Positions 1 to 64,000 of a DNA stretch of 64,000 bases are shown here, piece by piece. The translations under genes were made by a program, and so were the position numbers. How positions within the stretch are numbered: position 1 is the stretch's first letter; each line of letters starts with the position of its first letter. Source of the stretch: a bacterium (GTDB taxonomy: Bacteria > Chloroflexota > Dormibacteria > Aeolococcales > Bog-877); the NCBI GenBank assembly GCA_021816695.1, contig JAKAXE010000003.1:1-64000 (forward strand), written 5' to 3'. The notes beneath the pieces are model-generated. The model was not told the DNA's origin and ran no database searches. It saw only the letters and a list, made by a program, of their open reading frames with translations.

Positions 1-24
1 GCTCTACCACTGAGCTACCTGGGC
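1..24 (-). tRNA. partial tRNA (5' acceptor and D-arm only; truncated by window edge)
   Basis: Reverse complement GCCCAGGTAGCTCAGTGGTAGAGC is a canonical tRNA 5' half; anticodon lies outside the window. Confidence 0.8.
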
Positions 25-25
25 G

Positions 26-107
26 TGGGCGGGAGAGGATTCGAACCTCTGTAGGCGACGCCAGCTGATTTACAGTCAGCCCCGTTTGACCACTTCGGTA
101 CCCGCCC
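26..107 (-). tRNA. tRNA-Tyr(GTA)
   Basis: GGGCGGG/CCCGCCC acceptor stem, anticodon stem-loop CTGACTGTAAATCAG (GTA), long variable arm, T-arm AGAGGTTCGAATCCTCT. Confidence 0.95.
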
Positions 108-166
108 GCCGGCGAGTATACCGGGAGACGGCCCTGACCCTGTACTTCTCGGAGGTGAGCTGCGCC

Positions 167-526
167 ATGCCCGAAGATGCCCTGCCGGAGATCGATTTCG
201 ACCACTTCAGCTCAATTGAGATCCGAACCGGGGTGGTCCAGAGCGCGGTCCCATTCCCCGAGGCCCGCAAGCCGGCGATCAAGCTGGAGATCGACTTCGG
301 TCCTGTTATCGGCGTCCGTCAGTCCAGCGCCCAGCTGACCCGGCACTACCGGCCAGAGCAGCTGGTCGGAACTGAGGTGCTCGCGGTGCTCAACCTGCCA
401 CCCCGGCGGGTGGCAGGGTTCCGAAGTGAGGTCCTCATCTTGGGGATGATCAACCCTCAGGATCCCGGCGACGTGGTGCTCGTCCGGCCCGATCAGGAAG
501 GCACGCGCGGCTGGCGCCTGGGCTGA
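167..526 (+). CDS. csaA: CsaA-like tRNA-binding domain protein
   Basis: MPEDALPEIDFDHFSSIEIRTGVV...KPAIKLEIDFGP.IGVRQSSAQLT...VLAVLNLPPRRVAGFRSEVLILG matches CsaA; ATG at 167 preferred over the upstream start. Confidence 0.85.
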   Translation: MPEDALPEIDFDHFSSIEIRTGVVQSAVPFPEARKPAIKLEIDFGPVIGVRQSSAQLTRHYRPEQLVGTEVLAVLNLPPRRVAGFRSEVLILGMINPQDPGDVVLVRPDQEGTRGWRLG

Positions 527-604
527 GCGACCTGGGGTGCGAGCTGAGGAACAGCTAACATCCCATCTGGAGGGAGGGAGTCCACCTGTGCCAAGGAGAC
601 GGCA

Positions 605-1699
605 ATGAGCATCATGCGGCGGATGTCGGACCTGTTCCAGCAGAAGGCCAACAAGGTCCTGGATCGGGCAGAGAACCCGGTCGAGGCGCTGGACCTCTCC
701 TACCAGAAGCAGATGGAGTCCCTCCAGCAGGTTCGGCGCAGCGTGGCCGACGTCCTCACGTCGGAGAAGCGGCTGGAGATCCAGGCCGCCCAGTTGCAGC
801 AGAACCAGGAGAAGCTGCAGGGACAGGCCAAGCTGGCCCTCCAGCAGGGCCGCGAGGACCTGGCCCGCCTGGCCCTCACCCGCGCCCAGGATGCCCAGAC
901 GCAGCTCCAGAGCCTCCAGGTCCAGATTGCCCAAATGAAGGATCAGGAGCAGAAGCTGGAGCTGACCGCCCAGAAGCTGCAGGCCAAGGTCGAGGCCTTC
1001 CGGACCCAGCGCGAGACCATGAAGGCGCAGTACTCGGCAGCCAAGGCCACCACCCAGGTGGGCGAAGCGGTGACCGGGCTCAGCGAGCACATGGCCGACG
1101 TGAACCTCATGATGGAGCGCGCCCAGGACAAGACCCAGCAGATGCAGGCCAGGGCCGCCGCGATCGACTCCCTGGTGGACAGCGGCACCCTGGACCAGAT
1201 CGGGATCACCTCCGGCGACGACATCGACCGCCAGCTCCAGAGCGGGCTGACCACCTCCCAGGTGGACGCCCAACTCGCGCAGCTGAAGCAGGAGGTGCTG
1301 GGCGCCCCGGTCGAGGCGCCCAAGCTGGAGGCGCCGGCGGCTGCCCCCGCACCACCTGCGGACGCGCCATCGGCCACCCCCTCGGATTCCACCAGAGCCA
1401 CCGTGGTCGTGCGCATCCAGGGTGAGGACCAATACCGGTTGGCCGTCTCCGAGCAGCCGCAGCTGGAGCCGCTGGACCGCGCCCTCTCGGACGCCATCTC
1501 GGGGCAGGACCAGGAAAGCTACCGGTCCGCTCTGGCGGCCCTCCTCAACTTCGTCCGCGCCCACGGCAGCAAGGTCCCCGCGGACGACCTGGTGTCCTCC
1601 GACGTGGTCCTGCCGTCAGAGGACATGACTCTGGAGGAGGCCACCGCGCTCCTGTCCGAGGACGGCAACGTGGTGGACGCCCCCGCCAGCCCCGCCTGA
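605..1699 (+). CDS. PspA/IM30 family protein with C-terminal PspAA-like domain
   Basis: Coiled-coil PspA signature (NPVEALDLSYQKQMESLQQVRRSVADV...); C-terminus VVVRIQGEDQYRL...SALAALLNFVRAHGSKVPADDLVSSDVVLPSEDMTLEEATALL resembles PspAA. SD aaggaga upstream of ATG. Confidence 0.85.
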   Translation: MSIMRRMSDLFQQKANKVLDRAENPVEALDLSYQKQMESLQQVRRSVADVLTSEKRLEIQAAQLQQNQEKLQGQAKLALQQGREDLARLALTRAQDAQTQLQSLQVQIAQMKDQEQKLELTAQKLQAKVEAFRTQRETMKAQYSAAKATTQVGEAVTGLSEHMADVNLMMERAQDKTQQMQARAAAIDSLVDSGTLDQIGITSGDDIDRQLQSGLTTSQVDAQLAQLKQEVLGAPVEAPKLEAPAAAPAPPADAPSATPSDSTRATVVVRIQGEDQYRLAVSEQPQLEPLDRALSDAISGQDQESYRSALAALLNFVRAHGSKVPADDLVSSDVVLPSEDMTLEEATALLSEDGNVVDAPASPA

Positions 1700-1701
1700 G
1701 T

Positions 1702-2277
1702 TCAGACCGGAACTCCCCAGAGGGCGTACCAGCGCTCCAGGTCCGGCTCCACCGGCAGGTCCTCCTTGGCCACCGCCGCCAAGCGCATCTCGGTGGCATT
1801 GTCCCGGCGCCGGTCGCCGGTGGGAACGAAGGGGTAGAAGGTGGCCTCCTTGTACCCGTAGATCCAGTAGACCGGCCCCGAGGCCGAGGTGAAGGGGAAG
1901 ACCGCCGCCAGAAGGCAGTCTCCCAGGCCCTCGTCCAGAAGTCCGGTGGCAACCGCGTGCAGGGCGGCCAGGGTGGTATCGAACTGCTTGCCCTCCACCA
2001 GAAGCCACTCGAACCCGAGGTCGTCCTTGACCTCACTGACCGTGAGGGCGTCCTCGGGTGCTGCCTTGTCCTGCAACCCGAGCATGGCCACCGTGTCCTG
2101 GGTCAGCTGCTGGAATCGTCCGCTGGGCAGGGAGCGGAACACCACCCCCACCCGTCCTGTGGGCTGGAGCCCGGCCGCGGTCTCCAGGGTGAGCATGGCG
2201 GTGCTCATGGCGAAGATCTTGTCCTCGTTGGACTTGGGGAGCTTGGTCCGGCCGAGTATGGAGTCGAGGAAGCCCAC
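1702..2277 (-). CDS. PspA-associated protein PspAB-like
   Basis: MGFLDSILGRTKLPKSNEDKIFAMSTAMLTLE... typical of PspAB; adjacent to htpX and pspA. Confidence 0.7.
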   Translation of the reverse strand: MGFLDSILGRTKLPKSNEDKIFAMSTAMLTLETAAGLQPTGRVGVVFRSLPSGRFQQLTQDTVAMLGLQDKAAPEDALTVSEVKDDLGFEWLLVEGKQFDTTLAALHAVATGLLDEGLGDCLLAAVFPFTSASGPVYWIYGYKEATFYPFVPTGDRRRDNATEMRLAAVAKEDLPVEPDLERWYALWGVPV

Positions 2278-2286
2278 ACCCCAACT

Positions 2287-3210
2287 CTAACCGGAAATCT
2301 TCGCCTCCAGCTCGCGGAGCTTGGCCAGCCGATGCTCCAGGGAGGGGTGGGTGGAGAACACCTCTGCCAGGCTCCCCTTGCCGGCGGTGATCGCGGGGAA
2401 GATCATGAAGGCGTTGGCCGACTGCACCTGGCGGAGGTCCCGGCTGGGGATCCTGGTCATGGCGCCGCTGATCTTCTGCAGCGCCGAGGCGAGTTGCGAT
2501 GGCTCCTGGGTGATGATCGCCGATCCCCGGTCGGCGGCGTATTCCCGGTAGCGGGAGAGGGCCCTGATCAGGACGAAGCTGATGGCCCAGACGACCGCCG
2601 CCACCAGGATGATGACGATCATCCCCTCACCCTCATCCGAGCCCCGCCCGCGGCCGTAGCCGCCACCGTAGCCAAAGCCGCCAAACATGCCAAACCACAT
2701 CCCGGACTGCACGATGAGGGAGGCAACAGTGGCGAAGAACCCGGCCATGGCCATGACCTTCACATCCCGGTGGATCACGTGGCTGAACTCGTGCGCCAGC
2801 ACCGCCTCCAACTCCTTGGGCTCCAGCTGGTCAAGGATGCCCGTGGTGACGGCCACCACGGCGTTCTTGGGGTTGCGGCCGGTGGCCAACGCGTTGGGGA
2901 CCCGGGACGGGATCACCGCCACCTTGGGCATGGGCATTCCGGTGAGCTGGGCCAGCCGACCCACGATGTCGTGCAGCTGGGGGTACTGCTGGGGCGTGAC
3001 GATCTGGGCATGGAGCGCGGAGAGCACCATGCGGTCCGAGAAGTAGTACTGGGCCACCAACAACACGGCCACCACCACCACGATGGTGACGATTCCGGTG
3101 TGCAGCAGCAGCAGAACCCCGACGAAGGCGAGGTAGACCACCGCCAGCAGGAAAAGCGTGAGGAACATCCGGGCCGTGAGCCCGACGTCGGTGCCCAATT
3201 TGCGTTGCAT
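2287..3210 (-). CDS. htpX: M48 family zinc metalloprotease HtpX
   Basis: HEFSHVIHRDVKVM zinc motif, N-terminal TM helices; start MQRKLG at 3210 chosen over the long ORF start. Confidence 0.9.
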   Translation of the reverse strand: MQRKLGTDVGLTARMFLTLFLLAVVYLAFVGVLLLLHTGIVTIVVVVAVLLVAQYYFSDRMVLSALHAQIVTPQQYPQLHDIVGRLAQLTGMPMPKVAVIPSRVPNALATGRNPKNAVVAVTTGILDQLEPKELEAVLAHEFSHVIHRDVKVMAMAGFFATVASLIVQSGMWFGMFGGFGYGGGYGRGRGSDEGEGMIVIILVAAVVWAISFVLIRALSRYREYAADRGSAIITQEPSQLASALQKISGAMTRIPSRDLRQVQSANAFMIFPAITAGKGSLAEVFSTHPSLEHRLAKLRELEAKISG

Positions 3211-3303
3211 GCACCCTCTATATACCCGTTTCCTGGGAACTGACGCAGAGGGACATCTTGGGGACCGCCCCGCCAACCGCGCTAGGATGGGCCGGAGCAG
3301 GTC

Positions 3304-4149
3304 GTGGAGGTGGTTCAGCCCTTGTTTGTCGATGCCCTGGTCGGCGGCTTCATCCTCGCCCTCATGGGTCTGGGGCTGCGCACCAGTGTGGGTCGTCGCC
3401 TCACTCGTCTCTTCTCCCAGCGCTCCCACGCCCTCCGGGGACGGACCGCGGATCCCCTCGAGGCCCTGGACGTCGCCTACCGCCGCCAGGCCGAGGTCCT
3501 TCAGCAAGCGAGGCGAGGGATCGCCGAGGTGGTGACCTCCCACAAGCGGCTAGAGCTCCAGGCCAAGAGGTTTCGTGAGAGCCAGGTTCGGCTCCGCGAT
3601 GAGGCCCGCCAGGCTCTCCTCTCCGGGCGCGAGGACCTAGCCAGAGTCGCCCTGACAAGGGCCCATGCCACCGCCTCCCAGCTGGCCTCCCTAGAGCTGC
3701 AGGTTGCTGAGCTGCGAGATCAGGGGGCCCGGCTGGAGCTGGCCACGGAGCGCCTGAAGACAAGAGTGGAGGGATTCCGAAGTCAGAAGGAGGTGTTCCG
3801 GGCGCAGTACTCGGCGGCCCAGGCTTCGGCGCGCATCGCCGAGTTGATCACCGGCATCTCGGGGGAGATGGGGGACGTCAGCCGGATGCTGGAGGCTGCT
3901 CGGGAGCGCACGCGGCAGATGGAGGCTCGGGCGGCAGCCACGAGCGACCTCGTGACCACCCACCACCCCGCTACCATTGGCGGAGACGAGACTGGCCGCC
4001 AGCCGGGAGCCACGGACGGAAACGCGGTCGCCGGAGCGCAGCCCAAGACGCTGCGGCCCGAGCCCCCGCACCATCCCGAAGGGGTCGCTCTGCTAAATTC
4101 CAGTTCCGCATCCACGTCAGAGCCGTCTTCACTGCCAGAGGGAGGTTGA
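3304..4149 (+). CDS. second PspA/IM30-like coiled-coil protein with N-terminal hydrophobic segment
   Basis: DPLEALDVAYRRQAEVLQQARRGIAEVVTSHKRLELQAKR... paralogous to the 605-1699 product; N-terminus VDALVGGFILALMGLGLRT is hydrophobic. Confidence 0.75.
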   Translation: MEVVQPLFVDALVGGFILALMGLGLRTSVGRRLTRLFSQRSHALRGRTADPLEALDVAYRRQAEVLQQARRGIAEVVTSHKRLELQAKRFRESQVRLRDEARQALLSGREDLARVALTRAHATASQLASLELQVAELRDQGARLELATERLKTRVEGFRSQKEVFRAQYSAAQASARIAELITGISGEMGDVSRMLEAARERTRQMEARAAATSDLVTTHHPATIGGDETGRQPGATDGNAVAGAQPKTLRPEPPHHPEGVALLNSSSASTSEPSSLPEGG

Positions 4150-4409
4150 ACCAAGTGCTCCACGTCATCGCTTTCATCGTCATCGGGGTGGTCATCGGGG
4201 CCCTCTACATTCGCCAGTCGCGCGGAGCGGCCGCGACGATCCGGGTCATCGCAGGGCTGGCCGGTAGCCTCATCGGTGGCTTTGTCACCCTGGCGGTCCT
4301 AGGCAGTGGCCACACGTCCGGGAAGTACGGGAGCATTCTGGTGGCGATCGTGCTGGCGGTGATCCTCTCCGCCCTGGCGACCGCGGGCACCCGGCCCCGG
4401 ACCGCCTGA
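4146..4409 (+). CDS. small membrane protein, GlsB/YeaQ/YmgE-like
   Basis: Three hydrophobic segments, G-rich VIGVVIGALYIR...AGLAGSLIGGFV. Confidence 0.55.
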   Translation: MNQVLHVIAFIVIGVVIGALYIRQSRGAAATIRVIAGLAGSLIGGFVTLAVLGSGHTSGKYGSILVAIVLAVILSALATAGTRPRTA

Positions 4410-4421
4410 TTTCGGTCCCCC

Positions 4422-5381
4422 CTAGGGACCTACCGAGAAGAACTCCTCCGCTCGACGTCGGTCCTTGGCCATCTGGGCCACCAGCTCCGCGTCGGAGCGG
4501 AACGTCTCCTGGCCCCGGATCCGCTCCAGGACCTCGGCGATCAGCTCCTGGCCGTAGAGGTCCGGGGTAGGGCCGAGGCCATGGACCTCGAACCGCCGGT
4601 CGCGCCCGGAGAAGTGGGGACGTGTGCCGACGCTTCCCACCGCCGGCCTCGGCTCTCCGCCGGAGGCCGGCCTCCAGGTCATGACGTAGACGCCGTCGGG
4701 AGGCAGGAGCTGCGCCGGGAGGGTCCTGAGGTTGGCGGTGGGAAAGCCGAGGACTCGACCCAACCCCTCTCCCCTCACCACCTCCCCCATCACCTGAAAG
4801 GGGTGGCCCGCCAGGTGCGGATACTCCGAGACCCGGCCCTCCTGGAGCAGGCGCCGCAGTTCGGAGCTGCTCACAGCCACGGTCCCGACCACCACCTGGT
4901 CGACAACCTCGAGGCCGAGCTGGTGTTCTCTGGCGTAAGCACGCACGAAGTCCACCCCCCCGCTGCCATCACGACCCAGGGAGAGCCGAGGACCGGCTGC
5001 CAGGCCGACGACCGCCAGCTGGTGGCGCAGGCGCGAGAGGAACTCCCCCGGGTCCTGCGCCCGCAGCCGGTCATTGAAAGGGATGACCAGCACCTGGTCC
5101 ACACCAGCCTCCGCCAGCAGGCGGCGGCGAAACCTGAGCGGTGTGAGAAGGCCCGGCACCGACTGCGGACGCAGGAGGTGCGCCGGATGAGGTTCGAAGG
5201 TCACCGCCACGACCATCCCCTGTGGGCCCGCCATTTGGCGCGCTGCCCGCAGGAGTCGCTGGTGGCCCAGATGCACCCCGTCGAAATTGCCCACCGCCAC
5301 CACTGCCGGCGGGCCATCATTGGGCGGGCCGTTGAGAGGGATCCCAAAGACAGCCGGGACCCCGACCCCCAAGTCAGCCAC
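4422..5381 (-). CDS. ribF: bifunctional riboflavin kinase/FAD synthetase
   Basis: VAVGNFDGVHLGHQRLLR and GRVLGFPTANL motifs. Confidence 0.95.
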   Translation of the reverse strand: MADLGVGVPAVFGIPLNGPPNDGPPAVVAVGNFDGVHLGHQRLLRAARQMAGPQGMVVAVTFEPHPAHLLRPQSVPGLLTPLRFRRRLLAEAGVDQVLVIPFNDRLRAQDPGEFLSRLRHQLAVVGLAAGPRLSLGRDGSGGVDFVRAYAREHQLGLEVVDQVVVGTVAVSSSELRRLLQEGRVSEYPHLAGHPFQVMGEVVRGEGLGRVLGFPTANLRTLPAQLLPPDGVYVMTWRPASGGEPRPAVGSVGTRPHFSGRDRRFEVHGLGPTPDLYGQELIAEVLERIRGQETFRSDAELVAQMAKDRRRAEEFFSVGP

Positions 5382-6330
5382 CGACGGGGGCGATCACCTT
5401 GAGGGGCTGGAATCGCAGGCCGGCCAGGGTACCGACCGCCAGCAGCCTACCGTCCGGGCCGTGGGCTCTCACCTCCCCTCCTGCCTGCTCTCCCTGGGGG
5501 CCGCGCTGGAGCCAGGCCCCCTGGCCGCGCTGGACGGCTGCGGCGGCTCCGGGCAGGAGGTCGACCCGGGGCATCCCCTGAACAGCGGCCTCCGGAGGCA
5601 GGAGCAGCGAACGCGGGTCGTCCGCCTCCAGCAGTTGCGAGACTGACACCGCCTGCTCCAGATGAAAGGGCCCGTAGGCGGTGCGTTCCAACCACCCCAG
5701 CACTCCCCCCACGGACAACCGCTCCCCCAAATCGGTCGCCAACACCCGGAGGTAGGTGCCCTTGCCACAGACGACCTCGACCTCCGCCTCGGCCACCTCC
5801 CCCGGAGTGAAAGAAAGCACCCGGATGCTGTGGATCTCGGCTACCCTCGGCTTGCGCTCGACGGTCACCCCCTGCCGGGCCAGCTCGTACAGGTGGCGCC
5901 CCTGATGACGCACGGCGGAATGCATCGGTGGGACCTGCTCGATCCTCCCCACGAACTCCTTCAGCGCCTTCTCCACCACGGTTCGATCCAGAGCCGCGGC
6001 CGAGGAGCCAGGCCGCACCTCCCCCTCGAGATCGCCGGTGTCAGATGTCTCCCCCAGCCTGAGGCGTGCTCTGTAGGTCTTGGGTTCGCGCAGGATGTAC
6101 TCCACCAGCCGGGTGGCCCGCCCGACACAGAGCGGCAGCACCCCGGTGGCCGCCGGGTCCAAGGTCCCAGCGTGCCCGATGTGCCGTTCCCCGAGCGCCC
6201 GGCGGGCGTCCCTGATGGCGGCGAAAGAGGTGATCCCGGCGGGCTTGGCCAGGTTGAGAACCCCAGTCACCCCCGGTGGCCGGCCGGTCCGACGGAGCGG
6301 GTTGGGGATCACGTCTACCGGAGCCGTCAT
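5374..6330 (-). CDS. truB: tRNA pseudouridine(55) synthase
   Basis: GVLNLAKPAGITS, GHAGTLDPAATGVLPLCVG; start MTAPVD at 6330. Confidence 0.95.
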   Translation of the reverse strand: MTAPVDVIPNPLRRTGRPPGVTGVLNLAKPAGITSFAAIRDARRALGERHIGHAGTLDPAATGVLPLCVGRATRLVEYILREPKTYRARLRLGETSDTGDLEGEVRPGSSAAALDRTVVEKALKEFVGRIEQVPPMHSAVRHQGRHLYELARQGVTVERKPRVAEIHSIRVLSFTPGEVAEAEVEVVCGKGTYLRVLATDLGERLSVGGVLGWLERTAYGPFHLEQAVSVSQLLEADDPRSLLLPPEAAVQGMPRVDLLPGAAAAVQRGQGAWLQRGPQGEQAGGEVRAHGPDGRLLAVGTLAGLRFQPLKVIAPVGG

Positions 6331-7301
6331 CCCTCGCCCTCCTCCAATACTGCAGCCCGCGCGCGCCGCAGCACCGCCTCCTCGGCCTCCAACAGGCCGG
6401 AGCGGAGCTCGGCGCCTGCTGCCCGGAAGTGGCCTCCACCGCCGAGGTCGGCCACCAGCTCGTGCGCCGCCAGCCTGCCCCGAGTCCTCAGGCTCACCTT
6501 GGTCAGCCCCTCCCCCGCCTCCTTGAACAGGACTGCGCACAGCATGGTGTCCAGAGTCTGGAGGAGGTCGATGATCCCCTCGGTCTCCTCCAGCTCCGCT
6601 CCGGCCTCGTGGAGCATCCGCTGCGTCACGGCTGTCCAGATCAGCCGGCCACCCAGCTCGTAGTGGGCGGCGCTGGCGGCCAACGCCTGGAGGCGCAGGG
6701 TGGTGGCGGGCCTCCACTTGTACGAGCGCAACGCCACGAATGCCGGGTCTGCGCCCAAGTCCACCAACTCGGCCGCAGCATGCAGGACCGGGCCTGAGGT
6801 GTTGTCGTGCCGGAACCCACCGGTGTCCGTGAAGATGGCCGCATACAGGTTAGTCGCCATGTCCGGCGTGATCTCCGCCCCCCACTGACGCAGAAGGGAC
6901 AGCACCACCATCCCGGTGGCGGCGGCCTGGCGGTCGACCACCCCGAGATCGCCGAAGCCGTCGTTGCTGATGTGGTGGTCGAAGAGGATGGTGAGAGGAG
7001 CTTCGGCGATGCGCGACCCCAGGGCACCGAAGCGCGATGGACTGCCGGCGTCGAAGGCGATCACCGTGGAGCCCGGGGACATGTCATCCCGGTTCACACG
7101 CGGGAACCCGGGTAGGTAGGCGAGCCCCTGAGGAACCGGCTTGGGGGCCAGGACGGCTACCCGCTTTCCCCGCTGGTCCAGATACTCAGCGAAGGCGAGG
7201 GCTGATCCCAAGGAATCCGCGTCTGCATCTTGGTGGGCGACCAGCGCGAAGTCGTCCTTCTCGTCCAGAGCCGCGGTGATCGCCCCCAGGCTCTCAATCA
7301 T
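6327..7301 (-). CDS. DHH/DHHA1 phosphoesterase (NrnA-like oligoribonuclease/pAp phosphatase)
   Basis: HQDADADSLGSALA, FDHHISN, GGGGHFRAAG. Confidence 0.9.
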   Translation of the reverse strand: MIESLGAITAALDEKDDFALVAHQDADADSLGSALAFAEYLDQRGKRVAVLAPKPVPQGLAYLPGFPRVNRDDMSPGSTVIAFDAGSPSRFGALGSRIAEAPLTILFDHHISNDGFGDLGVVDRQAAATGMVVLSLLRQWGAEITPDMATNLYAAIFTDTGGFRHDNTSGPVLHAAAELVDLGADPAFVALRSYKWRPATTLRLQALAASAAHYELGGRLIWTAVTQRMLHEAGAELEETEGIIDLLQTLDTMLCAVLFKEAGEGLTKVSLRTRGRLAAHELVADLGGGGHFRAAGAELRSGLLEAEEAVLRRARAAVLEEGEG

Positions 7302-7674
7302 CGGTGACAGCTCCGGGCTCGGACGCCAGGGAGGTGAGCAGCTGGTTCACCCGGGTGCCGCGGACGATCGAGTCGTCCAGCCGAAACTCGAGCCGGGGGA
7401 CCCGCCTGAGGTTTTCCAGCCGGTCACCAAGAAGGTGCCGGAGGTATCCGGTCATCCCCTTGAGGGCGGCCAGGTTGCGCCGCCGCTCGGCGTCGTCTCC
7501 CAGAGAGCTCACCCGTACCACCGCCACCGACAGGTCAGGGGCGCAGTCCACCTCAAGCACTGACACCAGGTTCAGCCGGGGATCCTTCACGTCTTGGGCG
7601 AGCGCCAACGCCAGCTCCTGGCGCAGCTGAGCGTTCAGCCGCTCTCGCCGGTGGCCCGGGGAGGCAGGGCTCAT
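7294..7674 (-). CDS. rbfA: 30S ribosome-binding factor A
   Basis: RRERLNAQLRQELALALAQDVKDPRL... RbfA pattern, between infB and the DHH gene. Confidence 0.9.
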   Translation of the reverse strand: MSPASPGHRRERLNAQLRQELALALAQDVKDPRLNLVSVLEVDCAPDLSVAVVRVSSLGDDAERRRNLAALKGMTGYLRHLLGDRLENLRRVPRLEFRLDDSIVRGTRVNQLLTSLASEPGAVTDD

Positions 7675-7695
7675 GTGCCGACCCCGCCACCGCCA

Positions 7696-9480
7696 TCAGC
7701 GATTGCGCTGCTGCACCACATAGGACTCCAGAACGTCACCCTCAGCGAAGTCCTGGTAGGCGCCCAGGTCGATGCCGCACTCATACCCGGCGGCCACCTC
7801 GCGCACGTCGTCCTTGAACCGGCGCAGGGACTCGATCCGGGCCCGCTGCACCTCCTTGCCATCCCGCTTGACCACCACGGTTGAGCCTCTGGTGAGCTTG
7901 CCCTCGGTCACCTGGGAACCGGCGATCATGCCGCTCCGGGGCACCCGGATACGCATCTTGACCTCGGCTCGGCCCTCGAACACCTCCTCGAAGGTGGGCT
8001 CGTGCATACCCTGGATGGCCCTCTCGATGTCATCGGTGATCTGGTAGACCACGTCGTAGGTGCGGACGTCGATTCCCTGCCGCTCGGCGGCGGCCCGGGC
8101 GCCCACATCGGGCCGGACGTTGAAGCCGACCACGATCGCGTTGGCGGCCGCCGCCAGATCGACATCGGCCTCGCTTATCGGGCCAACCCCCTCATACACC
8201 AGCCGGAGTCGGACCGTCGGATCAGAGAACTTCACCAGAGTGGAGCGGAGCGCCTCCAGGGCTCCGTGGGTGTCCGCCTTCACGACCAGGTCCAGGTCGC
8301 GAAGCTGTTCCTCGCCCTGGCGGCTGAGCTCCGCCAGGCTCACCCGACGGGCGTCCACTCGCCCTTGGCGGACGGCGGCCATGGCAGCCTCGGCCCGGGC
8401 CTTCGCCTCCTTTTCGCTTGCCACCACCAGCAGCCGATCCCCCGCGACAGCCACCTCGGGCAGGCCCGCCACCTGAGCGGGCAGCCCCGGAGAGCAGCCG
8501 TCGATGCGCTGTCCGGTGTCGTCTATGAGGTCCCGGACCCGGCCGGCGACCGCCCCCACCACGAAGTGATCCTGGCGACGCAGTGTGCCCTCCTGCACCA
8601 GGACCGAGGCCACCGGCCCCCGCCCCCGGTCCATCTGCGAGTCGATCACCACGGCCTCCGCAGGGGCATTCGGATCGGCCATGGGAGGATTCAGGTCGGT
8701 CACCAGAAGGATCATCTCCAGGAGGTGGTCCAGCCCCTCGCCGGTCTTGGCTGAGACCGGGACGCTGACCACGTCCCCCCCGAAGTCCTCCACCACCACC
8801 CCGTGCTCGGCGAGCTGTTGCTTCACCCGGTCGGGATGGGCGTCCTCCAGGTCGATCTTGTTGATGGCCACCAGGATGGGAACCCCCGAATTGCGCACGT
8901 GCTGGATGGCCTCCTCGGTCTGGGGCATCACCCCGTCGTTGGCAGCCACCACCAGCACCGCCAGATCGGTGATGTTCGCGCCTCGTGCCCGCATGGCTGT
9001 GAAAGCGGCGTGGCCCGGGGTGTCGATGAAGGTGATCAGCCTCCCCTCCCGCCGCACCACCGAGGCACCGATCCGTTGGGTGATGCCACCGGCCTCCCGC
9101 GCCGCCACGTTGGACTCGCGGATGGCGTCCAGCAGGCTGGTCTTGCCGTGGTCCACATGCCCCAGAACGGTCACCACCGGGGGCCGGGGCGAAAGCCCCT
9201 TCCGGCTGTCGTCCCGCAGGACCCGCCCAGAGGCCGGCGCCTCCCGAGCGGCGGCTTCGGACAACTCGATCTCCAGGGACTCTGCCACCAGCCGAGCCGT
9301 GCCCAGATCGAGGGACTGGTTGATAGTGGCCAGGATCCCCCGCTGCAGCAGGGCCTTCGACACATCAGCGGAGGAAACCCCAAGAGCCTCGGCCAGTGAC
9401 TTGACCGTGAGATTGTCCGGGAGTTCCACCCTCTTCAGCTTCGCGATAGCACTTCCTCCTGCCCCTGGACGGGGCCCCAT
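7696..9480 (-). CDS. infB: translation initiation factor IF-2
   Basis: GTPase motifs [25 protein letters not shown]; exact start uncertain. Confidence 0.95.
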
Positions 9481-9785
9481 CCAGTCTCCGGGGTTGAATG
9501 GGAGATCATACCGGCCACCAGGCCAGCCACACGGTCCGGAACTGGCACTCCGGCCGGAAGGCGCAGCGCCCTTTGCAACGCCCGCCTACGTCTGGCCGCC
9601 TCCCAGCACTCCATCTTGGCACAGATGTATGCCCCCCGTCCGGCGGCCCGCCCGCTGGTGTCCACTTCCAGCGTCTCGCCAGTCCGGCACAGCCGGATCA
9701 GCACCCACTTCGAGTGCCGCTCTCGACAGCCCACGCAGGTCCTCAGCGGCAGATGCCCCTGGGGCTCCCGCGATGACGCGGTCAC
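9435..9785 (-). CDS. ylxR: YlxR/RnpM family protein (DUF448)
   Basis: [23 protein letters not shown]...[11 protein letters not shown]; between nusA and infB; GTG start at 9785 proposed. Confidence 0.8.
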
Positions 9786-9867
9786 CGGCGCCGGCTGGGG
9801 GCTCAGATCCGCCCCCAGCCGGCACGGCGGACGGAAGGCACGATCACTGCTGGCTCCGCTCCCTGGA

Positions 9868-10845
9868 TCACGGAGCCGCCTCCGGCACCCGGATGTCGAT
9901 TCGCCACCCCGTGAGCCGGGCCGCCAGACGAGCGTTCCGGCCCTCCTTGCCGATCGCCAGGGAGAGCAGTTCGGGAGCCACCTCGACCACTGCCCGGTGC
10001 CCCTCCTCGTCCAGCCGGACGCCGACCACCGGTGCTGGGGCCAGGGCGCGAGCCACGAAGGTGGCGGCATCGTCGGCCCACTCGACGATGTCGACCTCCT
10101 CCCCCGCCAGCTCCCCCACCACGGCTCGGATCCGGGTGCTCTTGGGCCCGATGCACGCACCCTTGGGATCGAGGCCTGGCCTCAGTGATTCCACGGCGAC
10201 CTTGGACCGCACACCGGGCTCGCGGGTGACCGCCCTTATTACGACCTCGCCGGACGCGATCTCCGGAACCTCTATCTCCAGGAGGCGTCGCAGGAGGAGT
10301 GGAGAGGTGCGCGAGGCGCGAACCTCGATCATCTCCGGTCCCCCGCGGCGGGACTCCAGCAGGACAACCTTGAGGTGGCGCCCGAGCGCCAGGCGCTCAC
10401 CAGGGATCTGCTCGGCGGGGCCGAGCACCGCCTGCAGATGGCCGGCCCGCAGAAACCAGGTGCCGCCGGCCTGGCGCTCCACCACTCCGTCCACCAGCTG
10501 CCCGCGATGCTCGACTGCCTCTGCGGCCAGACGGTCACGCCTTGTTTCGTCCAGCTGCCGAGCGAGTCGTACCCGAGCAAGCCGCGCCGCCCGAGCCACC
10601 ACCTGGGGCGCCAAGGAGATAGGCTCCGCCTCCCCGCCACCGACGGACACCACCTCCACCTCACCTCCCGCGGCCAACCTCACCGCCACCTGGCCGGCGA
10701 CTGGGCTGCCCGCCTCCGCCAGCGCCTCGGAGAGGGCGAGGGACACCTCCTCCATGAGCCGCGCGGGGTCCACCCCCAGTTCCTCCCAGACCGCCGCGAG
10801 CGCCGAGTCCAGCCCCCCCGAAGAGCCGCCCCTCTGGGCCGTCAA
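9868..10845 (-). CDS. nusA: transcription termination/antitermination protein NusA
   Basis: [58 protein letters not shown]. Confidence 0.95.
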
Positions 10846-11336
10846 AGGTCCACCACCACCTGGACCGAAACCAGGTCGGACCGCTCCAGTTCGATCCGCT
10901 GGGGCCTGCCGCTCCGGCGCCGAGCCTCCAGCTCCAGCAGCCGGTCCGAAATCGCCGTGAGCCGCCCCTCGATGACTGCCTCCTGGCCGGAACGCGCCAC
11001 GATCACCCGGAGGCGGCGCCCAAGGCTCGCCCGCAACTCTTCCTCGGTGGCCAGCATCCGCTCAGCCCCTGGGGAGCTGACCTCCAGCGAGTAGGACTCC
11101 GGGAGCACGGCCTCGTGCACGTCGAGCACATCGGAGATGGCCAGGCTGGCGGCACCGCACTCGTCCACGGTTACCCCGCCAGGCCGGTCCACGGTCACCC
11201 GCAGGACCGCACCGCGCCGCCCACCGGCCCAGGAGAGCCCGAGCAGGGTCAGCCCGAGCTCCGAAACCGGCCCCTGCACCAGACTCCTGAGCCGGTCGGG
11301 GTCAATCTGGGAACCCGACGAGCCTTTCACCACCAA
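10842..11336 (-). CDS. rimP: ribosome maturation factor RimP
   Basis: [28 protein letters not shown]...[14 protein letters not shown]; upstream of nusA. Confidence 0.92.
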
Positions 11337-11354
11337 CCCACGGGGGGCCGGCCC

Positions 11355-13922
11355 TCAGCGCCGGGTGGCGGGGATCGCCGCTACCCGGGACCCGCCGCCC
11401 CGGCGCACCACCGCCTGGCGGTCGAGCTGCCGCCAGGCGGTGAGCAGGGTGGCGGCGTTGAAGATCGAAGAGTAGGTGCCCGAGAAGATGCCGATCAGCA
11501 GGGCGAGGACAAACCCCTGCACCGAGGCTCCTCCCAGGAGCACCAGGGTGAGCAGCACGAAGAGAACTGTCAGCGAGGTGTTCAGGGAGCGGGACATGGT
11601 CTGCGCGATCGAGAGGTTGACCACCTGATCGAAGGTCATCCGCGGCCCCTGGACCCTGAGGTTCTCCCGGATCCGGTCAAACACCACGATGGTGTCGTGG
11701 ACTGAGAATCCGACCACGGTGAGCACCGCGCTAACGAAGAGGGCATCGACCGAACCCAGCTGGCTGAAGTGCCCCAGGATGGCCCACAACCCGACCAGCA
11801 CGAAGACGTCGTGCAGCAGGGCTGCCATGGCACAGAGGGCGAACCGGCGGGCGCTGATCATGGTCTGGGAGAAGCGGAAGCCCAGGTAGACCGAGATGAG
11901 GGCGGCCGCCACCACCACCAGCAGCACCGAACTGACCACCAGGCTGCTGGCTATGGTGGGGCCCACCGTGCTCTCACTGAGGTTGAGCGACCCCGTGTGG
12001 TCCTTGGTGATCCCGAAGTGCTGGTCGAGAGCCTGGTTGATCCTCGTGAGCTCGCTGGCCGCGATCGGCTGGGTGGTGATCGAGTAGTAGTGGTTCGACT
12101 CGGCCAGCACCTGAGGATGGCTGGGCCGGTAGGTGTCGGTCACCACCTTCTGGACGGCTGCCGCGGTGGTCGGCTGGTGCAGCTGCACGCTGATGGAGTC
12201 GCCCCCGGTGAAGTCGATGCCGAGGTTGAAGCCGGCGAACAGGATGGTGATGATCCCGGGCACGATCACGATCAGGGAGGCCGCGAAGTACCAGTTTCGG
12301 TGGGTGACGACGTCGAAGCGGCTCCCCGAGCTGAAAGTGGCCTTAAGGCGGTCGGTGGGCACGATCCGGGTGTAGAGCGTGGGACGGCGGGCGAAGGCAA
12401 ACCAGCGCTGGACGTAGTGCAGCAGCGAATGGGTGATCACGATGGCCGAGAACATGCTCACGGCCACCCCGATGAACAGGGTGAGGGCGAAACCCTGCAC
12501 GTCCGCGGCCCCGAAGAAGTACAGGACGGTGCAGGTGATCATGGTGGCGATGTTGGAGTCCCGGATCGCCGGCCAGGCCCGGCGGAAACCGTACTCGACC
12601 GCCAGCTCCAGGGGCCTCCCCTGGCGCAGTTCCTCCTTGGTTCTCTCGAATATCAGCACGTTGGCATCCACGGCCATGCCCACGCTGAGGATGAAACCGG
12701 CCAGGCCGGGCAGGGTGATGACCACCGGTATGAGTTCGTAGACAGCCAGGACGATGAGGGCGTAGCAGACCAGGGCCACGCTGGCCAGGAAGCCAGGGAA
12801 GCGGTAGTAGGCGATCATGAAGATGATCACCAGGGCCAGCCCCAAGGCCCCCGCCCGAAGGCTCTGGGCGACCGACTGCCGGCCCAGGGTCGCCGACACC
12901 GTCGTCGACTGCAGGACCCCAATCTGGGCCGGTAGCGCCCCGGCGTTGATGTCGTTGACCAGCGCCTGAGCCGAGTTGAAGGTGAAGTTCCCGGTGATCT
13001 CAGTCTGGTTGCTGCTCGGCCCCTCGACGCAGGGCGCGGTCAGAACCTCGTTGTCCAGGAAGATCGCCACCTGCGCGGAAGGGGGGGGCGGGGTCGAACA
13101 CGAGCCGCCCGTCCCGGTCGTGCTGCAGAGCGGGTTGTTGGCACAGGCCTTGGTGGTGACCTGGCTCCAGACCGACGCCCCCTGGCTGTCGAAGGTGATG
13201 TCCACGGCGTAGCCGCCACCCGGATTCTGGCCCACCGCCGCCGAGGCCACCGCCGAGGCGGGAAGGTTCTTGATGATCTTCCAGTGGTAGGCGGCTCCGG
13301 TCGCCGACACCGGGTAGTAGGTGGTGCTATTGAACTGGCAGTTGGCCTGGGCATGCCCCTGGGGGAAGCAGGTGCTGGGGACGAGCTGGTTCTGGTCGAT
13401 GCAGGTCTGGGTGGTGCAGGTCCCGGGTTGACCGTTGACCGTGGGCTTTCCCGGCACCGCCACGGCGAAATGCAGCTGAGCGGTGGACCCCAGGGTCTTG
13501 AGGGCCTGGCCTATGCCCACTCCAGGGAGCTGGACCAGGATCTGATTGCTCCCTTGGGCCTGAACCTGGGTGTCGGCGACCCCCAAGGAGTTCACCCGCC
13601 GCTGGATGATGGTGAGGCTGGCCGACTGCGCCTCGGCCAGAGTCTTCCCCTTGGGGAGGCCGGTGCGGCAGCCGATCCCCGGAGGGTTGTTGGGTCCAAG
13701 GCAGATGGCGAGGGTGAGCGAGGTGCCACCCTGCAGGTCCAGACCCCTGTGGATATAGGGCTGGGCCCCCAGCAAGGCCGGGTGCTGGTTCGCCGGATAG
13801 GAGGCAGTAACTGCCTTGTGGCGCACCAAGAGGTTGTAGATCTGGGGGTAGGCGTCCACCACGATGGCCCCCACGACCAGCACGAACACGAGGCCCAGCC
13901 ACCACCGGTTGATCCGGATCAA
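11355..13922 (-). CDS. secDF: fused protein translocase SecD-SecF
   Basis: SecD (HRGLDLQGGTSLTLAI, GMAVDANVLIFERTKEEL) followed in the same ORF by SecF (FNLGIDFTGGDSISVQL, FSVHDTIVVFDRIREN). Confidence 0.93.
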   Translation of the reverse strand: MIRINRWWLGLVFVLVVGAIVVDAYPQIYNLLVRHKAVTASYPANQHPALLGAQPYIHRGLDLQGGTSLTLAICLGPNNPPGIGCRTGLPKGKTLAEAQSASLTIIQRRVNSLGVADTQVQAQGSNQILVQLPGVGIGQALKTLGSTAQLHFAVAVPGKPTVNGQPGTCTTQTCIDQNQLVPSTCFPQGHAQANCQFNSTTYYPVSATGAAYHWKIIKNLPASAVASAAVGQNPGGGYAVDITFDSQGASVWSQVTTKACANNPLCSTTGTGGSCSTPPPPSAQVAIFLDNEVLTAPCVEGPSSNQTEITGNFTFNSAQALVNDINAGALPAQIGVLQSTTVSATLGRQSVAQSLRAGALGLALVIIFMIAYYRFPGFLASVALVCYALIVLAVYELIPVVITLPGLAGFILSVGMAVDANVLIFERTKEELRQGRPLELAVEYGFRRAWPAIRDSNIATMITCTVLYFFGAADVQGFALTLFIGVAVSMFSAIVITHSLLHYVQRWFAFARRPTLYTRIVPTDRLKATFSSGSRFDVVTHRNWYFAASLIVIVPGIITILFAGFNLGIDFTGGDSISVQLHQPTTAAAVQKVVTDTYRPSHPQVLAESNHYYSITTQPIAASELTRINQALDQHFGITKDHTGSLNLSESTVGPTIASSLVVSSVLLVVVAAALISVYLGFRFSQTMISARRFALCAMAALLHDVFVLVGLWAILGHFSQLGSVDALFVSAVLTVVGFSVHDTIVVFDRIRENLRVQGPRMTFDQVVNLSIAQTMSRSLNTSLTVLFVLLTLVLLGGASVQGFVLALLIGIFSGTYSSIFNAATLLTAWRQLDRQAVVRRGGGSRVAAIPATRR

Positions 13923-14021
13923 GTCTTCTGAGTCCGCCGGAGTGAGTTGCTGGTCATCGCGAGTTCTAGATTCTAGCCGTCCGGGCTCGCCACTCCCGCC
14001 CGGGCCACGGGCGCCTGGCCC

Positions 14022-15071
14022 TCAATCCCCGGGGAAGAGAGGGGGCTCCGGCGGCGGAGCGACCAGATGTGGAGGTGGCGCCATCCCCAGATGGCGGTAG
14101 GCGCCGGCCGTGGCCATCCGGCCGCGGGGGGTCCGCTGCAGCAGGCCGAGCTGGAGGAGGTAGGGCTCCACCACCTCCTCCAAAGTGTGCGGCTCTTCGG
14201 AGAGAGCAGCCCCCAGGGTGCCGAGCCCCACGGGCCCGCCGCCGAAGCTCGTGCAGATGAGCCGAAGGAGGCGTCGGTCCGAGTCCTGAAGCCCCAGTGA
14301 GTCGACCTCCAAGAGCTCGAGTGCCGACTCCGTGGCCGCCCTCGTGACCGAGCCGCCGCCCCGCACCAGGGCGAAGTCGCGCACCCGGCGCAGCAGCCGG
14401 TTGGCGATCCTCGGGGTTCCCCGGGACCGGGCAGCGATCAGGGCCAGGGCCTCCTGGTCGGCCTCCAACTGGAGGAGCCGCGCGGAGCGTGAAACGATGG
14501 CCAGGAGCTGCTCTGGGGTGTAGAAGTCAAGCCGGAAGGTCGCGCCGAAGCGGTCCCGCAGCGGTGCCGACAGCATCCCCTCACGCGTGGTGGCCCCGAC
14601 TACCGTGAAGCGCTGCAGCGCCAGGCGCAGCGTCTGAGCCCCCGCCCCCTTCCCCGAAACGAAGTCGAACGCGAACTCCTCCATGGCCGGGTACAGGCTT
14701 TCCTCCACCGCCCGCTGGAGCCGGTGGACCTCGTCGACGAAGAGGATGTCACGCTCTCCCAGGCTGGTTAACAGGCTCGCCAGGGCGCCCTGATGCTCCA
14801 GGGCCGGCCCGCTGGTGACCCTGAGGTTCACCCCCATCTCGAGGGCCACGATGTTGGCTAGAGTCGTCTTCCCCAGCCCCGGCGGTCCACAGAGCAGCAG
14901 GTGCTCCACCGACTCCCCCCGCATGCGAGCAGCCTCCAGGAGGATGGCCAGCTGGTCCTTGACCTGCTCCTGGCCCACGAACTCGGAGAGTCGCTGCGGC
15001 CGCAGCTGGCGGTCGAGTTCCGGCTCGTCGGGACCGACCTCCGGCTCGTAGATTCCGTCCGGTTCGCTCAC
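14022..15071 (-). CDS. ruvB: Holliday junction branch migration helicase RuvB
   Basis: [32 protein letters not shown]. Confidence 0.97.
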
Positions 15072-15685
15072 CGGCGCACCTCCCTGGGGCCGAGCCGCTG
15101 CAAGGCGTCCCGCACCAGGTCTTCGACGGTCTGTGCCCCCTCACCCGGGGCGGCGGCCAGGGCCGCCCGGACCGCCTCCCGCGCTTGCGGGGCGGAGAAG
15201 CCCAGCTGGACCAACGCGTCGACGGCGCGCTCCATGGGAGCCCCGTCGGCTGGTGGCCTCCCGGGAGGCGGGACGATCCCCATCTGGTCGACCGTTCCCT
15301 TCAGCTCCAGCACGATCCGCCTCGCGGTCTTGACCCCGATCCCAGGGACCGCTGCCAGCACGCCGTGGTCCTCGGCGGAGATGGCCTCGGCGAGAACTCC
15401 CCACTCGGTGCGCGAGAGGATGGCCAGCGCGGCCTTGGGACCGATGCGCTCCACCCCCAGCAGGTGGCGAAAGAACACCAGCTCTTGGGGGTCGAGGAAG
15501 CCGTATAGGGAGATGGCGTCATCCCGGACCACGGTATGGACGTCGAGTCTGACCTCCCCCACCGCGGCGCGCAGCTGGGCAGCCGTCCGCTGATGGACGA
15601 ACACCAGGTAGCCGACGCCTGCCACCTCGATCACCGCAGACTCCTCGTCGACCCGGCCCACCGAGCCCCGGAGCGAGGCGATCAA
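15068..15685 (-). CDS. ruvA: Holliday junction branch migration protein RuvA
   Basis: [43 protein letters not shown]. Confidence 0.96.
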
Positions 15686-16182
15686 GCCCGGCTCGCGGCG
15701 AGCGCCAAGCGGAGCCCGCTGGCGTGCTGGTGGCAGATCCCCACGGCGCAGGCATCGGTGACATCGTCCGGTGAGCTCGGCACCTTGGCCCCAAGAATCA
15801 GCTGGACCATACGGGCCACCTGGCGCTTATCCGCCGATCCGGACCCGGTGACCGCCCGCTTCACCTCGCCCGGGGTGTACTCGGCCACAGGTAGCCCGTG
15901 GCGCGCGGCGGCGCAGAGCAGGACGCCCCGGGCCTGGCTGACCGCCATCGCCGTGGAGACGTTCCGCTGGAAGAACAGCCTCTCGACCGCCACCACCTCG
16001 GCACCGGCCATCGCCACCAACTCCTCCGCCTGTTGGAACAGCGCCAGCAGACGCTGCGGCTCGCCCTGCTGGGCCTCGGTGGTGAGGCAGCCGGACCCTC
16101 GCAACCGCAGCCGCCCTCCCCCACCGTCCACCAGCGCCCAGCCGGTCAGGGCCAGGCCGGGGTCAAGCCCCAGAACCAGCAA
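15682..16182 (-). CDS. ruvC: crossover junction endodeoxyribonuclease RuvC
   Basis: VLGLDPGLALTGWALV, YTPGEVKRAVTGSGSADKRQVARMV. Confidence 0.96.
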   Translation of the reverse strand: MLVLGLDPGLALTGWALVDGGGGRLRLRGSGCLTTEAQQGEPQRLLALFQQAEELVAMAGAEVVAVERLFFQRNVSTAMAVSQARGVLLCAAARHGLPVAEYTPGEVKRAVTGSGSADKRQVARMVQLILGAKVPSSPDDVTDACAVGICHQHASGLRLALAASRA

Positions 16183-16208
16183 CTTCCCGCCTCCGAGCGC
16201 CCGGCAGG

Positions 16209-16952
16209 TCAGACCTCGGCCAGGACGTCGTCGGGAAGGATGGCGTTGCAGTGGACCTCGCGCACGTCGTCGTGCTCCTCCAGCGCCTCCAGCAGCCTGA
16301 CCACCGCCGCGGCATGTTTGGCCTCCACCTCGACGGGGTTGGTGGCCTGCATCGTCACTTCGGCCCGCTCTACCACTCGCCCGGCATCCAGCAAGGCCTG
16401 GCGGAGCTCCTCCAGCCGCTCGGGGGCCACGTAGACCTCCACCAGGTCCCCCTCCACCTGGACGTCATCGGCCCCCAGTTCGATCGCCTCCAGCGCCAGC
16501 TGCTCAGGGTCCTGGCCCTTGGGCTCGACCACTATCAGCCCGGTACGGTTGAACATCCAAGCCACGGAATTGGTCTCGCCAAGGCTACCCCCGGAGCGGG
16601 TGAACAGGTTGCGCAGCCCGGCCACCGTCCGGTTGCGGTTGTCGGTCAGGGCGTCAACCAAGATCGCGACCCCGCCGGGGCCGTAGCCCTCGTAGCGGAT
16701 CTCCTCGATGGCCGCGCCCTGGAGCTCACCGGTGCCGCGCTTGATGGCCCGCTCGATGTTGTCGGCGGGCATGTTGACCTCTCGGGCCTTCTGGATGGCC
16801 AGGCGCAGGCGGAAGTTACCGGCCGGGTCACCGCCCCCTTCCCGAGCGGCCACTGTGATCTCACTGGCCACCTTGGTGAAGGTCTGCCCCTTCCGGGCGT
16901 CGACCACCGCCTTCTTGTGCTTGATCCCCGCCCACTTGGAGTGCCCTGACAC
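16209..16952 (-). CDS. yebC: YebC/PmpR family protein
   Basis: MSGHSKWAGIKHKKAVVDARKGQTFTKVASEI; GGSLGETNSVAWMF. Confidence 0.96.
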   Translation of the reverse strand: MSGHSKWAGIKHKKAVVDARKGQTFTKVASEITVAAREGGGDPAGNFRLRLAIQKAREVNMPADNIERAIKRGTGELQGAAIEEIRYEGYGPGGVAILVDALTDNRNRTVAGLRNLFTRSGGSLGETNSVAWMFNRTGLIVVEPKGQDPEQLALEAIELGADDVQVEGDLVEVYVAPERLEELRQALLDAGRVVERAEVTMQATNPVEVEAKHAAAVVRLLEALEEHDDVREVHCNAILPDDVLAEV

Positions 16953-17053
16953 CGCCTACCTCCGTCGCCTGCCCCGCCCGGGGCGGCTGGCGCGAACATG
17001 CATTCCCTGAAGTGTACCGCTGCCCTCAAGCCTAGCAGTCCGCGGAGCAGACT

Positions 17054-18274
17054 TCAGGGCCGGCCCGCCTCCGGAAGAACGAGCCTCACGACCCGCCTCG
17101 GGCCCACCCTAAGGATGGTTCCCGAGGAGAACTCCACGGGCTCCGGAGCTGCGGGGAGCCGGTGGTCTCCCAGCCTCACCGCGCCCTGGCTGAGAAGCCG
17201 CAACCCCGCGCTGCGAGAACTCGCCATCCCCGCCCGGACCAGCAGATCCCGGGGGTCCACGGGGCCAGGTGGTACCACCACCTCGACGATCTCCGAGGGC
17301 AGCTCCTTGAAACGGAAGCGCCGGAGAAACTCCTGGGCCGCCTGCTCAGCGGCCTCCTCACCGTGAAACTCGGCCACCACCCGTCTCGCCATCAGCTCCT
17401 TCAGGTCGCGGGGAAGGACCGTACCGGTGCCCAGCTTCCGGGCCAACTCCCGCGACTCGACCAGCGGAGTTGAGGTCGCCAGCTCCAGGTAGGGAACGAT
17501 CTGGGCGTCGGGTATCGACATCAGGCGACCAAACTGGTCGTCCGCGGGGTCGGCCACACCCACGGCGTTGCCCAGTGACTTGCTCATCTTGCGCTGGCCG
17601 TCAATGCCCACCAGGAGGGGCACGGTGACCACATCCTGGGGGGCCATCCCGTAGGCCAGCTGCACCTCCCGCCCCCGCAGGAGGTTGAAGAGCTGGTCGG
17701 TCCCTCCCAACTCCACGTCGGCCGCCACCGCCACCGAGTCGTACCCCTGGAGCAGCGGGTAAAGCAACTCGTGGAGTCCGATCGGCCGCTCCTCTGCCAT
17801 CCGCTGGCCGAAGTCAGATCGCTGCAGGAGCTGGGCCACAGTAGCCGTACCTGCCAGGCGCAGGACGTCTGCGAGACCGAACTGGCCGAACCACTCGCTC
17901 TGCCAGCGCACCTCCGCTCCCACCTGGTCCACCACCGTGAAGAGCTGCTCCAGGTAGGTCCTGGCGTTGGCCGCCACCTCCTCCGCAGTGAGCTGGGGTC
18001 GGGTGGCGGAGCGCCCGGTGGGGTCGCCGATGCGGGCGGTGACGTCGCCGATGATCAGGACCGGGGTGTGCCCCTGAGCCTGCCAGCGCCTCAAGAGGCG
18101 CATGGGTACGGTGTGGCCCAGGTGGATGTCCGGGGCACTGGGGTCGATTCCAAACTTTACCCTGAGGTGGTCGCCCCGCTCCACCCTTTCCCGGAGGTGG
18201 GCGGCGTCCACGCAGTCGACCACCCCCTGGAGAAGGACATCCCACTTGGCAGCGGAGGGATCGGTGGCGTCCAC
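17054..18274 (-). CDS. tyrS: tyrosyl-tRNA synthetase
   Basis: FGIDPSAPDIHLGHTVPM, KMSKSLGNAV; GTG start (VDATDPSAAK) at 18274 proposed. Confidence 0.93.
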   Translation of the reverse strand: MDATDPSAAKWDVLLQGVVDCVDAAHLRERVERGDHLRVKFGIDPSAPDIHLGHTVPMRLLRRWQAQGHTPVLIIGDVTARIGDPTGRSATRPQLTAEEVAANARTYLEQLFTVVDQVGAEVRWQSEWFGQFGLADVLRLAGTATVAQLLQRSDFGQRMAEERPIGLHELLYPLLQGYDSVAVAADVELGGTDQLFNLLRGREVQLAYGMAPQDVVTVPLLVGIDGQRKMSKSLGNAVGVADPADDQFGRLMSIPDAQIVPYLELATSTPLVESRELARKLGTGTVLPRDLKELMARRVVAEFHGEEAAEQAAQEFLRRFRFKELPSEIVEVVVPPGPVDPRDLLVRAGMASSRSAGLRLLSQGAVRLGDHRLPAAPEPVEFSSGTILRVGPRRVVRLVLPEAGRP

Positions 18275-18418
18275 GCAGGGAACGTTACCGAACCGGCCAC
18301 CGGTCCAGCCGCCACCTCTCAGGACGCCACCAGCTTGGTGATCCCCGGGCGCCGGTAAACTCGCGCCCAGACGGCGCGAGACGGCCCGGCCCCGGGCGGT
18401 TCTGGGTGGAGGTCTGGT

Positions 18419-19804
18419 GTGCAGATAGAGGTCCTGGAGACGCCTGAACTGGGCGATCGCAGCTACGTGGTCGCGGACGGCCGGGAGGCGGCGGTCATCG
18501 ACCCCCAGCGCGACCTGCACCGGTTCATGGATCTCATCGAGCGTCGGGGGTGGCGGGTCCGGTTGGTCCTGGAGACTCACCTGCACAACGACTACGTCAC
18601 GGGTGGGCTGGAACTCTCGCGGCGGACCGGGGCAACCTATGTCGTGGCCGGAGGGGAAGAGGCAACCTTCGACTGCTGCCCAGCACGCGAGCAGGACACG
18701 TGGGAGCTGGGGCGGGCCCGGATCAAGGTCCTGGCCAGCCCGGGGCACACCCCTGGGCACTGCGCCTACCTCTTGCGAGGACCGGAGTCCGAGGATCTCG
18801 CGGTGTTCTCCGGCGGATCGATGCTCTTCGGTACGGTGGGCCGGACTGACCTGGTGGCACCGGACCGTACCGATGAGCTGAGCCGGCTCCAGCACCGCTC
18901 GGTGCGGCGCCTGGCCTTCGAGCTCCCAGAGTCCGTGGAGGTCCACCCCACCCACGGCTTCGGAAGCTTCTGTGCCTCATCACCCGGCAGCGGTGGCCAG
19001 CGCAGCTGGGTCGGGGAGGAGCGGCTAACCAACCTAGCCTGTCGCATCGAGGACGAGGAGGAGTTCGTCCGCACGCTCCGGTCCGGCCTCGGCGCCTATC
19101 CGAGCTACTACGCCCACATGGGGCTCCTCAACCGAGCTGGCCCGGCCGCCTTGGACCTCACCCCGCCGCTCCGGGTGACCCCGCAGGACGTTCCCTCCCG
19201 GATCACCGCCGGCGAATGGGTCGTGGATCTTCGGCCTCGCCGCGAATACGCCCGGGCGCACCTCCCCGGCACCGTGGGTGTGGAACACGACCCCAGCTAC
19301 TTCACGACCTATCTCGGGTGGGTGATCCCCTGGGGCACCCCCGTGACCCTGGCGGCGAGCTCCGAGTCGGAGCTGGCCGGCGCCCAGCGGGACCTCGCCC
19401 GCATTGGGATAGACCGACCCGCGGCCACGGTCCTCCTGCCGGCAGAGCTTGGCGACGCCGGACGCGGATTCCAGGTGGTCGGGTGGGAGGAGCTGGCAGC
19501 CGAACTGCGTTCCCCCCGGCCGCCGGCCATCCTGGACGTCCGCTCCGAGGAGGAATGGCGGGCCGGACACCTGCCCGGAGCCACCTGGATCCCCCTGGGA
19601 GACCTGGGCCGGCGCCTCGGCGACCTCCCCCAGGTACCCACCTGGGTGCATTGTCAAGCCGGCTACCGCGCCAGCGTGGCCGCCAGCCTGCTCGATCGAG
19701 CGGGCGTACCGGTGGTGCTGGTCGACGATGACTTCGGGCGGGCGGTCGCTGCAGGGCTCGCCGTGGTAGCGGGGCTCGCCCCAGATGGGAGCTCCACCGA
19801 CTGA
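18419..19804 (+). CDS. MBL-fold hydrolase with two C-terminal rhodanese domains (persulfide dioxygenase/sulfurtransferase-like)
   Basis: ETHLHNDYVTGG, SPGHTPGHCAY; terminal rhodanese with HCQAGYRA active-site loop, first rhodanese lacks an obvious catalytic Cys. Confidence 0.85.
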   Translation: MQIEVLETPELGDRSYVVADGREAAVIDPQRDLHRFMDLIERRGWRVRLVLETHLHNDYVTGGLELSRRTGATYVVAGGEEATFDCCPAREQDTWELGRARIKVLASPGHTPGHCAYLLRGPESEDLAVFSGGSMLFGTVGRTDLVAPDRTDELSRLQHRSVRRLAFELPESVEVHPTHGFGSFCASSPGSGGQRSWVGEERLTNLACRIEDEEEFVRTLRSGLGAYPSYYAHMGLLNRAGPAALDLTPPLRVTPQDVPSRITAGEWVVDLRPRREYARAHLPGTVGVEHDPSYFTTYLGWVIPWGTPVTLAASSESELAGAQRDLARIGIDRPAATVLLPAELGDAGRGFQVVGWEELAAELRSPRPPAILDVRSEEEWRAGHLPGATWIPLGDLGRRLGDLPQVPTWVHCQAGYRASVAASLLDRAGVPVVLVDDDFGRAVAAGLAVVAGLAPDGSSTD

Positions 19805-19828
19805 CGAGCTCCTCCGGTCGGCTGCCCC

Positions 19829-19856
19829 TTGACAGCGACGTACAACGTGCTATGTT
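19829..19856 (+). promoter_or_regulatory. putative sigma-70-type promoter for the ncRNA
   Basis: TTGACA (19829-19834), 16-nt spacer, TATGTT (19851-19856). Confidence 0.6.
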
Positions 19857-19862
19857 GGATTC

Positions 19863-20101
19863 AGGTATCCGGGTTCAGACGGAGGTGTCACGTAGTGCGT
19901 ACCGTCTGGAGCATGCTGAGGCACACTAGGGCGGAGTGAGCGGCCCCCCGGGGCCATCCCGGCGGAAGGTTTCCGCTGCTTCGCGTTGGGCCCCGGCAGA
20001 GGGCGACTCGCCACGTATTTCGTTCCGGCTTATCCGCCGGACGCGGTGCCTACAGCACCGGTGACTTATGGGAGCGGGCCAAAGTGCCCGCTCCTCTTTT
20101 T
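19863..20101 (+). ncRNA. structured small RNA of unidentified family (6S-like not excluded)
   Basis: Promoter upstream, intrinsic terminator at 3' end, at least five perfect-stem hairpins between, no plausible CDS. Confidence 0.6.
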
Positions 20102-20631
20102 GCCCTCAGCGCGTCGGCGAGGTAGTAGCGCAGGGAGGCAGGGTCCCTCACTCCTATCCGGGGTCCGGCCTCAACGGGTTGCCCCGGCATACCGGCCTCC
20201 AGCCACAGATCTGTGCTCCGGGAGCAGAGGTCCCGGCGATTGTCCGCCAGGGTAACCCCGAGGGCGCGGCAGAGGAGCGCCGGGCCGCCCACCACCTCCC
20301 CGGAGGGCCGGCGGCCGGCCCGGAGCAGGACCGCCTCGGCCTCCCCGACGGAGCCGGTCACCACGTTGAGGCAGTGATGCATCCCATAGATGAAATAGAC
20401 GTAGGCGTGACCGGCCGGTCCGTACATGGGCAGGTTACGGGGGGTGGGGCCGCGGCGGGCATGCGAGGCCGGGTCCGATTCCCCAAGGTAGGCCTCCACC
20501 TCCAAGAGTTCCAGCCTTATTGGGCCCGTCGGATCCCGCCGGACCAGCCAGCACCCCACCAGCTCCTGGGCCACCTCGGGGCTGGGGCGGGCGAAGAACT
20601 TTCGACCCAGGCGCGATCCCAGCGGGCTCAC
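20050..20631 (-). CDS. mpg: 3-methyladenine DNA glycosylase (Mpg/AAG family)
   Basis: ARPSPEVAQELVGCWLVRR, EVEAYLGESDPASHARRGPTPRN, MYGPAGHAYVYFIYGMHHCLNVV; GTG start at 20631 overlapping the pheT stop. Confidence 0.92.
   Translation of the reverse strand: MSPLGSRLGRKFFARPSPEVAQELVGCWLVRRDPTGPIRLELLEVEAYLGESDPASHARRGPTPRNLPMYGPAGHAYVYFIYGMHHCLNVVTGSVGEAEAVLLRAGRRPSGEVVGGPALLCRALGVTLADNRRDLCSRSTDLWLEAGMPGQPVEAGPRIGVRDPASLRYYLADALRAKRGAGTLARSHKSPVL
20071..20101 (+). terminator. strong intrinsic terminator
   Basis: GGAGCGGGC-caaagt-GCCCGCTCC followed by TCTTTTT. Confidence 0.88.
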
Positions 20632-23015
20632 CGGGCCTTCGCGCCGACCTCCAGCTCCAGCACGCGCAGCACGGCCTGCCGGGCCGCGTCCCCTTCGGCG
20701 GTCGTCAGCGTCCGCTCCGGGTGACGAAGGCGAAGCCGGAGTGTCCAGCCCTTGAGCCCCGGCCCGAGCTGGTCCCCTAAATACTCGTCGATCGGCGTTA
20801 CCTGCTCCAACCAGGGCAGCCCGAGCGCGGAGACCGCCCGCAGCGCCGGCCCCAGAAGGGCCCGGCTGGGGACGGCCACCGAGAGGTCGAGCACGAGCGC
20901 CGGCGTGCGGGGGAGGGGCGCGGCGTGGCCCGGGCGGCCTCCGGGCTTGAGCCAGCCGTCCAGGCGCAGCTCGGCCACCTCCAAGCGCCCCCGGACATCG
21001 AAGGCATCCGCCACCGGCTGAGCCACCTCGCCCACGATCCCTCGGAGCTCCGCACCGGCCCAGACCTCGGCTGCCCGAGCGCGGTGCAGTGCCGGCCATG
21101 TGACCGGCCGGAATTCCACCGCCCCCCCGCCACCGACGTTGGAGAGGGAGGCGATGAGGGCCATGAGGTGGCGCAGCCGGCTCACCCCGTCCTCCGTGGA
21201 ATCGTCCGCCAGGTCCAGGAGCGCCACCATCCAGGGCTCCTCCGGCCGCTCCTGGCCCCTCCCCCAGAAGACGGCTCCCTGCTCGAAGAGTCGGACCCTG
21301 TCCTGGCCGCGCGCCTGGTTGTGATGGGCGCTCTGGAGCAGCCCCTGCAGCAGGCCTTGGCGCAGGCTCCCCAACTGGGCGGAGAGGGGATTGGCCAGCT
21401 CCAGGTGGGCGAGGTCTCCGATGAGGCGTGGGGCCAGCCCCTCCCTCTCGCCAGACACCAGGCTAAGGCTCAGAGCTTCACTGAAACCGGCCGCCCGACA
21501 GGTTGTGGAGGCCAGGTGGGCGACCGGCTCCGCCAGCGCCTCTAAGGGTGGCGCCTGGCGGATCGGGGGGAGTGTCCCAGGCACTTCCTGGTAACCGATG
21601 ATCCGCCCGACCTCCTCAGCCAGGTCCACGGCGGTGGTGACGTCGGTGCGGTAGGGGGATGGGGTGACGAGCATCTCAGCTCCATCCTCCTGCACCTCAA
21701 ACTGGAGGCGACGAAGGGGGCTGGCAACCGCCTCCGAGCTGAGCTCCATACCCAGGATTGAGGAGATCCGCCCGGGGTCGCAGCGGATGGCAGAGGCTGG
21801 GGTTAGGGGCACGCCTCCCGCCGCCCCGGGGCCTAACGTAGCCCCCAGGTGCCGGACGGCCAGGTGGATGAAGCGATCCGCACCAGCTCTCGCCAGATGT
21901 GGCGACAGCTGGCGCTCGAATCGGCTGGAGGCCTCGGTCCTGAGACGGAGCCGCCGGGAGGTGGAGCGGAGCCTCGCCCAGTTGAAGTTGGCTGCTTCCA
22001 GAAGCACCTGACTGGTGTCCGCGCCCACCGCGGACGCCTCCCCCCCAATCAGGCCGGCCACCGCCTGGGGAGCATCGCCCACGGTGATCACCAGGGTCTC
22101 GGGGTCGAGGTCCCGCCTGACTCCGTCCAGGCAGGGGATCGACTCACCCTGCCGGCCTCGCCGCACCCCAACCTCAAGCTCCTTCTCAGACGCTGGCAGC
22201 CGGCTCAGGTCGAAGGTGTGCAGGGGTTGCCCGACCTCGAACATGACGTAGTTGGCGACATCCACGATCCCACCCAGCGATCGCTGCCCGATGGCTGCCA
22301 GGCGCCGTCGGACGAAGGCCGGCGCTGGAGTGTTGCCGAGCCCCGTCAGGACCTCAGCCAGGTAGACGGGGCAATCGGCGGACGAGTCGACGGTCACCCG
22401 GACCATGGGGCCTGAGCCTGAGCGCGCCGGCCGGCTCACATCTGGGTTCCGCAGGGCGCGCGAGAGCAGAGCCGACAGCTCCCGCGCCACGCCCCAGTGG
22501 GAGAGGCAGTCGGCGCGGTTGCTGAGAACCTCCAGCTCGTACAGGTGGTCTGCGGGATACACCCGGTCCAGCGGCATCCCGGCCTCGGCGTCGTCCGGGC
22601 TGAGTATCAGCACTCCGTCGTGCTCCGAGCCCAGCCCCAGCTCATCCGGAGCGCAGAGCATTCCCTCGCTCCAGATCCCCCGGAGCCGCTTGCGGCCGAT
22701 CTCCACCCCGATCGGAAGGCGGGTGCCGGGACGGGCCCAAGGGACGAGCGCCCCCACGAAGAGGTTGTCGGCGCCGCAGATCACCTCCCGAGGCTCCTGC
22801 CCAGGGATCGCGACATGGGCTAGGAAGAGGTGATCGCTGCCCTCCACGCGGCGCAGCCCGAACACTTCGCCCACCACCACCTGGTCCAGCCCCACCCCGT
22901 AGGCAGTGACCTTCTCTACTTCGGTGCCGCTCAGAGTGAGAAGCTCCGCGGCCCGTGCCGGCTCGACGCCCTCCAGGTCGACCATCTCCGACAGCCACTC
23001 GTGACTCACCCGCAC
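20628..23015 (-). CDS. pheT: phenylalanyl-tRNA synthetase beta subunit
   Basis: MRVSHEWLSEMVDLEG, GGEASAVGADTSQVLLEAANFN; adjacent to pheS. Confidence 0.95.
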   Translation of the reverse strand: MRVSHEWLSEMVDLEGVEPARAAELLTLSGTEVEKVTAYGVGLDQVVVGEVFGLRRVEGSDHLFLAHVAIPGQEPREVICGADNLFVGALVPWARPGTRLPIGVEIGRKRLRGIWSEGMLCAPDELGLGSEHDGVLILSPDDAEAGMPLDRVYPADHLYELEVLSNRADCLSHWGVARELSALLSRALRNPDVSRPARSGSGPMVRVTVDSSADCPVYLAEVLTGLGNTPAPAFVRRRLAAIGQRSLGGIVDVANYVMFEVGQPLHTFDLSRLPASEKELEVGVRRGRQGESIPCLDGVRRDLDPETLVITVGDAPQAVAGLIGGEASAVGADTSQVLLEAANFNWARLRSTSRRLRLRTEASSRFERQLSPHLARAGADRFIHLAVRHLGATLGPGAAGGVPLTPASAIRCDPGRISSILGMELSSEAVASPLRRLQFEVQEDGAEMLVTPSPYRTDVTTAVDLAEEVGRIIGYQEVPGTLPPIRQAPPLEALAEPVAHLASTTCRAAGFSEALSLSLVSGEREGLAPRLIGDLAHLELANPLSAQLGSLRQGLLQGLLQSAHHNQARGQDRVRLFEQGAVFWGRGQERPEEPWMVALLDLADDSTEDGVSRLRHLMALIASLSNVGGGGAVEFRPVTWPALHRARAAEVWAGAELRGIVGEVAQPVADAFDVRGRLEVAELRLDGWLKPGGRPGHAAPLPRTPALVLDLSVAVPSRALLGPALRAVSALGLPWLEQVTPIDEYLGDQLGPGLKGWTLRLRLRHPERTLTTAEGDAARQAVLRVLELEVGAKAR

Positions 23016-24050
23016 TCAGAAGCACTCCAAGAGGCGCAGGTCGTTCTCGTACAGGTCGCGCAGGTCGCTCAATCCGTAGCGCAGGACGGCGATCCGATCG
23101 GGCCCCATGCCAAAGGCGAAGCCGCTGTAGCTCTCGGGGTCCACCCCGCCATTGCGCAGCACCTCGGGATGGACCATCCCCGACCCCAGGATCTCTATCC
23201 AGCCCTTCTGCAAACAGGTCCGGCAACCGGCCCCCTGACATACGGCGCACGCTACGTCCGCCTCCAGGCTGGGCTCCGTGTAGGGGAAGAAGCTTGCCCG
23301 CAGCCGCACCCGACGCTCCCTGCCGAACAGCGCCCGGATGGCGTATTCCAAGGTGCCCTTCAGGTCCCCCAGTGTCACCCCCCGGTCGACGCACAGCCCC
23401 TCCACCTGGTGGAAAACGGGGGTGTGGGTGGGATCGGGATTGTCCCGGCGGGCCACCTTCCCCGGGACGATGATCCGCAGCGGCGGCGGGGAAGCCAGCA
23501 TCGCCCGCATCTGGACTGGGGAGGTGTGGGTCCGGTAGAGCCAGCCACCGGCGGGCGGGCTGAGGTAGAAGGTGTCGTGGGAGTCCCGCGCGGGGTGCTC
23601 CGGAGGCATGTTGAGCAGCTGGAAGTTGTGCTGGTCGTCCTCGAGCTCGGGACCCGCCACCGACTGATAGCCCAGGAAGGCGAAGATGTCTTCGATCTCT
23701 CGAATCAGGCCCGCCACCGGGTGGGAGTGGCCCTGGCCTGGCCCCCGAAATGGGTGGCTCATGTCCACCCACTCCCCATCCTCCCGCTGCTCCTCCTCCC
23801 CGGCCGCCAACTGACGCTGCCGAGCCTCCATCGCCGAGCGCAACTGGCCGCTGGCTCGGTTGAACTCCTGGCCGAAAGCAGCACGCTCTTCAGGGGCAAG
23901 CTTCCGAAGACGCTGCCCAGCCAGGGTCACCAGACCATCTCGTCGGCCGAGGTAGCGCAGCCGCACCTCATCCAGCCGCTCCAGGCTGTCCGCCCTGGCG
24001 ATCTCCTCCAGGGCCATCGCGGTGAGCTCCTGGAGGTCGACCGGGGTCAC
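23016..24050 (-). CDS. pheS: phenylalanyl-tRNA synthetase alpha subunit
   Basis: HPVAGLIREIEDIFAFLGY, FHQVEGLCVD, GFAFGMGPDRIAVLRYGLSDLRDLYENDLRLL. Confidence 0.96.
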   Translation of the reverse strand: MTPVDLQELTAMALEEIARADSLERLDEVRLRYLGRRDGLVTLAGQRLRKLAPEERAAFGQEFNRASGQLRSAMEARQRQLAAGEEEQREDGEWVDMSHPFRGPGQGHSHPVAGLIREIEDIFAFLGYQSVAGPELEDDQHNFQLLNMPPEHPARDSHDTFYLSPPAGGWLYRTHTSPVQMRAMLASPPPLRIIVPGKVARRDNPDPTHTPVFHQVEGLCVDRGVTLGDLKGTLEYAIRALFGRERRVRLRASFFPYTEPSLEADVACAVCQGAGCRTCLQKGWIEILGSGMVHPEVLRNGGVDPESYSGFAFGMGPDRIAVLRYGLSDLRDLYENDLRLLECF

Positions 24051-24409
24051 TGCGGGGTGGTCCCCTCCTTGGCCAGCTCAACCAGCTTGGCAAAGGCCCC
24101 GGGGTCCCTGACCGCCAGCTCCGCCATCTCCTTGCGAGAGAGCATCACTCCGGCGGCACCGATGGCCGCCATGAAGCGGCTGTAGGTGATCCCGCTCTGC
24201 CGCACGGCGGCGTTGATCCGAGCGATCCAGAGGCGGCGGAAGTCGCCTTTGCGACGGCGGCGGTCACGGTACTGGTAGGCCAGCTTGTGCATGACCGCCT
24301 CATGCGCAGGCCTATAGAGGCGGTTGTGGGAGCCTGTGAGACCAGAGGCCTCCTCCAGGAGCCGCTTGTGGCGCTTGCGGGCGGTGACGCCCCGCTTCAC
24401 CCGGGCCAT
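24047..24409 (-). CDS. rplT: 50S ribosomal protein L20
   Basis: MARVKRGVTARKRHKRLLEEASGLTGSHNRLYRPA. Confidence 0.97.
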   Translation of the reverse strand: MARVKRGVTARKRHKRLLEEASGLTGSHNRLYRPAHEAVMHKLAYQYRDRRRRKGDFRRLWIARINAAVRQSGITYSRFMAAIGAAGVMLSRKEMAELAVRDPGAFAKLVELAKEGTTPQ

Positions 24410-24412
24410 CGC

Positions 24413-24616
24413 TCAACCCTCCAGGTAGGGCGCGTTGCGCCGCACCACCTTGGCGTCCCCGGCGTCGACCACCTTCATCTGAGCGTAGCCCCGCTTGCGC
24501 TTGGCTGACTTGTGCTCCAGCAGATGGGACTGGAATGCTCCCCGGCGGAGCAGCTTGCCCCCGCCCGAGACCCGAAAGCGCTTCTGGGTCCCCTTATGGC
24601 TGCGGATCTTGGGCAT
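24413..24616 (-). CDS. rpmI: 50S ribosomal protein L35
   Basis: MPKIRSHKGTQKRFRVSGGGKLLRR. Confidence 0.97.
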   Translation of the reverse strand: MPKIRSHKGTQKRFRVSGGGKLLRRGAFQSHLLEHKSAKRKRGYAQMKVVDAGDAKVVRRNAPYLEG

Positions 24617-25160
24617 TGTGGTTCGTCTCTCCCCTACTGGGCTTCTTCTGCATCGGATTGAGGATCATGATCATGTTGCGCCCCTCCAGGAGGGGCTGGC
24701 GCTCGACCTGGGCCACGTCCTTCACCTCTTCGGCCAGCCGCTGCAGCAGCGCCCGGCCGATTTCCTGGTGGACCAGCTCGCGGCCCCTGAACATGATAGT
24801 GAGCTTGACCTTGTCACCATCCTCCAAGAAGTGACGCACGTACCCGTACTTGGTCTGGAAATCATGGTCGCTGATCTTGGGGCGGAGCTTCATCTCCTTG
24901 AGGCGGATGGCGTTGTGCTCGCGACGAGCTTCCTTCTCCCTCTTCAGGGCCTCGAACTTGAATCGCCCATAGTCCATGAGCCGACACACCGGAGGTTGGG
25001 CCTGGGGCGCCACCTCCACCAGGTCAAGCCCCCTCTCCTGGGCAAGCCGCTGGGCATCCGCCAGGGTCACGATTCCCAGCGCCTCGTCGGTCGTGTCGTC
25101 GAAGAGCCGGACCTGCGGGGTCCGGATCTGGTCGTTGATGTGCAGCTCGCGAAACGCTAT
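24594..25160 (-). CDS. infC: translation initiation factor IF-3 (AUA start)
   Basis: ORF track begins at an internal GTG (25070); frame stays open upstream to give (I)AFRELHINDQIRTPQVRLFDDTTDEALGI-VTLADAQ..., starting at ATA (25160) 8 nt after SD AAGGAGG. Confidence 0.9.
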   Translation of the reverse strand: MAFRELHINDQIRTPQVRLFDDTTDEALGIVTLADAQRLAQERGLDLVEVAPQAQPPVCRLMDYGRFKFEALKREKEARREHNAIRLKEMKLRPKISDHDFQTKYGYVRHFLEDGDKVKLTIMFRGRELVHQEIGRALLQRLAEEVKDVAQVERQPLLEGRNMIMILNPMQKKPSRGETNHNAQDPQP

Positions 25161-25231
25161 GGACGCATCCTCCTTTGCTCAGGCCAGAGGGGCCGATGCT
25201 AACACGAACAGGGCGATGCGCCCAGTGCCAT

Positions 25232-26974
25232 TCAACCCTGGTCCTTCTCCTCGACCAGCCGCGCGACCAGCTCCTCGATCCCGAGGACGGTCTTGCTCCC
25301 GCGCCGGGTATCGCGGAGGTTGACCTGGCGTGACTCCACCTCCCGGCGTCCAACCACGGCCAGGTACGGCACCTTGGCCATCTCGCCGTCCCGGATCTGG
25401 GCCGGCATGGTCTCGCCGGAGCGCGGCGCAGAGCTCCTGATGCCCCTGGCCTCCAGAGCCGCCGCCACCTCGAGGGCGTACGGGAGCTGGTCGTCGCTCA
25501 CCGTGACCAGGCGCACCTGCTCCGGGCTCAGCCAGAAGGGAAGGGCGCCCCCGTAATGCTCCAGAAGCACCCCGAAGAACCGCTCCAGTGAACCCAACAA
25601 GGCCCGGTGAACCATGATGGGCCGGTGGGCGGCACCGTCCGCGCCGATGTACTCAAGCTGGAAGCGCTCAGGCTCGTTGAAGTCGAACTGCACCGTGCTG
25701 CACTGCCAGCGGCGGCCCATCGCGTCCCGGATATGGATGTCCACCTTGGGGCCGTAGAAGGCGCCCTCCCCGGGGTTCACCTTGAACTCCATGCCCCGTC
25801 GCCGGAGCGCGCGGTCCAGGGCCGCCTCCGCCAGATCCCACATCCGATCCTCGCCCGCAGCCTTGGCCGGCTTGGTGCTGAGGTCCACCTCCAACTCTTT
25901 GAAGCCGAACCTGGAGAGCATCGCCGAGGCCAGTTCCAGGACCCCCACGATCTCCTCCTCGGCCTGCTCCTCGGTGCAAAAGATGTGGGCGTCGTCCTGG
26001 GTGATGCCCCGGACCCGCAGCAGCCCGTGCAGGGTCCCACTGCGCTGAAAGCGGTAGACCGAGGCGATCTCGGCCAGCCGCGAAGGCAACTCCCGGTAGC
26101 TGCGGGGACGGGAGCGGTAGATGAGGATGTGGAAGGGACAGCTCATCGGCTTCACCCGGTAGCGGTCTCCCTCCACGGCGATCGGCCCGTACATCTCGTC
26201 CGCGAAGAAGCCGAGATGGCCGCTCACCTCCCAGAGCCGCTCCCGAGCCAGGTGGGGCGTGTACACGAGCTGGTAGCCGGTGCGCTGGTGCTCACGCCGC
26301 CAGTAGTCCTCCATGACGGTGCGAACCACCGCGCCCCGGGGATGCCAGAGCACCAACCCTCCGCCCAGCTCCTCGGGCAGGGAGAACAGGTCCAGCTCCC
26401 GCCCCAACCGGCGGTGGTCACGCTGGCGGGCCATCTCAAGCCGCTCCAGGTACTGGTCCAACTCCGTGGAGCTGGGGAAGGCGGTGCCGTACACCCGCTG
26501 CAGCATGGGCTGGCTCTCGTCCCCGTGCCAGTAGGCGCCCGCTGTGTGGAGCAATCGGAAGGCCGGGATGTGAGAGGCACGCTCAACGTGGGGCCCACGG
26601 CAGAGGTCGAAGAAGTCGCCGGTCCGGTAGCAGGTTATGAGCTCCCCCTCGGGGATCCTCTCGATCAGCTCCACCTTGAAGCGCTGGAAGCGGCGGCGGA
26701 ACTCCGACAGGGCGGCATCGCGATCCACCTCCATCCGCTCGTAGGCGGGGTCACGAGCCTGGATCTCCCGCATCCTTTGTTCGATGGTGGGAAGGTCGGA
26801 GTCGCTGATCCGGGCTCCCCCGGGCAACAGAAAGTCGTAGTAGAAGCCGTCCTCGATGGCCGGACCGATGGCGTACTCCGCCCCGGGGAACAGCTCGCAG
26901 ACCGCGGCCGCCATGAGATGAGCGGCGCTGTGGCGCAGCACATCCAGATCTACTCCTTCCATCTGATCTCGCAT
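25232..26974 (-). CDS. thrS: threonyl-tRNA synthetase lacking N-terminal TGS domain
   Basis: LRHSAAHLMAAAV, CRGPHVE, GSLHGLLRVRG-type (SGTLHGLLRVRGITQDDAHIFC), GEGAFYGPK. Confidence 0.95.
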   Translation of the reverse strand: MRDQMEGVDLDVLRHSAAHLMAAAVCELFPGAEYAIGPAIEDGFYYDFLLPGGARISDSDLPTIEQRMREIQARDPAYERMEVDRDAALSEFRRRFQRFKVELIERIPEGELITCYRTGDFFDLCRGPHVERASHIPAFRLLHTAGAYWHGDESQPMLQRVYGTAFPSSTELDQYLERLEMARQRDHRRLGRELDLFSLPEELGGGLVLWHPRGAVVRTVMEDYWRREHQRTGYQLVYTPHLARERLWEVSGHLGFFADEMYGPIAVEGDRYRVKPMSCPFHILIYRSRPRSYRELPSRLAEIASVYRFQRSGTLHGLLRVRGITQDDAHIFCTEEQAEEEIVGVLELASAMLSRFGFKELEVDLSTKPAKAAGEDRMWDLAEAALDRALRRRGMEFKVNPGEGAFYGPKVDIHIRDAMGRRWQCSTVQFDFNEPERFQLEYIGADGAAHRPIMVHRALLGSLERFFGVLLEHYGGALPFWLSPEQVRLVTVSDDQLPYALEVAAALEARGIRSSAPRSGETMPAQIRDGEMAKVPYLAVVGRREVESRQVNLRDTRRGSKTVLGIEELVARLVEEKDQG

Positions 26975-27016
26975 TCTAGAGGGGGGGGCCCAATCTGGGG
27001 ACGGACGAGCGGCGGC

Positions 27017-27022
27017 TATAAT
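27017..27022 (+). promoter_or_regulatory. putative -10 element (TATAAT) for tRNA-Val
   Basis: Consensus TATAAT 14 nt upstream of the tRNA 5' end; no clear -35. Confidence 0.4.
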
Positions 27023-27036
27023 CCGAACCCTCCGGA

Positions 27037-27113
27037 GGGCGCATAGCTCAGGTGGTTAGAGCGCTACCCTGACACGGTAGAGGCCCCAGGTTCGACTCCT
27101 GGTGCGCCCACCA
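27037..27113 (+). tRNA. tRNA-Val(GAC), CCA encoded
   Basis: GGGCGCA/TGCGCCC acceptor, CTACC-CTGACAC-GGTAG anticodon arm, CCAGGTTCGACTCCTGG T-arm, ACCA 3' end. Confidence 0.96.
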
Positions 27114-27367
27114 GACAGCGGCTCATGGCACCTGCCCTTCAAAGCGGTGGTTTGGCTTCCGGGGCCCGGTCCAGGGAACGAGCGCGCATATGCAGTGGTT
27201 CCGGGTGGCCAAACGCGTCCGGAACCCGGGGGCGCGAGACACTCCTGGAGAGATGGCGTCGCGCTCGGCGACGCCCTCCGCTCCCCCGGGTGACGTGGTC
27301 GTTGCCCATTGGGGCCCCAGCCGGTTGTTCAAAACAGGTCGGCCAAGTCACCCCTACCGCTGGCGGT

Positions 27368-27895
27368 CTAGTCGACGCCAGTCGCCACGAGCCTGTATAC
27401 GGCCATTGGACGGTCATGCGGCTCCGTGGCGAGCGCCCGAACGGACTCCAATCGAAAACCGTTCTTCTCCAGGATCCGCCGGGAAGGAATGTTGGCCGCC
27501 TCGGGCGCGATCACCAGCCCGGCGCCGGGATGGTGGCGCCGAACCTCGGCGACCAGGGCAGCGATCATCGCGGTTCCGAAGCCACGGCCCAGGAGGTCCG
27601 GGACGCCGATGGCGTAGTCGGCCCCCACCTCGCCGTCCCGGGCGTCCACCGCCTTTGCTTCATCCGGGTAGTCACCCCACCGATACCACTGGCACCAGCC
27701 CACGGCCTCGCCGGCAAGTAAGACCATGCACAACTTGGTCGCTGACTCCGCTCTCTCCTCGAATAGGTGCGCCCCAAGCGTCTCCAGCGCCTCCTCAGCC
27801 GTCGACTCAGGAGTCCACCAACGCGCAACGTGCGGCGCGCGAAGCCAAATCTCAACAGCAGTGAGGTCTACGAGTGTCATCGGTCGGAGAGTCAC
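27368..27895 (-). CDS. GNAT acetyltransferase, aminoglycoside 6'-N-acetyltransferase-like
   Basis: VTLRPMTLVDLTAVEIWLRAPHVARWW...YAIGVPDLLGRGFGTAMIAALVAEV...PEAANIPSRRILEKNGF; GTG start at 27895 proposed. Confidence 0.8.
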   Translation of the reverse strand: MTLRPMTLVDLTAVEIWLRAPHVARWWTPESTAEEALETLGAHLFEERAESATKLCMVLLAGEAVGWCQWYRWGDYPDEAKAVDARDGEVGADYAIGVPDLLGRGFGTAMIAALVAEVRRHHPGAGLVIAPEAANIPSRRILEKNGFRLESVRALATEPHDRPMAVYRLVATGVD

Positions 27896-28446
27896 GAGCG
27901 GCTCCACCGGCTCGAGACTAAAGGTTGCGGGTATCGCAAGTAGCCGATGACGGCGCTGGGAGGCAGCTGCACCGTTCGCTTCACTGGCCGCCATCCCGCT
28001 TCTGGCTGCCGACGACGACCTGCGGATCGTGGTCTGGGAGGGGGAGCGGCACCAACCCCTCGGACCCTGCTCTGTGGAGTACGCCGCGAGGAAGATGGCT
28101 CATCCCCCACCTCTTCCGCGAGGTTCCGGGCCCAGAGGCCCAGGTCCCCGGGCCGCGACCAATGGCTGGCCACAACGAGAGTCCAGGGTGCCGGAGCCAT
28201 GCCTGGCACTCTTCGCCGACGGTCGCCCGGGGGTGGCCGAATGGGGCCGCCGGCGGAGACGTGAGCTTTCCCTGCCCCTGGCGCTATGTCCGGCACAGGT
28301 GTTCGTCGAGGCGCACGGGGCGGTTCCCCGCTGAGAAAGATGGCCCCTCCGCCAGGGGATTGTCCACACCCGAAGTGGGGAAAAAGAGGATAAGTGGATT
28401 GCCGACTCCGCAACCAAAATCCCTAAGTTTCTGAGGGTTTTCGCTA

Positions 28447-28477
28447 TTGACAGCGGGCCTTAAGCAGGGCTTAACAT
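28447..28477 (+). promoter_or_regulatory. putative promoter, probably of a leaderless transcript
   Basis: TTGACA (28447-28452), TAACAT (28472-28477), GTG start codon at 28486. Confidence 0.45.
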
Positions 28478-28485
28478 AGGCCCCC

Positions 28486-28761
28486 GTGACTCCTCCCCGC
28501 AGCTCCCGTCCGCCCCGCCTCTGTGCCCGCGCCGGCTGCGGTGCCCCGGTCAAGAAGCCCACCGCCAGGTACTGCAGCGTGGCCTGCTCGGCTCAGGACC
28601 CGGAGCGTCGGGCGCGGCTCCGGGAGCGGGCACGCTGCGGTCGGATACTCCCCCTGGCACGGCAACTTCCCTTGGACTTCGACGGCGAGGAGCAGAGGAT
28701 TGCGGCCCTGGCCGGAGCCCGTGAGGAGGTCCCCCAAGGGCTCTCGCGCTGGGCTGTCTGA
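28486..28761 (+). CDS. small Cys-motif (zinc-finger-like) basic protein
   Basis: LCARAGCGAPVKKPTARYCSVACSAQDPERRARLRERARCG: C-x4-C...C-x3-C. Confidence 0.6.
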   Translation: MTPPRSSRPPRLCARAGCGAPVKKPTARYCSVACSAQDPERRARLRERARCGRILPLARQLPLDFDGEEQRIAALAGAREEVPQGLSRWAV

Positions 28762-28764
28762 GAC

Positions 28765-28947
28765 TCAGGAGATCGGCGTCCGGGGGCGGACCATGGCCTC
28801 AGCGGTGCGGATGTCAGCGGCGGTGACGGTGACCCGCAGGCTCTGCTCGCAGTGGTGACAGATCAGATGGAAGGTGGTGGGCCGGGGGATGTCCCGCGCC
28901 ACCTCCTGTCGGAAGCCACAGGCCTCGCAGCTGACCACCGCACGCAT
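28765..28947 (-). CDS. small zinc-ribbon-like protein
   Basis: MRAVVSCEACGFRQEVARDIPRPTTFHLICHHCEQSLRVTV: CxxC...CxxC. Confidence 0.6.
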   Translation of the reverse strand: MRAVVSCEACGFRQEVARDIPRPTTFHLICHHCEQSLRVTVTAADIRTAEAMVRPRTPIS

Positions 28948-29008
28948 GGTGCCATTGAAGTCCGAGGAGCGGCGCTGAGAGCTGCCGCCAACGGACTGCC
29001 ACACGCCG

Positions 29009-30337
29009 CTACCGAGCCGTAACCGGGCGCTGACCCCAAGAACGCCCCAGCGCCAGCCCCCCAGCGGCCACCAGGCAGACCCCGAGGAAGGCAATGACGT
29101 CGCTGGCCCCCACCACGTCCGCCACTGCCCCCGCGACCAGCAGCGGCAGGGCGATGGCGAGGTTGATGAGCAAAAAGGCGCCCCCAAAGATCCTCCCCCG
29201 GGTCGTCTCCTCGGTGCCTTCCTGGATCAGCACCAGGCAGGGGATGAGCACGGCACCGAGCCCCGCCCCGAAGATCACCGCCAGCCCGATGGCCAGGGGG
29301 ACCAAGGCCCCATCCACCCCCAGCTGACGGAGGATGGGGGGAAGGACGCCCAGGACCAGCATGGCGGCCCCGGCCAGCGTCAGCCCCAGCGAAGCCCTCC
29401 TCGCCCCGCCGGCGATCCCCGGCCGCCGGCTGATGAGGGTCCCGGCCAACACCATGCCCACGGTGGCGGGCACCAGAAGGATGTAGCTGTCCTGCGGTCG
29501 GCGCAGCAGGACGTGCTGCATATAGCCGGCGGAGAGGGCAAAGATGGTGAAGACGATCACCAGGGCCAGGGTCAGCATCCCGAAGGCGAAGGGCAGAATC
29601 GGGCTCTCCCGGATCACCACCAGCACCTCGCGCACCTCTTCCACGGTTCGGCCGATCCCGCGGGAGACGGAACGGGACTCCGAGTGGGCGGCTGCCAGCC
29701 GGGCCCGGATCAGCCAGACAGCGCCCGACGCCAGGGCGAAGAGGCTGGCGCCGAAGTAGTAGGGGCCCTCCTGCCCCAGCAACCGCTGGGCCAGGGATGC
29801 CAGGGGGACGGAGACGACGATGGTCATGACGATGGTCACGGTGAACAGCGAGGTGGCCGCCGGCACGTCCTCGCGCCGCACCAAGGTGGGAATGCTGGCC
29901 GCCTCGGCGGGAGCGAAGAGCTGCCCGACACCGGCGAACACCAGGGTGATGGCATAGAGCGGCGCCGCCTGGTGCTGGGCCACTCCCGTCAATTCCAACA
30001 GGGGCACTCCCAGTACCAGGATCCCCCGGCTGAGGTTGGTCCACATCATGAGGACCTTCTTGTCGTAGCGGTCGGCGAAGATCCCGGCCGGCACCGATAG
30101 GAACACCGCGGGGATGGTGTAGGCCAGGAGGAGGGCAGCGTCGCTGAGGTACAGGTGGGTGAGCGAGTAAATGGACAGCAGGAGCGAGAAGGCGAAGAAC
30201 TTGTCCCCCAGCTGAGCCGCCACCTGCGCGCCCCAGAGGAGACGGAAATCCCTGCTGGCCAAGGCCTGACGGAAGCCGGCGGGGCCAGGAGAGGAGGGCC
30301 GCTGGGTCCCAGGGACCCTCTGGCCCACAGCCGTCAT
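29009..30337 (-). CDS. MFS transporter
   Basis: ASRDFRLLWGAQVAAQLGDKFFAFSLLL...GIFADRYDKKVLMM; ~12 hydrophobic segments. Confidence 0.9.
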   Translation of the reverse strand: MTAVGQRVPGTQRPSSPGPAGFRQALASRDFRLLWGAQVAAQLGDKFFAFSLLLSIYSLTHLYLSDAALLLAYTIPAVFLSVPAGIFADRYDKKVLMMWTNLSRGILVLGVPLLELTGVAQHQAAPLYAITLVFAGVGQLFAPAEAASIPTLVRREDVPAATSLFTVTIVMTIVVSVPLASLAQRLLGQEGPYYFGASLFALASGAVWLIRARLAAAHSESRSVSRGIGRTVEEVREVLVVIRESPILPFAFGMLTLALVIVFTIFALSAGYMQHVLLRRPQDSYILLVPATVGMVLAGTLISRRPGIAGGARRASLGLTLAGAAMLVLGVLPPILRQLGVDGALVPLAIGLAVIFGAGLGAVLIPCLVLIQEGTEETTRGRIFGGAFLLINLAIALPLLVAGAVADVVGASDVIAFLGVCLVAAGGLALGRSWGQRPVTAR

Positions 30338-30350
30338 GGGGCGGAATATA

Positions 30351-31202
30351 TCACTGCCAGTCCCCTTCTCCCTCCCCCAGGACAGTGGCCAGCCTGACCC
30401 ACTGCTCAAGGTCGATCGCCCCCGGGCGCTGGGCGGGGTCGATCTGGGCCATCTCCAACAGCCGACCGGCCCGCTGGGGGCTCACCCCCATGGCCAGGGC
30501 TACCCCGTGCCGCAACTGCTTGCGCCGCTGCTGGAAGATGGGGCGCGCCAGCTGCATAAGAGCCTCCCGCGCCCGGCGTTCGAGCGCCCTACGGGGAACC
30601 AGCTTGACCAGGGCGCTGCTCACCTTGGGGCGCGGCCAGAAGCTCTCCGGGCCCACCTGAAGCCGGACCTCGCAGCTGGCGGCAAGCTGGACCGCCAGCG
30701 TGGCCAGGGACCACCTGCCCACTGGCGCCGCCAGCCGCAGCGCCACCTCCCGTTGGAGCAGGACATGGCAGCTGAGCGGGGCGGGCTCCATGTCCAGCAG
30801 GTGACCGAGGAGCGCACCGGTGATGCTGTAGGGCAGGTTACCCACCACGATGTAGGGCGGGCTGAGCCCCAGCTCCGCCGGGCCGACACGCAGAGCGCTC
30901 TCCTCCACCACCCGGAGCTCGGGGTGGCGGACCCGAAGCAGCCCGAGGGCCACCACCGCGCGGTGGTCCACCTCAACCCCGACCACCGTACGGCCCGCCT
31001 CCAGCAGCCCCTGGGTCAGCGAACCAAGACCCGGCCCGATCTCCAGGACGAGCGGGGGGAGAGCTGGCAGGGACGCCACGATGGCGTCCCGCACCTGCCG
31101 GTCGACCAGGAAGCTTTGTCCCCGGCCCCGCTCCGGGGAGAGGCCGAAGCGCCGGGCCACGGCCCTGGTGGTGGACTCCCGGCATAGGTCGAGCCCCCTC
31201 AC
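30351..31202 (-). CDS. rsmA: 16S rRNA dimethyladenosine transferase
   Basis: RGRGQSFLVDRQVRDAIV, VLEIGPGLGSLTQGLL, VVGNLPYSITGALL; GTG start at 31202 overlapping tatD stop. Confidence 0.95.
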   Translation of the reverse strand: MRGLDLCRESTTRAVARRFGLSPERGRGQSFLVDRQVRDAIVASLPALPPLVLEIGPGLGSLTQGLLEAGRTVVGVEVDHRAVVALGLLRVRHPELRVVEESALRVGPAELGLSPPYIVVGNLPYSITGALLGHLLDMEPAPLSCHVLLQREVALRLAAPVGRWSLATLAVQLAASCEVRLQVGPESFWPRPKVSSALVKLVPRRALERRAREALMQLARPIFQQRRKQLRHGVALAMGVSPQRAGRLLEMAQIDPAQRPGAIDLEQWVRLATVLGEGEGDWQ

Positions 31203-31993
31203 GGCGGGGGAAGCTGGAAGAAGGCCCGGGCCGCGGAACTGCTCCGCTTCGCCACCAACTCCAGCTCCATTCCAAGATGGCCGGCCAGCCAGGACGCCGT
31301 CAACCGAACCAGGGCCGGATGGCACAGGCGGCCGCGAAGCGGATGAGGCGCCAGGAACGGGGAGTCGGTCTCCAGGAGCAGCAGCTCAGGGGGCACCGCC
31401 AGCACCGCCTCCCGCAGCTCCGCGGCGGACCGAAAGGTGAGGTTGCCGGCGAACGAGCAGTGGAGCTTGCGGGATACCGCTGCCTGCGCGAACCCGGCGC
31501 CCCCGCTGAAGCAGTGGAGCATGGTCGGGACCCGCGGGGAGGCGTCCAGCACCTCCAGCAGCTCCCAGCCCGCGTCTCGCTGGTGGATTACCACCGGCTT
31601 GCCGACCTCCGCGGCCAGCTCCAACATCCCCCGCAGTAGGCTGCGCTGTTCTCCTGGGTCCCAGATGGTCCCCCCATCTCGCTGGTGATAGTCCAGGCCA
31701 ACCTCACCCAGGGCCACGGCCCGCGGGTGGGCGAGGAGGTCCCGCAGTTCCCGCCTCTCCGCGCCCGAAGGGGCACGACCGTTGTTGGGGTGCCAGCCCG
31801 GGGTGAAGTAGACCCCCTGGTAGGTCTCGGCCAGCTCCCGGGCCCGGTGGTTCTCGGCCGGGGAGTCCCCACTGGTGACCATCTGCAATACCCCGGCGGC
31901 GGCGGCCGCGGAGATCGCCTCTTCGGCGGGCATCCCTCGCCTCTCCAGCTCATCCAAGTGGCAGTGGGCGTCCACCAGCTGGATCTCACCCAT
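31199..31993 (-). CDS. tatD: TatD family hydrolase
   Basis: LVDAHCHLDELE, LGEVGLDYHQRD, LLLETDSPFLAPHPLRGR. Confidence 0.95.
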   Translation of the reverse strand: MGEIQLVDAHCHLDELERRGMPAEEAISAAAAAGVLQMVTSGDSPAENHRARELAETYQGVYFTPGWHPNNGRAPSGAERRELRDLLAHPRAVALGEVGLDYHQRDGGTIWDPGEQRSLLRGMLELAAEVGKPVVIHQRDAGWELLEVLDASPRVPTMLHCFSGGAGFAQAAVSRKLHCSFAGNLTFRSAAELREAVLAVPPELLLLETDSPFLAPHPLRGRLCHPALVRLTASWLAGHLGMELELVAKRSSSAARAFFQLPPP

Positions 31994-32666
31994 GGCGCGC
32001 GTCTCGGGGTGGGGCCTCCACCACCACCGTGCACTCCCCGCGCGCCGGTGCCGAGCGGAACTGCGCCGCCAGCTCAGCGGCGGTGCCGAGGTGCCAGCTC
32101 TCATGCAGCTTGGAGATCTCCCGAGCCACCGCCAGCTGCCGGTCCGGCAGCAGCTCAGCTAAGAGCGAGAGGGTCGCGGGCAAGCGCTGCGGGGCCTCGA
32201 AGAAGACCAGGGCCAGGTCGGGCGCCGAGCCCAGAACCCGCGCCATCCGACCGCGGGTTCGGGGCAAAAAGCCAAGGAAGGCGAAGCGGTCGGCGCGCAG
32301 CCCAGAAGCTGCCACAGCGGCCACCACCGCCGAGGGGCCGGGGATTGCCAGCACCTGGTGGCCTGCGGCCCGCACCGCGGCCACCAGCCTTCGGCCGGGG
32401 TCGCTGATCCCCGGGGTGCCGGCGTCCGAGATCAGGGCGACGTCAACGCGGTCCAGCGCCGCGAGAACCTTCTCGATGCGCTCCGCCTCCCGTGGCGCGG
32501 GCAGGGAGATCATCTGCGGCCTTAGCCCCAGGTGGTCGAGCAGGCGGCGGCTGTGCCTGGGGTCCTCTGCGACCACCACCGGGGCGGAGCGCAGGACCTG
32601 TTCGGCGCGATGGGAGACGTCGCCCAGGTTGCCGATCGGAGTGGCCACCACGTGGAGGGTTCCCAT
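31986..32666 (-). CDS. rsmI: 16S rRNA (cytidine(1402)-2'-O)-methyltransferase
   Basis: GTLHVVATPIGNLGDVSHRA, ISDAGTPGISDPGRRLV. Confidence 0.95.
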   Translation of the reverse strand: MGTLHVVATPIGNLGDVSHRAEQVLRSAPVVVAEDPRHSRRLLDHLGLRPQMISLPAPREAERIEKVLAALDRVDVALISDAGTPGISDPGRRLVAAVRAAGHQVLAIPGPSAVVAAVAASGLRADRFAFLGFLPRTRGRMARVLGSAPDLALVFFEAPQRLPATLSLLAELLPDRQLAVAREISKLHESWHLGTAAELAAQFRSAPARGECTVVVEAPPRDARHG

Positions 32667-32678
32667 CTGGAGGCGGCC

Positions 32679-35429
32679 TCAGGGGGTCGGCCGCGGCCCC
32701 CGCCGCGCCCGCACGAACTCCCCCACCAGCGTGCCGACCGCCTCCACCGGTTGGTCGGATATGGTCGCCCGGGGCAGGGCGTCGACGAAGCTCTGACCGT
32801 AGCGGCGCTGGTGGATCCGAGGGTCACAGACCACCACCGCGCCCCGGTCCTCCCGGCCCCGCACCAGCCGGCCGAACCCCTGCTTGAGGCGAAGCACGGC
32901 CTCCGGGAGGGAGAGCTGAGTGAAGGAGTCGGGGCGGCCCCGGGCCCGGGCCTGGAAGATGGGGTCGGAGGGCACCGGGAAGGGCAGCTTGTCGATGACG
33001 ACACACTGGAGCAGATCGCCGGGCAGGTCGATCCCCTCCCAAAAGCTGCTGGTGCCCATGAGCACGGTGCGGGGGTGGTCGCGAAAGCCGCGCAGCAGCT
33101 GGTTGCGGGTCCCGTCCAGCCCCTGGGCCAGGAGGGCGATCCCCCGGCCCTGGAGGCGTGGGCGCAGCCGGGAGGCAACCTCTCTCAGGGCGGCGTACCC
33201 GGTGAAGAGGACCAGCGTGCGCCCGCCCAGGTCGGTGGCCACCTCGTCGACCAGCCGGGCCACCACCTCAGCGTGCCGGGGGTCGTCATGGGGCGGGATC
33301 CCCCTGGGGATGCAGAGAAGCGCTTGGCTCAGGAAGTCGAACGGCGAGTCCAGCACCAGCTCCTCCCCGCCGTCGAATCCCAGCCGGTCGCGCACGTAGC
33401 GAAACGAGCCCGCCACCGCCAGGGTGGCCGAGGTGAGCACCACCGTGTCCATCCGGGAGAAGAGCTGCTCGGACAGGGTGGCTCCGATCTCATAGGGGGC
33501 GGAGCGCAGCACCGCGCGGCCCCTGGCCTCCAGCTCCGCCCAGACCACCCGCGGGCTCTCCGCCGGCTCGCCGGCCGCAGCTACCAGGGCGGAGCCCAGG
33601 AAGTCGGCGCAGCTCTGGAGGGCGTCCGCCGCCAACAGGCATTCCCGAGCGGCGTTGTCCGGTTGCGGCCAAAGCATCTCCTGCAAGGGCGCGGCTACCG
33701 CCGCCTGTCGCAGCCCTACCGCGGCCCGTTGAGCGGCCGCCTGGGCACGGCCCAGCGCGCGGGAACATCGGGTCCAGGCCGGGTCCCCGGCCAGCCGCGG
33801 GTCCAGCACCAGGGCCCCGCGGTCGCCGTCCTCGGCCCTCTTCTCCAGCAGCTGCCGCAGCTCCGCGAAGGCGCCCTGCGCCCCCTCGCGGGCCGAGCGC
33901 AGCCAGCCTCCCAGGGGAGCGTCGGCGAACCGGGGCAGCCTGTCGACCACCGCGGCGACTCTTCCTGGCCCCAGACGGTCCGACTGGGCCTGGGTGGCGG
34001 CCTCCTCGAGGTGGTGGGCCTCGTCCACCACGAGCCGCCGGGACTCGGGCAGGATGGATCCGCCGCTGTCGGCGTCGGCCAGGAGCAGGGCGTGGTTGAC
34101 GATGACCAGGTCCGCCTCGCGAGCCTCCAACCGGGCTCGAGCCATGAAGCATCGCCGGTCCCGCCAGTTGTGGCAGGCCGGCCCCAGGCAGTCGTCCACC
34201 GCCGAGCCCACCTGCTCCCACAGCTCGGGGTCGCGGCCCGCCAGCCTAAGCTCCCCCCGATCCCCGGTCTCGGTCTGCTCCGCCCAGACCACCAGGCGCA
34301 GCTGGAAGCGGAGCTCGTCGAGGTCCCGGCGCCGCCCCCCAGAGGGAGCCGAGCGAAGCCATCTCTCCAGCCGCCTCAGGCTCACGTAGTTGCCCCGGCC
34401 CTTGAGCACCACGGCCCTCACCGGCAGGGGCCGCGCCGCCTCCAGCGCAGGCAGGTCCTTCCCCACCAGCTGCTCCTGGAGGGTGATGGTGTGGGTGGAG
34501 ATGAGAACGCGGTCCCCGGTGCGGTTGGCCCACTCGCGCGCCGGGTGGAGGTAGGCGAGGGACTTGCCAACCCCGGTGCCGGCCTCAACCAGTAGCCGGA
34601 GCTCCCGGTTGAAGGCCTGGGTCACCGCCACCGCCATCTGCTGCTGCTCCTCGCGAAGCTCAAAGGAGGGATCGGCCGCCGCCAGCACTCCACCCTCAGC
34701 GAAGTCCGCGGCCACCTCGGAAGGGTCGAGCCGACCCCCGGGGTGCGGGCTGGGCGGCGCGGGACGGGACGGCGGCCGGACCGTGAGCCGGTCTTCGACG
34801 CCCGGCCCTGTGGGCTGAAGCTGGCTGGCCATGAACTCGCCCGTCGCCCATCCGCTCCCAGTGGCCATCGCCGCCAGGCGGGCCCTCAAGCCGGGTGTCA
34901 GATTGCGCATCTCCTCCACCAGCCGCCAGAGGAGAAGCCTGGTGGTATCCGCATCCGACAGCGCTCGGTGGGGACGGTCGTGGACCAGGCCCAATGCTTG
35001 GCCGAGCTGCTCCAGGCTGTGGCTGGGCGCGCGGGGCAAGATGATCCGGGCCAGCTCCGAGGTGTCCACGGCCGGGCGCTGGGCGAATTCGGAGGGCAGG
35101 ATAGCGGAGCAGAAGGCGAGGTCGAAGGAGACCCCGTGGCCGACCAGGACGGCTCCGCGGGCGAAATCCGCTAGCTGGGCCACCACCTCCGCAGGGCTCG
35201 GCTGACCGGCCAGGTCGTGGTCAGATAGCCCACAGAGACGCTGGATGGCGAGAGGGAGCGGCTGGCCCGGATCGGCCAGAGAGGTCAGCTGGCCCACAGG
35301 ACCCTCAGCTGTGAAGCGTACAGCCCCCACCTCGATGATCCGGTCGGACCGCGGCGATAGTCCAGTCGTCTCCAGATCGAACGCCACGTACTCAGTCCCG
35401 GGACCGAACTCCAACACTGGGACTCCCAC
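32679..35429 (-). CDS. dinG: DinG-family helicase with N-terminal DnaQ-type 3'-5' exonuclease
   Basis: VAFDLETTGLSPRSDRIIEVGAV exonuclease; EAGTGVGKSLAYLHP, VDEAHHLEEAA, FWEGIDLPGDLLQCVVIDKLPF helicase. Confidence 0.92.
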   Translation of the reverse strand: MGVPVLEFGPGTEYVAFDLETTGLSPRSDRIIEVGAVRFTAEGPVGQLTSLADPGQPLPLAIQRLCGLSDHDLAGQPSPAEVVAQLADFARGAVLVGHGVSFDLAFCSAILPSEFAQRPAVDTSELARIILPRAPSHSLEQLGQALGLVHDRPHRALSDADTTRLLLWRLVEEMRNLTPGLRARLAAMATGSGWATGEFMASQLQPTGPGVEDRLTVRPPSRPAPPSPHPGGRLDPSEVAADFAEGGVLAAADPSFELREEQQQMAVAVTQAFNRELRLLVEAGTGVGKSLAYLHPAREWANRTGDRVLISTHTITLQEQLVGKDLPALEAARPLPVRAVVLKGRGNYVSLRRLERWLRSAPSGGRRRDLDELRFQLRLVVWAEQTETGDRGELRLAGRDPELWEQVGSAVDDCLGPACHNWRDRRCFMARARLEAREADLVIVNHALLLADADSGGSILPESRRLVVDEAHHLEEAATQAQSDRLGPGRVAAVVDRLPRFADAPLGGWLRSAREGAQGAFAELRQLLEKRAEDGDRGALVLDPRLAGDPAWTRCSRALGRAQAAAQRAAVGLRQAAVAAPLQEMLWPQPDNAARECLLAADALQSCADFLGSALVAAAGEPAESPRVVWAELEARGRAVLRSAPYEIGATLSEQLFSRMDTVVLTSATLAVAGSFRYVRDRLGFDGGEELVLDSPFDFLSQALLCIPRGIPPHDDPRHAEVVARLVDEVATDLGGRTLVLFTGYAALREVASRLRPRLQGRGIALLAQGLDGTRNQLLRGFRDHPRTVLMGTSSFWEGIDLPGDLLQCVVIDKLPFPVPSDPIFQARARGRPDSFTQLSLPEAVLRLKQGFGRLVRGREDRGAVVVCDPRIHQRRYGQSFVDALPRATISDQPVEAVGTLVGEFVRARRGPRPTP

Positions 35430-35430
35430 T

Positions 35431-36132
35431 TCAGTTGGGCCGGCTGGTCGAGGTTTCCACCCCAAGCTCGTGGCAGCGCCGCAGGATCAGGCGGGCCACC
35501 TCCTCGGCGTCGATCGGGGCCGTGTCGATCACCATCGCCCCCTCAGGGATGGCGAGCGGAGCTGCCTCCCGGGTGCGGTCGCGGTGGTCCCGCTCGGCCA
35601 GGTCCTCGCGTACCGCGACCTCCGCGCTGGCCAGGCCGAGCCGCTCCAGCTCCGATCGGCGGCGCTCCATCCTGACCTCGAACGGGGCGTCCAGATAGAC
35701 CTTCACCTCCGCGTCAGGGAACACCGTCGAACCGGCGTCCCGGCCGACCGCCACCACGCCAGCGCCTCCCAGCCGGCGCTGCAGAGGAAGGAGGGCGGCA
35801 CGGACCGCCGGCTCGGCGGCGATTCGGGCCAGCAGGACAGCGTTTCCCGGGGCCCACAGTTCGGCGCCCAGGTCACGGCCGCCGATGCGCACCCGCCACG
35901 CTCCTTCGGGAGCCATCGGGTCCAGGTTGACCACCAGATCGAGCCCTCTGACCAGCTCCGCAGCGCCCTCGGGCCCGACCGCGCGCTCGGCCGCCACCAG
36001 CGCGAGGGCCCGGTAGAGGAGCCCGGTGTCGAGGAACGGCAGCTGCAATTCGCGGGCCACCCTCCTCCCCACCGTGGACTTCCCCACCCCGGCCGGCCCG
36101 TCGATGGTCACGGAGATGGGTGCGGACTTCAC
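35431..36132 (-). CDS. cmk: cytidylate kinase
   Basis: VTIDGPAGVGKSTVGRRVARELQLPFLDTGLLYRALAL. Confidence 0.96.
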   Translation of the reverse strand: MKSAPISVTIDGPAGVGKSTVGRRVARELQLPFLDTGLLYRALALVAAERAVGPEGAAELVRGLDLVVNLDPMAPEGAWRVRIGGRDLGAELWAPGNAVLLARIAAEPAVRAALLPLQRRLGGAGVVAVGRDAGSTVFPDAEVKVYLDAPFEVRMERRRSELERLGLASAEVAVREDLAERDHRDRTREAAPLAIPEGAMVIDTAPIDAEEVARLILRRCHELGVETSTSRPN

Positions 36133-36848
36133 ACCAGTCCCGCCTCACGGCGCAGCCGGGTCACCTCGGCCCGGCTCAGTTCGCGCACCGCCCCCGGCGG
36201 GAGGGTGCCCAGCCGGATGCCCGCGAACTCCACCCTCTCCAGGTCGAGGACGGTGGACCCCACCTGCTCCAGGATGCGCCGCAGCTCACGGTTCCGGCCT
36301 TCCCGCAGGGTGACGAAGAGAACCTCCCCCCGGGCCTCGGGCCGGACCGCTGTGGGGTGGGTGGGGCCGTCCTCAAGCACCGGGCCCTCCCGCAGCTCCT
36401 GCAGCTGGCGGCGGGAGATCGGCTGTCCCAGGCGCACCCGGTAGGTCTTGGAGGCACCGTACCTGGGGTGGGTCAGCCTCTGCGACAGCTCGCCATCGTC
36501 GGTGAGGAAGAGAAGGCCCCGGGAGTCCCGGTCCAGACGCCCCACGGGAAAGAGACCGGCCCCGTCCGGGACCAGGTCAAGGACGGTCGGGCGGCCCTCG
36601 GGGTCCCGAACCGTGGAGACCACCCCCACGGGCTTGTTGAGCGCCAGGTACCGCCGGGGCCTCTGTTCGGACGCGACTGGCCGGCCGTCCACCTCGATCA
36701 GGTCGCGGTCCGGCTCTATCAGCTGGCCGCTCGGAGAAGCCGTGACCCGGTTCACCATGACCCGGCCCTGGCGCAAGAGTTCGTCCGCGCCCCTTCGGGA
36801 GGCGATGCCCTGACGGGCCAGCCAGCGTCCAAGCCGCTCAGCCGGCAT
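36129..36848 (-). CDS. rluB: RluB-family rRNA pseudouridine synthase
   Basis: S4 domain ERLGRWLARQGIASRR; VGRLDRDSRGLLFLTDDGELSQRLTHPRY. Confidence 0.94.
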   Translation of the reverse strand: MPAERLGRWLARQGIASRRGADELLRQGRVMVNRVTASPSGQLIEPDRDLIEVDGRPVASEQRPRRYLALNKPVGVVSTVRDPEGRPTVLDLVPDGAGLFPVGRLDRDSRGLLFLTDDGELSQRLTHPRYGASKTYRVRLGQPISRRQLQELREGPVLEDGPTHPTAVRPEARGEVLFVTLREGRNRELRRILEQVGSTVLDLERVEFAGIRLGTLPPGAVRELSRAEVTRLRREAGLV

Positions 36849-37440
36849 CCGCCCTCCCCACGGCCCGGCGCAACCAATCGTTGCCTCCGGCAGGCTCGAG
36901 TGGGGGAAGCTCGTCGATCGACGACAGCCCCACGACCTGCAGGAACCTCAGGGTGGTGGCGAAGAGGCGCGGGCGACCCGGCCCCTCTCCCCTCCCGACC
37001 TCGGTTATTAGGTCGTGAGCCTGAAGCCGCTCCAGCACCGCATCGCAGTTGACCCCCCGGATGGCCTCCACGCTGGCCCTGGATACCGGCTGGCGGTAGG
37101 CGACGATGGCCAGCGTCTCCAGGGCAGGGCGGGAAAGACGTCCGGCCACCTCAGGTTGAAGCGCCCTCTGAACGGCCCAGACCGCGTCCGGGTGGCTCAC
37201 CAGCTGGAGCTGATCGAGGTTGCGTTGCAGCAGAAGTCCCGTGCCCTCGAGGAGCACAGCGGCCAGCTCGGCAGCCCGCCTCACCGCCTGCCTGTCGGCC
37301 CCCAAGGCCGTCGCCAGCTCCGCCACGGCGAGCGGCTCGGCGCGGACGAAGAGGATCGCGACCAGCGCTCCGGCCAGCGCCTCCGGCTCTGACCTCGGCT
37401 CAGCCGCCAACGGGGAGCTCCACCCTGATCGGCCCGCCAC
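36838..37440 (-). CDS. scpB: segregation and condensation protein B
   Basis: LSRPALETLAIVAYRQPVSRASVEAIRGVNCDAVLERL; start approximate. Confidence 0.92.
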   Translation of the reverse strand: MAGRSGWSSPLAAEPRSEPEALAGALVAILFVRAEPLAVAELATALGADRQAVRRAAELAAVLLEGTGLLLQRNLDQLQLVSHPDAVWAVQRALQPEVAGRLSRPALETLAIVAYRQPVSRASVEAIRGVNCDAVLERLQAHDLITEVGRGEGPGRPRLFATTLRFLQVVGLSSIDELPPLEPAGGNDWLRRAVGRADAG

Positions 37441-38101
37441 CTCGCTGCTCGCAGATCGCCAGCCCGCGGTTGAGAAGGTCAAGCAGGGCCATGAAGAGAA
37501 CCACCGCCTCCAGCCGGTCGGCGGCCGCGGCGAAGACCTGGTCGAATATGAGCTCTCCGCGGGCTCGCAGTTCCTCCAGCAGGTGAGCCGATCGGACCTC
37601 AATCGAGTAGCGCGGTGAGGTGGCCTCCATGGTCACCTGGGGAGGCAGGCGGGAGAGCACCTCTCCAAAGGCTGCCGCGAGCGCCTCTGGCTTCAGACGG
37701 ATGGTGGGACGCGGCTCCACGGGCACCCCGAGGACGCGCAGAAATGCCTTGGGGCCGGTGGCGGCGTCCGCCAGCAGCACCTCGGCGGCGGCTTTGAACA
37801 GCCGGTACTCCTCCAGGCGAAGCGCGGGGTCGGGCTCAGGGTCGGCGAGGCTGGGCAGGGGAATCTCCGCCTCCTCGGGGTCGAACCGGCCCAGCTTCAG
37901 CTCCACCAGGCGGGTCAGCTCTCGGAGCGACTCCGCCGCCCACAGCAGGTCCAGGTTGTCTCCGTCCGCCTCCACCCTAGCCCGGAGTCGGGAGCTGAGC
38001 TCCGCCAGGGAGACCTCGGTCGGGTCGAGCTCCCGCCGCTGGAGGGCTGCGGCCAGAGTGGTGAGCTCCTCCAACTGGCTAGTCTGCCCAGGGTCAGCCA
38101 T
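37400..38101 (-). CDS. scpA: segregation and condensation protein A
   Basis: FQVELEVF-type kleisin family pattern: LLWAAESLRELTRLVELKLG, C-terminal VVLFMALLDLLNRGLAICEQ; adjacent to scpB. Confidence 0.85.
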   Translation of the reverse strand: MADPGQTSQLEELTTLAAALQRRELDPTEVSLAELSSRLRARVEADGDNLDLLWAAESLRELTRLVELKLGRFDPEEAEIPLPSLADPEPDPALRLEEYRLFKAAAEVLLADAATGPKAFLRVLGVPVEPRPTIRLKPEALAAAFGEVLSRLPPQVTMEATSPRYSIEVRSAHLLEELRARGELIFDQVFAAAADRLEAVVLFMALLDLLNRGLAICEQRGGGPIRVELPVGG

Positions 38102-39827
38102 CTCTTACCCCCGAGGCTGCCACCCCGGCCCCCACCGCCGCCAGCAGTTCGGCAGCATGGTTTCGCGCCGCTGCCGGGGTCGCCTCCCCGGCCAGCAGCC
38201 GCGCCAGCTCGTCGACCCGTTCCTCGCCCTCCACCGGCTCGAGATGGCTCATCGACCTCCCCTGCGACTCGGTCTTACGCACCCTGAGGTGGCGCCTGCC
38301 CCGAGCGGCGATGGTGGCCAGATGAGTGACGCAGATCACCTGGCGCTGTCCGGCCACCTGGAGCAGCAGATCACCCACCCGGTTCGCCGCCTCCCCTCCG
38401 AGCCCCTCATCAATCTCGTCAAAGACGACCGTCCCCGCCTCGGCCCGGATCGACAGCCGCGCCAGCACCGCCAGCACCACCCGGGATAGCTCGCCTCCGG
38501 AGGCGGCCTCGGTGAGCGGCCGAAAAGGATCACCACGGTTGGCCGCGAGCAGAAACTGAACTCGGTCCCAGCCGTCCGCGGCGACCCTGTAGCGGACCCC
38601 GCCCGGCCCAGTCACCCCGTTAGGATCCTCGTCCCGCCAGAGCCGGACCCGGAGCTCGGCGGCGGGCATGAGCATCTGGTGCAGGTCTCGGGTCACCTCC
38701 GCCGCTAGCTGCGCCGCGGCCCCACTTCTGATCTCGGTCAACTCCTGACAGGAGGCCGCAAGGCGTCCCCCCAACTCCTCAAGCTGGGCCCCGAGCTCAC
38801 GCAGGTCGAGGCCCGCCGTCCCCTCGACCGTGAGCAGCTGGCGGGCCGCCTCCAGGCGGCGGATGGCCTCCTCCAGAGTGCCCCCGTGGCGCCGGGCCAC
38901 CCGCTCCAACAGCTCCAGCCGCTCCTCCACCTCCTCCAGCCGGCCCTGGTCAGGGGGGAGTCGCTCGAGGTAGGACCCGAGCTGGAGCCCGAGATCGCGC
39001 AGGATGGCGAGAGCGTCCTCCGCCTGGACCCGTGAGCGGTCCAGCTCGGGGTCGATGGCGAATGCGGGCCGGCCAGCCTGCAGCTCGGCCGCGATGGCGT
39101 CCGCGGCTCCGGGGTCGGCATCGGAACCGGCCACCGCTCCGCGAAGCCGCTCCGCCGCCTCGCGGAGCCGCACCAGGTGCAGGAGCCGCTCGCGCTCCTC
39201 GCGCAGCCGATGGTCCTCCCCGGGAACCAGCCGCGCGGCCTCCAGCTCGGCCAGGTCGGAGCGGGCTGCGGCCAGGTGCGATGCTTCGGCAAGGGTGCGG
39301 TCTCGAGCGGCGGCGAGTTTCTGAGCCACCATTCGGTGGCTGCGCTCGAGTTCCGCCACCGCGGCCCGGAGCTCCAGCGCCGTCGCGCCAGCGTATCCGT
39401 CCAGCCCGGCCCTCTGGTCTGACTCGCGGAGCCAGCGGCTGGCGGTCCCCTGGCCGTGCCGCTCCACCAGCCGCTCCCCCAACTCGCGCAGCTGTGACGC
39501 CGGCACCAACCCGCCATTGATGCGGGCGGGGCTTCTCGGCCCCAGCTCCCGGGTGAGCACCAGGACCTCGGCCGGGGCCACCCCCAGGCCGGCCAGCTGC
39601 TCGGTCTGGTCGTCGGGCCAGCTGAACGTCGCCGAGACCAGCGCGCTCTCCGCCCCCTGGCGCACCATCTGTGGGTCCCCGCGGTCCCCGAGGGCCAGCC
39701 CAAGCGCCGCCAGCAGGACCGACTTGCCGGAGCCGGTCTCGCCGGTCAGCACGTTGAGCCCACCACCGAAAGCGCACTGCGCGGATTCGATGACCGCCAG
39801 CCCCCGGACGCGCAGCTCCAGCAGCAC
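38094..39827 (-). CDS. recN: DNA repair protein RecN
   Basis: LNVLTGETGSGKSVLLAALGLALG, ASGGELSRVVLAVLARL, VFDEIDEGLGGEAANRVGDLL. Confidence 0.95.
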   Translation of the reverse strand: MLLELRVRGLAVIESAQCAFGGGLNVLTGETGSGKSVLLAALGLALGDRGDPQMVRQGAESALVSATFSWPDDQTEQLAGLGVAPAEVLVLTRELGPRSPARINGGLVPASQLRELGERLVERHGQGTASRWLRESDQRAGLDGYAGATALELRAAVAELERSHRMVAQKLAAARDRTLAEASHLAAARSDLAELEAARLVPGEDHRLREERERLLHLVRLREAAERLRGAVAGSDADPGAADAIAAELQAGRPAFAIDPELDRSRVQAEDALAILRDLGLQLGSYLERLPPDQGRLEEVEERLELLERVARRHGGTLEEAIRRLEAARQLLTVEGTAGLDLRELGAQLEELGGRLAASCQELTEIRSGAAAQLAAEVTRDLHQMLMPAAELRVRLWRDEDPNGVTGPGGVRYRVAADGWDRVQFLLAANRGDPFRPLTEAASGGELSRVVLAVLARLSIRAEAGTVVFDEIDEGLGGEAANRVGDLLLQVAGQRQVICVTHLATIAARGRRHLRVRKTESQGRSMSHLEPVEGEERVDELARLLAGEATPAAARNHAAELLAAVGAGVAASGVRDG

Positions 39828-39828
39828 C

Positions 39829-40791
39829 TCAGCCGCCCGGGGTCGGGACCGAAGCTGGCTCCGCCGCTCCGGCTGGGCTCACCTCCCCGAGGTCGTCGAC
39901 CTCCAGCTTCAGCACCGTCCCGAAGCCGGTCTTGGAGCGGAGGCGTTCGAAGAAGCCCGGAGTCCCCGGCGGCTGTACCAGCTGGAGTTGGGGGCCGCGG
40001 CCGACCACGAACCGCCCCCCCGCCAGGAGTGGGCGCCACACCCTACCGTCCGCCGCCAGGGTGCCCACCCCGCGCACCAGCTCCACGCTCACATCCAGAG
40101 TGTCCGGGATGACCAGCGAGCGATGGCCCAGCGAGTGGGGATTGAGAGGCGTGACCACCAGGGCCGGGACCGCCGGGTCCAGGCTGGGGCCGCCGGCGGA
40201 GAGGGAGTAGGCGGTGGAGCCCAGGCTGGAGGCGACGATGATCCCATCCCCGTCGAACTCCCCGACCAGCTGGTGGTCGGTCCGCACCCGCATCCGGATC
40301 ACGTTGAAGGCATCCGCCCGAACCAGCACCTCGTTGACCGCCAGCGGCAGGGACGCCGTCAGCGTTCCGGCGCCGGTGAGCAGCGAGGCGGAGAGGGTGG
40401 GCCGGACGAGGGTGGCGCACCTCCCCTCGAAGTAGGCTGAGAGGGCCGCGGGCAACCCCTCCATCTCCACGCTGGTGAGGAAGCCCAGCTGGCCCCGGTT
40501 GACCCCCAGTACGGGGATCCCGAGGGGACCGGCCATCCTGGCGGCGTAGAGCAGGGTGCCGTCGCCCCCCACGGAGACCAGTAGCCGAGTCCGCCCGGCG
40601 AGGGCACTGAGCTCCTCCTCCGGAGCCGACTGCACCACCACCGGCTCCACCCCGGCCGCCCGGCAGCGGCGCTCGGCCTCCGCCACCAGAGGCGAGCTGG
40701 CGGCCTCGCGGGGGTGGAGTAGGAAGGCGACCACCTGATCGGCCGGTGGCTCCGGATTCAGCATGGCCATCGAGAATGAGATGTTAGGCAC
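39829..40791 (-). CDS. nadK: NAD kinase
   Basis: LLVSVGGDGTLLYAAR, GVNRGQLGFLTSVE, GSTAYSLSAGGP. Confidence 0.94.
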   Translation of the reverse strand: MPNISFSMAMLNPEPPADQVVAFLLHPREAASSPLVAEAERRCRAAGVEPVVVQSAPEEELSALAGRTRLLVSVGGDGTLLYAARMAGPLGIPVLGVNRGQLGFLTSVEMEGLPAALSAYFEGRCATLVRPTLSASLLTGAGTLTASLPLAVNEVLVRADAFNVIRMRVRTDHQLVGEFDGDGIIVASSLGSTAYSLSAGGPSLDPAVPALVVTPLNPHSLGHRSLVIPDTLDVSVELVRGVGTLAADGRVWRPLLAGGRFVVGRGPQLQLVQPPGTPGFFERLRSKTGFGTVLKLEVDDLGEVSPAGAAEPASVPTPGG

Positions 40792-40810
40792 TGGGCCTCT
40801 GAGGTGGGCG

Positions 40811-41242
40811 TCAGAGCGTCATCCCCACCAGCACGCCGAGGGCTGCCCCCGCCAGGACCTCGTACGGAGTGTGGCCCAAAAGCTGGCGCACCCGATCGTA
40901 CCTAAGCCCTAGGTGCTGCCGCAGGTCGTCGATCATCTGGTTCAGGATGACGCTCTGCTGCCCGGCGGCGCGCCGGACCCCGGTGGCGTCATAGACCACC
41001 ACCATGGTGAGCACCGCAGCCGCGGCAAAGACCGGCGAGGTGGTCCCCAGCCGCCGCCCCAGGAGGGTGGTGAGGCAGACGGTAAGAGCGGTGTGGGAAC
41101 TGGGCATCCCCCCGGAGGTGCCCAGCCGCCGGAGGCTTATCTGGCGCCGCTGCCAGGAGTCGGTGAGGATCTTGAGGAGCTGACCGAGAGCCCAGGCCAG
41201 CAGCGGAACCAGCAGAAATTGGTTGGAGAGCAGCCCAGCCAT
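40811..41242 (-). CDS. divergent PAP2 family protein
   Basis: SGGMPSSHTALTVCLTT, VVVYDATGVRRAAGQQSVILNQM, GHTPYEVLAGAALG. Confidence 0.88.
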   Translation of the reverse strand: MAGLLSNQFLLVPLLAWALGQLLKILTDSWQRRQISLRRLGTSGGMPSSHTALTVCLTTLLGRRLGTTSPVFAAAAVLTMVVVYDATGVRRAAGQQSVILNQMIDDLRQHLGLRYDRVRQLLGHTPYEVLAGAALGVLVGMTL

Positions 41243-41248
41243 CCGCGG

Positions 41249-41530
41249 TCAGGCTCCGCCCGCGGGCCCCTCCTCCGCGGACAGCTGGAAGGGCTGCTCG
41301 ACCAGCCCCCCCCCAGGGCTCTGCGAGAGCTGGGTGATCCGCCGCTCGGCCCCGGCCAGCAGCATGGAGCAGCGCCGCACCAGCTTCACCCCGCGTTCGT
41401 ACAGGGCGATCGCCTCCTCCAGCGCGACCTTGCCATCCTCCAGGGCCCGGAGGACCTCGTCCAGCCTGGCCAGGGCCGCCTCGTAGTCAAGCAGGTCCTC
41501 GTCGGACGCGGGACTCGGCTCATCGGTCAT
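41249..41530 (-). CDS. xseB: exodeoxyribonuclease VII small subunit
   Basis: YEAALARLDEVLRALEDGKVALEEAIALYERGVKLVRRC. Confidence 0.93.
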   Translation of the reverse strand: MTDEPSPASDEDLLDYEAALARLDEVLRALEDGKVALEEAIALYERGVKLVRRCSMLLAGAERRITQLSQSPGGGLVEQPFQLSAEEGPAGGA

Positions 41531-42836
41531 CGGGCACCTCCTTGCTTGGCTCCACCCCTGTCACCTGGCTGCGCACCCGGCCCAGGGCCAGCTGGGTCAC
41601 CAGCCGGTCGCCGGGATTGAGCTCCCGCGGGTCGCGGACCAGCCTCCCGCCCTCCTCCTGCCAGGTTATCGAGTAGCCACGCTCTAAGACAGCGAGCGGT
41701 GAAAGCGCCAACAGCCGCCCACCCCTCCCCCGCAGCTCCTCCTGCAACCGGCCGAGCCGGGGTGCCGGACCGCGGGCAGCCAGGAGCTGGCGCCGGGACA
41801 AGAGCTGGTCCGAAAGGCGGCCGAGATGGCGGGCGGCCGCGCCCGCCAGCCGCTGGGCGGCGCGGTCCAGGTCCTGCTGGCCCTCCATGAGCCGCCGCCG
41901 CGGGGCCAGGCGCTCCAGGCGGGCGAAGGCACCGGCGAGCTGCTCAGTCCGCCCCACCAGGAAGGCGGTGCCTGCCCTCCCGAGTCGCAGGTGCCTCGCC
42001 CCCAACTCGTGGCGCAGGCTGTCTCGGTCTGGGACAGCCAGCTCGGCGGCGGCCGAGGGGGTGGGGGCGCGGCGGTCCGCCACGAAGTCGACCACCGTGG
42101 TGTCGGTCTCGTGCCCCACCCCGGTCATGACCGGGACCGGACAGCTGGCCACCGCCCGCGCCAGCTCCTCAGAGTTGAAGGCGGAGAGGTCCTCAAGGCT
42201 CCCTCCGCCCCGAACCAGCAGGACCAGCTGCGCACCCGAACGTCCGGCCACGGCCATCGCCGCCACCAGCTCGGCCACACTCCCCTCCCCCTGCACCAGG
42301 GAGGGGACGATCACCAGCTCGGTGATCGGGCAGCGGCGGCTGACCACGTGGATCACGTCCCGGACGGCCGCGCCTCGCGGGGATGTGACCACCGCGATCC
42401 GCCGGGGCAGGAATGGGAGCTTCCGCTTGCGCTCTGGGTTGAAGAGTCCCTCGGCCTCCAGGCGGGCCACCAGCTGCTGATAGGCAAGCGCCAGGGCCCC
42501 CACGCCCGCCGGCTCCAGCTGATCCAGATACAGCTGGACTTCCCCCTTGGCCGGATAGACCGAGATGCGTCCGTGGGCGATGACTCGCTGGCCAGTTTCC
42601 GGCTCGAAGGCAAGGGAGGAGCCAGCGCCGCGGAAGAGCACCGCCCGGATCGAGGCCTGGTCGGCGCGCCCCTCGCGACAGTCCTTCAGCGTGAGGTAGC
42701 GATGACCGGCCGCGGACTTGGTGCAGGTGCCGATCTCGGCCTCAACGTACACGTCCTGGAGCGCTGGGTCCTCCTCCAGGTCCGCCCGGATCAAGCTGTT
42801 GAGCTCCGCCACCTGCAGGACGCGGCGCGCCAGCAT
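41520..42836 (-). CDS. xseA: exodeoxyribonuclease VII large subunit
   Basis: VTSPRGAAVRDVIHVVSRRCP, LLVRGGGSLEDLSAFNSEELARAV; start MLARRVLQ at 42836. Confidence 0.95.
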   Translation of the reverse strand: MLARRVLQVAELNSLIRADLEEDPALQDVYVEAEIGTCTKSAAGHRYLTLKDCREGRADQASIRAVLFRGAGSSLAFEPETGQRVIAHGRISVYPAKGEVQLYLDQLEPAGVGALALAYQQLVARLEAEGLFNPERKRKLPFLPRRIAVVTSPRGAAVRDVIHVVSRRCPITELVIVPSLVQGEGSVAELVAAMAVAGRSGAQLVLLVRGGGSLEDLSAFNSEELARAVASCPVPVMTGVGHETDTTVVDFVADRRAPTPSAAAELAVPDRDSLRHELGARHLRLGRAGTAFLVGRTEQLAGAFARLERLAPRRRLMEGQQDLDRAAQRLAGAAARHLGRLSDQLLSRRQLLAARGPAPRLGRLQEELRGRGGRLLALSPLAVLERGYSITWQEEGGRLVRDPRELNPGDRLVTQLALGRVRSQVTGVEPSKEVPDDR

Positions 42837-43240
42837 CACACCGCCTCCCTCGCCAGTCGGCCCAGAACCCCGTTGACGAAGCGGGCGGCATCCTCCCCAC
42901 CGAGCTCCTTGGCCAGCCCCACCGCCTCGTCCAGGGTCACCGCCTGGGGATCTCTGCGGCGCCAGATCAGCTCGGCGGCCCCCAGGCGGAGGACTCCTCG
43001 CTCCACCCGCCCCATCTGTTCCAACTTCCAATGGGTGGCCGCCGCCTCCAGCGCCGCATCGATCTCGACGCGGTGCTCCTGAACCAGCGCCACCAGCTCC
43101 TCCGCGAAGACTGCCGACTCGGGCGGCAGGTCATCCTCGGCGAGCTGGTAGGCGAATGCCGGACGCCAGTCCCCCCGGTCCTGATCGAGCTGGAAGACCA
43201 CCCGGAGGGCGAGCTGGCGAGCGCGGTGGCGAGGCCTCAA
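42836..43240 (-). CDS. nusB: transcription antitermination factor NusB
   Basis: ARQLALRVVFQLDQ, VLRLGAAELIWR, LDEAVGLAKELGGEDAARFVNGVLGRLAR. Confidence 0.94.
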   Translation of the reverse strand: MRPRHRARQLALRVVFQLDQDRGDWRPAFAYQLAEDDLPPESAVFAEELVALVQEHRVEIDAALEAAATHWKLEQMGRVERGVLRLGAAELIWRRRDPQAVTLDEAVGLAKELGGEDAARFVNGVLGRLAREAV

Positions 43241-43599
43241 CCGCCGGCCAGCTCACGGACCAAGACGTTGACCTCGACGACCTCGAGCCCAAGCATCCTT
43301 TCGATGTCCCGAGACACCCGCCGCTGCAGCTCCTGCACCAGCTCCGGCAGGGTGGCCCCGGCCTCGATCGCGATGCCCAGCTCGAGCCGGATGGCCGCGC
43401 TCCCAATCATCTCCAGACGGACGCCGCGGTGCCCCGCCTGGCGGCGCAGCGGACGGGGCACGGGCACTCCCTGGAGCTCGCACATGTGGGCCACCCCCGG
43501 GGTGTCCAGCGCTGCCAGGGAGGCGATCGCGCCCACCACCTCGCTCGCCACCCGGACGCGTCCTGGGGGCTGCTCCCGGAGGGTGGGGGCGGTGGTCAC
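43237..43599 (-). CDS. Asp23/Gls24 family envelope stress protein
   Basis: VRVASEVVGAIASLAALDTPGVAHM...VQELQRRVSRDIERMLGLEVVEVNVLV. Confidence 0.88.
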   Translation of the reverse strand: MTTAPTLREQPPGRVRVASEVVGAIASLAALDTPGVAHMCELQGVPVPRPLRRQAGHRGVRLEMIGSAAIRLELGIAIEAGATLPELVQELQRRVSRDIERMLGLEVVEVNVLVRELAGG

Positions 43600-44156
43600 G
43601 AGGCGCGCTCCAGGTAGCGGGCGCTTCGGGTGTCCACCTTGACTCGGTCTCCGACGTTCACGAAGAGCGGCACGTCGATCACCAGCCCGGTCTCCAGGGT
43701 GGCGGGCTTGAAGGTTCCCGTGGCTGTGTCCCCCTTGAAGCCGGGGTCGGTGGCGGTGACCTCCAGCACGACGGTGATCGGGACCTCGACTCCGAGGATC
43801 CGATCTTCGTGCCGGAGCAGAAAGAGAGTGTCGGACTCCCGCACATAGCGCGCGGCGGCCTCGAACAACTCCTGGCTGATCGGGAACTGCTCGTAGGTGC
43901 TGGTGTCCATGAGCACATGCTGGTCCCCGTCCCGATACAGGTATTGCACCTCCACCTTCTCGATCCGGACCCTCGGGAAGCGCTCCTCGGGACGGAACGT
44001 CTCCTCGGTCACGGCTCCGGTGTCGACATTGCGCAGTCGGGTGCGCACCACCGCGGTGCCCCGTCCCAGCTTGATGTGCTCGAAGGAGAGGACCTCCAGC
44101 AGCTGGCCGTTGCGCTCCACGGTGGTGCCGGCCCGAAGCTCTCCGGCGTTGATCAT
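43596..44156 (-). CDS. efp: elongation factor P
   Basis: MINAGELRAGTTVERNGQLLEVLSFEHIKLGRGTAVVRTRLRNVDTG...; ends VDTRSARYLERAS. Confidence 0.95.
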   Translation of the reverse strand: MINAGELRAGTTVERNGQLLEVLSFEHIKLGRGTAVVRTRLRNVDTGAVTEETFRPEERFPRVRIEKVEVQYLYRDGDQHVLMDTSTYEQFPISQELFEAAARYVRESDTLFLLRHEDRILGVEVPITVVLEVTATDPGFKGDTATGTFKPATLETGLVIDVPLFVNVGDRVKVDTRSARYLERAS

Positions 44157-44346
44157 CAGCAAGGCTCCAAAAATTGCGGTGGCCAGGGTGGCGCCGGGGC
44201 GGACCATCCCGCTCCCCACAGCCCCTGATGATCGCAGCTTAGGGGCCTTCGGTCGACAGCCCCGCCCCACCGCTCGCTACACGGTCTTCAAACACCGCAG
44301 CAGATCCTTCACCGGCGCGGCAGAGGCCTCGCCCTAGCCTTCACTC

Positions 44347-45753
44347 ATGAGCGCCACCACCCTGCGGGCCAACGTCGCCACTGAGGCCGGCGGTTCGATG
44401 CCTTCCTCGCTCGTGATCGCCTCGCTGTCCCGGGCGCTGGATCTGGCCGAGGGGGAGCCGATGGGCCACGCCCTGCGGACCTGCTGGCTGGGAATGCGGC
44501 TGGCCGACTGGGTGGGCCTCAGCCCGGATGAGCGTCAGGACCTCTTCTATGCTCTGCTCCTCAAGGATGCCGGCTGTTCGGCCAATGCCTACAGCGTGAC
44601 CCGCTGGTTCGGCGCCGACGACCTCAGCACCAAGGCCCAGTTCAAGGTTTCCGACTGGAGCAGCCAGTGGCGCTCGCTCCTGTTCGCCATCCGCCAGACG
44701 GCGCCCACTGCCCCCATCACCCGGCGCATGGCCCAGCTGGTGGCCCTGGGGGCCAAGGGGCCGGGCCTGGCCAGCGAGCTGGTGGAGGCCCGCTGCACGC
44801 GGGGAGCCGAGCTGGTGCGCCAGCTGGGCTGGGCCGAGCCTTCGGCAGAGGCCGTCTACTGCCTCGACGAGCATTGGAACGGCTCGGGTAGCCCCCGGGG
44901 CCTCAAGGGCGACGAGATCCCGGTGCTCTCCCGGATCGCCCTCCTCTGCCAGACCGCCGAGATCTTCTGGCGCCACGGCGGACGCCGCAGTGTTGAGACC
45001 GTCCTCCGCCGGCGGCGGGGAACCTGGTTCGACCCTCAGCTGGTGGATGCGGTCCTGGCCCACGCCCGCAGCGACCGCCTCTGGGAGCGTTTCGGCACCA
45101 TCAACCATCCCGAGCAGGTGGCTCCCCTGGACCCCCGCCCGCGGCGGATCTCCGGCACCTCAGTGGACGACATGTTGCGCATCGGCCAGGTGTTCGCCGG
45201 GGTGGTGGACGCCAAGTCACCATGGACGGCCACCCACTCCACCCGGACCGCTGCCCTGGCTCGACGGATGGCCGAGGTCATGGGGATGAGCCCCGAGGAG
45301 AATGACCGCATCGGGCTGGCGGCACTAGTTCACGATCTGGGCAAGCTGGCGGTCAGCAACGCCATCCTGGACAAGGCGGGGCCGCTGGACGCCGGCGAGA
45401 TGGCTCAGATGCAGAGTCACACCGCCATCACCCACCAGATCCTCTCGCCGCTCTGGCTGCTCAGCGATGTGGCCGAGATGGCCGCAGCCCACCACGAGCG
45501 GCTCGACGGCTCTGGCTACCACCGCCACCTGAGGGGTCCCGACCTCCCCTTCGGCGCCCACGTGGTGGCAGCGGCGGACGTCTTCGAAGCCCTCACTGCC
45601 GACCGGCCCTATCGGCGCGGGCTCGACAACGATGAGGCGGTCCGGCGGATGCGTCGGGAGGAGGGCCGGACCCTGGCCGCCGAGCCGGTCGCCGCCCTGG
45701 CGGAGATGGTGGAGTCAACCAGGAGCCTCCCGCCCGCCGACCCCGTCACATAA
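44347..45753 (+). CDS. HD-GYP domain protein (tandem HD, N-terminal copy degenerate)
   Basis: VHDLGKLAVSNAILDK, HHERLDGSGYH, ADVFEALTADRPYR; N-terminal EHWNGSGSPRGL is HD-GYP-like. Confidence 0.9.
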   Translation: MSATTLRANVATEAGGSMPSSLVIASLSRALDLAEGEPMGHALRTCWLGMRLADWVGLSPDERQDLFYALLLKDAGCSANAYSVTRWFGADDLSTKAQFKVSDWSSQWRSLLFAIRQTAPTAPITRRMAQLVALGAKGPGLASELVEARCTRGAELVRQLGWAEPSAEAVYCLDEHWNGSGSPRGLKGDEIPVLSRIALLCQTAEIFWRHGGRRSVETVLRRRRGTWFDPQLVDAVLAHARSDRLWERFGTINHPEQVAPLDPRPRRISGTSVDDMLRIGQVFAGVVDAKSPWTATHSTRTAALARRMAEVMGMSPEENDRIGLAALVHDLGKLAVSNAILDKAGPLDAGEMAQMQSHTAITHQILSPLWLLSDVAEMAAAHHERLDGSGYHRHLRGPDLPFGAHVVAAADVFEALTADRPYRRGLDNDEAVRRMRREEGRTLAAEPVAALAEMVESTRSLPPADPVT

Positions 45754-46411
45754 AGAAGAGCACCAGCCCGCAGCCGATCACCAGAAACGGCCCGTATGGC
45801 AGGGTGTCCCGCAGCCCCAGCCGGCGGGTGGCCAGCAGGGCGATGGTCACCACCCCGCCGATGAGCGCCCCGGCGATGAGGGCCCAGAGGGTGTAGAGCG
45901 CCGTGGCGCTGAGATTCATCCCGGTGACCGCACCGATCAGCATCCCCAGCTTGACGTCCCCCCACCCGAACCCCGCCCCGCCTTGGAAGAGCGAGCTGAT
46001 GAGGGCGAAGGGGAGCAGGACTCCCCCGCCGATCAGGATCCCGAAGAGCGCGGCGAAGATGCTCAGATGGGGGCTGAAGCTGGCCAGCGCCACCGCCAGG
46101 ACGATCGCCGGGAGGCTGACCACGTCCAGGATGAGGCGGTGTTTCAGGTCGAAGCCCAGGATCTGCACCAGAACCACGATCCAGAGGCTGTGGATCAAAA
46201 GGCCTGTCCCCATGGCCTCGCTCTTGGCGAAGAAGAAGAAACCGATGAGCCCCAGGAGGGGTAGCAGGATCCGCTCGATCCGGTGGTCCTGGTCACCTGG
46301 GGTCCCGTCCACGAGACCCGCGGCCCGCTCCAGGCGGAGGGAGGCCTCGCCGGTGACCACGCCGCAGGCGAGGCCGACGGCGCCCCAGCCCAGGGCCAGG
46401 GCGGTGGTCAC
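45746..46411 (-). CDS. A24 family prepilin peptidase
   Basis: GFDLKHRLILD and FGWGDVKLGMLIG active-site motifs; multipass membrane. Confidence 0.88.
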   Translation of the reverse strand: MTTALALGWGAVGLACGVVTGEASLRLERAAGLVDGTPGDQDHRIERILLPLLGLIGFFFFAKSEAMGTGLLIHSLWIVVLVQILGFDLKHRLILDVVSLPAIVLAVALASFSPHLSIFAALFGILIGGGVLLPFALISSLFQGGAGFGWGDVKLGMLIGAVTGMNLSATALYTLWALIAGALIGGVVTIALLATRRLGLRDTLPYGPFLVIGCGLVLFFM

Positions 46412-46426
46412 GGGCGGGCCTGCAGG

Positions 46427-47452
46427 TCAGCCAAGGCCAGCCTCCTGAACCTGCTGCTGGTGCTGCGCTGCGGTGACGGCGAAGAGCATCTTGCCGTTGG
46501 GCAGTGAGACGAAGTACAGGTAGTCACTCTGGGTTGGGTGGAGCACGGCGTCCACGGCCCCCACCCCGGGGCTGTCTATCGGCCCCGGGGGCAGGCCCTG
46601 GTGGAGGTAGGTGTTGTAGGGCGAGGGGAACTGGGTGCTGAACTTCGCACCGGACTGGCCGGCGCGCGCCATCGCGTACAGGATCGTCACGTCACTCTGG
46701 AGCGGCATGCCCAGGCGCAGCCGGTTCAGGAACACTCCGGCGACGAGCGCCCGGTCCTGGCTGGTGGTGGCCTCGGCGGAGACGATCGAGGCCAGGGTGA
46801 GGGCCTGATAGGGCGTGAGGCCGATCCGGCTCGCCCCGGCGGACAGGGCGGGCGCCACCCGACGCTGGAAGTCCTGGAGCTGGAGGAGCAGGAATTGGTG
46901 GGGCGTGATGCGAGGGCTCACCTCATAGGTGTCCCCGAAGGCCATCCCCTCCCATCCCGAACCCGCGGGCGCCCCCGCCGGAGGCGAGATCCCGGAGAAG
47001 GTCCCCGAGCTCACCTGCCCCAGATAGCCGGCGGCGGAAAAGAGGCCATCCGAGGCCAGCAGGGCCGACTCCTGAAGCGCCGAGAGCCCATCCTGGACCC
47101 GCACCTCGATGGGTAGCTGGGAAGGTGGGCCCTCAAGGACCGCCACCAGCTCTGAGGGGCCCATGCCCCGGTCCAATATGAATTTGCCGGGGTGGAGCTT
47201 GAAGCCCAGCCCGCGGAGGTCCGCGTAGAGCCCGAAGAAGAATTGCGAGCGGACCACGTGGTGGCTGCCGAGGTCCTCCACCAGCCGCTGCAGGGACTCG
47301 CCGTGGCTCACAGTTATCAACACCTGCTGGCGGTGGTTGCTCTGCAGCGGCTCTAGTTCGCGCCGCCCCACCAGCGCCAGCGCTGCCAGGCCCCCCACCA
47401 GCGCCAGAAGCACAAGGATCCCCACCAGCCTCCAGGGGTGCCGCGCCATCAC
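46427..47452 (-). CDS. mltG: endolytic murein transglycosylase MltG
   Basis: VTILYAMARAG, YNTYLHQGLPPGPIDSPGVGAVDAVLHPTQSDYLYFV. Confidence 0.94.
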   Translation of the reverse strand: MMARHPWRLVGILVLLALVGGLAALALVGRRELEPLQSNHRQQVLITVSHGESLQRLVEDLGSHHVVRSQFFFGLYADLRGLGFKLHPGKFILDRGMGPSELVAVLEGPPSQLPIEVRVQDGLSALQESALLASDGLFSAAGYLGQVSSGTFSGISPPAGAPAGSGWEGMAFGDTYEVSPRITPHQFLLLQLQDFQRRVAPALSAGASRIGLTPYQALTLASIVSAEATTSQDRALVAGVFLNRLRLGMPLQSDVTILYAMARAGQSGAKFSTQFPSPYNTYLHQGLPPGPIDSPGVGAVDAVLHPTQSDYLYFVSLPNGKMLFAVTAAQHQQQVQEAGLG

Positions 47453-47859
47453 GGCATGGTTCTGGCCCCGGCCAGAACCCCCTGTAAAAGGAGCGCCGCC
47501 GCGACCCGGTCTCCCACCTGCCGACGGCGCTCGCGCGAGTCGCCCTGGCGGATCATCTCGCGCTCCGCCTGGCGGGAGGTGAGCCGCTCGTCGGCGAAGC
47601 GGAGGGGGAGCCTGGTGGCCGCCGCCAAAAGGGCTCCCAAGCGGCGGGCCTCGGCCGCCTCCGGTCCCTCGGACCCGTCCATCCGAAGTGGCAACCCCAT
47701 CACCAGCTCTCCGACCTGGTTCTCGCAGGCCACCTCCACCAACCGGCGCACCAAGTCCTGGTCGCTCTTCCTGTTGATGGTCACGTGAGGCAGGGCGATA
47801 GTCCTGGTCTCATCACTCAGTGCCACCCCGAAACGGGCGGTACCGGGGTCGAGCGCCAT
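47449..47859 (-). CDS. ruvX: Holliday junction resolvase-like RuvX/YqgF
   Basis: MALDPGTARFGVALSDETRTIALPHVTI, VMGLPLRMDGSEG, FADERLTSRQAER. Confidence 0.93.
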   Translation of the reverse strand: MALDPGTARFGVALSDETRTIALPHVTINRKSDQDLVRRLVEVACENQVGELVMGLPLRMDGSEGPEAAEARRLGALLAAATRLPLRFADERLTSRQAEREMIRQGDSRERRRQVGDRVAAALLLQGVLAGARTMP

Positions 47860-47898
47860 CAGCCGCCCGGAGGTCGCAGGCCTGGTCGGAGCCAGCGC

Positions 47899-49620
47899 CT
47901 AGGCCCTCAGCGAGACCCGTTCGATCTGGATCCGTCCGGAGAGGAGCGGGAGCCAGGGAAGCGAGAACGGGGATTGATGGATGGTCACCGAACTGGCTCC
48001 GGGCAGCTGGGCCAGAAGGTAGGTTCTGGCGCTGCCCGGGTTCATGAACGTGACCCGGGTGCGGTATGGCGCGAGATCCACCCTGGGCGCCCAGTACCCG
48101 ACGGCGTTGGAGCTCAGGGTCAAAGTCCCGCCCGGGCCCGCGGCCACGACCACGATGGTGCCGAGGTTGGGGTGGGCGAGGAGCTCACCATCCGTGGGGA
48201 CCTTGGACTTCAAGTCCTGGAGGACGGCTGCACGGGCGGTCGAGGGGCTGTAGGCAGAGGCCGCGGCGGTCACCGAGACCGTGAGTGTCTGGGTCTGACC
48301 GGCCTGGCCCACCGTGGGCAGGGTGGGGTTGGTGACCGTGAGCTGGATCCCGTTGCCGCTGGAGTCCTGGGCGATCACATCGTGGCCGGCCATGGTCTTG
48401 AGGGTCTTCTCCACCTGGGATGTGAGGTTGGAGTCGATCGTCTGCTGCTGTTGCTGTGCTGAGGAGATGTCGGAGGAGGTGAACACCTGCTGGGTCTTGG
48501 AATCCTGGCCCCCACTCATGGCCGAGGGGTTAGCGAGGCTGAACGAGAAGGGGAAACTGCCGGAGAACGGCGGACAGATCCCATCTATGCATGCGGTCGA
48601 GCTGGCGTTTGTCCAATTCCACTGCTGTCCCGCACCAACGTTGCCTTGGGAGCCGAGGCTGTTGGAGTCAGCCTGCACAGGGAGGGGGGGTGTGGAAGTC
48701 TGGCTCGAAGCGCCCTGCCCACCTTGGCAGTGCTGAACGATGTATGTCCCGCTAGCACCGGAGGAGGTGGGCGTGAAGCCAACATTTCCAGATCCCCCGG
48801 AGACCTGGAATTCCGCTCCCGATCCTGCAAAGGAGAGGCTAATCTGACCGCCTCCCCCTCCGCCGCCCGTGTAGCAGAGGTAGAGGCTGCCGGTCGCCGG
48901 GGTGGGCGGCAGGACCTGGGTCCCGCTGGGGCTCACTGTGAAGGTCTGGGTGGCCGCTGGGGTGAGCAGGGCCTCGGTGGGGATCACGTCCAGGACCCCG
49001 GACGACTGTCCACTGAGGGTGCCCTGGATGGTCACGCTGTCGTTGATCCGGTGGGACTGCACTCCGACCAGGATCGTGGCCGAGGGGAGCAGGAACAAGA
49101 CGGCCAGCACCCCGATCACGAAAACCGCGGCCCCGGACCCGACCATCCAGTTCCGGCCCCGAGGGGAATGCCACCAGGAGCTCCAGCGGCTCTGCCCTGA
49201 GGGCTCCTCCGGCCTGGCCACCAGCTGGGAAGGGGTGCGCCGTACCAGCCCCCTGTTCGGCGATGGGGCCGGGGGAGCCTCCGGAGGCGCGGCCGCCAGC
49301 GCCGTCCCCGCGGCCACCGCGGCCGCCGTCGGCGCCGACCGCAGGGATACACCCTGCTCCAGCTGCGAGAGGGTGGTGAAGGTGGGGAATCCAGCCCGGA
49401 TAGCCAGGGCCTGGACCTGGGCGTCCCCGCTCACGATCGAGACGCGCTTCTGGAAGCCCCGGGTGTACTGGAGAAGGAGCTGCAGGTCCAGCGAAGACCG
49501 CAACGCCCGTCCGTCCGGGGGAACCACGAACACCAGGTCCCGGTCGCCCTCGGCGCGGCGGATCCGGTCCACGAGGTCGGTGATCTCGTCGGTGGGCTCG
49601 ACGTAGAGCAGCTTCGACAT
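47899..49620 (-). CDS. large single-pass membrane protein, weakly baseplate-J-like extracytoplasmic region
   Basis: N-terminal cytoplasmic domain (MSKLLYVEPTDEITDLVDRIRRAEGDRDLVFVVPPD), one TM (MVGSGAAVFVIGVLAVLFLLPSA), long Ser/Gly/Thr-rich exterior. Confidence 0.5.
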   Translation of the reverse strand: MSKLLYVEPTDEITDLVDRIRRAEGDRDLVFVVPPDGRALRSSLDLQLLLQYTRGFQKRVSIVSGDAQVQALAIRAGFPTFTTLSQLEQGVSLRSAPTAAAVAAGTALAAAPPEAPPAPSPNRGLVRRTPSQLVARPEEPSGQSRWSSWWHSPRGRNWMVGSGAAVFVIGVLAVLFLLPSATILVGVQSHRINDSVTIQGTLSGQSSGVLDVIPTEALLTPAATQTFTVSPSGTQVLPPTPATGSLYLCYTGGGGGGGQISLSFAGSGAEFQVSGGSGNVGFTPTSSGASGTYIVQHCQGGQGASSQTSTPPLPVQADSNSLGSQGNVGAGQQWNWTNASSTACIDGICPPFSGSFPFSFSLANPSAMSGGQDSKTQQVFTSSDISSAQQQQQTIDSNLTSQVEKTLKTMAGHDVIAQDSSGNGIQLTVTNPTLPTVGQAGQTQTLTVSVTAAASAYSPSTARAAVLQDLKSKVPTDGELLAHPNLGTIVVVAAGPGGTLTLSSNAVGYWAPRVDLAPYRTRVTFMNPGSARTYLLAQLPGASSVTIHQSPFSLPWLPLLSGRIQIERVSLRA

Positions 49621-49681
49621 CTGGTTCAGTGCCTCGTCGGCATCCGCCTACCGAGCCAGGCGGCTGCGCCGATGTGCTGGC

Positions 49682-50950
49682 TCATCGGCGGATCAACCCC
49701 GTCACCCGCTGGACCATCTCCTCCCACGTCGGCCCGGGAGGCGGAGGCGCCTCGATCTCCGCCGCCGCCTGATAGGCGAGCCCCATGGGGGTGACGTCGG
49801 CCGGTCCCTGCAGCAACCCGGTGGTGTCGTGGACCGCGGGGAGCTCCTCCGCAGAGAGACGGGAGAAGCGCGGCGGTTGCAGGAAGGGGAGGTAATCGGT
49901 CCACCGCAGCACGGAGAGCTGCTCCAGGATCTCGGGAAGATAGGAACCACCCCCGAACAAGCGCACCTGACCGGGAAGTGGTTGGCCCTTGGCAAGGTCG
50001 TGGAGCACCAGCGCCACGCCCTGTGCCAGCACCTCCGCGGACTCCCCCATCGCCCGCCGCACCCTGGCCTGCTCGTCCCCTCCGAGAAGGCCCGCGGTGT
50101 GGCGCAGCTTCAAGCTCTCGGCCAGCGGCAGGGTGAGATCCAGGTCGTGGGCGAGCTTGCGGGTGAAGGCCCGCCCGCCGAGCTCGAACATCCGGGCGGA
50201 CTCCAGGACCCCTCCCCGCACCAGGGTCACCGTGGTGGTCCGGGCACCGATGTCGACCAGGACGGCACCCTGCTCTACCACCTGCGGAGTCGAGGCCAGC
50301 CGGGCGGCGGCGTAGGGTTCGGCGACCGTCTCCAAGAGCTCCAGGTCCAGCGCCTGGGCGATCTCCTCCACGGCCGCCACGTGCTGCTCGGTGGTGAAGG
50401 TGTTGAAGACGGTCAGCTCCAGCTTCTGCCCCTGGAAGCGCAGCGGATCGACCACCGCCTGTCCATCGACCTTGGCGGCGGTGATCGATGAGTGCACCAG
50501 ACGGAGCTGCTCGCCCCCGTAGGTGGCCTCCTCCTGAAGTCTGCCCTGGGCCTCCCGCAGGGCACGGCGCTGGGTCGACTCCACCAGCTCCTCCAGCTCC
50601 CGCTTGGAGACCCGCTCCTGAGCCCGACCTCGGACCTTGGACCCCTGGGTGGTCACCACTCGCACCTGGGATCCTCCGATGCCCATCACCAGCCTCGTGG
50701 GGATGACCTCGGCCATGTCCTCGGCCGCCTCCAGGGCGGCGTGACAGCCCTCCACCACCGACTCCAAATCCGGTGGTGCCGCCGGGTCCAGCTCCCCCGG
50801 GCCCTGCTCGGCCCGGCCAACCCCCAGGACGATCGCCTCCCCGGCCTCCTTCTTCACCACCAGGGCCTTGATCACCTGGGTGCCCACGTCCAGGGCGGTG
50901 ACGTGGTAGCGCTGCTGGCGGCGAGCGGTGGGCGCGGACGACGGCGGCAT
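49682..50950 (-). CDS. FtsA/PilM-like actin-fold ATPase
   Basis: VTALDVGTQVIKALVVKK, GAVLVDIGARTTTVTLVRGG, VRLFGGGSYLPEILEQL. Confidence 0.78.
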   Translation of the reverse strand: MPPSSAPTARRQQRYHVTALDVGTQVIKALVVKKEAGEAIVLGVGRAEQGPGELDPAAPPDLESVVEGCHAALEAAEDMAEVIPTRLVMGIGGSQVRVVTTQGSKVRGRAQERVSKRELEELVESTQRRALREAQGRLQEEATYGGEQLRLVHSSITAAKVDGQAVVDPLRFQGQKLELTVFNTFTTEQHVAAVEEIAQALDLELLETVAEPYAAARLASTPQVVEQGAVLVDIGARTTTVTLVRGGVLESARMFELGGRAFTRKLAHDLDLTLPLAESLKLRHTAGLLGGDEQARVRRAMGESAEVLAQGVALVLHDLAKGQPLPGQVRLFGGGSYLPEILEQLSVLRWTDYLPFLQPPRFSRLSAEELPAVHDTTGLLQGPADVTPMGLAYQAAAEIEAPPPPGPTWEEMVQRVTGLIRR

Positions 50951-50951
50951 C

Positions 50952-53552
50952 TCAGGCTTCCTCCGGGAGCTTTTCCAGGATGTTACGCAACTCCCGAAGG
51001 GCGGCGGCGTGCTCACCCTCTGGCAGGGTGCCCTGACCGAGCTCGGGCCTCCCACCACCGGCACCTCCGAGCGCCGAGCAAACCATCTTGGCCAGCTCAC
51101 CGGCGGCCAGACCCCGGCCGGTCAGCTGGGGCCCCAGCAGAATCAGCAGAGTCCCGCCGGCCAGGACCACCGCGCTCCCACTGGGAGCCCGCTCCGCCAG
51201 CCGCTCGCCCAGCCGACGCATCTCAGCGCGCTCCATCGGTAACGGTGAGTCGTGCGCCGGCAACTCGCCCCCCGGGAAGGGCAGGGAGATATCCCCGCCT
51301 CCGCGGCCCTGGGAGGCCTCCCGCAGTGCCCGCTCCAGCCCCCTCGCGCGGTCGCGCAGGGTCGCCACCCGGCCGGGAACCTCGGCAGGCGGGCTGCCCA
51401 GGGCGAGAGCGGTCTGATGGAGCAGCTCCCGCTGGGCCTCCCACCACCGCTCGGCAGCCGGGCCAGCTCGGAGTTCGAGGCGGCGCAGGCCCTGCCCCAC
51501 GCTTCTCTCCCCGGTGAGCACGACCGCCCCCAGCTGACCGCTGGCGGCGACGTGGGTGCCACCGCACAGCTCCCGGGAGAATCCCAGGAAGCTGACCACC
51601 CGGACCGGCTCCCGGTAGGTCTCCCCCTCGAGGGCGATGGCCCCGCTGCTCCTGGCCTCCTCCAGGGTGAGCAGCTCCACCCGCCGGGGCAGGTCCCGCC
51701 GGACAGCGTCGTTTACCCGCCTCTCCACCTGCAACACCTCCTCCGGGGTGAGCGGCCGGGACCAGCTGAAGTCGAAGGTGGCGTGGTCGGGGGTCACCAG
51801 CGACCCGCGCTGGGCCACCTCGGGACCAAGCACCAGCCTCAGCGCGGCGTTGACCAGGTGGGTGGCGGAGTGGTGCGCGGCACAGCCCAGGCGGTGGTCC
51901 GGGTCAACCTCAGCCCGGACCGCCAGCCCCGGCTTCAGCTGCCCTGAGGTGACCAGGCAGCTGAGCAGCTGAGACCGCTGCCCCCCAGGCTGGGTGTCCT
52001 CGACCTCCGCCGAGCCCCCGGTCCAGGTCAGCCGGCCTCGGTCTCCCACCTGCCCTCCGCCCTCGGGGTAGAAAGGGCTCCGATCCAGGACCACTGCTCC
52101 CCTCTCCCCCTGGTCCAGACCCTCCACTGGGCGTCCCCCGGAGAGCACCAGCTCCACTCGAGCTTCTACCTCCAGCTGCTCGTAGCCCACGAACTCGCTG
52201 GCTGGAAGGGCCGGCAGGTCGGTTCCCACGGGCCCCCGCCCCCGCTGGCGCTGCTCCTCCAGGAGCCGCTCGAAGCCCACGGTGTCGACCTCCAGCCCGC
52301 GCGAAGCCGCCAGGTCTCGGGTCAACTCGATGGGGAAGCCGAAAGTGTCGTGGAGGCGGAAGGCATCTTCCGCCGTGATCCCGGACCCCTCGGCCGCCAA
52401 GCGCAGGAACAGCCCCAGACCCCGATCGAGCACCTCGGCGAACCTGGCCTCCTCCTCAAGGAGCACTGACTCGATCTCGCCCACCTGCCCCAGGAGCTGG
52501 GGCATGGGACCCGCCAGGATCTGAGCCACCACCCGAGCGGCCGGCGCCAGCCCGCCGGTCAACCCCAGGGCCTGGGCGCTCACCAAAGCTCGGCGGACGA
52601 GGCGGCGGAGGACGTACCCCCGGCCCTCGTTCGAGGGCCGCACCCCGTCGGAGACCAGGGCGCAGGCTCCGCGCGCGTGGTCGGCGAGGATCCACAAGTG
52701 GCGGCGTCCCGCGCCCTCTCCCAGCTGATCCCGGGCCTCAGATCTACTGCGGAAGTCCTGCACCAGGGGTGAGAAGAGGTCGGTGTCGAAGATGGATGAC
52801 TTCCCCTGCACCACCCGGGTTATGCGTTCCAGCCCCATCCCGGTATCCACCCCAGGTCGGGGCAGGGGAACTGATGAGCCGTCTGGCAGGCGCTCGGAGT
52901 CCATGAACACGAGGTTCCAGATCTCCAGGTAGCGATCGCCCCGTCCCGGGGATTCCTGCGGGGCGCTGCCGAATTCCGGGCCGAGGTCGTAGTAGATCTC
53001 GCTGTCAACCCCGAAGGGGCCAGTCGGCCCCGCCTGCCAGTAGTTGTCCTCCAGGGCGACGATCCGTTCCCGGCCCACCCCGGCCACCTCTCGCCACAGG
53101 CGCTCCGACAGCTCATCCGAGGGGTGGATGCTGAAGTGCAGCCGATCGGGGTCGAGTCCCATCTCCGCCGTCAGGAACTGGTAGGCGTAGCGGATCGCCT
53201 CCTCCTTGAAATAGGACCCGAAGCTGAAGTTACCGAGCATCTCGAAGAAGGTGTCGTGCCGGGTGCTGTTGCCCACCTCCTCGATGTCCACCGCCCGGAA
53301 GGCTCGTTGGCAGGAGGTGAGCCGGGGCGCCGGTGGTTGCTTTCGCCCCAGGAAGTAAGGCTTGAAGGGCACCATGCCGGCGCCCACCAGGAGCAGGCTG
53401 GGATCGTCCTCCGGCACCAGCGAGGCGCTGGGCACCAGGAGGTGGTCCCGAGCCTGGAAGTACTCTAAAAAATGCGTGCGGATCTGCGAACTGAGCAAGT
53501 GGTCCCCATCCCTGGCAGGTCGGCTGGATTCTAACAGCCACCCGGGGCTCAA
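50952..53552 (-). CDS. alaS: alanyl-tRNA synthetase
   Basis: SCQRAFRAVDIEEVGNSTRHDTFFEMLGNFSFGSYFKEEAI, HSATHLVNAALR, CGGTHVAASGQLG; start approximate. Confidence 0.95.
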   Translation of the reverse strand: MSPGWLLESSRPARDGDHLLSSQIRTHFLEYFQARDHLLVPSASLVPEDDPSLLLVGAGMVPFKPYFLGRKQPPAPRLTSCQRAFRAVDIEEVGNSTRHDTFFEMLGNFSFGSYFKEEAIRYAYQFLTAEMGLDPDRLHFSIHPSDELSERLWREVAGVGRERIVALEDNYWQAGPTGPFGVDSEIYYDLGPEFGSAPQESPGRGDRYLEIWNLVFMDSERLPDGSSVPLPRPGVDTGMGLERITRVVQGKSSIFDTDLFSPLVQDFRSRSEARDQLGEGAGRRHLWILADHARGACALVSDGVRPSNEGRGYVLRRLVRRALVSAQALGLTGGLAPAARVVAQILAGPMPQLLGQVGEIESVLLEEEARFAEVLDRGLGLFLRLAAEGSGITAEDAFRLHDTFGFPIELTRDLAASRGLEVDTVGFERLLEEQRQRGRGPVGTDLPALPASEFVGYEQLEVEARVELVLSGGRPVEGLDQGERGAVVLDRSPFYPEGGGQVGDRGRLTWTGGSAEVEDTQPGGQRSQLLSCLVTSGQLKPGLAVRAEVDPDHRLGCAAHHSATHLVNAALRLVLGPEVAQRGSLVTPDHATFDFSWSRPLTPEEVLQVERRVNDAVRRDLPRRVELLTLEEARSSGAIALEGETYREPVRVVSFLGFSRELCGGTHVAASGQLGAVVLTGERSVGQGLRRLELRAGPAAERWWEAQRELLHQTALALGSPPAEVPGRVATLRDRARGLERALREASQGRGGGDISLPFPGGELPAHDSPLPMERAEMRRLGERLAERAPSGSAVVLAGGTLLILLGPQLTGRGLAAGELAKMVCSALGGAGGGRPELGQGTLPEGEHAAALRELRNILEKLPEEA

Positions 53553-54325
53553 CCCTCGAGGGGCATCTCCTGCCGCAGGCGGTCGAGGGCCGCCCGCTGC
53601 AGTCGGCTGACGTGCATCTGGCTGATCCCCAGGCGCCGGGCCACCTCGGTCTGCGGCAACTGGTCCACGAAGCGGAGGATCATGATCTCCTGCTCGCGAG
53701 GGGTCAGGTGGCGCAGCGCGGTCCCCAGGACGTTCTGGAGCTCTATCCGGTCCAGGTTCTGGTCCTCGACGCCCACCCGGTCGCCGACCTCCTGGTCCTC
53801 ATCCGCCCCCTGGGCTGGCGCATCCAGGGAGACGGCACGGTGGGCCGGTCCCGCCTCCAGCGCCTGGAGCACCTCGTCCGGCTCCAGCTCCAGCTCTTTG
53901 GCGATCTCCGCCACCGTGGGGATGCGGCCAAGCCGCTGCGCCATCTCCTGCTGCACCCGGACCACCTTGGCGTAGGTCTCCTGAAGACGACGAGGAACCC
54001 TGACCGCCCAGCTCTTGTCGCGGAAGTAGCGCTTAATCTCCCCCAAGATGGTGGGGGTGGCGAAGGTGGTGAACTCCAACCCGAGGCTGGGGTCGAACCG
54101 CTCAATGGCCGAGATCAGCCCCAGGAAGCCCACCTGCTCCAGGTCCTCCAGCGGCTCGCCACGGCCAGCGAAGCGGCGGGCCAGGGAGCGCACCAGCGCC
54201 TGGTACTGGTCCACCAGCCGCTCCCGAACCTCAGGAGTGTGGTGGAGGCGGTAATCCTCGAAGAGGCGGTGCTGCAGGTCGCGGTCGTAGCGGGGGGGGC
54301 TGCTGCGGAACCCCGCCTCGGTCAC
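53549..54325 (-). CDS. SigB/SigF-type RNA polymerase sigma factor
   Basis: EDLEQVGFLGLISAIERFDPSLGLEFTTFATPTILGEIKRYFRDKSWAVRVPRRLQE; region 4 LTPREQEIMILRFVDQLPQTEVARRLGISQMHVSRLQRAAL. Confidence 0.93.
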   Translation of the reverse strand: MTEAGFRSSPPRYDRDLQHRLFEDYRLHHTPEVRERLVDQYQALVRSLARRFAGRGEPLEDLEQVGFLGLISAIERFDPSLGLEFTTFATPTILGEIKRYFRDKSWAVRVPRRLQETYAKVVRVQQEMAQRLGRIPTVAEIAKELELEPDEVLQALEAGPAHRAVSLDAPAQGADEDQEVGDRVGVEDQNLDRIELQNVLGTALRHLTPREQEIMILRFVDQLPQTEVARRLGISQMHVSRLQRAALDRLRQEMPLEG

Positions 54326-54750
54326 CGCAGTCGATACTTGGCCAGACGGACGTGCAGAAGCCCGCTCCCCACCGCCTGGAAGTCAACATCGTCGGCAAAG
54401 CAGCGGAGCATGTGGATGGCGAGATCCAACGCCTCCCGCTGGTCCCGGGTCCCGGAGGCGGCCGGGACCGGCTCACCGCGGCTGTGCAGTAGGCGCACAT
54501 CCACGCGCAGGGCATCCTCCTGGACGTCGAAGGCGATGCGCACCCGGGCATCCCTGAGGCCGGCGGCCAGCGCCACACCGATGGTGTGCTCGCAGGCCTC
54601 GGCGATGGCGATGTTGAGTTCCTCCAGCGCCTCCACCCCCAGTCCGGCCACGCTGGCCATGCCTGCCGCCGCCCGCTTGGCCACCACGATGTACTGAGGG
54701 TCGGCGGGAATCCGCAGCTCGCTCTGAGAGGCTGGCGCTGTACTCATCAC
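54322..54750 (-). CDS. anti-sigma factor RsbW/SpoIIAB-like with degenerate ATP-binding motifs
   Basis: EELNIAIAEACEHTIGVA aligns to the RsbW N-box; 4-nt overlap with the sigma gene. Confidence 0.75.
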   Translation of the reverse strand: MMSTAPASQSELRIPADPQYIVVAKRAAAGMASVAGLGVEALEELNIAIAEACEHTIGVALAAGLRDARVRIAFDVQEDALRVDVRLLHSRGEPVPAASGTRDQREALDLAIHMLRCFADDVDFQAVGSGLLHVRLAKYRLR

Positions 54751-54987
54751 CTCAGTACATCCCCCATCGAGGGGCTCCCCAAACCCAAGGGCCCAGGGTA
54801 ACCCGCCGGCCTGGTTCCGATCCCTACACCACCAGGTGGGTGCGCCGCACGCGGCTTTCCACTTCCCCTCAAGGAGGCTTGTGGGCCACCAGCTCTGTTG
54901 GCGCTCCCGGGAACTTCATCACTAGGGTCGGGCGCTGGCGTTCGGCGGGGCCCCGGGCCGCCTCCAAGGTAGCAGATGAGCGCGGGC

Positions 54988-56763
54988 TCAGCTGTGGGCC
55001 GGAGGCGCCGCCAGCCTCAGCCCCACCTCGGCCAGCTGCGCCTCCGCCACCCGGGTGGGGGCGCCCGTCATGGGGTCCGCCCCCGTCTGGGTCTTGGGGA
55101 AGGCGATCACCTCGCGGATGGAGCTCTCCCCCAGCCCCACCATCACCATCCGGTCGATGCCGGCGGCGAACCCCCCATGCGGCGGGGGCCCGTAGCGAAA
55201 GGCGTCGATGAGGAACCCGAACTTGGTCGCCACCTCGGCCTCGGTGAGGCCCAGGACCGAGAATATCTCCGCCTGCTGGCGGGGATCGGTAATGCGCAGG
55301 GATCCCGACCCCAGCTCCACCCCGTTGCAGACGATGTCATAGGCCCGCGACCGTACCTTCTCGGGCTGAGTGCGCAGCATCCCCCAGTCATCTGGGTGCG
55401 GCTGGGTGAAGGGGTGGTGCATGGGGGACACCTCACCAGTCCGAGGATCGCGCTCAAAGAGGGGAAACTCGGTCACCCACAGGAAGTCGAACCGCCCCTC
55501 GGGGATCCATCCCAGCCGCCGGGCCGCGTGCAGCCGCACCTGCCCCAGGGACACCAGCGCGGTCTGCCGCGGCCCGGCCGTGAACAGCACCAGATCCCCG
55601 GTGGTCAACCCCAACTCCCGCCGAAGGCGCTCCGCCTCCGCCTCGCTGAGGAACTTGGAGATACCGCCCTCCAGACCGGCGTCGCGCTGCCAGCAGTAGG
55701 CCATCCCCTGAGCGCCATAGGTACGCGCCACATCCAGGAAGGCGCCCTCCAGCTCCCCCCGGGTCAGCTGGGTGCCGCCGGGGACGCGCAGGGCCGCCAC
55801 CGCTCCGCCCTGGTCCAGAGCCCTGCGGAACACTTGGAACTCGCTGGCGGTGAACACCTGGGATACCTCGAAGAGCTCGTGGCCGAAGCGGGTGTCTGGC
55901 TTGTCAGAGCCGTACCTGCGCATCGCCTCGGCGAAGGGGAGACGGGGCCAGGGGGTGGGGGGCGTCACCCGGAAGGCGGCCTCCCAAGCCGCTGACACCA
56001 TCTCCTCGAGCACTGAGTAGACTTCCTCCTCCTCCACGAAGGACATCTCCAGGTCGAGCTGGGTGAACTCGAACTGTCGGTCAGCCCGCAGGTCCTCGTC
56101 CCGCCAGCAACGGGCGATCTGCAAGTAGCGGTCGAAGCCGCCCACCATGGAAAGCTGCTTGTAGAGCTGGGGCGACTGCGGCAGCGCCCAGACATGGCCC
56201 GGCCAGAGCCGGCTGGGTATGAGGAAGTCGCGGGCCCCCTCGGGGGTGCTGGGGACCATGGTGGGGGTCTCGATCTCCACGAACCCGAGGCGGTCCCCAG
56301 CGTCGCGCAGCGCCTTGATGAAGCGGTGGCGGGCGCGCAGGTTGCGCTGCATCCTCGGCCGGCGGAGGTCCAGGTAGCGGTACTGGAGGCGAACGCGCTC
56401 GTCCGCCTCCGCCTCGTCGCCAACCCCAAGCGGCATCGCCTGAGCCTGGGCCAGAACCTCGCAGAGATCCACCCGCACCTCGACCGCACCGGTGGGGAGG
56501 TTGGGGTTCTCGCTTCCCTCGGGCCGCCGCGCCACCACCCCCTCGGCCCGGATCACCCATTCCAGGCGGCAGCGCTCGGCAACTTGTTTCGCCTCGGGGG
56601 CGATCTCGGGGTTGAAGGTGAGCTGGACCACCCCGGTGTGGTCCCGCAGGTCGATGAAGGTCAAGCCGCCATGGTCGCGGCGGTGGTTGACCCAACCGGC
56701 CAGAATCACCCGGCGGCCCTCGTCGGCGGCCGAGGGGGCCCCGCACATCGTTCGACCCTTCAA
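54988..56763 (-). CDS. aspS: aspartyl-tRNA synthetase (bacterial type)
   Basis: ILAGWVNHRRDHGGLTFIDLRDHTGVVQ, FLIPSRLWPGHVWALPQSPQLYKQ, GIDRMVMVGLGESSIREVIAFPK. Confidence 0.95.
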   Translation of the reverse strand: MKGRTMCGAPSAADEGRRVILAGWVNHRRDHGGLTFIDLRDHTGVVQLTFNPEIAPEAKQVAERCRLEWVIRAEGVVARRPEGSENPNLPTGAVEVRVDLCEVLAQAQAMPLGVGDEAEADERVRLQYRYLDLRRPRMQRNLRARHRFIKALRDAGDRLGFVEIETPTMVPSTPEGARDFLIPSRLWPGHVWALPQSPQLYKQLSMVGGFDRYLQIARCWRDEDLRADRQFEFTQLDLEMSFVEEEEVYSVLEEMVSAAWEAAFRVTPPTPWPRLPFAEAMRRYGSDKPDTRFGHELFEVSQVFTASEFQVFRRALDQGGAVAALRVPGGTQLTRGELEGAFLDVARTYGAQGMAYCWQRDAGLEGGISKFLSEAEAERLRRELGLTTGDLVLFTAGPRQTALVSLGQVRLHAARRLGWIPEGRFDFLWVTEFPLFERDPRTGEVSPMHHPFTQPHPDDWGMLRTQPEKVRSRAYDIVCNGVELGSGSLRITDPRQQAEIFSVLGLTEAEVATKFGFLIDAFRYGPPPHGGFAAGIDRMVMVGLGESSIREVIAFPKTQTGADPMTGAPTRVAEAQLAEVGLRLAAPPAHS

Positions 56764-58046
56764 CTCGCCCCCTCCTCGGCCGACTCACCACTGATCAGCA
56801 GGTCCCGGATGCGCACCTCAACCCCTTCCAGTGGAAGGCTCTCCTGAGTGTGACCGGCCATGCTCCGGACGGTGACCGTCCGCTCCCGAAGCTCCGATTC
56901 TCCCAGGATCAGCGCCATCCGCACCCCCGAGCGTTCGGCGAAGGAGAGCTTGGCCCGCAGCCCGCGGGACCCGGCGTCCGTCAACACCGACAGCCCGGCA
57001 CCGCGAAGGCGGTCAGCGAGGGCCACGGCTGCCTTGCGGTCAGCAGGAGGTGCGCTGAGGACCGCCACCTCAGGTCCGCCCGGCTCCGGTACCGGAGCCG
57101 AGATCATGGCCACCCTCTCCAGCCCAGCGGCGAATCCCACCCCCGGGAGCGGTGGGTACCCCAGCAGCTCCGACAGCCCGTCGTAGCGGCCCCCGCCGAA
57201 GAGCGCGTTCTGGGCCCCGGCCAGCTCCTGATGCCAGACCTCAAAGGCGGTCCGCGCGTAGTAATCCAGGCCACGGACCAGGCGGTGGTTCACTGTGAAG
57301 GGGATTCCCAGCGCCGAGAGGGCCCCCTGGACTTGCTCAAAAGCCTGCCGGCACTCGGAGCAGAGGTAGTCGATGGTCCTCGGGGCCCTGTCCAGGAGAC
57401 CTTCTCCGGCCAGCTCCTTGCTGTCCAGGACCCGCAGCGGATTGCGGCGGAGGCGCTCGCGGTCCAGCTCCGGGAGAGCCGCCATCTGCGGCTCGAAGAA
57501 CGACAGCAGCGCCGCCCGGTAGGCGGGGCGGCACTCGCGGTCTCCCAGCGAATTCAGCTGCAGGGTGGTTCCGCTGATCCCCAGCCGCTCCAGCCACCTC
57601 CAGGCCAGCCCGATGACCTCCGCGTCCACCTCCGGCTCGGAGTCCCCAAGGGCCTCGACGCCGAACTGATGGAACTGGCGGTAGCGCCCCTTGCCGGGCC
57701 GGTCGTAGCGGAACATCGGGCCGGAGTAGGAGATCCGCACCGGTAGCGGTTCCTGGCGCAGTGGGGATTCCCAGAAGGCCCGGACCACGGGAGCCGTGCC
57801 CTCCGGGCGGAGGGTCAGGGATCGCCCGCCCCGGTCGGGGAAGGTGTACATCTCGCGGGTGACGACATCAGTGGCCTCCCCGACACCCCGGACGAACAGG
57901 TCAGTCGACTCAAAGATGGGCGTCTCGATCTGCCGGTAACCGTGGGCCGCGGCCACCTGGAGCCCCGCCGCCAGCACCCGATTGAGGCGCGCCAGGGGCT
58001 CGGGCAGCAGGTCCTCCGTGCCCCGTGGTCGTGAGATTCCAGTCAC
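56760..58046 (-). CDS. hisS: histidyl-tRNA synthetase
   Basis: PRGTEDLLP, RPEGTAPVVRA, RGLDYYARTAFEVW, GGGRYDGL. Confidence 0.96.
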   Translation of the reverse strand: MTGISRPRGTEDLLPEPLARLNRVLAAGLQVAAAHGYRQIETPIFESTDLFVRGVGEATDVVTREMYTFPDRGGRSLTLRPEGTAPVVRAFWESPLRQEPLPVRISYSGPMFRYDRPGKGRYRQFHQFGVEALGDSEPEVDAEVIGLAWRWLERLGISGTTLQLNSLGDRECRPAYRAALLSFFEPQMAALPELDRERLRRNPLRVLDSKELAGEGLLDRAPRTIDYLCSECRQAFEQVQGALSALGIPFTVNHRLVRGLDYYARTAFEVWHQELAGAQNALFGGGRYDGLSELLGYPPLPGVGFAAGLERVAMISAPVPEPGGPEVAVLSAPPADRKAAVALADRLRGAGLSVLTDAGSRGLRAKLSFAERSGVRMALILGESELRERTVTVRSMAGHTQESLPLEGVEVRIRDLLISGESAEEGAS

Positions 58047-58081
58047 TGCCTAGGTCAGTCTACCGAGCTTGCAGGTGGTGA

Positions 58082-60238
58082 TCACCCGGCCTCCCGGACC
58101 ACCTGGACCACGTCGCGCACCCCCTCGAGCCTCTCCAGCAGCCGACTCAGCTCGGTGAGACTGGTGACCTCGACCACCGTGGAGATCACTGCCTGGTTCC
58201 GTCCCTCCACCTCCACCGCCGCCCCGCTGAGGTTGACCTTGCTCTCAGCGATCGCGGTGGCTACGTCCCGGAGCAGCCCGGTCCGGTCCCGCCCCTCGAT
58301 CCGCAGCCGGACGGGATACACCTGGCGGCTGTCCCGGTCCCACTCCACCTCCACCAGGCGCCGAGGGTCAGCGGCGTTGACCACGTTCACGCAGTCCGCG
58401 CGGTGCACCGAGACTCCCCGGCCCCGGGTCACGTAGCCGCGAATCGGCTCTCCGGGCACCGGCTTGCAGCAGCGGGCGACCGTGGTCAGGAGGTCGGTGA
58501 GCCCCGCCACCCGGACCCCGCCGCTGGGGCTGGGGCGCGACACCAGGGGGATGGTGGGGCCGGCGACGGGCTGGGTCGCCGCCTCCTCCCCGGCGGCCCA
58601 GCGCAGCACCACCTGCCGGGCCGACAGCTCACCGTACCCCAGGGCGGCGAAGAAGTCGGGAAGCTCCGGGATCCGGAATTCGCGAGCCAGCTCCTGCAGG
58701 CGGGCCGCGGGAATGGACTGCAGCTGGGCACCGCGCATCCGCCGCAGCTCCCGATCCAGGAGCTCACGCCCTCGGGCGACGTTCTCCTCCCGCCGCTCCC
58801 GCTTGAACCACTGGCGGATCTTCTCCCGGGCGCTGCTGGTGCGGGCGAAGTTGAGCCAGTCTCGGCTGGGTCCGTGGCGCTCCGACCTGGTGGTCAGGAC
58901 CTCCACGATGTCCCCGTTCTGGAGCCGGTAGTCCAGGGGCACCATGCGCGAGTTGGCCTTGGCTCCCAGGCAGCGGTGGCCCACATCGGTGTGGATCCGA
59001 TAGGCGAAGTCTATGGCCGTGGAGCCGGCGGGCAGCGAGAGGACGTCGCCCTTGGGGGTGAAGACGAAGACCTCGTCCTGGAAGACGTCGAGCCGGACGT
59101 GCTCCACGAAGCGCTCGGCGTCCAGCACCTCCTTCTGCCACTCCAGCAGCGAGCGCAGCCAGCCGAACCCGGCGTCGAGGCGCTGATCGGCCGGGGTTCC
59201 CTCCTTGTAGTGCCAGTGGGCGGCGATCCCCTCCTCGGCGGTGCGGTGCATCTCGCGGGTGCGGATCTGGATCTCCACCGGCTCACCGGCCTCCCCCACC
59301 ACGGTGGTGTGCAGGGACTGGTAGCCATTGCCCTTGGGCATGGCGATGTAGTCCTTGAAACGCCCGGGAATCGGCTTCCAGAGTGAGTGCACCACCCCGA
59401 GGGCACCGTAGCAGGAGCGGACGTCCTCGCAGATGACCCGGAGGGCCACCAGGTCGTAGATCTCCCCGATGGAGCGGCCTCCCTGCTGCATCTTGCGGTA
59501 GACGCTGGTGATGTTCTTGGGCCGCCCGGCCACCTCGGCGACCAGCCCGTTGGCCCCCAGCTCCTGGAGCAGGCGCTCGCGGGCCAGTTCCAGGGCGGTC
59601 TCCCGCTGGCGGCGCTGGGAGAGGATCTCCTGGCGCACCCGCTCATAGTTGTCATGGTCGAGAACCGAGAAGGCGAGGTCTTCCAGCTCCGCCTTCACCT
59701 GTCCCATCCCCAGGCGGTGGGCCAGGGGGGCGTAGATGTCCATCGTCTCCTGGGCGATCCGGCGCCGACGCTCCTCGGGCAGGGGGGCGATGGTGCGCAT
59801 GTTGTGCAGCCGGTCGGCCAGTTTGATCAGGACCACCCGCAGGTCCTCGGCCATGGCGATCAACATCTTGCGGATGTTCTCGGCCTGGACCTGGGCCTGC
59901 GAATGCAGTTTGATCCGCCCCAGCTTGGTGACCCCCTGCACCAGCCGCTCCACCGACTCCCCGAACTCCTCGCGGATCTGCTCCGAACTCACGGCGGTGT
60001 CCTCCACGACATCGTGGAGGAGGGCGGCGGCCAGGGCATCTGGGTCCAGATGCATCTCGGCGAGCTGGACCGCGACGGACAGGGGATGGGTGATGTAGGG
60101 CTCCCCCGAGAGCCGCAGCTGCCCCTCGTGGGCGCGCTCCGCCAAGAGGTAGGCGCGCTCCACCGTGGCCACCTCGGCGTCCCCCAGGTAGTCCAGCCGG
60201 GCGGCGAGATCAGCGAACTGGGTGCTCAATTCAGCCAT
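58082..60238 (-). CDS. rel: bifunctional (p)ppGpp synthetase/hydrolase
   Basis: AALLHDVVEDTAVS (HD), RFKDYIAMPKGNGYQSLHTTVVG (synthetase), TGS and ACT regions; start MAELSTQ at 60238. Confidence 0.95.
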   Translation of the reverse strand: MAELSTQFADLAARLDYLGDAEVATVERAYLLAERAHEGQLRLSGEPYITHPLSVAVQLAEMHLDPDALAAALLHDVVEDTAVSSEQIREEFGESVERLVQGVTKLGRIKLHSQAQVQAENIRKMLIAMAEDLRVVLIKLADRLHNMRTIAPLPEERRRRIAQETMDIYAPLAHRLGMGQVKAELEDLAFSVLDHDNYERVRQEILSQRRQRETALELARERLLQELGANGLVAEVAGRPKNITSVYRKMQQGGRSIGEIYDLVALRVICEDVRSCYGALGVVHSLWKPIPGRFKDYIAMPKGNGYQSLHTTVVGEAGEPVEIQIRTREMHRTAEEGIAAHWHYKEGTPADQRLDAGFGWLRSLLEWQKEVLDAERFVEHVRLDVFQDEVFVFTPKGDVLSLPAGSTAIDFAYRIHTDVGHRCLGAKANSRMVPLDYRLQNGDIVEVLTTRSERHGPSRDWLNFARTSSAREKIRQWFKRERREENVARGRELLDRELRRMRGAQLQSIPAARLQELAREFRIPELPDFFAALGYGELSARQVVLRWAAGEEAATQPVAGPTIPLVSRPSPSGGVRVAGLTDLLTTVARCCKPVPGEPIRGYVTRGRGVSVHRADCVNVVNAADPRRLVEVEWDRDSRQVYPVRLRIEGRDRTGLLRDVATAIAESKVNLSGAAVEVEGRNQAVISTVVEVTSLTELSRLLERLEGVRDVVQVVREAG

Positions 60239-60287
60239 TTTAGGGTGGACCTGAGCGCCGAGCCGCCGCCGCCGCCCGGGCGCCGGC

Positions 60288-61712
60288 TCAGGCCGGCGGC
60301 GACGGGTCCACGGCTCGGAAGCGGAGAACCTGGACCCGGAGCGGGCGGGGTGGGGCCAGCCAGCACTCAACCTCAAGCTGCCCCCCCTCGCACCGGAGCC
60401 TCCAGGTGGCACGCAGCCGACCACTGAAAACTGGCGGTGCCACCTGGAGAACAGGGCCGAGGCGCTGGCGCAGGTCGCGCAGCTCCTCGGCCCGGCGCTC
60501 AGCCGGTCGGTCCAGCAGCAGGTTGTCCGCCGCCAGCTCGGCCCAGGCCCCGGAGCCTTCGCCCTCATACAGGGAGCTGACCCTCTGCTGTACCCAGGAC
60601 CACTCCGGTGGTGTTTCCGGGGCGGCGGCCGGCACCGCCTCCGCCACCAGCTCGAGCGCCTCGAAGACCGGACGGGAGAGGGGGGCGTAGGTGAGATTGC
60701 TGAAGGCGAACACCCCAACTCCGTGCTTGGGAAGCCACTGGACATGAGAGCCGAATCCGGGCAGGCCGCCGCCGTGGTAGACCACCCTCCCCAGACGGGC
60801 CGACTCCGCCACGAACAGCCCAAGACCGTACCCCGAGGGACCGCCGCCCGGCGCCGGATGGTCCCGAGGCGGAACCACGATGTGGCCCCTCTGCATCTCC
60901 CGCCGCGAGGACGCCCGGAGCAGCGGGGAGCCCAACTCCTCGCCCACCCACGCCGAGAGCTGAAAGCCAACGTACCTGGCGAAGTCCGCCACCGTGGTCC
61001 ACAGCCCCCCCATGGCCCCGAAGGCACCGTCCCGCAATGGCGGCTCCTCCACGTACCCGGCGCCCTCCCGACGGTATCCCCGCGCCCTCCTGGTCCCCGT
61101 AAGGCTGGCAAAGTCGAACACCGAGTCCTCCATCCCCAGCGGCCGCAGCAGCACCTCTCGAGCCAGGTCGGCCAGCGGCTTTCCCGAGACGCGCTGGGCG
61201 ACCTGCCCCAGCAGCGCATACCCCAGGTTGGAGTACTCGAATGCCTCGCCGGGCCGCCGGGTGAGGGCCACACCGCCGCCGAGGAGGCGGAGGAACTCCG
61301 CATCGGCTAGCGCCAGTTGGCGATCCGCCCACGGGTCGTCCTCCACGAGGCCCGCGGTCATCGTGAGCAGGTGCCTGAGAGTTATCGACGGGTCATCTGC
61401 ACCCTCGGCGCTCAGCCCCGCAGCCTCCGGGAGGTGCCGCTCGAGCGGGTCCTCGAGCTGGAGCAGTCCGCGGTCACGGAGGGTGAGGATGCACACCGCG
61501 GTGAGGCTCTTGGTCATGGAGGCGATCCGAAAGGCGGTGCCATCCTGCACCGCCTGCCCGCCCGCATGATCCGCTAGTCCGATTTGACCCTGGTGCACCA
61601 GCCGGCCCCCGGCGACCACCCCGAAGGCCAACCCGGGGATCCCCGCCTCCTCGGCGAACCGCCGGAAGATCTCGTCCAGGCCAAGGGATGCCAGGCCCGT
61701 GGCCGCAGTCAT
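60288..61712 (-). CDS. serine hydrolase, beta-lactamase class C family
   Basis: FRIASMTKSLTAVCIL (SxxK), YSNLGYALLGQV (YxN). Confidence 0.9.
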   Translation of the reverse strand: MTAATGLASLGLDEIFRRFAEEAGIPGLAFGVVAGGRLVHQGQIGLADHAGGQAVQDGTAFRIASMTKSLTAVCILTLRDRGLLQLEDPLERHLPEAAGLSAEGADDPSITLRHLLTMTAGLVEDDPWADRQLALADAEFLRLLGGGVALTRRPGEAFEYSNLGYALLGQVAQRVSGKPLADLAREVLLRPLGMEDSVFDFASLTGTRRARGYRREGAGYVEEPPLRDGAFGAMGGLWTTVADFARYVGFQLSAWVGEELGSPLLRASSRREMQRGHIVVPPRDHPAPGGGPSGYGLGLFVAESARLGRVVYHGGGLPGFGSHVQWLPKHGVGVFAFSNLTYAPLSRPVFEALELVAEAVPAAAPETPPEWSWVQQRVSSLYEGEGSGAWAELAADNLLLDRPAERRAEELRDLRQRLGPVLQVAPPVFSGRLRATWRLRCEGGQLEVECWLAPPRPLRVQVLRFRAVDPSPPA

Positions 61713-61734
61713 CCTGGACCGGTGGAAGAGAGCC

Positions 61735-62178
61735 TCATCGGCCCACTCGGGCCTCCGGCGACTGTTGGGGGGCGTCTGGTTGGAGGAACTCCAGCCGGTT
61801 GCCGAATGGATCGTGAGCGTAGAAGCGCCGAAACCCGGGGAAGTCGGGGTCCCACAAGACCTCCACGCCCCCGGTGGTCAGGCTTCCGGCCAGCTCGTCC
61901 AGCTTGTTGGTGAGTATTCCCGGGTGGGCTTTGCGGACGGCCCGGAACTCCTGCTCGACCCCCAGGTGGACCTCCAGTGAGGGTCCGCGGAACCAGGCAC
62001 CCCCCCGTGACCTCAGAACCGGAGGCTTCTCCACCTCAGTCAACTGGAGCAGACCCTGGTAGAAGCGCCGGGCATCATCCTCACCGCCGGCGGGCATCGC
62101 CAGCTGCACGTGGTGGAGGCGGAAGCCGAAGTCCTGGGCCACCGTGCGCACCTCTGGGGGTATCTCAGAATCCGGCAC
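61735..62178 (-). CDS. VOC/glyoxalase family protein
   Basis: LHHVQLAMPAGGEDDARRFYQGLLQLTEVEKP, HDPFGNRLEFLQ. Confidence 0.88.
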   Translation of the reverse strand: MPDSEIPPEVRTVAQDFGFRLHHVQLAMPAGGEDDARRFYQGLLQLTEVEKPPVLRSRGGAWFRGPSLEVHLGVEQEFRAVRKAHPGILTNKLDELAGSLTTGGVEVLWDPDFPGFRRFYAHDPFGNRLEFLQPDAPQQSPEARVGR

Positions 62179-62315
62179 CCGAAGAGTATGTCAGACCAGG
62201 ATTTGACCTCAGACCGGCTGGGGGCTGCGACCCCCGGGTGGTCGCCCCGGGTCAGCCGTCAGAGTGCCGACGGGGCACCCGAAATTACGGGTTGGCGTGG
62301 CAGAATGGCGGGAGC

Positions 62316-62990
62316 ATGAGAGCCGACCCGTTCGACTCCCGCGCCGCCTCCCAGTTGGTGCCCCCGCGCACGTCGCAGCTGCCAGCCCTCCATGTGGAGG
62401 AGGTGGACAAATGGTTCGGCCGGAAGGTGGTCCTCCGCGGGATCGATCTCAACGTGTGGCCCGGAGAGGTGGTCGGGCTGGTGGGCGAGAACGGGTGCGG
62501 CAAGACCACGCTGCTGCGCATCTGCGCCGGGCTGGTGGCCCCGGACCGGGGCACCGTGCGGATCACGGGTCAACTGGGCTACTGCCCTCAGCAGCCCGGC
62601 CTGTTCGACCGGCTCACGGCTGACGAGCATCTGGCCTACTTCGGGGCCGGCCGCGGCCTGGGCCGGGCGGAAGCGGTAGCCGAGGGGCGGCGGATCCTTG
62701 GTTCGTTCGGCTTCCCCGCCCGGGAGCGGGCCGTCGCCGGCCAGCTCTCGGGTGGCACCCGCCAGAAGCTCAACCTGGCGCTGGCCCTCCTCGGGCGCCC
62801 GACCGTCCTCCTCCTTGACGAGCCGTACCAGGGATTCGACCACGGCGTGTACGTCAACTTCTGGGACCACGTGGACAGCTGGCGTCGCGCCGGTCAGGCC
62901 ATCCTCGTGGTCACCCACATGCTGGCGGAGCAGGACCGGGTCGACAGGGTGGTCGACCTCAGCATGACCCGGGGGGACGGCGCGGGATGA
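62316..62990 (+). CDS. ABC transporter ATP-binding protein
   Basis: Walker A GENGCGKTTLLR, QLSGGTRQKLNLALALL, Walker B TVLLLDEP. Confidence 0.93.
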   Translation: MRADPFDSRAASQLVPPRTSQLPALHVEEVDKWFGRKVVLRGIDLNVWPGEVVGLVGENGCGKTTLLRICAGLVAPDRGTVRITGQLGYCPQQPGLFDRLTADEHLAYFGAGRGLGRAEAVAEGRRILGSFGFPARERAVAGQLSGGTRQKLNLALALLGRPTVLLLDEPYQGFDHGVYVNFWDHVDSWRRAGQAILVVTHMLAEQDRVDRVVDLSMTRGDGAG

Positions 62991-63688
62991 GCTTCTGGCA
63001 TCACGTCCTTACCGCGGCGGAGATGCAGGGACGGCAACTGGGCCGGAGGCGCGTCTCCCTCCTCATCGTGGTGGCCCTTCCGGTGGCGCTGTATCTCAGC
63101 CAGGATGCCAGCAGCCCGGAGAACGCCATCGGCTTCGGGGCCCTGGGGGTGGCGTGGGCTCTGGCCACCACCGCCCTCTTCGCCGCCCTCTCGGCGCGCG
63201 AGTCAGAGCCCCGGCTGATCCTGTCCGGCTACCGTTCAGCGGAGCTGCTCCTGGGACGGCTGCTGGTCCTTCTCCTGGGTGGCTTCGTGCTGTGCGCGCT
63301 GGCGGCGGTGGCCATGGGACTCATCTCCAAACCGGTTTCCGAGGGCGACATGCTCGCCGCCTGCGCCCTGGTGGCGGTGATCAGCGTGCCGCTTGGCCTG
63401 GCGGTGGGAGCGGTCCTGCCCACGGATCTCGAGGGGACCCTGGTGATCATCGGAGCGGTGGGGGTTCAGCTCTCCCTGCCCCAGAACTCCGCCGCCAACC
63501 TGGCGTTGCCGCTGGACGCCCCCATCCAGTTCGCCTCACGCGCCGGAGGGTTCACGGGAAGCGCGCCTGGGCTGATGCTGCTGCAGGCCGGCCTCTACAC
63601 GGCGGCGCTGATTCTCATCTCCATGGTGGCCTGGTCCCGAAGGGTGGGCCGGCGCGGTGAGGTGGTGATCCAGGCGGAGGGCGGGTGA
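62987..63688 (+). CDS. ABC transporter permease
   Basis: ~6 hydrophobic segments, 4-nt overlap with the ATPase gene. Confidence 0.8.
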   Translation: MSFWHHVLTAAEMQGRQLGRRRVSLLIVVALPVALYLSQDASSPENAIGFGALGVAWALATTALFAALSARESEPRLILSGYRSAELLLGRLLVLLLGGFVLCALAAVAMGLISKPVSEGDMLAACALVAVISVPLGLAVGAVLPTDLEGTLVIIGAVGVQLSLPQNSAANLALPLDAPIQFASRAGGFTGSAPGLMLLQAGLYTAALILISMVAWSRRVGRRGEVVIQAEGG

Positions 63689-63723
63689 GCTAACCACGTC
63701 CCGTCTGGGTTCGGGCCTCTGCC

Positions 63724-64000
63724 TCAGTCCCGCTTGCGCAGCTGGGCTATCGCCAGGCCCAGCACGGTGACGCCGATCACCGCGACGATGCCCACGTCCA
63801 AGGGCAGGGGCAGGGTGTAGCTACCGATCGTCACCTGGGCGGCGTTGATGAAGGGGGCCGGGTAGCCCGAGTTGCTGAAGAGCGACACCCGGACGGGGGC
63901 GATGGCGTAGGTGACGGGATCGAAGCGGGTGAGGACCGCCATCCAGGTGGGCAGGCCCTTCAGGGGGAAGAGCGCCCCGCTCAGGAAGAGCATGGGCATC
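63724..64000 (-). CDS. ABC-2 type transporter permease (partial; 5' end outside window)
   Basis: MLFLSGALFPLKGLPTWMAVLTRFDPVTYAIAPVR, DrrB/NodJ-like C-terminal region. Confidence 0.8.
   Translation of the reverse strand, partial: MPMLFLSGALFPLKGLPTWMAVLTRFDPVTYAIAPVRVSLFSNSGYPAPFINAAQVTIGSYTLPLPLDVGIVAVIGVTVLGLAIAQLRKRD

Follow-up and report, generated by a model that had tools for sequence, protein, structure and literature searches.

What kind of gene lies at positions 19829-20101, beside the convergent gene mpg, in a 64,000-nucleotide stretch of DNA (the window, meaning the whole stretch analysed) from a member of the Dormibacterota? A first-pass annotation had taken it for a standalone, structured non-coding RNA of a lineage-specific family, possibly a divergent 6S RNA, in which no start codon, Shine-Dalgarno (SD) sequence or open reading frame (ORF) looked real. 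We have observed that the proposed promoter TTGACA-16-TATGTT is present and unique in 1 kb (1 promoter-like site at 19829-19856 versus 0.0 expected in shuffles), and 44 of 50 homologues have a comparable promoter, with the end of the -10 box mostly 36-48 nt 5' of the ORF described below. The terminator, proposed as a 9-bp stem with TCTTTTT, proved to have a 9-10 bp stem and is also single in 1 kb (1 site at 20070-20101 versus 0.3 expected by chance); in the alignment of the window's own family (family f1), both sides have changed at 5 of its 9 pairs. The 244-nt RNA has a predicted folding energy of -123.7 kcal/mol (z = -4.1), lower than in 200 of 200 dinucleotide shuffles. Thus, at the sequence level the element carries the promoter and intrinsic terminator of its own that are expected of a dual-function small RNA. 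The order of promoter, SD, ORF, GCCC strand, hairpins and intrinsic terminator is repeated across the homologues. The mpg reading frame, on the minus strand, crosses the complement of the terminator and of hairpin B before its stop codon at 20050-20052 (region 20050-20103), so that the 3' ends of mpg and the RNA gene apparently overlap here. The features are collected in Table 1.

Table 1. Sequence features of the RNA gene, with positions counted from the first nucleotide of the window.
Feature	Position	Strand	Sequence	Remark
Promoter, sigma-70 type	19829..19856	+	TTGACA-16-TATGTT, TG-extended -10	Sole promoter-like site in 1 kb
Shine-Dalgarno	19881..19885	+	GGAGG	14 nt 5' of the GTG start
14-codon ORF	19895..19939	+	GTG start, peptide M/V-RTVWSMLRHTRAE, stop TGA	Coding signature over 50 sequences
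Helix P1	19943..20004	+	GCCC 19943-19946 / GGGC 20001-20004	Closes the central domain; 5' strand 3 nt past the stop
Helix P2	19949..19995	+	CGGGGCC/GGCCCCG	Compensatory changes at 2/7 pairs
Helix P3	19962..19976	+	GCGGAA/TTCCGC	Lineage-variable; 64% of cells paired
Hairpin A	20025..20040	+	CCGGC-UUAUCC-GCCGG	100% of cells paired, one compensatory pair
Hairpin B	20045..20059	+	GGTGC/GCACC	All cells paired (100%); GC replaced by AU and by CG
Intrinsic terminator	20070..20101	+	GGAGCGGGC/GCCCGCTCC + TCTTTTT, 9-10 bp	Paired changes across family f1

It is evident that the RNA is not simply non-coding. A DNA search in relatives found that the segment common to the most distant homologues spans 19894-19955, and this segment contains a short ORF with the codons GTG CGT ACC GTC TGG AGC ATG CTG AGG CAC ACT AGG GCG GAG TGA. 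The peptide is the best-conserved portion of the RNA, above the downstream sequence. Corresponding peptides in other genera are MRTVWRLLRQTRAE, MRTVWSFLRHTRAE and VRTVWRYLRHTRAE, and those at the equivalent place in the sister family are MRTVWQRLRHGRAEG, MRTVFELLRHTRAER and MRSVYELLRHTRAER. Together they give the consensus M-R-T-V-[WFY]-x-x-L-R-H-x-R-A-E, with 14 residues here and 15 in the sister family. The aromatic residue 5 (W, replaceable by F or Y), R9 and the terminal RAE are near-invariant and keep a constant distance to the stop codon, or to one codon short of it. Over 50 sequences (42 unique), pN/pS is 0.43 for the reading frame of the ORF, compared with 1.26 and 1.68 for the two alternative frames; these values are pooled across related sequences and no tree was used. 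Start codons (ATG, GTG, TTG) and stop codons (TGA, TAA, TAG) are exchanged among the 50 sequences, and the stop stands directly behind RAE or one codon further on in 49 of them, the exception (G033) reading a few codons further. GGAGG is located 13-20 nt 5' of the ORF in nearly all homologues. A short ORF that has an SD and is under protein-level selection, another mark of a dual-function small RNA, is thus present, and the RNA element holds a conserved gene for a peptide of 14-15 amino acids, which overturns both the non-coding label and the judgement that no ORF here looks real. From these patterns we infer that the peptide is made and is important as such.

In two related genomes (G028 and G021) the peptide is extended at its N-terminus, with an in-frame ATG further upstream; their ORFs (L155 and L153, respectively) run to about 35 codons, of which the usual peptide forms the C-terminal part, with TVW occurring twice. 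The extended ORF of G028 reads MSTVWTIPRQMRLPLQLPYCGRTVWQLLRHGRAER.

Of 50 genomes of the order to which the window belongs, 47 carry the element, across two families and 17 genera of Dormibacterota. With a sequence model of the ORF region, it was detected in 17 of the 18 genomes of the window's family and in 30 of the 32 genomes of the sister family, normally as one syntenic copy per genome. No credible match to this model was found in 60 genomes from two other families of the class (f3 and f4). Weak matches there (E 0.001-0.01) were considered as homologues, and the two inspected are without the SD-plus-micropeptide arrangement; no element lies upstream of yebC (19 genomes) or beyond tyrS (18 genomes) in the f3 and f4 neighbourhoods. 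A match in G040 (E 8e-4) was discarded, as it sits in an apparent coding region. We further scanned about 85,000 species genomes for the peptide-plus-SD pattern. The 22 stretches obtained all come from MAGs that bear the label Dormibacterota, Chloroflexi or just "bacterium", and it is by these labels that the window was assigned to its lineage. This distribution agrees with the initial suggestion of a lineage-specific family.

The gene order ruvB-ruvC-yebC-(tyrS) / RNA / mpg-pheT-pheS is conserved, with yebC/tyrS divergent from the RNA and mpg convergent to it wherever mpg is located beside it. Genus g13 differs: there the element precedes tyrS and is co-oriented with it, and its own terminator-like hairpin still follows. 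This constant synteny and the convergent mpg indicate that the element is not a cis leader, as had been claimed, with g13 as a possible exception. The gene order, together with a terminator-like hairpin that is kept even in g13, also indicates an independent transcription unit, so that the standalone transcript proposed by the first-pass annotation is borne out. A classical cis-acting attenuator or leader of a neighbouring gene has to be considered, since an upstream ORF followed by structured RNA and a terminator is the anatomy of an attenuator, and the g13 element, directly 5' of tyrS and co-oriented with it, makes a cis role conceivable in that genus. However, mpg is convergent in those other lineages whose neighbouring gene was identified, a co-oriented downstream gene such as a cis attenuator would regulate was found only in g13, and the g13 paralogues are not beside any of these genes. 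Gene orientation speaks against a leader of either mpg or tyrS and largely refutes the cis-attenuator reading, which we consider very improbable. The g13 paralogues (L138, L139 and L140, in G025 and G041), which lie outside the usual gene neighbourhood, encode the peptides MRTCWQRLRRGRAET, MTRTIWQRLRRGRGEV and VTRTIWQRLRRGRAER.

We then sought compensatory changes among the homologues, using a seven-helix structure scored on a MAFFT alignment of f1. In this structure 92% of cells are paired, and both partners have changed at 12 pairs. None of 500 shuffles, which ignore relatedness, reaches its score, and sliding controls score far lower. The compensatory changes are located in hairpin A, hairpin B, P2, P3 and the terminator, whereas P1 and the hairpin over the SD have none. 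A conserved RNA structure, as expected of a dual-function small RNA, is therefore present, scored in f1 and seen also in the sister family; a similar stem and loop of hairpin A can be found in several other genera of both families.

The five hairpins first described (CAGACGG/CCGTCTG, GGCCC/GGGCC, GCGGAA/TTCCGC, TCCGGC/GCCGGA and CGGTGC/GCACCG) all exist where they had been placed, and two of them need qualification. GGCCC/GGGCC is a local alternative to the longer-range pairing of P1 and P2, of which P2 covaries and P1 is invariant in f1. CAGACGG/CCGTCTG shares bases with the SD and lacks compensatory changes; since it is also disrupted in several lineages, we rejected it as a conserved switch that sequesters the SD.

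P1 is of a different character. Its GCCC strand begins 6-7 nt past the RAE codons in 50 of 50 sequences and 0-3 nt past the stop codon in 49, and it pairs with a GGGC further away. The four core pairs are constant within f1, and for this reason covariation in P1 was not scored but judged by eye between genera, where the extensions vary in a compensating manner (GCCCAGG/CCTGGGC, GCCCAGTTGG/CCAACTGGGC and GGCCCGGATCT/GGGTTCGGGCC). The domain enclosed by P1 ranges from about 20 to 130 nt across homologues and differs in both length and sequence among genera. In several lineages the 5' strand of P1 is also able to form a short local hairpin that competes with the long-range helix (here GGCCC/GGGCC, 19942-19955), and in about one third of single-sequence folds this strand favours a local hairpin or pairing with the ORF.

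Given the fixed register between the stop codon and P1, this helix may be kept open by a ribosome that terminates or pauses there. When the ORF and the first nucleotides past the stop were masked in silico, P1 was lost, the tail hairpins and terminator were mostly kept (78% of tail positions unchanged on average), and no consistent alternative pairing appeared across species. The modelling therefore indicates that translation could gate the central domain of the RNA and probably does not gate its termination. A classical four-strand attenuator was also considered and rejected: no shared alternative structure emerged when the ribosome footprint was blocked in silico, so a switch of the classical attenuator type is not supported, and the mutually exclusive terminator and antiterminator of a cis attenuator were not found.

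At the level of sequence, then, the transcript architecture, coding signature, structure, stop-codon/P1 register, lineage distribution and synteny are documented, and the reading that we favour, and hold to be somewhat probable, is that these small RNAs form a new family specific to the lineage, standing alone, encoding a peptide and probably responding to translation. A free-standing RNA gene of about 235 nt would serve both as a tiny mRNA and as a structured RNA. Ribosomes would initiate at the GTG behind GGAGG and make the 14-residue peptide; if one of them terminates or pauses at the stop codon, it would have to hold P1 open, whereas in RNA that is untranslated or cleared of ribosomes P1 would fold. 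We infer in this way that the ribosome gates P1. As the RNA is mostly not followed by a co-oriented gene, it seems likeliest that the RNA or the peptide takes effect in trans, and the product would thus act in trans as a translation-responsive regulator, through the folded or unfolded body of the RNA, through the peptide, or through both.

The peptide could instead be the sole product of importance, the 3' part being a stabilising untranslated region with a terminator. The greater conservation of the peptide across the order and the variation of the central RNA domain between genera would fit such a pure micropeptide gene, but a simple 3' untranslated region needs no fixed P1 register, conservation extends to the GCCC strand behind the stop, and covariation is seen in hairpins A and B; we regard this explanation as unlikely. 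A special form of the translation-responsive small RNA is an arrest-peptide sensor, in which the nascent peptide would stall the ribosome, and thereby hold P1 open, upon stress or in the presence of a small molecule. The near-invariant aromatic residue 5 (about 10 codons before the stop), R9 and RAE at fixed distances, and the fixed stop/P1 register are consistent with this form, as would be, by analogy, a tunnel distance like that of TnaC, but there is no regulated gene downstream and the peptide is N-terminally extended in two related genomes, so that we propose it only tentatively. It is with the same reserve that we put forward its wider version, in which the nascent peptide of 14-15 residues would sense the state of the ribosome, and the position at which the ribosome stops would switch the fold of a trans-acting RNA, giving an order-wide, attenuator-like sensor without a downstream gene.

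We also addressed whether the element belongs to a known RNA family. At gathering thresholds, Rfam gave no match in the window region or in eight homologous loci, and the best sub-threshold score was that of sX14 (23.3 versus 80 bits), over the 3' end with the terminator. A divergent 6S RNA or other housekeeping RNA would share with the element its length and the lack of a co-oriented downstream gene, and 6S RNA is alike in size class and in being a standalone gene. However, the covariance model of 6S RNA (RF00013) is not matched by the element, another site in the window gives a better 6S candidate (39.8 bits), tmRNA was found elsewhere in relatives, and a conserved ORF is present here. The suggestion of a divergent 6S RNA is thus not upheld, and housekeeping RNAs in general have a negligible probability. 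A tmRNA was rejected separately, as it combines a tRNA-like domain with a tag ORF that has no SD, whereas the ORF here has an SD and a start codon and Rfam gave no match. The 6S candidate, at 54818-54930 on the minus strand, is sub-threshold (cut-off 46.4 bits, E about 1e-6), adjoins an aspS-like gene and is present as a single copy in 9 of 13 genomes of the window's family; it is probably the 6S RNA of this lineage.

No earlier description of the element was found in the literature, nor were papers on small RNAs of the phylum Dormibacterota found in the open literature, which was covered in part. With no Rfam match and no publication found, the element would thus represent an undescribed RNA family of a soil lineage that is largely uncultured. 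It would also be a protein-coding gene of very small size that bears signs of selection throughout an order. As its stop codon keeps a fixed contact with an RNA helix, it allows a concrete and testable proposal of small RNAs that are gated by ribosomes without being leaders, and the locus teaches that a non-coding call based on hairpins alone can conceal a coding gene.

Among known systems, arrest peptides such as TnaC and ErmCL regulate a co-transcribed gene in cis. The element resembles them in its very short ORF, its conserved C-terminus and a stalled ribosome that would be placed to alter the following RNA fold, but it has no such co-transcribed gene in most lineages. In Sinorhizobium meliloti, the trp attenuator RNA rnTrpL and its 14-amino-acid leader peptide peTrpL both act in trans; rnTrpL arises by attenuation upstream of trpE(G), starts at the ATG and is leaderless (PMC7298713). 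The element, too, is a short RNA ending at a terminator, with a 14-amino-acid peptide encoded in its 5' part, and just as rnTrpL and peTrpL can work apart from the downstream gene, the element would act in trans. It differs in having an SD, in being a separate gene and in mostly lacking a co-oriented downstream gene, and its peptide sequence, in which W5 can be F or Y, is unrelated to peTrpL. Spot 42 is a dual-function small RNA that encodes the 15-amino-acid SpfP (PMC11188072). Like the element, it is a standalone small RNA gene with its own promoter and terminator and a peptide of 15 residues; lineage and sequence differ, a protein partner, CRP, is known for Spot 42, and, compared at the level of Rfam, the element gave no match to Spot 42. 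The element therefore belongs to neither rnTrpL nor Spot 42, from which it is set apart by sequence, context and lineage.
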